A stretch of 32,713 nucleotides of DNA from Eubacterium sp. (GTDB lineage Bacteria; Bacillota; Clostridia; Lachnospirales; Lachnospiraceae): NCBI GenBank assembly GCA_017437905.1, contig JAFRWY010000031.1:1-32713 (forward strand), in the 5' to 3' direction. Every line of letters starts with the position of its first letter. The first letter of the stretch is position 1. The translations under genes and the position numbers were made by a program. This document shows positions 1-32,713 of this stretch, in pieces. The notes beneath the pieces were generated by a model, which saw only the letters and a list, made by a program, of their open reading frames with translations, was not told where the DNA came from and ran no database searches.

Positions 1-20
1 GCATAACTTTATTTTACACC

Positions 21-60
21 AAGAGCCGATCTTTTCGAAGACCGGTTCTTCTTTTTTTTT
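21..60 (+). terminator. Intrinsic terminator of an upstream gene
   Basis: A 13-bp stem with two G-U wobbles (arms 21-33 and 38-50) closes a TTCG tetraloop and is followed by C and nine T residues. This is a canonical rho-independent terminator reading rightward. It must end a plus-strand gene lying left of the window, which converges on the minus-strand membrane gene. Confidence 0.9.
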
Positions 61-63
61 AAC

Positions 64-90
64 AAAATCCGGCCATTTGGCCGGATTTTA
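64..90 (-). terminator. Hairpin overlapping the stop of the membrane-protein gene
   Basis: Perfect 11-bp inverted repeat AAAATCCGGCC / GGCCGGATTTT with a 4-nt loop. It begins at the TAA of the minus-strand gene. Read on the minus strand, the second arm ends in TTTTGTT, a short U tract, so it can act as that gene's terminator. It lies back to back with the plus-strand terminator at 21-60. Confidence 0.6.
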
Positions 91-1053
91 TCCGATTATG
101 CGACAGGAGCCGCCGCACGTTAGTGCGACAGCCCCTTTCTTCTCCTTCACCGTATCATCGGATGCTTCTTCACCGGATTCTGCTGCCAGCTTCTCGGCGC
201 GCCTCTTCTCCAGATAGCCCCGGATCACAAGTGCACCGTCATTGAGTCCGCTGAGCACCAGGATGATACCGGAGATCAGATACAGTGTTTTGGCGTCGCT
301 GAACCGGGTGAAGAGCATTACAAATGCGGCAATGATCAGGATCACATTCAGTGTGATCTGTCCTAAGGTTGTTGCATTGGCTTTCCTCTTCACATGGGCG
401 GCTGCATTGATCAGCTCGCCGTTATATTTGGTAAAATCGTCCTTGATGGACTGGCCCACATCGGTAATGACCTGATTCGCACTATGCCGTACACGGTTTT
501 TTTCCGCTTTCGCGTCAAGTGATGATCGCATTTTATCGAAGTTCCTGAGGCAGAGCAGGTTTGCCGTGCAGTTTACGATGATGGCAACACAGATCATTTC
601 CTCAAGTACGACTCCGAAGGCACCTGAGAAGATGATCATGCATCCGCCTAGGATCGTGAACAGAATTGTCTCGATGATCGGTACCAGATTCGACCGGTTG
701 AAGCCCTTCGTGGTTATGAAACCGATGAAGAGTCCGACGGTGGCGATCAGGATCGCAAGCCCAAGTCCCCAGGCAATCTTCGACGGGGCGCTGGTGGGGT
801 TAAGGGCAACCCGGATCCCGAGGAAGATCAGAAGACCGGCGGTAAAGAGACGGCTGGTGATCAGCGTAAGGATGTTATTTATGATCCCGCCGATGGTAAC
901 CTTCTTTTTCCCGGATTCAGCCTCCGGTAACGGATCGGGGTTGCTTTCCGATTCGGAAGAATTTTCGGGATTCTGCCCATTCATATCTTCAATTTGGTTA
1001 TCCGTATTCTCACTTATCTTGTCGTTGTTCATGGAGTCGATACTGTCCTGCAT
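88..1053 (-). CDS. Six-helix membrane protein, HdeD/DUF308-like
   Basis: The protein has 321 residues. I start it at the ATG at 1053 because GGAGG lies 6 nt upstream (complement of 1060-1064); GTG/ATG codons 30 nt further upstream lack such a site. Residues 1-50 are an acidic, Asn/Ser-rich soluble tail. Hydrophobic segments lie at about 55-80, 92-113, 123-146 and 150-168, then a basic/polar stretch (170-228), then 230-250 and 255-276. A charged tail ends in CGGSCRIIG. Six short helices recall HdeD/DUF308 membrane proteins, whose biochemical role is mostly unknown, but the soluble middle insertion is unusual for them. No catalytic motif is visible. It is monocistronic with its own promoter and points away from cardiolipin synthase. 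The family call is an inference from topology. Confidence 0.75.
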   Translation of the reverse strand: MQDSIDSMNNDKISENTDNQIEDMNGQNPENSSESESNPDPLPEAESGKKKVTIGGIINNILTLITSRLFTAGLLIFLGIRVALNPTSAPSKIAWGLGLAILIATVGLFIGFITTKGFNRSNLVPIIETILFTILGGCMIIFSGAFGVVLEEMICVAIIVNCTANLLCLRNFDKMRSSLDAKAEKNRVRHSANQVITDVGQSIKDDFTKYNGELINAAAHVKRKANATTLGQITLNVILIIAAFVMLFTRFSDAKTLYLISGIILVLSGLNDGALVIRGYLEKRRAEKLAAESGEEASDDTVKEKKGAVALTCGGSCRIIG

Positions 1054-1096
1054 GTTAAACCTCCGGTGGCTGTATTTTTCAACCATCACTTCCGTT

Positions 1097-1125
1097 ATTT
1101 TAACCGAATGGAGAATCTATAGCAA
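1097..1125 (-). promoter_or_regulatory. SigA-type promoter of the six-helix membrane protein
   Basis: On the minus strand, TTGCTA (complement of 1120-1125), a 17-bp spacer and TAAAAT (complement of 1097-1102). The hexamers match consensus at 4/6 and 5/6. Transcription would start about 35-40 nt before the chosen ATG. Confidence 0.55.
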
Positions 1126-1137
1126 GTCCGTGGTTTA

Positions 1138-1177
1138 TTGAAATAACGTTCATTTTATGCTACAACTATAAGTTGTA
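1138..1177 (+). promoter_or_regulatory. Promoter of cardiolipin synthase with overlapping palindrome
   Basis: TTGAAA (1138-1143), a 17-bp spacer ending in TGC (extended -10), and TACAAC (1161-1166). A perfect inverted repeat, TACAACT-ATA-AGTTGTA (1161-1177), begins exactly at the -10 hexamer and covers the expected start site. A repressor binding there would block transcription. The regulator is not identifiable from the window. Confidence 0.5.
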
Positions 1178-1248
1178 TAACTCATTTAGCCTGTATATCG
1201 CCGAGCTTCATGAAAATGCAGGAACATTAAAGAGAGAAGGTAACGATC

Positions 1249-2805
1249 ATGAAAAGAATTGTCGGAAGGGTACTTGTTATACTGCCAGCGATCCTGCTGC
1301 AGATAGGATGGTATATCCTGCTGTTTACGGTAATCAATAAGGGACTCGGCGGATACCTGGGAGAGATCCTGACCATTGCCTTCATGCTGCTTTCCATCGG
1401 CTTTGTACTCTATCTGGTTCAGAAGAGAGATGAAAGCTCCTATAAGATCCTTTGGATCATAGTGATCTTTGCGCTTCCGATCCTCGGAGCAATGCTATTC
1501 CTGACATTGGGGAACAAGAAGACCGGAAAGAAGCTGAAGAAGAAACTGACGGAATCATCGAAGAACCTGCTGGGTGAGAAGAATCTGCAGGTGGAGAAGG
1601 GAATGTCCCAGCATGATGTGGTGATCGGTAAGATCCGTGAGCAGGATCCCCGGATCGCCCAGACGCTGCAGCATCTGGCGGAATCGACACATTTCCCCAT
1701 GCATGTGAATGATACGTCGAAGTTTTATCCCCTGGGAGAGTGTGCATTTCCGGATATGATCGCGGATCTGGAGAAGGCCGAGAAATATGTCTATATCGAG
1801 TATTTCATTATCGAGGCCGGTAAGTTCTGGGATACGCTGGTGGGAATTCTGGAGAGGAAAGCGGCAGCCGGTGTGGATGTCCGTGTCATGTATGATGACC
1901 TGGGAAGCATCGCGACCTATTCACCGAAGGATATCAAGGCTCTTGAGGCAAAGGGCATCAAATGTATCTCCTTTAATCCTTTCATGATGATCCGGTCCCA
2001 GCTTAACAACCGGGATCACAGGAAGATCATGGTGATCGACGGTCTTGTGGCTTACAGCGGCGGTATCAATCTTGCGGATGAGTATATCAACGAGACACAT
2101 CCCTTCGGAGAGTGGAAGGATCTGGCTTTCCGTATCACAGGCTCGGCCGTACAGAACTACACCTACATGTTTGCTGAGTTCTGGGATGCCTTCTCCAAGG
2201 ATAAAATTCCAAATGAGCTTCTGAAGCATTCCTCCTATGCGGTAGCAAAGGATGAAAGCAACGGATACGTTCTTCCGTACTATGATTCCCCCATGCGGGA
2301 GGAGGCGGCCAGCAATGTTCTTTTCACGGAAATGCTGTCCATGGCAACGGACTATGTATGGTTCTATACGCCGTATCTCATGCTGGGCGATGCGCTGATG
2401 GACGCATTTGTAAGAGCGGCGCAGCGTGGTGTGGACGTACGTATCATCATGCCGGGAATCCCCGATAAGAAGATGGTTTTCCGGATCGGCAGAAGCTACT
2501 ACGAGGAACTGCTTAAGGCCGGAGTTAAGGTTTACGAGTATACACCGGGCTTCGTGCATGCGAAGGCATTTCTCATGGATGACAAGATCGCCGGCATCGG
2601 AACGGTCAATCTGGATTACAGAAGTCTGTTCCTGCATTTTGAGTGTTACTCCGTATTCTATAAGGCGGATATCGTCGACGAACTGAAGAAGGATTATCAG
2701 GAGGCCCTGACGAAGTGTGAAGAAAGAACACTGGAGAACCTGAGCCGTACCAATAAGAGCCGGCTTTGGGACAGTGTACTGAGAGTGATTGCTCCGCTGC
2801 TGTAA
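1249..2805 (+). CDS. cls: Cardiolipin synthase (phospholipase D superfamily)
   Basis: The protein (518 residues) condenses phosphatidyl donors into cardiolipin at the membrane. Three hydrophobic segments fill residues 8-30, 37-57 and 67-89 (PLDc_N region). Two catalytic HKD motifs follow: H257-R-K259 with D264, and H437-A-K439 with D444, each followed by the usual Gly/Asn-rich strand. Length and layout match bacterial Cls of the two-HKD type. The ATG at 1249 has AGAAGG 8 nt upstream. Transcription probably starts at the palindrome-covered promoter about 85 nt upstream. The downstream gene is convergent, so this is a single-gene unit. No terminator is obvious in the 82 nt between them. Confidence 0.95.
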   Translation: MKRIVGRVLVILPAILLQIGWYILLFTVINKGLGGYLGEILTIAFMLLSIGFVLYLVQKRDESSYKILWIIVIFALPILGAMLFLTLGNKKTGKKLKKKLTESSKNLLGEKNLQVEKGMSQHDVVIGKIREQDPRIAQTLQHLAESTHFPMHVNDTSKFYPLGECAFPDMIADLEKAEKYVYIEYFIIEAGKFWDTLVGILERKAAAGVDVRVMYDDLGSIATYSPKDIKALEAKGIKCISFNPFMMIRSQLNNRDHRKIMVIDGLVAYSGGINLADEYINETHPFGEWKDLAFRITGSAVQNYTYMFAEFWDAFSKDKIPNELLKHSSYAVAKDESNGYVLPYYDSPMREEAASNVLFTEMLSMATDYVWFYTPYLMLGDALMDAFVRAAQRGVDVRIIMPGIPDKKMVFRIGRSYYEELLKAGVKVYEYTPGFVHAKAFLMDDKIAGIGTVNLDYRSLFLHFECYSVFYKADIVDELKKDYQEALTKCEERTLENLSRTNKSRLWDSVLRVIAPLL

Positions 2806-2887
2806 AGCGGAGTAAAGCATCTGAAAAGGAAGGCCAGTTAAAGTCCGTCGAAAGGATTTCGGTAATATCCCTGAAATGTAAAATCTC

Positions 2888-5800
2888 CTATTCCTCAGTG
2901 ATCTCGATACCGTATTCCGCCTTTACTTCGTCCGGCATTTTATTATCTTTCAGCATGTCTTTGGCCTTTTTGATGAGATCCTCTACCGGGTAATGCTCAA
3001 AAAATCCTACCTGATAGATCATTTCGGCCGGATGGGTATATACATAAAATCTGTCACCGGGGGCGTGGTAGCCAAGACACCTCTGTATGGAGGTTTCTTC
3101 ATACCATGTCTCCGTTTCAATAATGCTGAGTGTATTCCCCAGCTGAAGATACAGAAGCCCTTTTCCCTTATAATACCGGAATACCGTGTCTGCATTCGCC
3201 GTATCGGGTAAGGTGAGATCACTCTGGGAGAGGATCGCTCCGGTTTCGGCATTGTAGCGATACAGGTAACCGTCGGTGGAGGGGACGAGAAGATATGTTT
3301 TATTCCCGTCCTTCTGATCGGTAAAGAAGCAGATCCCGAGAGGACTTGCGGGGCAGTTGATCACCAGTTCCTCACCGCCGCCGAGAGGGATCAGACGGAT
3401 CTCTTTTTTGTCGGATACGGCAAATGTATCCCCGCCTGCATCATAGGCGTAAAATATAGTGGGCTGTCCAGTGGGAACGGCCAGGCGTTTCGTGCTTTTG
3501 CTGCCCAGGTCAATAAGGATGGTTTCATTTCCGCAGCTCAGGAGAACGGAGTTCCGTTCGGGGAGTACCAAGGGTGCTTTTTCCAAGACGGAATCGTCCG
3601 CACCGTCACCGATTGCATATTCGGTGATTTCCTTCGTGTGCGGATCATAGGCAAAGAGCGCTATGGAATCCTGATTCCTGCTGCAGTAATAGAACCTGCC
3701 GTTGCTGAAGGTGCAAAAATCCCGGTAGATATCCGGTTCTTCCTCCGCAAGTACAAAGCTCGTGTACTTCCCGGTGCCCGGATCGATATCCAGTATCCGG
3801 TAACCGCTCTTATTTGCTGAATGACCGATATAGAAATGTGAGTCTTCCGAACCGAGAAAACGGATGCTGTAGGTCCGGAGAGAGGAACCTTCTTCCGTAA
3901 GGGGTATTGCGGATATCTGCTCGCCGGTTGCAGGATCGGCAAGCGTCAGCACAAGGAGCTCTTCGGTTTCGGTATCCGTGACTACGCCCGGATAGTCATC
4001 GGGCGATTCGTAAGTCAGGACTGCCAGAACCCTGTCATCCATATAGGATGCTTCGGGAAAACCGATCTCGCTGCCGGATTTCAACAGTTTCAGATCCTCA
4101 TCACAGACATAGAGACCGTAATGGATGATTTCCGAAGAACCGGAAGGGTGTGCAAAGAATCCGGTTTCGGGATGGAAGAGCACCTGATCCAGGTCATCTG
4201 CAAAGTAATGATCGATGGTGATACTGTCTCCGGAGCCCGGTAATGCCAGACCGCCTTTTTCCGTTACATAGAGGGGTTGGCCGCTGCCGTCCGGATCCTG
4301 TCCCATTATGATGGAATCGTTGGTGTTATGACTTGCCATCAGCGTACCGTCTGCGATGCTGTATATTTCGGCTTTGTTTGCATGATAATAAGCGACGGCT
4401 TTCTTTTCGGGAAGCAGCAGGAATTCACTTCGGATCGTTACATTTGTGCTGGTGAGATCACGGTTCCAAAGCTGTGTTAAGGTATTCGGGTCATAGCAAA
4501 GGATCTTAACATGATCTGTTTTGGTATGGATGCTGTTTTTGGCTGAAGAACTGGAAGCCATAACATCTTCCGGACATGCCATGATCAGATGATCGTCATC
4601 TCCAAAGAGGAAGGCGGTTATATATTCGTCCGGATCGATCTTATGTGTTGTTCCGCTTTCCAGATCATATATGAGTATCAGGCTGGATGCCACGTCTTTA
4701 AAGATCTTAATGGCGATCTTTCTGTTGCCCGGAGATATCTGAAGCGAGGATATGGACATGATGGCTTCGCCGCTTACATTAGGCAGCGCGTATACTGCCA
4801 TCTCGGAACCGTCCTCCGGATCAAGCTGCATAAGCTTTAGATCGGTTGTGGCAAAAAGGAGGCTGTTATCCGGGAGTGTCACATAGTCGGATGCAAAGCT
4901 GTTCGCCGTGGTTTCCTTCTCCCAGAGACAGGCTCCGTCGGATATACGGTAAGCGGTTATCTTATCCGAAGAGAGAACCAGCAGCCTGTCATCCGGCAGA
5001 AAGAAGACGTTGCCGGGATTTCCCGATTTATTTAAACTGAAAAGAAGATCATGGGTTTCTGTATCCCAGACCCGAACATTTCCGGACTTATCCCAGGCAG
5101 CCAGTTCTTTCCCGGAGGGGGAAAGCCGGCAGTTATTATTCTCTATTGTTTCAGGCATGCTGTAACTCCAGATATCCTGAATCCCAAAGCCGTCCCGGGT
5201 GGTGTAAGAGAGGGTGGAAGCAGTCAGTGCCCGTATGGCCTGCGGAGTTACGGGACGGGAATCGTCAGCATCCTTTGGTAAGGACTCAAGAGACAGCTGC
5301 AGAGAAAGGATACGCTGATCATTTCCCAGGGCATCAAGGGATTCATTTGCAAGATAGATAGACTGATTCCGCAGAGAGCTTTCAAGATTCTTACGGATCA
5401 TGATACTGCTGTAGATAAGATATACATCGAAGGCGATGATCGCCGCAGCGATCAGGGAAATGATGATCGCCAGTCTGCGGATCACAAATGCCCGGCGGCG
5501 GTTCATCAGCTCATCATAAGAACACTCCAGCAGCTTGGAAGCAAGCCGGGGGAGTTCTTCTTTCTTTGCTTTTCTCCGGGGTAAACGGTAGTCGCAGGAA
5601 AGAGGCTCCTGGGGAATGCAGACGGTATGCGTACTTCCGTCCGGATCGGTTACGGTCTTTTCCTCAAACCTTAAGATATCGGGGATCACGTCCTCCGGCT
5701 CACCGTCAACAAGAACCGTGGTGATCTGCTGCCGGGTATGACTTTGCAGGAAGTATTCGATCTCACGCTGTACCCAGGTGGATTCCTTTGTGGTTGTGGA

Positions 5801-6040
5801 ACAGATCACGATAAGATGCTCGGTATGATCCAATGCTTTGGAAATGTCGGAAGAGAGATTGCTTGCCGCACCCAGCTCATCCTTATCCAGAAATATGCGG
5901 TCAATCCTCTTTCTGCCGGTGGCTTTCCGGATCCCGGAGGGACTGTAAAAATGTTCCAGATCGGATTGTATCCGGCTTGCCACGCGGATGTCCTTATCCG
6001 AATGACGATATGAGATAAAAGCATCATAATGGTCGATCAT
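2888..6040 (-). CDS. TIR-domain membrane protein with large C-terminal beta-propeller
   Basis: 1050 residues from the ATG at 6040, preceded by GGAGG with a 9-nt spacer; an in-frame ATG three codons upstream would abut the GGAGG and is unlikely. Residues 1-150 form a TIR domain: DAFISYRHSD near the start, FLDKDELG around 50-57, and W89-V-Q-R-E93, where E93 aligns with the catalytic glutamate of TIR NADases such as SARM1. A basic stretch and one transmembrane helix follow (about 188-212). The remaining ~800 residues are repeated beta-strand blades with WD/PQQ-like patterns (for example SPSGKELAAWDKSGNVRVWD). The TIR part would be cytosolic and the propeller outside if the helix spans once. TIR-membrane-propeller proteins are a recurring uncharacterised architecture in clostridia; a signalling or defence role is only inference. 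It ends in TAG and stands alone with its own promoter. Confidence 0.88.
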   Translation of the reverse strand: MIDHYDAFISYRHSDKDIRVASRIQSDLEHFYSPSGIRKATGRKRIDRIFLDKDELGAASNLSSDISKALDHTEHLIVICSTTTKESTWVQREIEYFLQSHTRQQITTVLVDGEPEDVIPDILRFEEKTVTDPDGSTHTVCIPQEPLSCDYRLPRRKAKKEELPRLASKLLECSYDELMNRRRAFVIRRLAIIISLIAAAIIAFDVYLIYSSIMIRKNLESSLRNQSIYLANESLDALGNDQRILSLQLSLESLPKDADDSRPVTPQAIRALTASTLSYTTRDGFGIQDIWSYSMPETIENNNCRLSPSGKELAAWDKSGNVRVWDTETHDLLFSLNKSGNPGNVFFLPDDRLLVLSSDKITAYRISDGACLWEKETTANSFASDYVTLPDNSLLFATTDLKLMQLDPEDGSEMAVYALPNVSGEAIMSISSLQISPGNRKIAIKIFKDVASSLILIYDLESGTTHKIDPDEYITAFLFGDDDHLIMACPEDVMASSSSAKNSIHTKTDHVKILCYDPNTLTQLWNRDLTSTNVTIRSEFLLLPEKKAVAYYHANKAEIYSIADGTLMASHNTNDSIIMGQDPDGSGQPLYVTEKGGLALPGSGDSITIDHYFADDLDQVLFHPETGFFAHPSGSSEIIHYGLYVCDEDLKLLKSGSEIGFPEASYMDDRVLAVLTYESPDDYPGVVTDTETEELLVLTLADPATGEQISAIPLTEEGSSLRTYSIRFLGSEDSHFYIGHSANKSGYRILDIDPGTGKYTSFVLAEEEPDIYRDFCTFSNGRFYYCSRNQDSIALFAYDPHTKEITEYAIGDGADDSVLEKAPLVLPERNSVLLSCGNETILIDLGSKSTKRLAVPTGQPTIFYAYDAGGDTFAVSDKKEIRLIPLGGGEELVINCPASPLGICFFTDQKDGNKTYLLVPSTDGYLYRYNAETGAILSQSDLTLPDTANADTVFRYYKGKGLLYLQLGNTLSIIETETWYEETSIQRCLGYHAPGDRFYVYTHPAEMIYQVGFFEHYPVEDLIKKAKDMLKDNKMPDEVKAEYGIEITEE

Positions 6041-6075
6041 TGAAGACATCCTCCGAAAGTAAAAAATCTTTATTC

Positions 6076-6104
6076 ATTGTAAAGGAAAATGGGGATTTTG
6101 TAAA
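6076..6104 (-). promoter_or_regulatory. SigA-type promoter of the TIR gene
   Basis: On the minus strand, TTTACA (complement of 6099-6104), a 17-bp spacer and TACAAT (complement of 6076-6081). Both hexamers match consensus at 5 of 6 positions. The expected start gives a leader of roughly 25-30 nt. The gene therefore looks constitutively transcribed. Confidence 0.7.
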
Positions 6105-6209
6105 TGATCCTGAGAAGCAGACCGGCTTCTTTCGGAGAGGGTGCCGGCGTACCTCTTTCCGCAGCCATCGGAAAGGTGAAGGGGAAAGGGGAAGAGCGGA
6201 AAAACAGAT

Positions 6210-6237
6210 TTCAAAGATATACTATAAGTGTTATAAT
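6210..6237 (+). promoter_or_regulatory. Promoter of the sensor-kinase operon
   Basis: TTCAAA (6210-6215), a 16-bp spacer and a perfect TATAAT (6232-6237). The leader to the first kinase is about 45 nt. No intrinsic terminator is visible between 6287 and 13156, so this promoter probably drives all three signalling genes. Confidence 0.6.
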
Positions 6238-6286
6238 ATATAAGACAGACTGAACAAACAGACTATGTATTAAAGGAAATCAGAAT

Positions 6287-8818
6287 ATGAAAAAGATTTT
6301 TGTTATCATAGTCAACGTGATCATTATTTCAGCCATATTGATCTTCGTTGTTATCCACTCCGAATATGTAAGCCGTGATTCTTACCGGAGGCAGATCGAG
6401 CATTTTGAGAATATGACGGTAACCATGGAGCAGGTGACGCGGAATTATCTGGAAGGTGAGCAGAGGATCTGCGATGTCTGGGCCCGTTATATCAACAACA
6501 GCAACATGACCATGGAAGAGGCCGTTGCTTATATCCGTTCTTCGCATGTGCTTGAGAACACATCGGCTCATCTGATCGCCTCGGATACACTCACGGGCCT
6601 TTCCACGCGCCCGAAGCAGGGGACGAAGGACGAGTATACGGTTTCCTATAAACGTGTGAACCTGCTGAATAACATGGACTGGATCGATGAGATCGGAAAG
6701 TCCATCAACATTACCCGTGCCTATACCAATCCCATGAACGGCGAGCAGTCGCTGGCCTTCTGTAATACGGTTACATTGTATGATCCGGAAGGGAACACCT
6801 CCGGAACCGCGGTGCTGCTGAGGGTGGTTCCCCTCTCGGAGCTGGAACAGAAATGGGTTTTCCCCCAGACGGAGCTTGTAAATGCGGAACTGTCCATCAT
6901 CGATGCGGACGGGGATTATATCCTTAAGGGATACAACTTTAAGAACTCCAGCTTTTTTGAATTCTACAAATCCTATAATTCAACGGATCCCGAATCCTGG
7001 CAGCAGCTTTTCGAAAGGATCACTTCATCCACGGGTTCCATTTCCATGCTTGATTCTCACGGACGGGAATGCGTACTTGCATTTACACCCGTCACGGATA
7101 CCGCAGGATGGACACTGCTTGGTTTCGTGCCGGAGGAGGATATTCAGGCGGATAAGGAAAACTGGCTGTTGGTGGGGGTGATATCCGCCGGTCTTTTGAT
7201 CCTTTTTATCTGTGATATTTTCTATATGTTGTTCCTGAACAAGCGTCTTCAGATTACCACCAGGGAAGCGGAATCCGCAAATAAGGCAAAGACCGATTTC
7301 CTTTCCACCATGTCCCATGACATCCGGACTCCCATGAATGCCATCATAGGCCTTACCACCGTTGCCGAGAAAAAACTCGGAGATACGGAATCCACAAGGG
7401 AAAGTCTTCGGAAGATCAGTCTTGCGGGCAATCATCTGCTGACGTTGATCAACGATATTCTGGACATTTCAAAGGTGGAGAGCGGAAAACTGAAGCTGAG
7501 TCTCCTGACCTTTTCCATAGTGGAAATCGTGGAGAATCTGGTAAATATATCACAACCCATGATTAAGGAGAAGAATCTTCTTTTCAGTTTCCATATCAAC
7601 CGGATGGAGAAGGAATATCTGTATGCGGATCAGCTTCGTCTGAACCAGATCTATATCAATATTCTCTCCAATGCCATTAAGTACACGGAACCCGGTGGGC
7701 AGGTAAGCGTTGAAATGCGTGAGGAGCAAAGCCCGAAGCCCGACTGCGTAAGGCTGGAATATGTTGTGGCGGATACGGGGATCGGCATGAGCGCGGAATA
7801 TATGGAAACCATGTATCAGCCCTTCTCCCGGCAGATAGACAGTCGCGTCAACAGCATTCAGGGCACCGGACTCGGTCTGGCCATCACAAAGCAGATGGTG
7901 GAACTGATGGGAGGAACCATAGCATGTGAGAGCGAGCAGGGCAAGGGTACTACCTTTACAGTGGTGCTGGATATCCCCGTGGCCGAAAGACAGCGGGAAG
8001 ATATGCAGCTTGAACCGGTCGATGTTCTGATCGTGGATGATGATGAGGTAATGCTTACGACCGCTGTCGACACCCTTTCTTCCATCGGGGCCACGGCGGA
8101 GCAGGCCCGGAGCGGAACGAAAGCCCTGGACATGATCAGACAAAGGCATCAGTCCGGCCGGGATTACGATATTGTCATTGTTGACTGGAAAATGCCGGAA
8201 GTGGATGGGGTCGAGACCATCAAACGCATCCGTTCGGAGATAGAGACAAGTATTCCGATCCTGCTCATATCCGCCTATGACTGGTCCGATATTGAGGATA
8301 AGGCAAAAGAGGCCGGAGCAAACGGATTTGTCAGCAAGCCCCTTTTCCGTTCCACACTCTATGATAAGATCAATGATCTGATCGGAAAAGAATCCAGATC
8401 CCAGGAACCGGAGGACGATTATTCCGATCTGCAGGGACTTCACATTCTTGTGGCAGAGGATAATGATATCAACTGGGAGATCATTTCCGCCATGCTTTCC
8501 ATGTTCGGGATCACCACGGACCGGGCGGAAAACGGACGGATCTGTGTGGATATGGTACAGGCGGCGGAGAAAGGCAAGTATGAACTGGTCTTCATGGATG
8601 TGCAGATGCCGGAGATGAACGGACTGGACGCAACCAGAGCGATCCGGCAGCTGGCGGATCCCGATGCGGCATCGATTCCCATCGTTGCCATGACGGCAGA
8701 TGCATTCTCCGAAAATGTCACGGAATGTATGAATGCGGGAATGAACGGGCATATTGCAAAGCCTGTGGATATAAAACTGGTTATCAGGGAGATACGAAGA
8801 ATACGGGAGAGAAGGTGA
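6287..8818 (+). CDS. Hybrid sensor histidine kinase with two receiver domains
   Basis: 843 residues. The ATG at 6287 follows AAAGGAAA at 7-8 nt. Helix 1 spans residues 5-24, an extracellular Cache-like sensor about 25-290, and helix 2 about 291-315. The kinase core has H344 in SHDIRTPMNAIIG (HisKA) and an ATPase domain with the N box (NILSNAIKYTEPGG), DTGIGMS and GTGLGLA. Two receivers follow, with phospho-acceptors D633 (VDWKMP) and D771 (MDVQMP). There is no HPt, DNA-binding or cyclase output, so phosphate must pass to an unlinked partner or the C-terminal receiver works by protein contact. A binding-protein gene begins 5 nt downstream and a second hybrid kinase follows, which suggests the three act together in sensing an extracellular solute. 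Confidence 0.93.
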   Translation: MKKIFVIIVNVIIISAILIFVVIHSEYVSRDSYRRQIEHFENMTVTMEQVTRNYLEGEQRICDVWARYINNSNMTMEEAVAYIRSSHVLENTSAHLIASDTLTGLSTRPKQGTKDEYTVSYKRVNLLNNMDWIDEIGKSINITRAYTNPMNGEQSLAFCNTVTLYDPEGNTSGTAVLLRVVPLSELEQKWVFPQTELVNAELSIIDADGDYILKGYNFKNSSFFEFYKSYNSTDPESWQQLFERITSSTGSISMLDSHGRECVLAFTPVTDTAGWTLLGFVPEEDIQADKENWLLVGVISAGLLILFICDIFYMLFLNKRLQITTREAESANKAKTDFLSTMSHDIRTPMNAIIGLTTVAEKKLGDTESTRESLRKISLAGNHLLTLINDILDISKVESGKLKLSLLTFSIVEIVENLVNISQPMIKEKNLLFSFHINRMEKEYLYADQLRLNQIYINILSNAIKYTEPGGQVSVEMREEQSPKPDCVRLEYVVADTGIGMSAEYMETMYQPFSRQIDSRVNSIQGTGLGLAITKQMVELMGGTIACESEQGKGTTFTVVLDIPVAERQREDMQLEPVDVLIVDDDEVMLTTAVDTLSSIGATAEQARSGTKALDMIRQRHQSGRDYDIVIVDWKMPEVDGVETIKRIRSEIETSIPILLISAYDWSDIEDKAKEAGANGFVSKPLFRSTLYDKINDLIGKESRSQEPEDDYSDLQGLHILVAEDNDINWEIISAMLSMFGITTDRAENGRICVDMVQAAEKGKYELVFMDVQMPEMNGLDATRAIRQLADPDAASIPIVAMTADAFSENVTECMNAGMNGHIAKPVDIKLVIREIRRIRERR

Positions 8819-8823
8819 CGGAA

Positions 8824-10137
8824 ATGAAAAAAACGATCCTGAAAAAGACAAAATGTATGATCCTTGCGGGGGCTATGATCCTGGGGCTCACCGCATGCGG
8901 CTCAAAGGAGGAGCAGCAGACCACGACTGAGCAGGGCTTCAAGCCGGCTCTGGATACCTCCGCCAGCGGCAGCATCACGGTGGCCGGCGGTTACGACAAC
9001 TTTGAGGCGTTGGAGGCGGAATTCGACCGTTTCAATACGTACTATCCGAATGTGAAACTGACATTTACGAAGGTGGATGACTATAACAACATGATCGGTA
9101 CGGTGCTGAACGGAAATGATGCGCCGGACATCTATGTCAATTACTCCTGGATGTATGGACGGGAGCAGTATAAATCATCCATAGATCATGCCGAGGATCT
9201 GTCGGATCCCGCACTGGGTCTGAATCTTAACTGCATCCGTAAAAACATCATTCTGAACACGGATGACGGGAAACTCCCCATGGTGCCGGTTTTCTCAAAT
9301 ACCTACGGCATGCTGGTGAACAACAGTCTTTTCGAGAAAGAGGGTCTCAGTGTTCCCACGACCTATAAGGAACTGGTGTCGGTATGTGAGGAGTTTCGGA
9401 AGAAGGGCTATAAGAATCCGATGATGGGCTTCTCAAAAGAGGAGACCACATCGCTCTTCACTCTGTCGATCTATCCGTACTTCTGCGGAACCGTGGCCGG
9501 AGATGCAGAGGCAGTGAAGAAACTCAATGCCCTGGATCCTTCGGCCGGTGAGTATCTCCGGTCTTCCCTGGAGAAGATCGTCCAGTTTAAGAATGACGGC
9601 TGTGTGGATCTTGAAGCCTGTGACAAGATCGAGAATAACTATGATGCGGTGATCCTTCGTTTCTTTGAAGGAGATGTTCCTATGATGACCGGCTCCGGAG
9701 ATACCGTTTCCGGAACGGAGAAACGGGAGAGCCGTTCCGAGGCATTTATTGCTGCACCATTTAAATATTCCTTTGTCCCGATCCCCATGTCGGATGATGG
9801 GGCAAACTTCCTGGACATGCCGAATCTGCAGTTCTCCGTCAATAAGGACAGTAAGAATCTGGACATGGCAAACGAGTTTATGCGCTTTCTGATCACGTCC
9901 GAGGAGCTGAACCGGATGGCACAGAAGAAGGGGCTCATGTCCCCCACCAAGGACCTTTCGTTCAATCAGATGTATGCTGCATTCGAGGCGGTTCCGGAAT
10001 CCCGCATCCTGTCTCCGGAGGAGATCGGCCTTACGGATGATGCGGTCATTCAGTTAAGACAGGCGGTATATAAGGTGGGAACCGGCGTCATGACCATTGA
10101 CGAGGCGGTTGCCGCCTATGGCACGCTAACTCCGTAA
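8824..10137 (+). CDS. Extracellular solute-binding lipoprotein (ABC sugar-binding type)
   Basis: 437 residues. I use the ATG at 8824, which has GAGAAGG just upstream within the end of the kinase gene; an upstream in-frame ATG at 8725 would overlap the kinase by 94 nt and spoil the signal peptide. The first 25 residues are a lipoprotein signal (lipobox LTAC, C25). The rest has the family 1 binding-protein layout: an early ITVAGGYDNFEALEAEF strand-helix, APDIYVNYSWM, and a late FLDMPNLQFSVNKDS/ANEFMRFLITSEE region. Such proteins normally hand sugars or oligosaccharides to an ABC permease, but none is encoded here. Being sandwiched between two sensor kinases with short gaps, it more likely presents ligand to one of the sensors. 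The ligand cannot be told from sequence alone. Confidence 0.88.
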   Translation: MKKTILKKTKCMILAGAMILGLTACGSKEEQQTTTEQGFKPALDTSASGSITVAGGYDNFEALEAEFDRFNTYYPNVKLTFTKVDDYNNMIGTVLNGNDAPDIYVNYSWMYGREQYKSSIDHAEDLSDPALGLNLNCIRKNIILNTDDGKLPMVPVFSNTYGMLVNNSLFEKEGLSVPTTYKELVSVCEEFRKKGYKNPMMGFSKEETTSLFTLSIYPYFCGTVAGDAEAVKKLNALDPSAGEYLRSSLEKIVQFKNDGCVDLEACDKIENNYDAVILRFFEGDVPMMTGSGDTVSGTEKRESRSEAFIAAPFKYSFVPIPMSDDGANFLDMPNLQFSVNKDSKNLDMANEFMRFLITSEELNRMAQKKGLMSPTKDLSFNQMYAAFEAVPESRILSPEEIGLTDDAVIQLRQAVYKVGTGVMTIDEAVAAYGTLTP

Positions 10138-10204
10138 GCCGAATGAAAACGTAAGACCGGACCGAAACGCATGGTGCTGCTGCAGGGGATAAAGTGAGGT
10201 AACA

Positions 10205-13156
10205 ATGCGAAACACGAATAGAAAACGTACTGTTTTTCTGATGATCATATCATTCATATGTATGATGCTTGCCGCAACGGTGGTTCCTTCCGGTGCGGCT
10301 TATGCCGATGATTCCGAAACCAGGACGGTTCGTGTAGGGTATTATGAAAATGAAGTCTTCCAGGAGGGGGCTGAGGACGGAACGGTAAAGACCGGGTATG
10401 CGTATGAGTATTACCGTAAGCTCTCGGAGTATACGGGCTGGAAATATGAATATGTGTACGGCGGCTTCGGAGATCTTTATCAGATGCTTCTGGACGGAGA
10501 GATCGATCTTCTGGCAGGCCTTGCCTGGAGAGAAGAACGGGCAACGCAGATCGGGTATCCGAATAATATCATGGGTCATGAATCCTATTACCTGGTGAAG
10601 CATGAATCGGATGAGGGCATTACGGCGGATCCTTCCACCATGAACGGCTGCCGGATCGGGGTGCTGGACAGTGCCATGGTCAGTGTACTGGAACAGTATC
10701 TGAAGGACAACGATGTGAATGCCACCGTTGTCACCTATCCTGACCATATCCTTTTATTCAATGCCTTTGATTCCAAGGATGTTGACCTTCTGGCGGCGGA
10801 AAGTGACGGGGCCCATGGCAGGGAGAATTCGGAGGTGCTTACGGTTTTCGGTACTTCGGATTACTATCTCTGCGTGAATATCAACCGGCCGGACCTTCTT
10901 GAGACACTGAATTCTGCCCAGATGCAGCTGGCGGCGGAGGAACCGAATTATCTGAATAACCTGAGCGCCAAATACTATTCCGTCAGTGTTACGGCACGGG
11001 CCTTCTCCCAGACGGAACGGAACTGGATGAAGAACCATGACAAACTGCGGGTAGGTTATCTTGAGAATTATCTTCCCTACAGTGATACGGATGAGCAGGG
11101 AAATGTGACCGGCTTTGTCAAAGACGTGATTCCCGCGATCCTGAAAAGTGTTGAATTACCGGATCTTACGGTGAACTACACCGGCTACAAAAGCTATGAT
11201 GACATGATCGCCGGGATCCGAAACGGTGAGATAGATGTGGCATTCCCTGTAGGCGGCGGACTGTATTATTCCGAGGAGAACGGCATCTATCAGTCAAATG
11301 CAGTGTCATCCTCCCCTGCGGAGCTGGTGTATAAAGGTGAGTTCAGCGAAACCACCACCGCCCATTTTGCAGTGAATGAAAATAACCGTATGCAGTATTA
11401 CTTTATACGGACCAATTATCCCGAGGCCAGGATCACCATGTATCCCTCCACGGAGGAATGCCTGGAAGCGGTGATCGAAGGAAAGGCCGGATGCGTCACC
11501 CTGAACGGCCTTCGGGCAAATGATATCCTGAAGAACCGTAAATACGAGGATCTGTCCATCTATCAGACCAGCTACAATGATTCCAGATGCTTCGGTGTGG
11601 AGATCGGTAACGAGGGCCTGCTGAAGCTGCTGAACCGGGGGATCAATGTGCTGGGAAGTGATTATGCACAGAGCATATCCTACCGTTATACCGGAGGGCT
11701 TTATTCCTATGATCTGGTGGATGTTGTCCGGGACCACCTGCTTTTATTCAGTCTGATCGTCTTTGCCGTTGTGGGCCTTATCATCTTTCTTCTTGTGCGG
11801 GACATGCTGCGCTCTAAAAAAGAGATCCGGGAAAAGGAGATCGCAAGAAAGGAACTTGAGGAAAAGAATAATGAACTGGCCGCGAGTCAGAAGGCGCTTT
11901 CGGATGCCCTGATCACCGCAGAGCATGCCAACAGGGCCAAGACCACATTTCTCAATAATATGTCCCATGATATGCGGACTCCCATGAATGCCATCGTAGG
12001 ATTTACGTCCCTGGCGGAATCCCATATCGACAATAAGGAACAGGTGCAGGACTATCTGGGTAAAATATCCGTATCCAGCCAGCATCTTCTGTCCCTGATC
12101 AATGATGTGCTGGACATGAGCCGGATCGAAAGCGGGAAGGTGGAGATAGAGGAGTCGAAGGTGCATCTGCCGGAGATGATCCGGGAACTACGGACCATCG
12201 TTCAATCCGGTATCACCTTGAAGAAGCTTGCATTATCCGTAAATATGGAGAATGTGATCCATACGGATGTGATCACCGATAAGCTGCGACTGGAGCAGGT
12301 GCTGCTGAATATCCTGTCGAATGCAGTGAAATTCACTCCGGAAGGAGGGAAGATCAGTTTCATTGTATCGGAAAAACCGTCTTCGTCGGAAGAATATGCC
12401 GATTTTGAATTCCGTATCAAGGATAACGGCATCGGAATGAGCGAAGAGTTTCAGAAGATCATATTCGATGCCTTCACCCGGGAGAGAACCAGTACGGTCA
12501 GCGGTATTCAGGGAACGGGCCTCGGAATGGCGATCACAAAGAATTATGTGGAAATGATGGGAGGGACCATCCGCTTACACTCTGTCGAAGGAGAGGGCAG
12601 TGAATTCGTGGTGAACCTTCCCTGCAGGATCTTTGGTACGCCTGACGGATCGGTGCCGGGAGGGGAAGAAACGGCTGTACCAGGGGGCGAAACAGGAGAA
12701 GAGAACCGGGAAGCAGCGAAGCCGGATCCGGATACGGGATCAGAGACACAACCCGTTTTTGTCATGCCGGATCTTTCCGGAAAGCGTGCACTGCTTGCGG
12801 AAGATAATGAGATGAACCAGATGATCGCGGAAGCGATCCTGACCGAATCGGGTCTGGCCGTGGAAATGGCGGGAGACGGTCTGGAAGCCCTGGAGATGGT
12901 CCGGAATGCACCGGCAGGGTATTATGACATTATCCTGATGGACATCCAAATGCCCAGAATGGACGGATATGAGGCCGCAAAGAATATACGGGCACTGGAT
13001 GATGAGGATAAGGCTTCCATTCCCATCGTTGCGGTCACGGCGAATGCATTTGAGGAGGACAGGATGATCGCCATGGAAGCCGGAATGAACGGACATCTTG
13101 CAAAGCCGTACGATGTTCCCGCTATCATGGAGATGTTGAAGAAACTGTTACTTTGA
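10205..13156 (+). CDS. Hybrid histidine kinase with two binding-protein-like sensor domains (BvgS/EvgS-like)
   Basis: 983 residues. The ATG at 10205 is preceded by GTGAGG. A cleavable signal (residues 1 to about 34) leads into two SBP_bac_3-type domains in tandem outside the membrane (about 39-265 and 280-505), the second starting with KLRVGYLENYLPYSDTDEQG. A helix at about 514-535 and a charged coiled coil (536-575) precede HisKA, with H588 in SHDMRTPMNAIVG. The ATPase boxes NILSNAVKFTPEGG, DNGIGMS and GTGLGMA are intact. A Gly/Glu/Pro-rich linker with repeated VPGGE leads to one receiver with D913 (MDIQMP). Tandem binding-protein sensors are known from BvgS and EvgS, which use a longer phosphorelay; here HPt and output domains are missing. 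It follows the solute-binding lipoprotein by 67 nt and is probably its operon partner. Confidence 0.93.
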   Translation: MRNTNRKRTVFLMIISFICMMLAATVVPSGAAYADDSETRTVRVGYYENEVFQEGAEDGTVKTGYAYEYYRKLSEYTGWKYEYVYGGFGDLYQMLLDGEIDLLAGLAWREERATQIGYPNNIMGHESYYLVKHESDEGITADPSTMNGCRIGVLDSAMVSVLEQYLKDNDVNATVVTYPDHILLFNAFDSKDVDLLAAESDGAHGRENSEVLTVFGTSDYYLCVNINRPDLLETLNSAQMQLAAEEPNYLNNLSAKYYSVSVTARAFSQTERNWMKNHDKLRVGYLENYLPYSDTDEQGNVTGFVKDVIPAILKSVELPDLTVNYTGYKSYDDMIAGIRNGEIDVAFPVGGGLYYSEENGIYQSNAVSSSPAELVYKGEFSETTTAHFAVNENNRMQYYFIRTNYPEARITMYPSTEECLEAVIEGKAGCVTLNGLRANDILKNRKYEDLSIYQTSYNDSRCFGVEIGNEGLLKLLNRGINVLGSDYAQSISYRYTGGLYSYDLVDVVRDHLLLFSLIVFAVVGLIIFLLVRDMLRSKKEIREKEIARKELEEKNNELAASQKALSDALITAEHANRAKTTFLNNMSHDMRTPMNAIVGFTSLAESHIDNKEQVQDYLGKISVSSQHLLSLINDVLDMSRIESGKVEIEESKVHLPEMIRELRTIVQSGITLKKLALSVNMENVIHTDVITDKLRLEQVLLNILSNAVKFTPEGGKISFIVSEKPSSSEEYADFEFRIKDNGIGMSEEFQKIIFDAFTRERTSTVSGIQGTGLGMAITKNYVEMMGGTIRLHSVEGEGSEFVVNLPCRIFGTPDGSVPGGEETAVPGGETGEENREAAKPDPDTGSETQPVFVMPDLSGKRALLAEDNEMNQMIAEAILTESGLAVEMAGDGLEALEMVRNAPAGYYDIILMDIQMPRMDGYEAAKNIRALDDEDKASIPIVAVTANAFEEDRMIAMEAGMNGHLAKPYDVPAIMEMLKKLLL

Positions 13157-13163
13157 TACCTGA

Positions 13164-13802
13164 CAGGGAATTGATAATGACCTTTCCTTCGGAAAGCTTA
13201 CTACGAAAGACCGGAGTGTTATGAGATTGATGGTGCCGATGGATATGGGAGTCATCTCCAAGAGTCTGGCAGACCGGATCCTTGCGCTGGATCCCGCACA
13301 GTTTACCTATACACTGTACGGAACCCTTGAAAAGGATCAGGTGGAAGCAGCGAGGGTCCGCCTGGAGAACATGAAGGAAGCCATCCAAAACAGCCGGCAG
13401 ATCGTAGCAAGTCAGAAACAGAAGAATCCGAATATGGATGAAAAGTGGATCAATGTTCCTTTCGGACATCTTCGGGAGATTAAGGATGACGAATGGAAGC
13501 GGGTCAAGAAGAGACAGCTGTACAGGATTCCGGCGGGGCTTGATCCTGCGGAGGAAAAGCAGCGGATCATGCAGCGTCTGGATGACTATCCGAAAGACCG
13601 GATCAAAGCGATAGATCTGATCACCGAAACCTTCCGGAACAGACAGAACATTACGCCGGATGAAGAAGCGGCACTGAAGGCAAACCACAGGAAGGCGGTT
13701 GAGGATACCGTTCGGGAGATCCGGAAGAACCCCGGGGGACCGGCTGCAGGACCGAAGAATATCGTACAAAAGAAAGTGGTGAAGAAAGCACCGGCACTGT
13801 AG
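13164..13802 (+). pseudogene. C-terminal remnant of a larger unrecognised protein
   Basis: The longest ATG-initiated frame is 13221-13802 (193 codons), but the same frame is open and protein-like back to a TGA at 13161-13163, reading GIDNDLSFGKLTTKDRS before the first Met. That Met has only GGAG at 4 nt. The remnant therefore seems cut off on its left, directly behind the kinase stop codon. The protein is helical and charged (EKDQVEAARVRLENMKEAI), with no signal peptide or membrane helix, ends in a Lys/Pro/Ala-rich tail and stops at TAG. GIDNDLSFG resembles the metal-binding strand of atypical kinase folds, but that link is weak. It may still be translated as a short protein. I do not recognise a named family. 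Confidence 0.55.
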
Positions 13803-13853
13803 CATTTTCAAGAATAATATATTATAATACACTTATGACAGGAGGGAAGGACT

Positions 13854-14711
13854 ATGAAAGTTGTATTGGCGGGTGCATTTGGTAACCTGGGCGGTGAGAT
13901 CTTACGGGTACTCTGTGAGAAAAACCACGAAGTGATTGCTGCGGACATAAATGAACGTGAGATCGAAGGCCTGGAAGGTAAGTATACATTTATGCCCATA
14001 GATGCAACGAAACCCGAGACACTGAAGGGGCTCTGCGATGGTGCGGAGGTTGTCATCACCACCATGGGTCTTACAGGGGCTTCCACGGTGTTCACCTCAT
14101 ATGATATCGACTACAAGGGAAACCTTAACCTGTATAAGGAAGCCAGACGTGCGGGTGTGAAAAAATTCAATTATATTTCCGTCATTTCCTGTGATGAGCC
14201 CGGTGCCGAGAAGGTTCCTATGCTCCACGCAAAATATCTGGTGGAGCAGCAACTGAAGAAACGGCCCATGGACTGGGTCATCTACCGTCCCACAGGATAT
14301 TTCTACGATATATGTAAGGTGTTCAAGCCCTATGTGGATGAGGGTGAGATACAGCTGTTAAAGGGATACGGCAAGGTCAGGGCCAACGTTGTGGACTGTC
14401 CGGATTTTGCGGAATTTATCGTAGAGCACATGATGGATACCAATGTTACCTACAATGTGGGCGGCAAGGAGACCTACACCTATGAAAAGATGGCGAAAAT
14501 GTGCTTTGAGGCGGCAGGAAAGCCTCTTAAGATCAAGTGGGCGCCCATCTGGCTGTTCGGCATTCTTGCAAATCTGCCGAAGATTAAAAAAGAGGGCAAG
14601 CATGATATCATCCTGTTCTCCCGCTGGACACTGAGCCACGATCTGGTGGGTGACACCAAAGTGGGCAGTCACAGTTTTGCGCAGTACATAAAGGAGTATT
14701 TTAAAGAATAA
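13854..14711 (+). CDS. NAD(P)-binding oxidoreductase, NmrA/atypical SDR type
   Basis: 285 residues. The start is clear, with AGGAGGG 9 nt before the ATG. The N-terminus carries the dinucleotide-binding loop G7-A-F-G10-N-L-G13 after a hydrophobic strand, then an acidic residue at the end of strand 2 (AADINERE), then VVITTMGLTG. The region KKFNYISVISC followed by H-AKYLVEQQL resembles the catalytic part of NmrA-like/atypical SDRs, which lack a strict YxxxK. The C-terminus (KIKWAPIWLFGILANLPKI) is hydrophobic and may touch the membrane. Substrate unknown. A good TATAAT lies at 13823-13828 but without a matching -35 element. The gene is closed by the terminator at 14768, so it forms its own unit between two gene remnants. 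Confidence 0.85.
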   Translation: MKVVLAGAFGNLGGEILRVLCEKNHEVIAADINEREIEGLEGKYTFMPIDATKPETLKGLCDGAEVVITTMGLTGASTVFTSYDIDYKGNLNLYKEARRAGVKKFNYISVISCDEPGAEKVPMLHAKYLVEQQLKKRPMDWVIYRPTGYFYDICKVFKPYVDEGEIQLLKGYGKVRANVVDCPDFAEFIVEHMMDTNVTYNVGGKETYTYEKMAKMCFEAAGKPLKIKWAPIWLFGILANLPKIKKEGKHDIILFSRWTLSHDLVGDTKVGSHSFAQYIKEYFKE

Positions 14712-14767
14712 GGGAAGGGATATATTCCCCGAAACATACGAAAAATGAAGGATTTTCCATGAAAGAC

Positions 14768-14804
14768 ACAGCCTGTTGTCAGATCTGACAGCGGGCTGTT
14801 TTTA
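14768..14804 (+). terminator. Intrinsic terminator after the oxidoreductase gene
   Basis: A 14-bp stem (14768-14781 with 14786-14799, two G-U wobbles) closes a GATC loop and runs into TTTTT (14799-14803). It lies 57 nt after the TAA. Confidence 0.92.
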
Positions 14805-14811
14805 TCTGTAA

Positions 14812-15621
14812 AGAACTTGTAAAGGTCAAAGGTTTAATCTTACTGCGGACGAAGTGAATGCATCCGTAAGCAGAATGGAGCATCTGAAGGATCTTATGAT
14901 GACAGGAGAACTGCGCACGGTTGAGGATGATCAGTTTGCAACCCTTCCCGCAGCAGATATGTATCCGGCAAATCCGAACTATGATAACATGATCCAGAGA
15001 GTCATCGGTTTCGTAGAAAGAGCTTCGGAAGTGCGGAGACAGAGAAGGATCCGGTTTGAGGCATATGAGGAAAGAACTCCCCAGCTTACGAAGGTGAGCA
15101 ACACCGAGCGTCAGTATATCATGGGCGGACTTGTGGATCTTACGGAAAAGGCCGGACGGATGCTGACAGACGACGGTTCGGATCTTAAGCTTTCCAATAT
15201 CAATTCCTTCGGAAGAAGAAGCAATGAATTCACGGCAGTGCTGGATGCGCTGAGAGAAGTAAAGAATACTCCGGATGCTTTAAGAGAAAGAGGGATCATG
15301 AACGAGGATAAGTTTATTAACGATCCCACATCCCTGGAGGCTAAGCAGGCACTGAAGGCGTCCTTTGACAATCTGAAGGCGAAGGTTCGTATCTATCTCA
15401 GGAAGAAGACAAATGAGCGCGGACTGGATGAGAAGGGAAGGATCAAGGCAAAAAATACCTATTAGAAGAACAGGATCGCTTATGTAACAAAGGTGCTTAA
15501 TCTGGTAAATGAGTATGAGTTAAGAGAGCACGGACCGCTTTGGAAGTCCGGAAAGCTGGAGAGGGAAGAGCTCACGAAACGCCATGACCAGAATCAGAAG
15601 AATATGGCGAAAGCAATGTAA
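14812..15621 (+). pseudogene. Degraded gene of unknown function with in-frame amber codon
   Basis: A reading frame opens after a TAA at 14809 and stays protein-like from about 14821 (GQRFNLTADEVNAS), although the first candidate start is GTG at 14854 with no ribosome binding site. It runs to a TAG at 15463-15465, continues in the same frame for 51 more sense codons of similar charged, helical composition (KNRIAYVTKVLNLVNEYELR onward), and ends at TAA 15619-15621. The front is missing, because the frame begins right behind the terminator of the previous gene. The product would be soluble, Lys/Arg/Glu-rich and without signal peptide. No family is recognised. Composition resembles the remnant at 13164-13802, and both flank the oxidoreductase, so they may come from the same type of large gene. 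Confidence 0.6.
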
Positions 15622-15662
15622 GAACGGGAAAAGTCCGGTTCGGCCGGATAAGGCGACTGTTC

Positions 15663-15691
15663 TTGTTTCAAACAGGTTTTTATGGTAAAAT
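15663..15691 (+). promoter_or_regulatory. Promoter of the wall-binding/LRR protein operon
   Basis: TTGTTT (15663-15668), a 17-bp spacer ending in TGG (extended -10), and TAAAAT (15686-15691). The start site would fall at about 15698, at the foot of the leader hairpin. Confidence 0.6.
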
Positions 15692-15696
15692 TTAAA

Positions 15697-15743
15697 GGTC
15701 AGTCAGGGATGCTTTCGAGCCTTCGAATGCTCCCCGGCTGGCC
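15697..15743 (+). promoter_or_regulatory. Long 5'-leader hairpin
   Basis: A 47-nt interrupted hairpin. The outer stem GGTCAGTC / GGCTGGCC has two G-U pairs, a middle stem GGGA(T)GC / GCTCCC has one bulge, and an inner stem TTCGA / TCGAA closes a short loop. No U tract follows, so it is not a terminator. It starts at the predicted 5' end of the mRNA and could stabilise it or be a ligand- or protein-binding leader. It does not match a riboswitch class I can recognise. Confidence 0.45.
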
Positions 15744-15798
15744 GTTTCAATGTGTATTAAAAAGTACGGGGTAGAAAGGGTAACGAAAGGCGGAAGGT

Positions 15799-17931
15799 AT
15801 GAAGAAAAAACTGATGGCGTATATCCTGACGGGTGCATTGCTTCTTTCGGGAGCTGTCGCAACCGGATCCGACACAGCGGATGCGGCAAGCGGAACATGG
15901 AAGAAAAACGCCAAAGGATGGTGGTACAGCTATTCCGATGGGACGTACGCGAAGGAAGAGTGGCTGCAGTACGGAGAAAAGTGGTACTACTTTAATTCCG
16001 CGGGTTATATGCAGACCGGCTGGAAGAAGATCGATAACAAGTGGTATTATTTTGCATCCTCCGGTGTTATGCAGAACGGCTGGCAGAAGATCTCCGGGGA
16101 ATGGTATTATTTTGCATCCGGAGCCATGCAGACCGGCTGGAAGAAGATCTCGGGCAAGTGGTACTATTTTGCATCCTCAGGCATCATGCAGACCGGCTGG
16201 CAGAAGATCTCCGGGAAATGGTATTACTTTGCATCCGGAGTCATGCAGACCGGTGTCATAACCATCAAGGGGCAGAGCTATTACTTCGGAAAGGACGGGG
16301 CCTGGATCGACAGGGAACCTCCCATCAGTATCGACAAAGCCCATTTTCCGGATGCGAACTTCAGGGCGTATATAAAGAGCGCCTTCGATGAGAACGGGGA
16401 CGGGAAACTCAGTGCGTCCGAGATCATGCTGATCTGGAATGTTCACTGTGAGAACATGAACATCTATTCCGTGAAAGGGATCGAGTATTTCCCGGACCTG
16501 AAGGGACTCTGGTGCAAGGGGAATCATATCTCCGAGCTGGATCTATCCGGGAATCCCGGCCTGAAGGGGATCTGGTGTTCCTTTAATGACTTTACGTCTT
16601 TGGACTTTTCGGACTGCCCGGAACTGGAATGGGTATATTGCTTCAACTGTAAGCTGAAATCCCTGAATATCCGGAACAATCCGGAACTGGCATATCTGGA
16701 GTGTAATTCCAATCCGGACCTAAAGACCCTGGATCTTTCGAAGAACAGTAAACTGGAGAACCTGTTCTGCAGTAAGTGCGGGCTTACGAACCTGGATCTT
16801 TCGAAGAATCCGCTGCTTTGCGAGCTGGCGGCATTCTATAACGATCTGGAGAAGATCGATGTATCCAACAACCCGAATCTGAAGCGGCTGGATATCTGGC
16901 ATAATCCGCGGCTCGGAAATGTAGATGTGAGCAGGCTTAAGGGGCTCCAGTATTATAACTGTGCCTGGACCAGTCTGACGAAGATCGATGTGACCCATAA
17001 CCCGGAGCTGGTGGAACTGGTCTGCGGGTACAATGACGGACTGAAATCCCTGAACCTTTCCGGGAATCCCAAACTGGCGTATTTTGCCTGCGAATGCGAT
17101 GTGAACCTGAAATCCCTGGACCTGTCCCATAATCCGAGGCTGTATTACCTTCTGGCCTTCGGTCTCAGCAGTATCGATACCATCGACATCAGTCATAACA
17201 GCCGTCTTTGCAAGGCTTATCAGGAAGGCACGTATGTACACGGAACGGAGAATCTGGGAAGAGTATATTCCATGACCATCGATTACGGCGGAAGCAGTGA
17301 TCCTTTTGATGAACTCCGGCATTGTGTCTGCTTTGATGATGACACCAGGATCATCGGTGAATATAAGGGTACGGATGATGTACCGGACAGTGTGATCAAT
17401 ACAAAGGACGGTCATAAGAATACGGAGACCTTCGCCACCAGAGCCGAGGCCATGCAGGCACTGTACGAAGCAGCAGGCAGTCCGGCAGTGACGGGCTCTT
17501 CCCGGTTTACGGATATTTCCGCGGATGCACCATATGCGGATGCGGTGAAGTGGGGCGAGGATCATAAAATCTGCTTCGGCTACCCCAGGATCAGTTCGGA
17601 TACCTTCTGTCCGGATGAACCGGTCACCAGACAGGATTTTGCGCTGATGGCCCATAGATATGCGGACTGTCTGAAACTCGGAACAGCCTTCGACTATGGA
17701 AGAACCGACTGGTTCGATGATTTCTTCGATATCGATTTTTATGCCTGGGGGCCCTTTACCTGGGCGATCCAGTGGCGTGTGATCGGATATGATAAGGAGA
17801 ATAACTTATGCTATCCCCACGGACGACTGACGAAGACCGAACTGAAGAACGGCGTTGCGGAAATATTCGATCTGGATGAAGGTGCCGCATATTCCGGTAT
17901 CGTCGTAGGAAATGAAGGAGATCCGAATTAG
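15799..17931 (+). CDS. Secreted wall-binding, leucine-rich-repeat, SLH-like protein
   Basis: 710 residues. The signal peptide (residues 1 to about 30) ends near ADAASG. Residues 31-170 are six or so choline/glucan-type wall-binding repeats of the form QTGWKKI..KWYYFAS.G. Next comes an EF-hand-like loop, DENGDGKLSASE (around 195-206), after FPDANFRAYI. About 230-475 are roughly a dozen 20-23-residue leucine-rich repeats (LDLS.NP.L). About 565-690 resemble SLH repeats (FTDISADAPYADAVKWGEDH; VTRQDFALMAHRYAD). The protein is exported and probably held on the wall, with the LRR as ligand- or host-binding surface. No catalytic motif is visible. The start codon lies behind GGCGGAAGG. It has its own promoter and leader hairpin and probably heads an operon with the next two genes. 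Confidence 0.9.
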   Translation: MKKKLMAYILTGALLLSGAVATGSDTADAASGTWKKNAKGWWYSYSDGTYAKEEWLQYGEKWYYFNSAGYMQTGWKKIDNKWYYFASSGVMQNGWQKISGEWYYFASGAMQTGWKKISGKWYYFASSGIMQTGWQKISGKWYYFASGVMQTGVITIKGQSYYFGKDGAWIDREPPISIDKAHFPDANFRAYIKSAFDENGDGKLSASEIMLIWNVHCENMNIYSVKGIEYFPDLKGLWCKGNHISELDLSGNPGLKGIWCSFNDFTSLDFSDCPELEWVYCFNCKLKSLNIRNNPELAYLECNSNPDLKTLDLSKNSKLENLFCSKCGLTNLDLSKNPLLCELAAFYNDLEKIDVSNNPNLKRLDIWHNPRLGNVDVSRLKGLQYYNCAWTSLTKIDVTHNPELVELVCGYNDGLKSLNLSGNPKLAYFACECDVNLKSLDLSHNPRLYYLLAFGLSSIDTIDISHNSRLCKAYQEGTYVHGTENLGRVYSMTIDYGGSSDPFDELRHCVCFDDDTRIIGEYKGTDDVPDSVINTKDGHKNTETFATRAEAMQALYEAAGSPAVTGSSRFTDISADAPYADAVKWGEDHKICFGYPRISSDTFCPDEPVTRQDFALMAHRYADCLKLGTAFDYGRTDWFDDFFDIDFYAWGPFTWAIQWRVIGYDKENNLCYPHGRLTKTELKNGVAEIFDLDEGAAYSGIVVGNEGDPN
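16012..16245 (+). repeat. Tandem 60/57-bp wall-binding repeats in a duplicated 117-bp unit
   Basis: Four consecutive units start with CAG-A.C-GG at 16012 (60 bp), 16072 (57 bp), 16129 (60 bp) and 16189 (57 bp). The 60-bp units encode ...ASSG.M and the 57-bp units lack one Ser codon. The alternation means a two-repeat block of 117 bp was duplicated. The second and fourth units differ at only four bases, so the duplication is recent or still being homogenised. Confidence 0.85.
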
Positions 17932-17963
17932 AAAAGAAGGGCTTGGAAGAAAGGCAGTTTCTG

Positions 17964-18668
17964 ATGTTGAAAGGTTTATATCCCTATACGAATCCTTATC
18001 TCAGGAGGTTGATCGGGGAGAAGAGAAAAAACTTCTGGTGGTATTTTTCCCTGATCATAGTTCCTCTCGGACTTACGCTTTACAGTCCCGCGGCAACCTT
18101 CATAGACCGCCTGGACGGGGTGAGTAAGGCGGCGGAGATTTCCTTTTGGGATGAATTGAAAGAGAATCATCTGGTTCCGCTGTTGTTCGGGTTGACGTTT
18201 CTTATCGTTTTCGGGATCGGGTTCTTCTCCGTTGATCGTTACGAGATCGCACAGTGGTACTCCGTTAATACTGCGGGAAGGAAGAAGGCATACACTCCTG
18301 AGGAAGTGGATGCCGAGGCGAATGCCCCGGGGGCCGAGTGGCTGCAGGGACTGGGGATCATTCTGGCTCCGGATATCATCATCGGATTCCGGAACGGTAT
18401 CATGGTAGCGCGATATGAAGATATAGAATTGCTGAAAACCGAGACCCGGACCAAAAGAATCCATATGGGCGTGTTCAAATGGAGAGAGGCGGAGGCGCTG
18501 CTGCTTCGCCCTTCAGGCAGCGGCATCAATGAACTCACATTGTCGGAGACTACGGAAGATCCGGAACTGGTTCAGATGGAACTGGATATCCTCCGGGAGA
18601 GATGTCAGAAGTTTCATCCGGATAAGAAGATCAAGATCAATTCGACGAAGAAAAGGAGAGGAAAATGA
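17964..18668 (+). CDS. Two-helix membrane protein with PH-like cytoplasmic domain, unknown function
   Basis: About 234 residues. I prefer the ATG at 17964 (AAGAAAGG 9 nt upstream); an in-frame TTG at 17943 would add seven residues. A basic N-terminus with several aromatic residues is followed by two hydrophobic segments (SLIIVPLGLTLYSP and VPLLFGLTFLIVFGIGFFS) and a soluble remainder. The strand pattern LAPDIIIGFRNGIMVARYEDIELL resembles small bacterial PH-like domains in which a membrane-proximal barrel follows two helices; this is a shape argument only. The tail is Lys-rich. It starts 32 nt after the LRR protein and overlaps alpha-acetolactate decarboxylase by four bases (ATGA), so the two are translationally coupled, though no functional link is obvious. 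Confidence 0.75.
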   Translation: MLKGLYPYTNPYLRRLIGEKRKNFWWYFSLIIVPLGLTLYSPAATFIDRLDGVSKAAEISFWDELKENHLVPLLFGLTFLIVFGIGFFSVDRYEIAQWYSVNTAGRKKAYTPEEVDAEANAPGAEWLQGLGIILAPDIIIGFRNGIMVARYEDIELLKTETRTKRIHMGVFKWREAEALLLRPSGSGINELTLSETTEDPELVQMELDILRERCQKFHPDKKIKINSTKKRRGK

Positions 18669-19390
18669 GTCAACAGAATAAGATGTACCAGGTTTCAACA
18701 CTGCAGGCACTTGCACTGGGATACACGAAAGCCGTGATCACGGTCAGCGAGCTGTTACAATACGGAGATACGGGTCTTGGGACCTACGAGGATGTAAACG
18801 GGGAAATGATCATCATGGACGGACGCTGCTTTCAGGCAAAATGGGACGGCTCCGTGGTTGAAGCCAGCCCCGATGAGGGAGTCCCTTTCTCTGCCGTGGC
18901 AAAGCTTTTAGGCGAGAGAGAATTTGAGATGACTGACAAGCAGGATATCGAATCCATACGTACGGAGCTGACGCAGCGGATCGAGGAGCATTTCGGCCTG
19001 AACAGTATGCATGTGGTAAGGATCGACGGAGAATTCGAGAAAGTGGACGCCAGATCCGAAGAACCTTATAAGTCACATCATGTCACCCTGAAAGAGGTTT
19101 TGGATAAGAATCAGACCGCCTTCGTATTTGAAAACATCCGGGGTTCCCTGGTGGGAGTTTATTTTCCGGATCATATGGACGGGATCAATATGCCGGGCTG
19201 GCACCTGCATTTCCTTTCGGAAGATAAAAAGAAGGGCGGACATGTATTTAATGTCATTCTGAAGAAGGGGACGGTACGTCTGGATAAGATCAGCCGGATT
19301 GAGATAGAACTGCCGAAAGCCGCGGCTTTTGATACCTATTCCCTGAAGCAGGCATCGGAGGAGGAGATCAAGAAGGTCGAGAAAGGCTGA
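18665..19390 (+). CDS. budA: Alpha-acetolactate decarboxylase
   Basis: 241 residues. The enzyme decarboxylates 2-acetolactate to acetoin in the cytosol, diverting pyruvate-derived carbon to neutral products and limiting acetolactate build-up. The zinc ligands appear as H180-L-H182 in GWHLHF and H193 in KKGGHV. The 11-residue step between the second and third histidine equals that in the Bacillus enzyme. Typical N-terminal features are present: STLQAL, YGDTGLGTYEDVNGEMIIMDG and a VPF turn. Full length for the family and no signal peptide. It overlaps the preceding membrane-protein gene by four bases and has GGAG upstream. No acetolactate synthase gene lies nearby. Confidence 0.95.
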   Translation: MSQQNKMYQVSTLQALALGYTKAVITVSELLQYGDTGLGTYEDVNGEMIIMDGRCFQAKWDGSVVEASPDEGVPFSAVAKLLGEREFEMTDKQDIESIRTELTQRIEEHFGLNSMHVVRIDGEFEKVDARSEEPYKSHHVTLKEVLDKNQTAFVFENIRGSLVGVYFPDHMDGINMPGWHLHFLSEDKKKGGHVFNVILKKGTVRLDKISRIEIELPKAAAFDTYSLKQASEEEIKKVEKG

Positions 19391-19401
19391 TTCTATGGAT
19401 C

Positions 19402-19435
19402 TGTGATGCTGATGTGATACTTGATGCGATATAAT
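19402..19435 (+). promoter_or_regulatory. Direct-repeat promoter (copy A) of the SpoIIE-type phosphatase
   Basis: TATAAT at 19430-19435, with TGTGAT at 19402-19407 and again at 19413-19418, an 11-bp step of about one helical turn. The second repeat ends 11 bp before the -10. No good -35 hexamer exists at normal spacing, which suggests an activator binds the repeats. The same arrangement occurs at 20983 and 29415. Confidence 0.6.
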
Positions 19436-19487
19436 ACATACCGTCTTTTACTATCGGTTTGAGAAAGGATTGAACAGGGTAAATGCT

Positions 19488-20963
19488 ATGGATATAAGTA
19501 TGACATGGGCTAATTTTGTAAACGTTATAATTATTGCGATCGGTGTAGGGGTCTGCGGACTCAGCGTCATGCAGGTGAGTTCCGGAATCCATATCCGGCC
19601 GGAGGTGAAGAGGTATTTCCAGCTGTTCTTCAGTCTGATCATCATCTATATCACCATGCATCTCACCAGGCAGATGATGGATGGCCAGGCGGGAAAAGGA
19701 GTTCATGTTGCGATCATGATCGTAACCTTTATCGAATTCCTGGCTTCCGGATTTGTGGCCTATCTGATCTCCCTTCTGATCCTTTTTGTTACCAGGCCGG
19801 ACAATGTCAGCAAAAAGATAGCGATCTATTATCTTGTGCTCCTGGGAGTCCATTGCGTGCTCCTGATCATATCCCAGTTTACGGATCTTTTCTACTATTT
19901 CGACAGCGTGAACACGTATCACAGATCCTCAGGCTATATCCTGTCGAATCTGGCCTCCATCCTGATGCTGATATCCAGTATGGTTCTTCTGATCCGGTAT
20001 CGGGACCGAGTGCCCAGGCGGATCGCCATCGCATTCTGGATCTATCTGATTGCGCCGCTGGCGGCCATCGGGCTCCAGGCCATGGTGAGCGGTGTCCAGT
20101 TCATCATCCTTGCCACTGTTGGTGCGGCCATCTACATGTACTCGGCCATCATCCGGGAACAGACGGAGCGGTACGAGGAACAGCAGAAGGAAGCGAACCG
20201 GCTGGATACGGAGCTGACCATGGCAACGCGGATCCAGGCAGACACCCTTCCGAATATCTTCCCCGCATTTCCGGACAGGGAAGAGTTCAATATCTATGCA
20301 TCCATGAAGCCGGCCAAAGAGGTGGGCGGAGATTTCTACGATTTCTTCCTGATCGATGATGATCATCTTGGGATCGTTATGGCGGACGTGTCCGGAAAGG
20401 GTGTTCCTGCGGCTCTCTTCATGATGATATCCAAGATTCTGGTTCAGAACTATGCTTCCATGGGATTGGAGCCGAAGGAGGTACTGGCGAATGTGAACCG
20501 TCAGATCTGCAAGAATAACCGGGAAGATATGTTTGTGACCGTCTGGTTCGGTTCCCTGAATCTTTCCACCGGAAAGCTGATGGCCGGAAATGCAGGCCAT
20601 GAGTATCCGGTTCTGAAGAAGCCCGATGGACATTTCGAACTGGTGAAGGATAAGCACGGACTGGTGATCGGCGGCATGGACGGCGTGAAATACAGTCAGT
20701 ACGAGCTGCAACTGGATCCGGGAGCCAAGCTCTTTATCTACACGGACGGTGTAGCCGAGGCAACCAATGCCGCAAATGAACTCTTCGGCACGGAACGCAT
20801 GGTGGAGGCTCTCCGGCTGGCGGAGGAGGATTCCCCGAAGGAAATCCTGGAGATGGTAGATGCTGCGGTGGAAAGCTTCGTGGGAGAGGCACCGCAGTTT
20901 GATGATCTGACCATGCTGTGTATCGAGTTTGTTGGACGGGGAACTGCCTCGGAACAGGCTTAA
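19488..20963 (+). CDS. Membrane PP2C/SpoIIE-type serine phosphatase
   Basis: 491 residues from the ATG at 19488 (AGGGT 7 nt upstream); an in-frame TTG at 19470 abuts the GAGAAAGGA and is less likely. Residues 1-220 hold six or seven membrane helices. A short charged coil (REQTERYEEQQKEANRLD) follows, then a PP2C/SpoIIE domain with the metal ligands D282 in VGGDFYDFF, D300 in ADVSGKG and D472-D473 in QFDDLTML. Such enzymes usually dephosphorylate anti-sigma antagonists or similar partners. No anti-sigma or STAS gene lies next to it. The membrane half is homologous to that of the LytS-like kinase at 26343 (YYFDSVNTYHR versus YYYDAGNGYHR; EQTERYEEQQ versus DQTERFYGQQ), so both probably sense the same kind of signal. 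The promoter is of the direct-repeat type. Confidence 0.92.
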   Translation: MDISMTWANFVNVIIIAIGVGVCGLSVMQVSSGIHIRPEVKRYFQLFFSLIIIYITMHLTRQMMDGQAGKGVHVAIMIVTFIEFLASGFVAYLISLLILFVTRPDNVSKKIAIYYLVLLGVHCVLLIISQFTDLFYYFDSVNTYHRSSGYILSNLASILMLISSMVLLIRYRDRVPRRIAIAFWIYLIAPLAAIGLQAMVSGVQFIILATVGAAIYMYSAIIREQTERYEEQQKEANRLDTELTMATRIQADTLPNIFPAFPDREEFNIYASMKPAKEVGGDFYDFFLIDDDHLGIVMADVSGKGVPAALFMMISKILVQNYASMGLEPKEVLANVNRQICKNNREDMFVTVWFGSLNLSTGKLMAGNAGHEYPVLKKPDGHFELVKDKHGLVIGGMDGVKYSQYELQLDPGAKLFIYTDGVAEATNAANELFGTERMVEALRLAEEDSPKEILEMVDAAVESFVGEAPQFDDLTMLCIEFVGRGTASEQA

Positions 20964-20982
20964 TAATCTGAAAAAAGAAATG

Positions 20983-21014
20983 TGTGACAGTTGTGACAAT
21001 CGGTTTGATAGAAT
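20983..21014 (+). promoter_or_regulatory. Direct-repeat promoter (copy C) of the HD/kinase fusion gene
   Basis: TAGAAT at 21009-21014, with TGA before it (extended -10), and TGTGAC at 20983-20988 and 20992-20997, a 9-bp step. The second repeat again ends 11 bp before the -10. From the second repeat to the -10 it matches the promoter at 29415 in about four of five positions, including the shared TCGG block. Confidence 0.6.
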
Positions 21015-21077
21015 TCAGCATCGGACAGGTTAGAAACGGAGTCTGTCTGACCGTAAGGAATGGAGGAAAGAACAACT

Positions 21078-22556
21078 ATGATGAATCTGCTTGAAGAATC
21101 CATAATCTATGCGACGGTCATGTATCAGGGAAAGGTTCGTAAGTTTAAGAACGTTCCATTTATCCTGCACCCCATGGAGGTTGCACAGATCCTGTCCACC
21201 ATGACGGATGATCAGGAGCTGATCGCTGCCGGCATGCTGCATGATATTGTGGAAGATACGGACGGAACCCTGGAAGAGATCGAAAAACGCTTCGGGAAGC
21301 GGGTGGCATTACTGGTGGCGTCCGAATCGGAGAATGATTATCCCGGAGAGGACAGGAGCGACACCTGGAAGCGCCGGAAGGAAGAATCCCTGAAGGTTCT
21401 CAGGAACAGCGATGATATCGGGGTCCAGATGCTCTGGCTTGCGGACAAGCTGGCAAATATCCGGTCTTTGGCCCGGATCTACGGGGAGAACGGAGAGAAA
21501 CTCTGGTCCATGCTGCATCAGAGTGATCCTGCAGAACAGTGCTGGTATTACCGGAGTGTGGCCGAGATCCTGGAACTGTCCCTGAACCGGACAGGCGCCT
21601 TTAAGGAACTGATCAAGCACATCAATTCCATCTGGCCCGGTACCTTTGATTCGGAGAAGGCAAAGTATAAAAAATACAAAGAAGTATCCATAGAAGGCTG
21701 CAGATTACTGGGACGCGGAGCGAAGGGAGATGTCTATCGCTACGATGACGAGCTGGTGATCAAGGTCTACAACCGGAACAATACCTACCGGGACGTTGAG
21801 CGGGAGATCGATCTATGCAGGAAGGCCTTTATTCTGGGAGTTCCGACGGAGATATCCTTCGGTATCGTATCCGTGGGAAAGCAGTACGGCGCCATGTTTG
21901 AGCTGGTGGATTCCGAGACGGTTTCCGCCCATATCGCAAAGGATCCCGGCAGAGTGGATGAATATGCGGTTCTTATGGCGAATCTGGCCCGTCTGATCCA
22001 TGGTCTTACGGTCACTCCGGAGGACGGCTTCCCGGATATGAACGTAACCCTTTGTGCCCGGGTGAATGACTGCTTTGCCGGTGAAAATGAGGAGCTTGCG
22101 GAGCGCTGCATGCGGCTGGTGAAGACCATTCCGGAATCCGATCATCTGGTTCATGGGGATTTCCATACCGGAAATGTATTCCTGCAAAGCGGGGAACCGC
22201 TTCTTATCGATATGGACCGGATGTCAACCGGCCACCCCATTGCGGAACTCAGTGATCTCATGTATTTCTATCAGATCCTGGGAGAGGACGATCCGGCAGT
22301 GGTTGAGGATTTTATGGGATTCCCCTACGCCACGGCGCTGCAGTTTTTCGATACATTTTTAAAGACCTACCTGGAAACAGAGGATGAGGATAAGATCATG
22401 GATGTAAAGAAGAAAGCCTCCCTGATCTGCTATATGCGCCTGATCCGGAAGTTCCGGAAGGCAAAGCATCTTTCGGAAGAAGAACAGCGGAAGGTGGAGT
22501 ATTACATGAAGAAACTGGCGGTGCTGACCGATGAGCTGGAAACGCTGGTTTTCTGA
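21078..22556 (+). CDS. (p)ppGpp-hydrolase-like HD domain fused to an APH/choline-kinase-like domain
   Basis: 492 residues from the ATG at 21078 (AGGAAAG 7 nt upstream). The ATG at 21060 would place the GGAGG inside the gene. Residues 1-190 form an HD hydrolase of the SpoT/Mesh1 type: H31 (ILHP), H55-D56 and E59-D60 (LHDIVEDT), D123 and N127 (LADKLAN). These match H53, H77, D78, E81, D82, D144 and N148 of Rel/SpoT in spacing, and no synthetase domain follows. Residues 210-480 form a small-molecule kinase: a glycine-rich loop (GRGAKGDVYRYDD), K229, the catalytic loop HGDFHTGN (D361, N366) and the metal ligand in LLIDMD (D378). Both halves look active. It is soluble. The HD half may cleave (p)ppGpp or a related nucleotide; the kinase substrate is unknown. 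This is a two-enzyme fusion I do not recognise as characterised. Confidence 0.88.
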   Translation: MMNLLEESIIYATVMYQGKVRKFKNVPFILHPMEVAQILSTMTDDQELIAAGMLHDIVEDTDGTLEEIEKRFGKRVALLVASESENDYPGEDRSDTWKRRKEESLKVLRNSDDIGVQMLWLADKLANIRSLARIYGENGEKLWSMLHQSDPAEQCWYYRSVAEILELSLNRTGAFKELIKHINSIWPGTFDSEKAKYKKYKEVSIEGCRLLGRGAKGDVYRYDDELVIKVYNRNNTYRDVEREIDLCRKAFILGVPTEISFGIVSVGKQYGAMFELVDSETVSAHIAKDPGRVDEYAVLMANLARLIHGLTVTPEDGFPDMNVTLCARVNDCFAGENEELAERCMRLVKTIPESDHLVHGDFHTGNVFLQSGEPLLIDMDRMSTGHPIAELSDLMYFYQILGEDDPAVVEDFMGFPYATALQFFDTFLKTYLETEDEDKIMDVKKKASLICYMRLIRKFRKAKHLSEEEQRKVEYYMKKLAVLTDELETLVF

Positions 22557-22570
22557 AAACCAAATGAAGG

Positions 22571-22598
22571 TTTATCCGCGGGATCTCCCGCGTATAAA
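22571..22598 (+). promoter_or_regulatory. Promoter of the VOC pair with palindrome in the spacer
   Basis: A perfect inverted repeat CGCGGGA-TC-TCCCGCG (22577-22592) is followed directly by TATAAA (22593-22598) and preceded by TTTATC (22571-22576), so it exactly fills a 16-bp spacer. As there is no U tract, it is more likely an operator than a terminator for the gene before it. Confidence 0.4.
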
Positions 22599-22625
22599 TA
22601 GGTTTATTTAAAGGAGGATCTGAAA

Positions 22626-23003
22626 ATGAAGATCACAACCTTCAATCCGTCAATTATTACAAAAGACGCAGAACCTGTTATTAAAGTGTTTGAGGAACTT
22701 GGGTTTAAGCAGACACACAACAAGGCCGAGAATACGGATGTTGAGTTTTCTGCTCACCGAATGAAGGATGAAAACGGCTTCCATGTGGATGTGGTTGAAG
22801 TACCTGTCATTCCCCAGACCTACTCAACCATCCGCATTAATGTGGATAATCAGGAGGAGGCACTGGAATTTTTTAAATCACAGGGATTCAGAGAAGCACG
22901 GGGATTTGCGCCAAGCACCACAAAGAGCAGTAAGTATGCATATCTTGTATCTCCGACAGGGATCATCATGGATGTATGCCAGCATGTCAAAAAGAACGAC
23001 TGA
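22626..23003 (+). CDS. VOC/glyoxalase-fold protein, copy 1
   Basis: 125 residues; the start is fixed by AAAGGAGG 8 nt upstream. A single vicinal-oxygen-chelate-like module: MKITTFNPSIITKDAEPVIKVFEELGF (first strand-helix), FHVDVVEVP, STIRINVDNQEEALEFFKSQGF (second strand-helix) and a closing VSPTGIIMDVCQH. Usual family metal ligands are not convincing, so it may bind ligand rather than catalyse, or work as a dimer. Small and cytosolic. A paralogue with the same start and end motifs follows 59 nt later. Confidence 0.82.
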   Translation: MKITTFNPSIITKDAEPVIKVFEELGFKQTHNKAENTDVEFSAHRMKDENGFHVDVVEVPVIPQTYSTIRINVDNQEEALEFFKSQGFREARGFAPSTTKSSKYAYLVSPTGIIMDVCQHVKKND

Positions 23004-23062
23004 CCCGATGCAAACAGAGGAAACTATTAACTGTATATATATTTTTTCAGGAGGATTTAATT

Positions 23063-23449
23063 ATGAAAATCACATCTTTCAACCCGCTCATCGTAACCTC
23101 ACATGCAGAGACCGTGATCGCTACTTTCGAAGCACTCGGTTTTGAACGCCGTCACAAGAAGACCGGTATCAATGACAGTGATATCTATGATGTACGCCTC
23201 AGACTCGAAAATGAGGACGGTAAGGTATTCCATGTGGATGTTACCCAGGCTCCGGTTCCGCAGGATATTACAACGATCCGTATGAATGTGGATAATTTTG
23301 AGGAGGCATACGAGCTGCTTCAGGCAAAGGGCTTTAAGAACGCCCAGGGTGATAAGATCACGGAGACCGGATCCTCAAGATCCACCATGATGGTTTCCCC
23401 GTCCGGCTTCTCCATCAGCATTTCACAGCATATCAAGGATCATGACTGA
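23063..23449 (+). CDS. VOC/glyoxalase-fold protein, copy 2
   Basis: 128 residues from the ATG at 23063 with AGGAGG 7 nt upstream; an in-frame frame extension to 22976 overlaps the first copy and has no ribosome site. It aligns end to end with copy 1 (MKIT.FNP.I.T, FHVDV, TIR.NVDN.EEA, VSP.G, QH.K..D), clearly a tandem duplication that has diverged. The second copy has two extra residues around GINDSDIYD and a more polar C-terminal part. Function unknown. A strong terminator closes the pair. Confidence 0.85.
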   Translation: MKITSFNPLIVTSHAETVIATFEALGFERRHKKTGINDSDIYDVRLRLENEDGKVFHVDVTQAPVPQDITTIRMNVDNFEEAYELLQAKGFKNAQGDKITETGSSRSTMMVSPSGFSISISQHIKDHD

Positions 23450-23507
23450 TTCCGTGCCTGAATACAAGGTCAACGGTTTCGTTATGGAATGAATTATGAT
23501 TTTTCAC

Positions 23508-23544
23508 CGGGAGTGCCGACAGGATCGCGGCACTCCCGTTTTTT
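23508..23544 (+). terminator. Intrinsic terminator after the VOC pair
   Basis: A perfect 11-bp stem CGGGAGTGCCG / CGGCACTCCCG (23508-23518 and 23528-23538) with a 9-nt loop and six T residues. Confidence 0.95.
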
Positions 23545-23586
23545 ATGCCCGGATTCAGAAAAAAGGTGTTTGGGACAGCGGTTACA

Positions 23587-23595
23587 TGGTATAAT
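23587..23595 (+). promoter_or_regulatory. Extended -10 promoter of the TAXI-GltS operon
   Basis: TGG-TATAAT (TATAAT 23590-23595) is a full extended -10. The upstream TTGGGA (23570-23575) is only 14 bp away, so the -35 contact is weak. The leader to the small ORF is about 70 nt. Similar TGGTAAAAT elements precede the LRR-protein gene (15683) and the last gene of the window (32487). Confidence 0.5.
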
Positions 23596-23670
23596 AGCAA
23601 AGGAGTTTCGGAATCAGAGAACTGTGTGATTCGGTGATAAATCCTTATGATTATTTCTTTGGGGGATAAG

Positions 23671-23751
23671 ATGAATGATGCTGATCCGTCTAACCAAGAA
23701 TTCCTGCAAAGTAATAAAAGAAAAACCATGGAAGGGGGCGTGATAGTTTGA
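23671..23751 (+). CDS. 26-codon small ORF overlapping the TAXI gene start
   Basis: ATG at 23671 with GGGGG 5 nt upstream; encodes 26 residues, polar and ending in EGGVIV, and stops at TGA 23749-23751. The stop overlaps the TTG start of the next gene (TTGA), the usual geometry of translational coupling. No similarity is recognised. It may be a leader whose translation opens the TAXI start site rather than a functional peptide. Confidence 0.45.
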   Translation: MNDADPSNQEFLQSNKRKTMEGGVIV

Positions 23752-24770
23752 AGATGAGAAAGCGTATCATGTTGCTTGCCCTTTTTCTTGTGTTTATGCT
23801 GACGGCATGCGGCAAAGGTTCCGGTACGATCCGTATGGGAACCGGGGAAGCCGAAGGAATGTATTATGAGTATTCCCAAAATCTTTCGGAACTGCTGAAA
23901 GAAGATTTTACGTTTGATCTGAAAACGACCGCCGGCTCCGCAGCCAATCTCCGGCTTCTGCAGAAGGGATTTCTGGATGCGGCGATCGTGCAGAGTGATA
24001 CCCTGGAACAGGCAGAACAGGGAACCGGCATCTTTGCGGAAACGGATGTATGGACCGACCGGTCCTACAGTGCGGTGGCAGGTCTCTATACGGAGACCCT
24101 TCAGCTCGTAGTACGAAAGGATTCGGATATAACCTGTGTAGAGGATCTGGTAGGGAAAACCGTGTCCCTTGGGGAAGAGGAATCCGGGGTCCGCTGGAAT
24201 GCGGAAACACTTCTTAAGCTGGCCGGCCTGGAAGAAAGGGATATTGTTCAGAAGCATATGACTTCCCCGGAGGCCGCACAGGCGCTGAAAAGCGGAACCA
24301 TCGATGCATTCTTCTTTATGGCGGGAGCACCTACACCGGTGATACGGCAGCTGGCGGAGGAGTATGAGATCCGGATCATTTCCCTGAAGGAAGAGGAGAT
24401 CCGGGCATTCCTTGTATGGAGTAAACAGGGATTCCGGGAATGTACGATTCCGGCAGGAACCTATACCGGACAGACGGAAGAGATCCGTACCGTAGGTGTC
24501 CGTGCAGTCCTTGTGGTTGCAAATGATATGAGCGGATCGGAAGTAAAAAAACTGACGGAAGAGCTCTTTGAACATGCGGATCTGCTGAACCGGAACCTGA
24601 TCACGGATACGGCGCTCACTCCCGAAACGGCGGTGGAGGGTGTTCCGATCCCCTTCCACAAGGGCGCGGCAGAATACCTTGGGGAAAATGGTGTTGAGGT
24701 GCCTGTGGAGAAGTCGGGTAAAGGAGGCTTTGTATTCGGAGGTCAGGATGAAGAGGGGGGTGCAAGATGA
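23748..24770 (+). CDS. TAXI-family solute-binding lipoprotein
   Basis: 340 residues. I use TTG at 23748: AAGGGGG lies 9 nt upstream and it overlaps the small ORF stop; ATG at 23754 would lie 15 nt from that site. A lipoprotein signal ends in LTAC (C21). The fold signature is IRMGTGEAEGMYYEYSQNLS, TTAGSAANLRLLQKGFLDAAIVQSD, YTETLQLVVRKDSDI, EESGVRWNAETLL and FFFMAGAPTPVIRQL, which is TAXI (TRAP-associated extracytoplasmic immunogenic). Known TAXI proteins serve DctQM-type TRAP permeases and at least one binds glutamate or glutamine. No TRAP permease is present here; instead it overlaps by ATGA a GltS symporter, so the natural reading is a lipid-anchored receptor passing glutamate to GltS. Confidence 0.9.
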   Translation: MKMRKRIMLLALFLVFMLTACGKGSGTIRMGTGEAEGMYYEYSQNLSELLKEDFTFDLKTTAGSAANLRLLQKGFLDAAIVQSDTLEQAEQGTGIFAETDVWTDRSYSAVAGLYTETLQLVVRKDSDITCVEDLVGKTVSLGEEESGVRWNAETLLKLAGLEERDIVQKHMTSPEAAQALKSGTIDAFFFMAGAPTPVIRQLAEEYEIRIISLKEEEIRAFLVWSKQGFRECTIPAGTYTGQTEEIRTVGVRAVLVVANDMSGSEVKKLTEELFEHADLLNRNLITDTALTPETAVEGVPIPFHKGAAEYLGENGVEVPVEKSGKGGFVFGGQDEEGGAR

Positions 24771-25954
24771 GTTACTCATTTGACATGTACCAGACCCTCG
24801 GTATCGCCACGGTGGTTCTGCTCTTTGGGGCATGGATTAGGAAGAAGATGGTCCTGCTTCAGAAGTTCTGTATTCCCGCTCCGGTGGTGGGAGGACTGAT
24901 CTATGCGGTCATCATGGCTGCCATCTACGGATTCACGGGAATGGACTTCGACTATGAAGAGACCATAAAGAATATCTGCATGGTGGTCTTCTTCACATCG
25001 GTAGGATTCCAGGCAAATATAAAGGTACTGAAGAAGGGCGGGATCGGTCTTATCATCATGGCGGTTCTGGTTGTGGTTCTTATCTTTCTGCAGAACGGAA
25101 TCTCTCTTCTTACAGCAAAGATGATCGGAGTGGATTCAAAGATCGGTCTGGCCACCGGCTCCATACCCATGATCGGAGGACATGGGACGGCAGGAGCCTT
25201 CGGACCGATCCTGGAGGATTTCGGACTCAAGGGTGCCACCACCGTATGCACGGCGGCAGCCACCTTCGGTCTGATCATCGGGTCTTTGATGGGTGGTCCC
25301 CTGGCAGAGAGCCTGATCAGAAAAAGAAAGCTGTTTGAGAAGGAGAAACCGGAAGATGCGGCGATCCTGATCGAGGAAGAAAAAAGCCACAGTCATCAGG
25401 TGGGAATGTATGCCGGCGCCGCCTATCAGCTGGCGATCGCCATGGGCCTGGGGACTCTGGTCTCCTGGCTGCTGTCACTTACGGGGATGAAATTCCCGGT
25501 TTATATCGGTTCATTGATCGTAGCTGCGGTCATGCGGAATATCGGGGACCACTCGAAGAAGATCAACATCCATATGGGGGAGATCAATGATCTGGGAGGG
25601 ATCGCGCTTTCCATCTTTCTCGGAATCGCCATGATCACCCTGAAACTGTGGCAGATCGCGGATCTGGCGATGCCTATGGTGATCCTTCTGGTGGTACAGA
25701 CGGTTTTAATGTATCTCTTTGCACGTTTTGTCGTATTCAACACCATGGGGCGGAATTATGACGCGGCGGTCCTTTCCGCGGGCTTCTGCGGTTTCGGAAT
25801 GGGAGCCACGCCCAACGCCATGGCAAATATGCAGGCGGTTACGGATAAGTACGGTCCGTCGGTAAAGGCATATATTCTGGTACCCATCATAGGAAGTATG
25901 TTCACGGATTTTATCAATAGTCTGGTAATTACCTTATTTATCAACCTGATATAG
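24767..25954 (+). CDS. gltS: Sodium/glutamate symporter
   Basis: 395 residues with 10 or more membrane helices. The family's two hallmark regions are intact: GGHGTAGAFGP (H139) and the inverted partner FGMGATPNAMANM (P349-N350), as expected for the two-fold pseudo-symmetric ESS fold that imports L-glutamate with sodium. A charged cytosolic loop (RKRKLFEKEKPEDAAILIEEEKSHSHQ is its core) joins the halves. Its ATG overlaps the TAXI stop by four bases, so the two are made together. GltS carriers normally need no binding protein, which makes this pairing unusual. It ends in TAG, 26 nt before the TSCPD gene. Confidence 0.94.
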   Translation: MSYSFDMYQTLGIATVVLLFGAWIRKKMVLLQKFCIPAPVVGGLIYAVIMAAIYGFTGMDFDYEETIKNICMVVFFTSVGFQANIKVLKKGGIGLIIMAVLVVVLIFLQNGISLLTAKMIGVDSKIGLATGSIPMIGGHGTAGAFGPILEDFGLKGATTVCTAAATFGLIIGSLMGGPLAESLIRKRKLFEKEKPEDAAILIEEEKSHSHQVGMYAGAAYQLAIAMGLGTLVSWLLSLTGMKFPVYIGSLIVAAVMRNIGDHSKKINIHMGEINDLGGIALSIFLGIAMITLKLWQIADLAMPMVILLVVQTVLMYLFARFVVFNTMGRNYDAAVLSAGFCGFGMGATPNAMANMQAVTDKYGPSVKAYILVPIIGSMFTDFINSLVITLFINLI

Positions 25955-25980
25955 TTTGAGATTGTTTTGGGAGGATTCAT

Positions 25981-26307
25981 ATGAACCAGGAGAAACTGCA
26001 TGTAACTTTCAATTCAGAGAATCTGGCTTATCCGGAGATCCGGGTTGAGACGGAATTAAAACATGTTACATTTACACCCCGCGGGGTCTGCTCCGTGCAG
26101 ATCGGTTTTGATCTGGACAGTGAGAAAAGGATTCATAATCTGTCCTACATCCGGGGCTGCAACGGAAATCTGAAGGCCATCGGAAAACTTGTGGAGGGAA
26201 GACCGGCTGCGGAAGTGGCGGATATCCTTCGGGGAAATGATTGTCAGAACCGCGGTACATCCTGTGCAGACCAGCTGGCGAAGGCAATCGACCAGGCATT
26301 GGCATAA
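25981..26307 (+). CDS. TSCPD domain-containing protein
   Basis: 108 residues; GGGAGG lies 6 nt before the ATG. The C-terminal 80 residues carry the module PRGVCSVQIGFDL, GCNGNLKAIGKLVEGR and NDCQNRGTSCADQLAKAI. The four cysteines are placed as in TSCPD proteins, which bind a metal and are related to the C-terminus of class II ribonucleotide reductases. The name-giving TSCPD reads TSCAD here. Small and cytosolic, role unknown. It follows gltS in the same direction with no terminator, so it is probably co-transcribed. Confidence 0.88.
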   Translation: MNQEKLHVTFNSENLAYPEIRVETELKHVTFTPRGVCSVQIGFDLDSEKRIHNLSYIRGCNGNLKAIGKLVEGRPAAEVADILRGNDCQNRGTSCADQLAKAIDQALA

Positions 26308-26342
26308 TACCGTAGCATGAGCGTGGAGGAGGGTGGCCATAT

Positions 26343-27647
26343 ATGGATGGCGGAATCTTGAATGCGAACCTGATCATCAGTATATCAGGCCTTGTGATCT
26401 GTATCCTGGGACTGATCCAGGTCAGTGTGGGATTTCGTCATGACAGAAAGACGAAACGATTCTTCATCCTCTTTTTTTCCTGTCTGATCGCCTATGTCAG
26501 TATGAATCTGCTGGAACATTTGACGGATGCATCTCCGGAGGCGGGGATGATCCCCAAGATCGCCATGTTCCTGGAATCCACGATTTCTTCCGTGCTCATG
26601 CTGCTTCTTTCGGGATTCCTGCTGGATTCCTGCGGAATAGAGAAAAAAAGGCATCCTCTACTCATCACATCATTTGTACTGTGGCTGATCTATATGGGAC
26701 TACTGATCTTCACGCAGTTCACGACAGTGATCTATTATTATGATGCCGGTAACGGTTACCACCGCGGAAACTGGTATCCGGTGCTCCTAATCCCTCCGGT
26801 TTTGCTTATGCTGGTCAATCTTATCGGACTGATCATATTCAGGAAGAGGATCTCATTTAAGATGCGTTTTGCTTTTGCCTTATATCTGCTGCTTCCCATG
26901 ATCTCCATGCTGATCCAGATGCTGTTCTACGGTGTTTATGTGATCGTACTAGGAACGGCCATCGCTGCATTTTTCATGCTGACCTATAATCTGATGGATC
27001 AGACGGAACGTTTCTACGGACAGCAGGCGGAATATGAGAAAATGAAGGTCGATATCATGATGGCGGAGGTACGACCGCATTTCATCTTCAACAGTCTGAC
27101 GGCGATCCGGGCCTGTCTGGATGAACCGGAGAAGGCGGAGGCGGCACTGAATCATTTTACGAAGTTTCTGCGAAGCAGTATTGACGTGCTGGAGGAGACG
27201 GAGTGCATCCCCATGGCGGAGGAGCTAAAGACCGTGGATAACTATCTGTATCTGGCCAAAGAACGTTTCGGAGAGAAGCTGACGGTGCTGTAGGAGATTC
27301 GGGAGGAGAATTTCCGTCTTCCTTCCTTTTCGGTTCAGACACTGGTGGAAAATGCGGTCCAGCATGGGATCCGCGGGAATAAAGGCGGACGGGGGACCCT
27401 CCGCATCCGCAGCTTCCGCAGGGAAGGTGAATATGTGATCGAGGTGGAGGATGACGGAGCCGGCTTTCCGGAAGAAACCGGCGGTAAGGAGGATCGATCC
27501 CATATCGGAATTACCAATTTGAGAAAACGCCTGGAACTGATGTGTAACGGTGTACTGGAGTTTGAGAGTGAACCCGGGAAGGGGACCCTGGCCAGGATTC
27601 GGATTCCGGGAGGATCATCTCAGGGTGAGAAGCCCCCTGCCTCTTAG
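26343..27647 (+). pseudogene. LytS-like sensor histidine kinase split by an in-frame amber codon
   Basis: The ATG at 26343 follows AGGAGGG. Residues 1-220 form six or seven membrane helices, homologous to the SpoIIE phosphatase at 19488. Then QTERFYGQQAEYEKMK and the LytS/YehU-type histidine motif RPHFIFNSL (H246). Codon 317 (27291-27293) is TAG. The frame continues without other stops as EIREENFRLPSF, LVENAVQHGI (N box), DDGAGFP and GITNLRKRLELM, ending at TAG 27645. So the ATPase domain is cut from the histidine by one base change. A 316-residue product could not autophosphorylate. The frame is otherwise clean, so the change is recent, read through, or a sequencing error. The partner regulator starts 42 nt downstream. 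Confidence 0.85.
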
Positions 27648-27689
27648 GCAGCCGGAAATATGAGACTTGAATGAAGGAGCAGCGTTAGT

Positions 27690-28493
27690 ATGAATATTCT
27701 GATCGTGGATGATGAGCGGACCGCGCTGAAGGACCTGGAGCGGGCGCTCCGGAAGGTGGTTCCGGAGGCGAAGGTCGATATGTCGGATGAAGTGGATGCG
27801 GCTCTGTCACTTTGCAGGGAATACGCGTATGATGTGGTTTTTCTGGATATCCGTATGCCTGAGAAGGACGGACTCAGTCTTGCTGCGGAGATGAAGCAGA
27901 TCCGTCCCATGATGAATATCGTTATGGTGACGGCTTACCCCCAGTATGCGCTGGATGCCATGAAGCTGTATGTGAGCGATTACATCCTGAAGCCGGCCAT
28001 GACGGAGGATCTGAAAAAGACTCTGGCAAATCTCCGCAATCCGGTACGTCAACAGCAAAAAGGACTCTATGTTCGGTGCTTCGGCAATTTTGAGGTGTTC
28101 TGGAACGGTGAGACCGTCAGATTCAGCCGGGCAAAGGTGAAGGAACTCTTTGCCTATCTGATCGACCGGAAGGGATCAACGTCGACGAATGCGGAGTTAC
28201 GGGCCATCCTGTGGAAGGATGATGTGACGGATGATCAGAAGCAGAGAAAGTACTTTGCCCAGATCGTATATGAACTGAGACAGAAACTGGAGGAACTGGG
28301 CTGCGGTGATATTCTTGCACAGAGCAGGGATTCCTATGCACTGATCCCGGAGAAGATCCCCTGTGACTACTATATGGCCATGGACCGGAATGCGGATGCC
28401 ATGTTACGTTATGAGGGTGAATACATGAACCAGTATGAATGGGCGGTGAACCGCCTGGGAATCCTGAACAAGGAACTGAATCACGGTGTATAA
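27690..28493 (+). CDS. Response regulator with receiver and SARP-type winged helix
   Basis: 267 residues; AAGGAG lies 10 nt before the ATG. Residues 1-120 are a receiver: acidic pocket VDDE, phospho-acceptor D53 in FLDIRMP, T in VMVTAYPQ and K in ILKPA. Residues 130-220 look like the OmpR-type winged helix of SARP activators (VRCFGNFEVFWNGETVRFSRAKVKELFAYLIDRKG). A short BTAD-like tail ends at LNKELNHGV, which is shorter than a full SARP. It would bind DNA as the output of the LytS-like kinase just upstream, an unusual pairing, since LytS partners normally carry LytTR domains. With that kinase broken, the regulator may now be phosphorylated by other donors or work unphosphorylated. Targets are unknown. 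Confidence 0.9.
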   Translation: MNILIVDDERTALKDLERALRKVVPEAKVDMSDEVDAALSLCREYAYDVVFLDIRMPEKDGLSLAAEMKQIRPMMNIVMVTAYPQYALDAMKLYVSDYILKPAMTEDLKKTLANLRNPVRQQQKGLYVRCFGNFEVFWNGETVRFSRAKVKELFAYLIDRKGSTSTNAELRAILWKDDVTDDQKQRKYFAQIVYELRQKLEELGCGDILAQSRDSYALIPEKIPCDYYMAMDRNADAMLRYEGEYMNQYEWAVNRLGILNKELNHGV

Positions 28494-28533
28494 GAGGGGG
28501 AAAGAAAAAAAGAAAACAGGGAAAGCAACCGGG

Positions 28534-29380
28534 ATGAAGAAGAAGCTTCTGCCTGTGTTCGGCAGCCGAAAACTATGAATCCTGGAGCGGAACCTCCATG
28601 GCAACGCCCATGGTGACCGAGGCGTTGCGGTGCTGGCAGCTAAGTTCCCGGAGGATTCGGCAGCAAAGCTTGCGGCAAGGGTTACCGGAAGTGTGGAAAA
28701 GAGAGAGGGACTTGAAGGAAAATGTTTCTCCGGCGGAATCTTCCGTCTGGATAAGGCGATCGCGGGGGAGACGGTTCCCGTACCGCAGAAGGCATCCGTG
28801 GAAGGATGAGTGGGTGGACGGTATCCTGTACGGGAAGGATGGTTTCCGAAGCCTTACTCATAAGGAGAAGGCAGTCTGGAAGAAGAATAAGACCTGCTGG
28901 TGGTATGAGGATGCCTCAGGCTGGTACCCGAAGAACTGCTGGCAGAAGATCGACGGTAAGTGGTATTACTTCAATGAGAAGGGATATATGGAAAAGGATG
29001 CCTATCGCGGCGGGTATTATCTGACGTCATCCGGCGCCTGGGACGGAAAGAGCAAATCCGTGGGCTGGAAGAAGGACAGCAGGGGCTGGTATTATGAAAC
29101 CGGAAAAGGAACATACCTGAAGAACGGCTGGCAGCTGATCAACGGTAAATGGTACTACTTCAAGGCAGACGGCTATGCAGCACAGAGTGAATGGGTGAAG
29201 GGCTACTACTGGATCGGAGCTAACGGCATCTGGACCTATCAGCCGAAGGGATCCTGGCACAGGAATAAGAACGGCTGGTGGTTCGGAGATACCGCAGGCT
29301 GGTATGCAAAGTGGAAGAGCTACACCATCGCCGGTACGGTTTATCGGTTCGGAATGACGGGATATTGCCTGGATGAATGA
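28534..29380 (+). pseudogene. Decayed subtilisin-like protease with wall-binding repeats
   Basis: A short start (ATG 28534, MKKKLLPVFG) looks like the beginning of a signal peptide but shifts out of frame at once. From about 28568 another frame reads ENYESWSGTSMATPMV, the catalytic serine motif of subtilases (GTSMATP). Near 28615 the subtilase frame jumps (VAVLAAKFPEDSAAKL up to a TGA at 28807) and near 28800 it jumps back (DEWVDGILYGKDG). Three lesions are therefore visible: a deletion removing the Asp/His part of the catalytic domain and two frameshifts. An uninterrupted ATG frame (28598-29380) merely runs through the shifted segment. From about 28870 onward 5-6 wall-binding repeats (NGWQLINGKWYYF) remain intact. 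The original product was an exported, wall-anchored serine protease. Confidence 0.8.
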
Positions 29381-29414
29381 TGGTTTTCGTGCAAAATGTG
29401 GAAATTAATTGTCT

Positions 29415-29448
29415 TGTGATACTGACGTGATAGTCGGCTTGATATAAT
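29415..29448 (+). promoter_or_regulatory. Direct-repeat promoter (copy B) of the VanY-type carboxypeptidase
   Basis: TATAAT at 29443-29448, preceded by TGA (extended -10), TGTGAT at 29415-29420 and CGTGAT at 29426-29431. Its layout and total length equal those of the promoter at 19402 (11-bp step, 11 bp to the -10). Downstream of the -10, both read ACATAC. Confidence 0.6.
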
Positions 29449-29477
29449 ACATACGCACCAAATGAATTGATAAATAA

Positions 29478-29585
29478 CTGGAAGAAAACGTATGTATTAT
29501 GCAAGTATACAATGATGTGTTCCGCCGTGCGGATAAGAAGATGTATGAACGAAAATTACAATTGAAAGAGGAGAAAACAAAATGA
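29478..29585 (+). pseudogene. GGDEF-domain C-terminal remnant in the vanY leader
   Basis: A frame opening after TAA at 29475 reads, from an ATG at 29499, MQVYNDVFRRADKKMYERK and a few further codons, ending at TGA 29583-29585. FRRADKKMYERK is the last helix of GGDEF (diguanylate cyclase) domains. Everything before it is gone. The TGA overlaps the start of the carboxypeptidase (ATGA), so if translated this scrap would be coupled to it. It is most simply a leftover of a cyclase gene once lying upstream. Confidence 0.55.
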
Positions 29586-30289
29586 AAAAGAAACTGATGA
29601 TACTGATCACACTTGGTTGTATGGCATTCTCTTTTGCAGGATGCGGAAACAGCGACACCGCTTCCACTGCAGCTGCAGATACCACCGCAACCACCCAGAC
29701 AACGGAGCAGGCGAAGGCCGCATATGATTACCTTGTGCTTGTGAATAAGACCCATAAGCTTCCGGATGACTGGGAAAGCAAGGTGGTTCTCGATGAAGCA
29801 AAGAACCGCTACGGAGAGTCATATAAGGTTGAGACGAAAGCACTGGCACAGTTTCTGAAGCTGCAGAAGGAACTGGCGGATGAAGGCATATATATCGAGC
29901 TGGACAGTACCACCAGAAGCGTCGCAGAGCAGCAGAAGCTCTGGGATGACTGGACGGTTGAGAAGGGTGAGGACTATGTGAAGAAATATGTGGCTGTTCC
30001 CGGTTACTCCGAACACCACACGGGACTTGCCATCGATGTCTGCCTCGATGTTGACGGAAAGCGGATCGATGACAACGATGAAATGATCGCTCAGAAAGAG
30101 ATCTTCGCAAAGGTTCATGAAAAGCTCGCAAAGTACGGCTTTATCCTTCGTTATCTGGAAGGAAAGGATGCCATTACGGGATACAGCTACGAGCCGTGGC
30201 ATTTCAGATATATCGATGATCCTGAAAAAGCAAAGGAGATCATGGATAAGGGAATCACCTTTGAAGAGTATCTCGGAGAAACAAACTAA
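29582..30289 (+). CDS. D,D-carboxypeptidase lipoprotein, VanY/M15B family
   Basis: 235 residues. The ATG at 29582 has GAGGAG 7 nt upstream. A lipoprotein signal with lipobox FAGC (C21) is followed by a Thr/Ala-rich spacer (about 22-45) and a zinc peptidase domain. The ligands are H145 and D152 in S143-E-H-H-T-G-L-A-I-D, and H207 with catalytic E204 in EPWHF. These enzymes trim the terminal D-Ala from peptidoglycan stem peptides at the outer membrane face. No van resistance genes surround it, so a housekeeping wall role is likelier than glycopeptide resistance. It is driven by a direct-repeat promoter shared with two other genes in the window and ends at a strong terminator. Confidence 0.93.
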   Translation: MKKKLMILITLGCMAFSFAGCGNSDTASTAAADTTATTQTTEQAKAAYDYLVLVNKTHKLPDDWESKVVLDEAKNRYGESYKVETKALAQFLKLQKELADEGIYIELDSTTRSVAEQQKLWDDWTVEKGEDYVKKYVAVPGYSEHHTGLAIDVCLDVDGKRIDDNDEMIAQKEIFAKVHEKLAKYGFILRYLEGKDAITGYSYEPWHFRYIDDPEKAKEIMDKGITFEEYLGETN

Positions 30290-30295
30290 GAAAAC

Positions 30296-30342
30296 AGCCT
30301 CTGTAATCTGTCCGGTTGTACGGGCGGATACAGAGGCTTTTT
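30296..30342 (+). terminator. Terminator after the carboxypeptidase, possibly bidirectional
   Basis: Stem AGCCTCTGT / ACAGAGGCT extended by ATCTGTCCG / CGGGCGGAT with one bulge and G-U pairs, then TTTTT. On the minus strand the same hairpin is followed by GTTTTC, so it may also stop the converging gene that ends at 30367. Confidence 0.9.
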
Positions 30343-30366
30343 ACGTTCAGCCGCAGGAAAGAGGGA

Positions 30367-31335
30367 TCAGGATCCGTCTCCCCAGGGCTCCCTGGTTAAA
30401 AGAAATGTTGCAAATACCAGCTTATGATCGGAGCATTCCCGTTCGGATACACCGCTTGTAAGTTCCGTAAAGGTTTTACTTACAACGATATTATCCAGTG
30501 CCATGTCGCGGCGGCGGAAGGTGGTATATTGCCGGTCCGGACGGTTCACGTAGTAGTCGGCATTCAGATACTCTATGTCTTCCAGATTAAAACTGTTCAG
30601 GTCACCCAACAGAACGTAGTGGTCGTAACAGGTCATCCTTTCGGCAATGCTTTCCATCTGGGTGATCCGAAGAGAACGGCTCTCGTAGGAAAGGTGCGTA
30701 ACAAAGACATTCAGTTCCAGATCATCTACGGATATGACCGCATGTCCAAGAGACCGACCTTCTCCATCCCCGGATTCCAGGGGGATCACTTCAAAACTTA
30801 CTATGGGATAGCGGGAGAGGATCGCCGTTCCGTATTCGCCGTCCCCGAGGTCGATGGCTTTCGAAAAAGAATAGTAGGAATAACCGGCCATTTGGGCCAG
30901 TTCCGCCGGCTCATCCGTAAAACCGGAACGTTCGCAGTTTACATCCACTTCTTCCAGCCCGATGATATCCGGAGAGACCTCCCGGATTGCCGTTGCAACC
31001 GTGTCCAGACCCTCCGCACCGTGTTTGATGTTCAGGGTGGCCAGAGTGATCTCTCTGCTGAAGAATTCCTGTACCGTGGTGGTTTCACCGGAGATGTCCT
31101 GTGTGGTGTACCCGCTGTCTGTGGTGGCTTCACCCGGAGAGTTCTCTGTGGTGGAACCGTTGTCAGAAGAAGCTTCGCCCGCAGTGTTCTCCGTGGTGGA
31201 ACTGCTGCCGGAAGGAACCCGGGCAACGGACCCGTTCTCCGTGGCGGATTCATTTCCGGAGCAGGCGCTGAGGGGGAGCAGAAGCATCAGGAATGCCGCG
31301 CAAATGATATGAATGATTCCTGACGGCCGTTTCAT
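30367..31335 (-). CDS. Endonuclease/exonuclease/phosphatase-family lipoprotein
   Basis: 322 residues from the ATG at 31335 (GAGGAAG 5-6 nt upstream); an in-frame ATG 20 codons earlier lies upstream of the lipoprotein signal and is unlikely. Lipobox LSAC (C25). Residues 26-95 are a low-complexity Thr/Ser/Gly/Glu linker with repeats such as STTEN..GEA. Then the EEP fold: TLNIKHG, GLEEVDVN, YGTAILSRYPI, VFVTHLSYE, LLGDLNSFN, DNIVVS and SDHKLV, which give the metal ligands and the catalytic Asp/His of the DNase I-like family. As a surface lipoprotein it may hydrolyse extracellular phosphodiesters or phosphomonoesters (nucleic acid, inositol phosphate or lipid). The substrate cannot be told from sequence. 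It converges on the carboxypeptidase gene. Confidence 0.92.
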   Translation of the reverse strand: MKRPSGIIHIICAAFLMLLLPLSACSGNESATENGSVARVPSGSSSTTENTAGEASSDNGSTTENSPGEATTDSGYTTQDISGETTTVQEFFSREITLATLNIKHGAEGLDTVATAIREVSPDIIGLEEVDVNCERSGFTDEPAELAQMAGYSYYSFSKAIDLGDGEYGTAILSRYPIVSFEVIPLESGDGEGRSLGHAVISVDDLELNVFVTHLSYESRSLRITQMESIAERMTCYDHYVLLGDLNSFNLEDIEYLNADYYVNRPDRQYTTFRRRDMALDNIVVSKTFTELTSGVSERECSDHKLVFATFLLTREPWGDGS

Positions 31336-31366
31336 GGATACTTCCTCTTTTCCTAAACTAAAAAAC

Positions 31367-31395
31367 AGTATATTACGTAAGAGAATACTTTTCAA
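31367..31395 (-). promoter_or_regulatory. SigA-type promoter of the EEP lipoprotein gene
   Basis: On the minus strand, TTGAAA (complement of 31390-31395), a 17-bp spacer and TATACT (complement of 31367-31372). Both hexamers match consensus at 5 of 6 positions. Leader about 25 nt. Confidence 0.75.
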
Positions 31396-31410
31396 GCCGT
31401 AAGAAAATAT

Positions 31411-31432
31411 GATATAAGATAATATCTATATC
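31411..31432. promoter_or_regulatory. AT-rich imperfect palindrome in the divergent intergenic region
   Basis: GATAT, one extra A, AGATA-A-TATCT, then ATATC. It lies between the minus promoter and the decayed sensor gene, in a 170-nt AT-rich stretch. It could be an operator or simply part of the AT-rich promoter DNA of the broken gene. Confidence 0.25.
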
Positions 31433-31509
31433 ATGTGATACATAATAATGAATTTTCGACATAAACTCCAGATTCATTTCGGGAAAAAGCAAATAACGGG
31501 GGACAACAT

Positions 31510-32375
31510 ATGACAGCTAAAATCATGAAATATTATAATAAAAAATGTCTGTCATCCATGCTGTGTCTTTTATACATGTTCTTTTCGGATCTTCCCATGG
31601 GTACGGAGGCTTATTATATCTATGTGAATTCTGAAAACCGGGAGATCAGCGCGGATGATCTGAAATCCTTCAACGGAAAGAAGATCGGTGTAAATCAGGG
31701 CAGTGTTCAGGAGGGACGAGAAGATATCCAATCAGCGTCTTTACAGTTCGAAAACAAATGCCGTCCTTTCACCGGATCTGGAGGACTGGATCAAGAAACA
31801 CGGAGAGATCCGGATCGGATACCGGGATGATTATCTTCCGTTTTGCGCAACGGATGAGAAGACGGGAGAACTGACGGGCGCGCTGAAGGATTATCTGGCA
31901 CATACCCGGAATAATCTGAACAATCCGAATCTTTCCTTCAAGACGGTTCCCTATGAATCTACGGGGGCCGCACTGGCAGCTCTCCAGGCAGGAGAAGTAG
32001 ACTGTGTATTTCCGGTGAATCTCAGTACATATGATGCAGAACAGAGAGGGGTACGTCTTACGGATGCGGCCATGAAGACGGAGATGAATGCCATCCTTCG
32101 GGTTTCGGATCCCCAGACGCTTTCGGAGGAAAGCCGTATCACATTTGCCGTAAATGCTGATATGCTCAATATAAACGCCTTTATCATGGAGCATTATCCC
32201 AATGCCCAAAGAAAAACGTTCAAAGGCCTTCCGGCATGTGTTATGATGCGGTAGCGGACGGAGATGCGGACTGTGTTCTGGTCAGCAATTACAGAATTCC
32301 CTCAGAAGAGGAAACCCTGAGAAAGAAGAATCTTTATACGGTTCCTACCGGAGAGTCTATACTATGTGGCAGAAG
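31510..32375 (+). pseudogene. Decayed SBP_bac_3-type sensor (kinase or cyclase) gene
   Basis: Three protein fragments lie in order but in different frames. Fragment 1 begins at ATG 31510 (GGGGG upstream) with a hydrophobic start and then NREISADDLKSFNGKKIGVN plus QGSVQEG. Fragment 2 (from about 31742) has LSPDLEDWIKKHGEIRIGYR, LPFCATDEKTGELTGALKDY and LQAGEVDCVFPVNLS. Fragment 3 (from about 32236) has YDAVADGDADCVLVSNYRI and LYTVPTGES. This is the pattern of tandem binding-protein sensor domains, like those of the intact kinase at 10205. Most of the first domain is deleted near 31720, a one-base shift occurs near 32230, and the membrane and output parts are missing after about 32360. No product can work as a sensor. 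Confidence 0.75.
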
Positions 32376-32429
32376 AAAAAATGACCGGATTTTAGGATAT
32401 GAATCCGAAGGTATAATGCTTGGCAGCTT

Positions 32430-32465
32430 CGGCCGGGAAACTGTAATGGTTTTTCGGCCGTTTTT
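32430..32465 (+). terminator. Intrinsic terminator after the decayed sensor
   Basis: Stem CGGCCGGGAAAC / GTTTTTCGGCCG (32430-32460, two G-U pairs) followed by TTTTT at 32461-32465. Confidence 0.85.
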
Positions 32466-32486
32466 ATGGTAAGGAGCCTTCTGATG

Positions 32487-32495
32487 TGGTAAAAT
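32487..32495 (+). promoter_or_regulatory. Extended -10 promoter of the last gene
   Basis: TGG-TAAAAT (TAAAAT 32490-32495) without a good -35, 66 nt before the ATG at 32562. It has the same TGGTAAAAT sequence as the promoter at 15683. Confidence 0.4.
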
Positions 32496-32561
32496 ACAGG
32501 TAGGATATTTCCCGTACAAATCAGTATCGGGGACATTTTTGAAGTAACGAGGAAAAGGTAC

Positions 32562-32713
32562 ATGAATCATAATGCAGGGCTGTTAAAAGCAAGCGTACTG
32601 GCAGCAAAGATCGTTCTTGGATTTTTGCTTGTTTTTAATGCCGCTATTTTCGTTATTTACGGCCTGCTCGACCGGGGAGACACCATGGGTGATGACCCGG
32701 TGCGGTTTATTGA
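32562..32713 (+). CDS. N-terminus of a membrane protein, truncated by the window end
   Basis: ATG at 32562 behind GAGGAAAAGG. Fifty codons are visible and the frame is still open at the window edge. A short polar start (MNHNAGLLKASVLAAK) leads into one hydrophobic helix (IVLGFLLVFNAAIFVIYGLL) and then a charged stretch DRGDTMGDDPVRFI. The helix followed by a charged region suits the signal anchor of a sensor, transporter subunit or exported protein. Too little is present to name a family. Confidence 0.6.
   Translation, partial: MNHNAGLLKASVLAAKIVLGFLLVFNAAIFVIYGLLDRGDTMGDDPVRFI

Follow-up and report, generated by a model that had tools for sequence, protein, structure and literature searches.

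What would a protein do that joins, in one chain, a domain resembling a stand-alone (p)ppGpp hydrolase and a kinase of the APH type? The question is raised by a gene in a stretch of Eubacterium sp. DNA of 32,713 nucleotides (contig JAFRWY010000031.1; hereafter, the window), for which an earlier reading of the bare sequence, the original prediction, had proposed just such a fusion. Here, we analyzed the gene, its two halves, and their relatives by comparison of sequences, predicted structures, and gene neighborhoods. Our preferred reading, to which we assign a probability of roughly 0.5, is that the fusion is a nucleotide-responsive kinase of a partner switch of the SpoIIE/STAS/RsbW type.

The fusion gene and its parts

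The gene and its domains are laid out as follows.

21078–22556, forward strand: HD-kinase fusion gene, 492 aa (open reading frame; Pfam HD_4 and APH)
21078–21647, forward strand: HD domain of the small-alarmone-hydrolase (SAH) type, residues 1–190 (Pfam HD_4, PDB 7qoe/4yf1, Foldseek)
21648–21686, forward strand: linker, residues 191–203, with pLDDT below 50 at residues 193–195 (structure model)
21687–22553, forward strand: APH-fold kinase domain, residues 204–492 (PF01636, TIGR02172 below cut-off, models, fold searches)
22152–22175, forward strand: catalytic loop HGDFHTGN, residues 359–366
22203–22217, forward strand: LIDMD, residues 376–380, with the metal aspartate D378

The longest open reading frame (21060–22556) begins at an in-frame ATG upstream of this gene, at 21060. 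The ATG at 21078 is nevertheless the likely start, because a Shine-Dalgarno-like GGAGG precedes it and because 8 of 12 intact orthologues have the earliest start codon of their frame at the same place. Numbered on the longer frame, Pfam assigns residues 16–140 to HD_4 (2.3e-21, over the gathering score) and residues 215–407 to APH (PF01636; 2.6e-13, 50.8 bits against a gathering score of 23.2). In an AlphaFold2 model of the fusion protein built from 22 aligned sequences (mean pLDDT, 89.6; pTM, 0.68), Foldseek matched the first half to solved SAHs and the second to APH-fold kinases. The reading frame is real, and the presence of an SAH-type HD domain and an APH-fold kinase in one protein is confirmed; the HD domain is followed by the kinase and not by a synthetase domain, and the kinase loop and metal aspartate are intact, all as originally predicted.

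Distribution and phylogeny of the fusion

We found 23 distinct copies of the fusion in Lachnospiraceae and rumen clostridial genomes, made up of 22 loci and a fragment that retains the kinase end (L069); copies L014 and L015 are labeled Ruminococcaceae and Clostridiales, and L015 is frameshifted. Since the fusion is conserved over all these copies, a chance resemblance is excluded. The wider alternative, that the frame is either such a resemblance or an assembly artefact, is exceedingly improbable: nothing in the window speaks for it, and its one foothold is the frameshift in L015, a single record, whereas 12 copies aligned to the window protein are 49–85% identical to it and the copies form one clade in both trees described below. 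A search of genome contigs returned the full-length fusion in eight of nine loci, L015 among them, the ninth (L017) being a long Rel-like protein that matches the HD half only. In genome samples that overlap and include the window's own genome, the fusion occurred in 6 of 299 family genomes, in 14 of 61 genus genomes (one of them with a fragment at a contig end), and in 3 of 398 genomes of a phylum sample, all three from the window's family, at a threshold of E 1e-60 that passes over weaker, more distant fusions.

The kinase tree is a midpoint drawing with SH-aLRT values but without bootstrap. In it, a single branch (SH-aLRT 100) separates the 22 HD-kinases and L069 from all other rows, and a set of 48 rows (SH-aLRT 99) holds the HD-kinases together with STAS-domain kinases of the group that we call clade 1 (see below) and some other kinases; the inner order of this set is unresolved and does not give which STAS-kinases are sister to the HD-kinases. 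The HD tree, which leaves out L015 (split) and L069 (cut), gathers the 21 fused HD domains into one clade (bootstrap/SH-aLRT, 100/99), and their sister (96/87) is L142, a separate HD protein whose gene adjoins that of a STAS-kinase. Both trees fit a single fusion event, which is the simplest interpretation.

A mobile-element or phage origin was considered and rejected, as 80% query coverage was reached in none of the 161 plasmid and 103 phage records with a match; the best 10 plasmid rows all match the HD half, and the best 10 phage rows match the HD half in nine cases and the kinase half in one. A role in anti-phage defence was likewise set aside, with PADLOC giving no match for the fusion, for its SpoIIE neighbor, or for three proteins of the related clusters.

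The HD half

All seven hydrolase residues named in the original prediction are present in the window protein, exactly as listed (H31, H55, D56, E59, D60, D123, and N127); that prediction set them beside H53, H77, D78, E81, D82, D144, and N148 of Rel. In a sequence search of the PDB, the HD half lies nearest to 7qoe (2.3e-21) and then to 4yf1 (5.2e-21), and the modeled first half superposes on 7qoc, 7qod, and 7qoe with TM-scores by target length of 0.84–0.88 and rmsd values of 1.9–2.4 Å. In sequence, the alignment to solved SAHs covers about 160 (162) residues and so extends past the HD core; by fold, it covers about 185 columns. The expected grouping of the seven residues in one site is thus supported only at the level of fold and alignment. 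Given this agreement with solved SAHs in both respects, the HD half may plausibly bind or act on a ppGpp-like nucleotide.

The closest known proteins are the RelH-type SAHs, that is, RelH of C. glutamicum (7qoc/7qod), RelH of L. levettii (7qoe), and Listeria Lmo0812 (4yf1). The fused domain shares with them the HD_4 fold, the seven catalytic residues, and, beyond the core HD, W97/R100, W143, and W156-Y157. SAHs in general are small, single-domain proteins, according to the accessible part of one source (PMC3153485). In contrast to the single-domain RelH-type SAHs, the HD domain described here is either fused to a kinase of ∼290 aa or encoded separately within a SpoIIE/STAS/RsbW cluster, and many fused copies have an altered D60.

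The survey of conservation that bore out the fusion was less kind to the complete set of catalytic residues. The metal residues H31, H55, D56, and D123, along with E59, are retained in all 21 fused HD domains, and N127 and R21 in 20 of them, whereas D60 is kept in 12 and changed in 9 (to E in six, N in one, and G in one, with one deletion); in L193, N127, R21, and K22 are changed as well. On the HD tree, the changes at D60 need at least five events. In unfused HD domains, D60 is unchanged in all 26 of the main alignment and in four further HD proteins from gene clusters (0 of 30 changed), and Fisher's test of 9/21 against 0/26 gives 2e-4 with relatedness ignored. A residue that changes in fused HD domains and in none of these unfused ones fits a sensor role. 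We take D66 of human MESH1 to be the counterpart of D60. The MESH1 D66K variant is catalytically inactive and was crystallized with NADPH, as stated in the accessible part of PMC9894426. A reasonable reading is that catalysis may have been lost and binding kept in some fused HD domains, and it is doubtful that all members of the fusion family are active as hydrolases. Against the sensor reading, six of the nine changes are mild (D to E); such a change may leave activity, and the window copy has all the residues.

Two alternatives concern this half of the protein. The first takes the loss of D60 further, proposing that the HD half now serves for structure or docking, its chemistry no longer relevant, and that only the kinase is functional. 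The nine altered copies and the additional changes in L193 lean this way, but the retention of the other site residues in 20 or 21 of 21 copies points to constraint on the metal and ligand sites, and we regard this alternative as quite improbable. The second keeps the partner-switch role but replaces the alarmone by another 2′- or 3′-phosphorylated nucleotide (PAP, PAPS, CoA, or NADPH), on the example of MESH1, which, in the accessible parts of the respective papers, acts on NADPH (PMC9894426) and on CoA (PMC13221220) and for which a D66K-PAPS structure is deposited (9chy). Moreover, alarmone turnover would be independent of the fusion, since the window's own genome also encodes a long Rel-like protein (L008) and another small HD protein (L033). 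Among solved structures, however, both sequence and fold place bacterial RelH-type SAHs (a family name taken from the accessible part of PMC10434055) closest to the HD half, and we hold this second alternative to be rather unlikely.

The kinase half and its relatives

The kinase half belongs to the APH superfamily, with PF01636 over its gathering score and the HxDxxxxN and D motifs in place. K229, H359, D361, N366, and D378 are retained in all 22 HD-kinases, and within the catalytic loop H359, G360, D361, H363, and N366 are identical in all 22. In common with TIGR02172 and APH-like phosphotransferases, it has the APH catalytic loop and the metal aspartate; it aligns to model positions 7–226 of 226 of NCBIfam TIGR02172 (1.3e-27) but differs from that family in its score (97.1 bits against a curated cut-off of 228.2) and in carrying an N-terminal HD domain (STAS in relatives). 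A kinase-only model (pLDDT, 91.1; pTM, 0.88) found methylthioribose and aminoglycoside kinases as its best fold matches, with TM-scores of about 0.4–0.6 in the best 50 rows. Judged by the model, these fold neighbors are small-molecule kinases and count against a partner-switch role. They suit instead a bifunctional metabolic enzyme, in which the HD domain hydrolyzes (p)ppGpp and the kinase phosphorylates a sugar, nucleoside, or antibiotic, with no part in partner switching; neither half of the window protein has lost a catalytic residue, and alpha-acetolactate decarboxylase (ALDC) and VOC-like proteins recur near the fusion (see below).

The relatives of the kinase point elsewhere. The window kinase is 32–39% identical to five clade-1 STAS-kinases, compared to 24–30% for seven other family members aligned. 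Members of the kinase family occur in 35 of 150 family genomes at E 1e-15, and among 16 family loci inspected, STAS-kinases are encoded in the 12 with longer frames (L114–L125), and the kinase alone in the 4 whose frames are ∼300 aa (L126–L129). Besides the fusion, the window's own genome contains six sequences that match the kinase half, two of which are STAS-kinase fusions. An identity as an antibiotic-resistance kinase was examined separately and rejected: in a PDB profile search, kinases matched only at E 6.9e-6 or weaker (YtaA first, at 6.9e-6, then hygromycin kinase, at 0.0012), and neighbors of the family are often signaling proteins.

STAS-kinase clusters related to the fusion

Clade 1 comprises the STAS-kinases found with the STAS-kinase of L133 as the query, so that the STAS fusion was part of the query; L133 was itself first found through its HD neighbor and is a biased pick. 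Members occurred in 15 of 290 Lachnospiraceae genomes (E <1e-120) and in 8 of 287 genomes of a class sample (E <1e-110), the latter in five other families. Around these 23 loci, SpoIIE is found in 15. RsbW-type ATPases are present in 18, fused in cis as STAS-kinase-RsbW in 11 and encoded nearby in 7. A separate STAS gene is present in 14 loci, within 3.4 kb (one at 3.3 kb), and 9 loci have a stand-alone gene for an SAH-type HD protein of about 190–200 aa; three loci (L199, L200, and L203) have none of these four. Three clusters illustrate the arrangement.

L252: SpoIIE-RsbW, STAS, HD, STAS-kinase
L255: STAS, SpoIIE, STAS-kinase-RsbW, HD
L160: SpoIIE, STAS-kinase-RsbW, HD, with overlapping genes

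Pfam bears out the cluster domains in a sample of 10 proteins, and genes overlap by a few to ∼20 nt in several loci, which argues for operons. Around 17 more distant STAS-kinases, we found SpoIIE once, a divergent RsbW once, and Y_phosphatase3 twice.

The STAS loop YISSAGLR is identical in 10 of 10 STAS-kinases aligned, and the separate STAS proteins carry Y[IVM]SSAGLR in 9 of 9 aligned, six of them as YISSAGLR. Eight aligned RsbW-type domains keep the asparagine region and the glycine-rich motif that we take to be the N-box and GGLG; these domains may act as kinases too, which would make the APH kinase a second input. The clusters supply candidate substrates for the APH kinase. Because the nearest kinases are fused to STAS domains (and some to RsbW-type domains) and many stand beside SpoIIE phosphatases, protein phosphorylation in a partner switch is favored over a small-molecule substrate. 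The antibiotic, sugar, or nucleoside substrate suggested originally loses ground accordingly, and the bifunctional metabolic enzyme described above appears unlikely, all the more as the change at D60 is confined to the fused clade and a SpoIIE gene adjoins the fusion in the window.

Separate HD genes connect these clusters with the fusion. Related HD genes are present in 93 of 299 family genomes at E 1e-30, six of the 93 being the fusion itself. Among the 30 matches listed in the HD search, 21 are HD genes that have no kinase within 1.5 kb, and wider flanks, inspected for 20 of these (three flanks being shorter than 3 kb), contained no SpoIIE, STAS, RsbW, or kinase gene within 3 kb; GGDEF genes were present in two. 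Seven loci around other SpoIIE genes of the window's own genome likewise contained no such kinase. HD and kinase thus occur both as neighbors and as a fusion, a Rosetta-stone argument that the two parts work together, and the window protein looks like a fused form of parts encoded separately elsewhere.

Two further observations concern related genes. Genes resembling Y_phosphatase3 recurrently adjoin STAS-kinases, lone kinases, or HD-kinases (L259, L031, L123, L126, L009, and L070), which is another kinase-phosphatase pairing; in L259 (3667–7915), phosphatase, STAS-kinase, phosphatase, and STAS-kinase alternate, and further examples lie at 5073–7817 in L031 and 251–1105 in L009. The small HD protein of the window's own genome (L033, 3602–4069, reverse strand; 155 aa) falls just under the HD_4 gathering score, adjoins an apparent ABC transporter (read by eye), and is a possible small hydrolase.

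Neighborhoods of the fusion loci

The genes next to the fusion in the window are as follows.

18665–19390, forward strand: ALDC (PF03306, 2.3e-66; TIGR01252 over cut-off)
19470–20963, forward strand: membrane protein (N-terminal ∼245 aa) with a SpoIIE-type PP2C phosphatase domain, residues 296–487 (PF07228, 5.1e-50)
22626–23003, forward strand: small VOC-like protein (weak Pfam matches, below cut-off)
22976–23449, forward strand: second VOC-like paralogue (Pfam matches, neighborhood comparison)

The SpoIIE gene ends 114 nt upstream of the fusion gene on the same strand, a scan of the forward strand found no terminator-like site between them, and the encoded phosphatase is a probable partner of the fusion kinase. 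Within 3 kb of the fusion in the window, SpoIIE is the only such component, with no STAS antagonist or RsbW-type GHKL ATPase; other contigs of the same genome hold seven STAS matches and four HATPase_c_2 matches, three of them over the cut-off.

Neighbors were counted within 3 kb of 22 fusion loci, several of which have shorter flanks. SpoIIE is present in 4 of the 22 (the window, L009, L015, and L023), which, with 10 SpoIIE matches in the window's own genome, corresponds to a P value of about 0.0035 under crude random placement; set against 0 of 20 loci with HD alone, the contrast is weak. A STAS gene lies directly upstream of the fusion in L025, and L015 brings together RsbW, SpoIIE, HD-kinase, and STAS-kinase. 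No SpoIIE, STAS, or RsbW gene lies within 3 kb in 17 of the 22 loci, which weighs against our preferred reading, as the partners would often be unlinked. ALDC and VOC-like proteins, which would suit a metabolic enzyme, are commoner neighbors than SpoIIE. ALDC is found in six loci (the window, L015, L070, L072, L073, and L074), with varying orientation and position, compared to 0 of 59 comparison loci (Fisher, 2e-4), four of the six being close relatives; its tie to branched-chain amino acids is suggestive only. VOC-like proteins, often two, are found in seven (the window, L010, L015, L016, L023, L071, and L072), and one also adjoins the fragment L069. GGDEF genes occur in four loci, Y_phosphatase3 in two, and MCP in two, and eight loci (L011, L012, L014, L024, L026, L075, L076, and L077) had none of the domains sought within 3 kb. 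Slightly farther out, a STAS-kinase lies 3.2 kb from the fusion in L077, and in L014 the opposite strand carries a SpoIIE gene at a distance of 4.3 kb.

Proposed mechanism and comparison with known systems

By analogy with known anti-σ kinase/phosphatase switches and with the kinase CapK, we propose the following scheme, in which the nucleotide, its control of the kinase, the phosphorylation of the STAS serine, and the output are all inferred. The SAH-type HD domain would bind (p)ppGpp or a closely related 3′-phosphorylated purine nucleotide and, in the window copy, probably hydrolyze it too. Occupancy or turnover of this site would gate the fused APH-fold kinase, which would phosphorylate the conserved serine of a STAS protein in its YISSAGLR loop, and the membrane SpoIIE phosphatase encoded upstream would take the phosphate off again. 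The phosphorylation state of the STAS protein would then decide whether an RsbW-type ATPase holds the STAS protein or its own target. As the fused protein has no STAS domain, the STAS substrate would be in trans. In known systems, the STAS serine is phosphorylated by anti-σ factor kinases of the RsbW type and dephosphorylated by a phosphatase, according to the accessible part of PMC8256260. Since RsbW-type ATPases are thus STAS kinases themselves and their motifs look intact here, a second STAS kinase would not be required.

A broader version of this scheme extends to a whole set of clostridial nucleotide-gated partner switches, so far undescribed, in which an APH-fold kinase phosphorylates STAS and an SAH domain senses, the two being fused in rumen Lachnospiraceae, where hydrolysis yields to sensing; we offer it tentatively, at somewhat less than even odds. 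Its further elements, an HD domain encoded by a separate gene in several lineages and an APH kinase that acts besides the usual GHKL anti-σ kinase, we consider possible to the same limited degree.

The clade-1 clusters resemble the Rsb and SpoII switches (RsbU/SpoIIE, RsbV/SpoIIAA, and RsbW/SpoIIAB) in their SpoIIE phosphatase, STAS serine loop, and RsbW-type ATPase. They differ in having two extra components, an SAH-type HD domain and an APH-fold kinase that is usually joined to STAS, and no σ factor gene was noticed alongside when the neighbors were read by eye. A precedent for a ligand-gated kinase with a STAS domain that acts on a separate STAS protein is CapK, which, in the accessible part of PMC13373217, is an HTH-STAS-GHKL kinase activated by ssDNA that phosphorylates the STAS serine of CapS, a STAS-wHTH repressor. 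The kinase domain of CapK is of the GHKL type, whereas here an APH-fold kinase is combined with a proposed sensor derived from an HD hydrolase domain. In a literature search that covered sources partly and left subscription journals largely outside, we found no description of SAH-APH or STAS-APH fusions or of a partner-switch system with an SAH, in agreement with the earlier statement that no characterized enzyme has this domain order. What is new is the combination; the domains and the switch logic are already known.

If our preferred reading is true, the fusion would physically link the levels of an alarmone, or of a related nucleotide, to SpoIIE/STAS/RsbW switches. Alarmones and partner switches are two main stress circuits of bacteria that are usually treated apart; the stringent response would be joined directly to partner switching, and starvation signals may be wired into gene control. 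It would also give a role to kinases annotated merely as phosphotransferases and suggests that an SAH is being converted from an enzyme into a receptor.

Other genes of the window

Four further genes of the window are listed here as observations in their own right.

2888–6049, reverse strand: 1053-aa protein with a TIR domain (TIR_2 / ThsB_TIR, residues 11–124) and a PQQ / beta-propeller-like region
15799–17931, forward strand: surface-type protein of 710 aa that carries choline-binding and leucine-rich repeats and matches SLH
26343–27293, forward strand: membrane protein with a His_kinase domain (PF06580)
27345–27647, forward strand: short open reading frame after the His_kinase gene

The TIR protein is possibly involved in defence or signaling. 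The His_kinase protein and the SpoIIE phosphatase have an N-terminal membrane region in common, with 33% identity; by this similarity, one predicted sensor type is placed on two different outputs, a SpoIIE phosphatase and a His_kinase protein.
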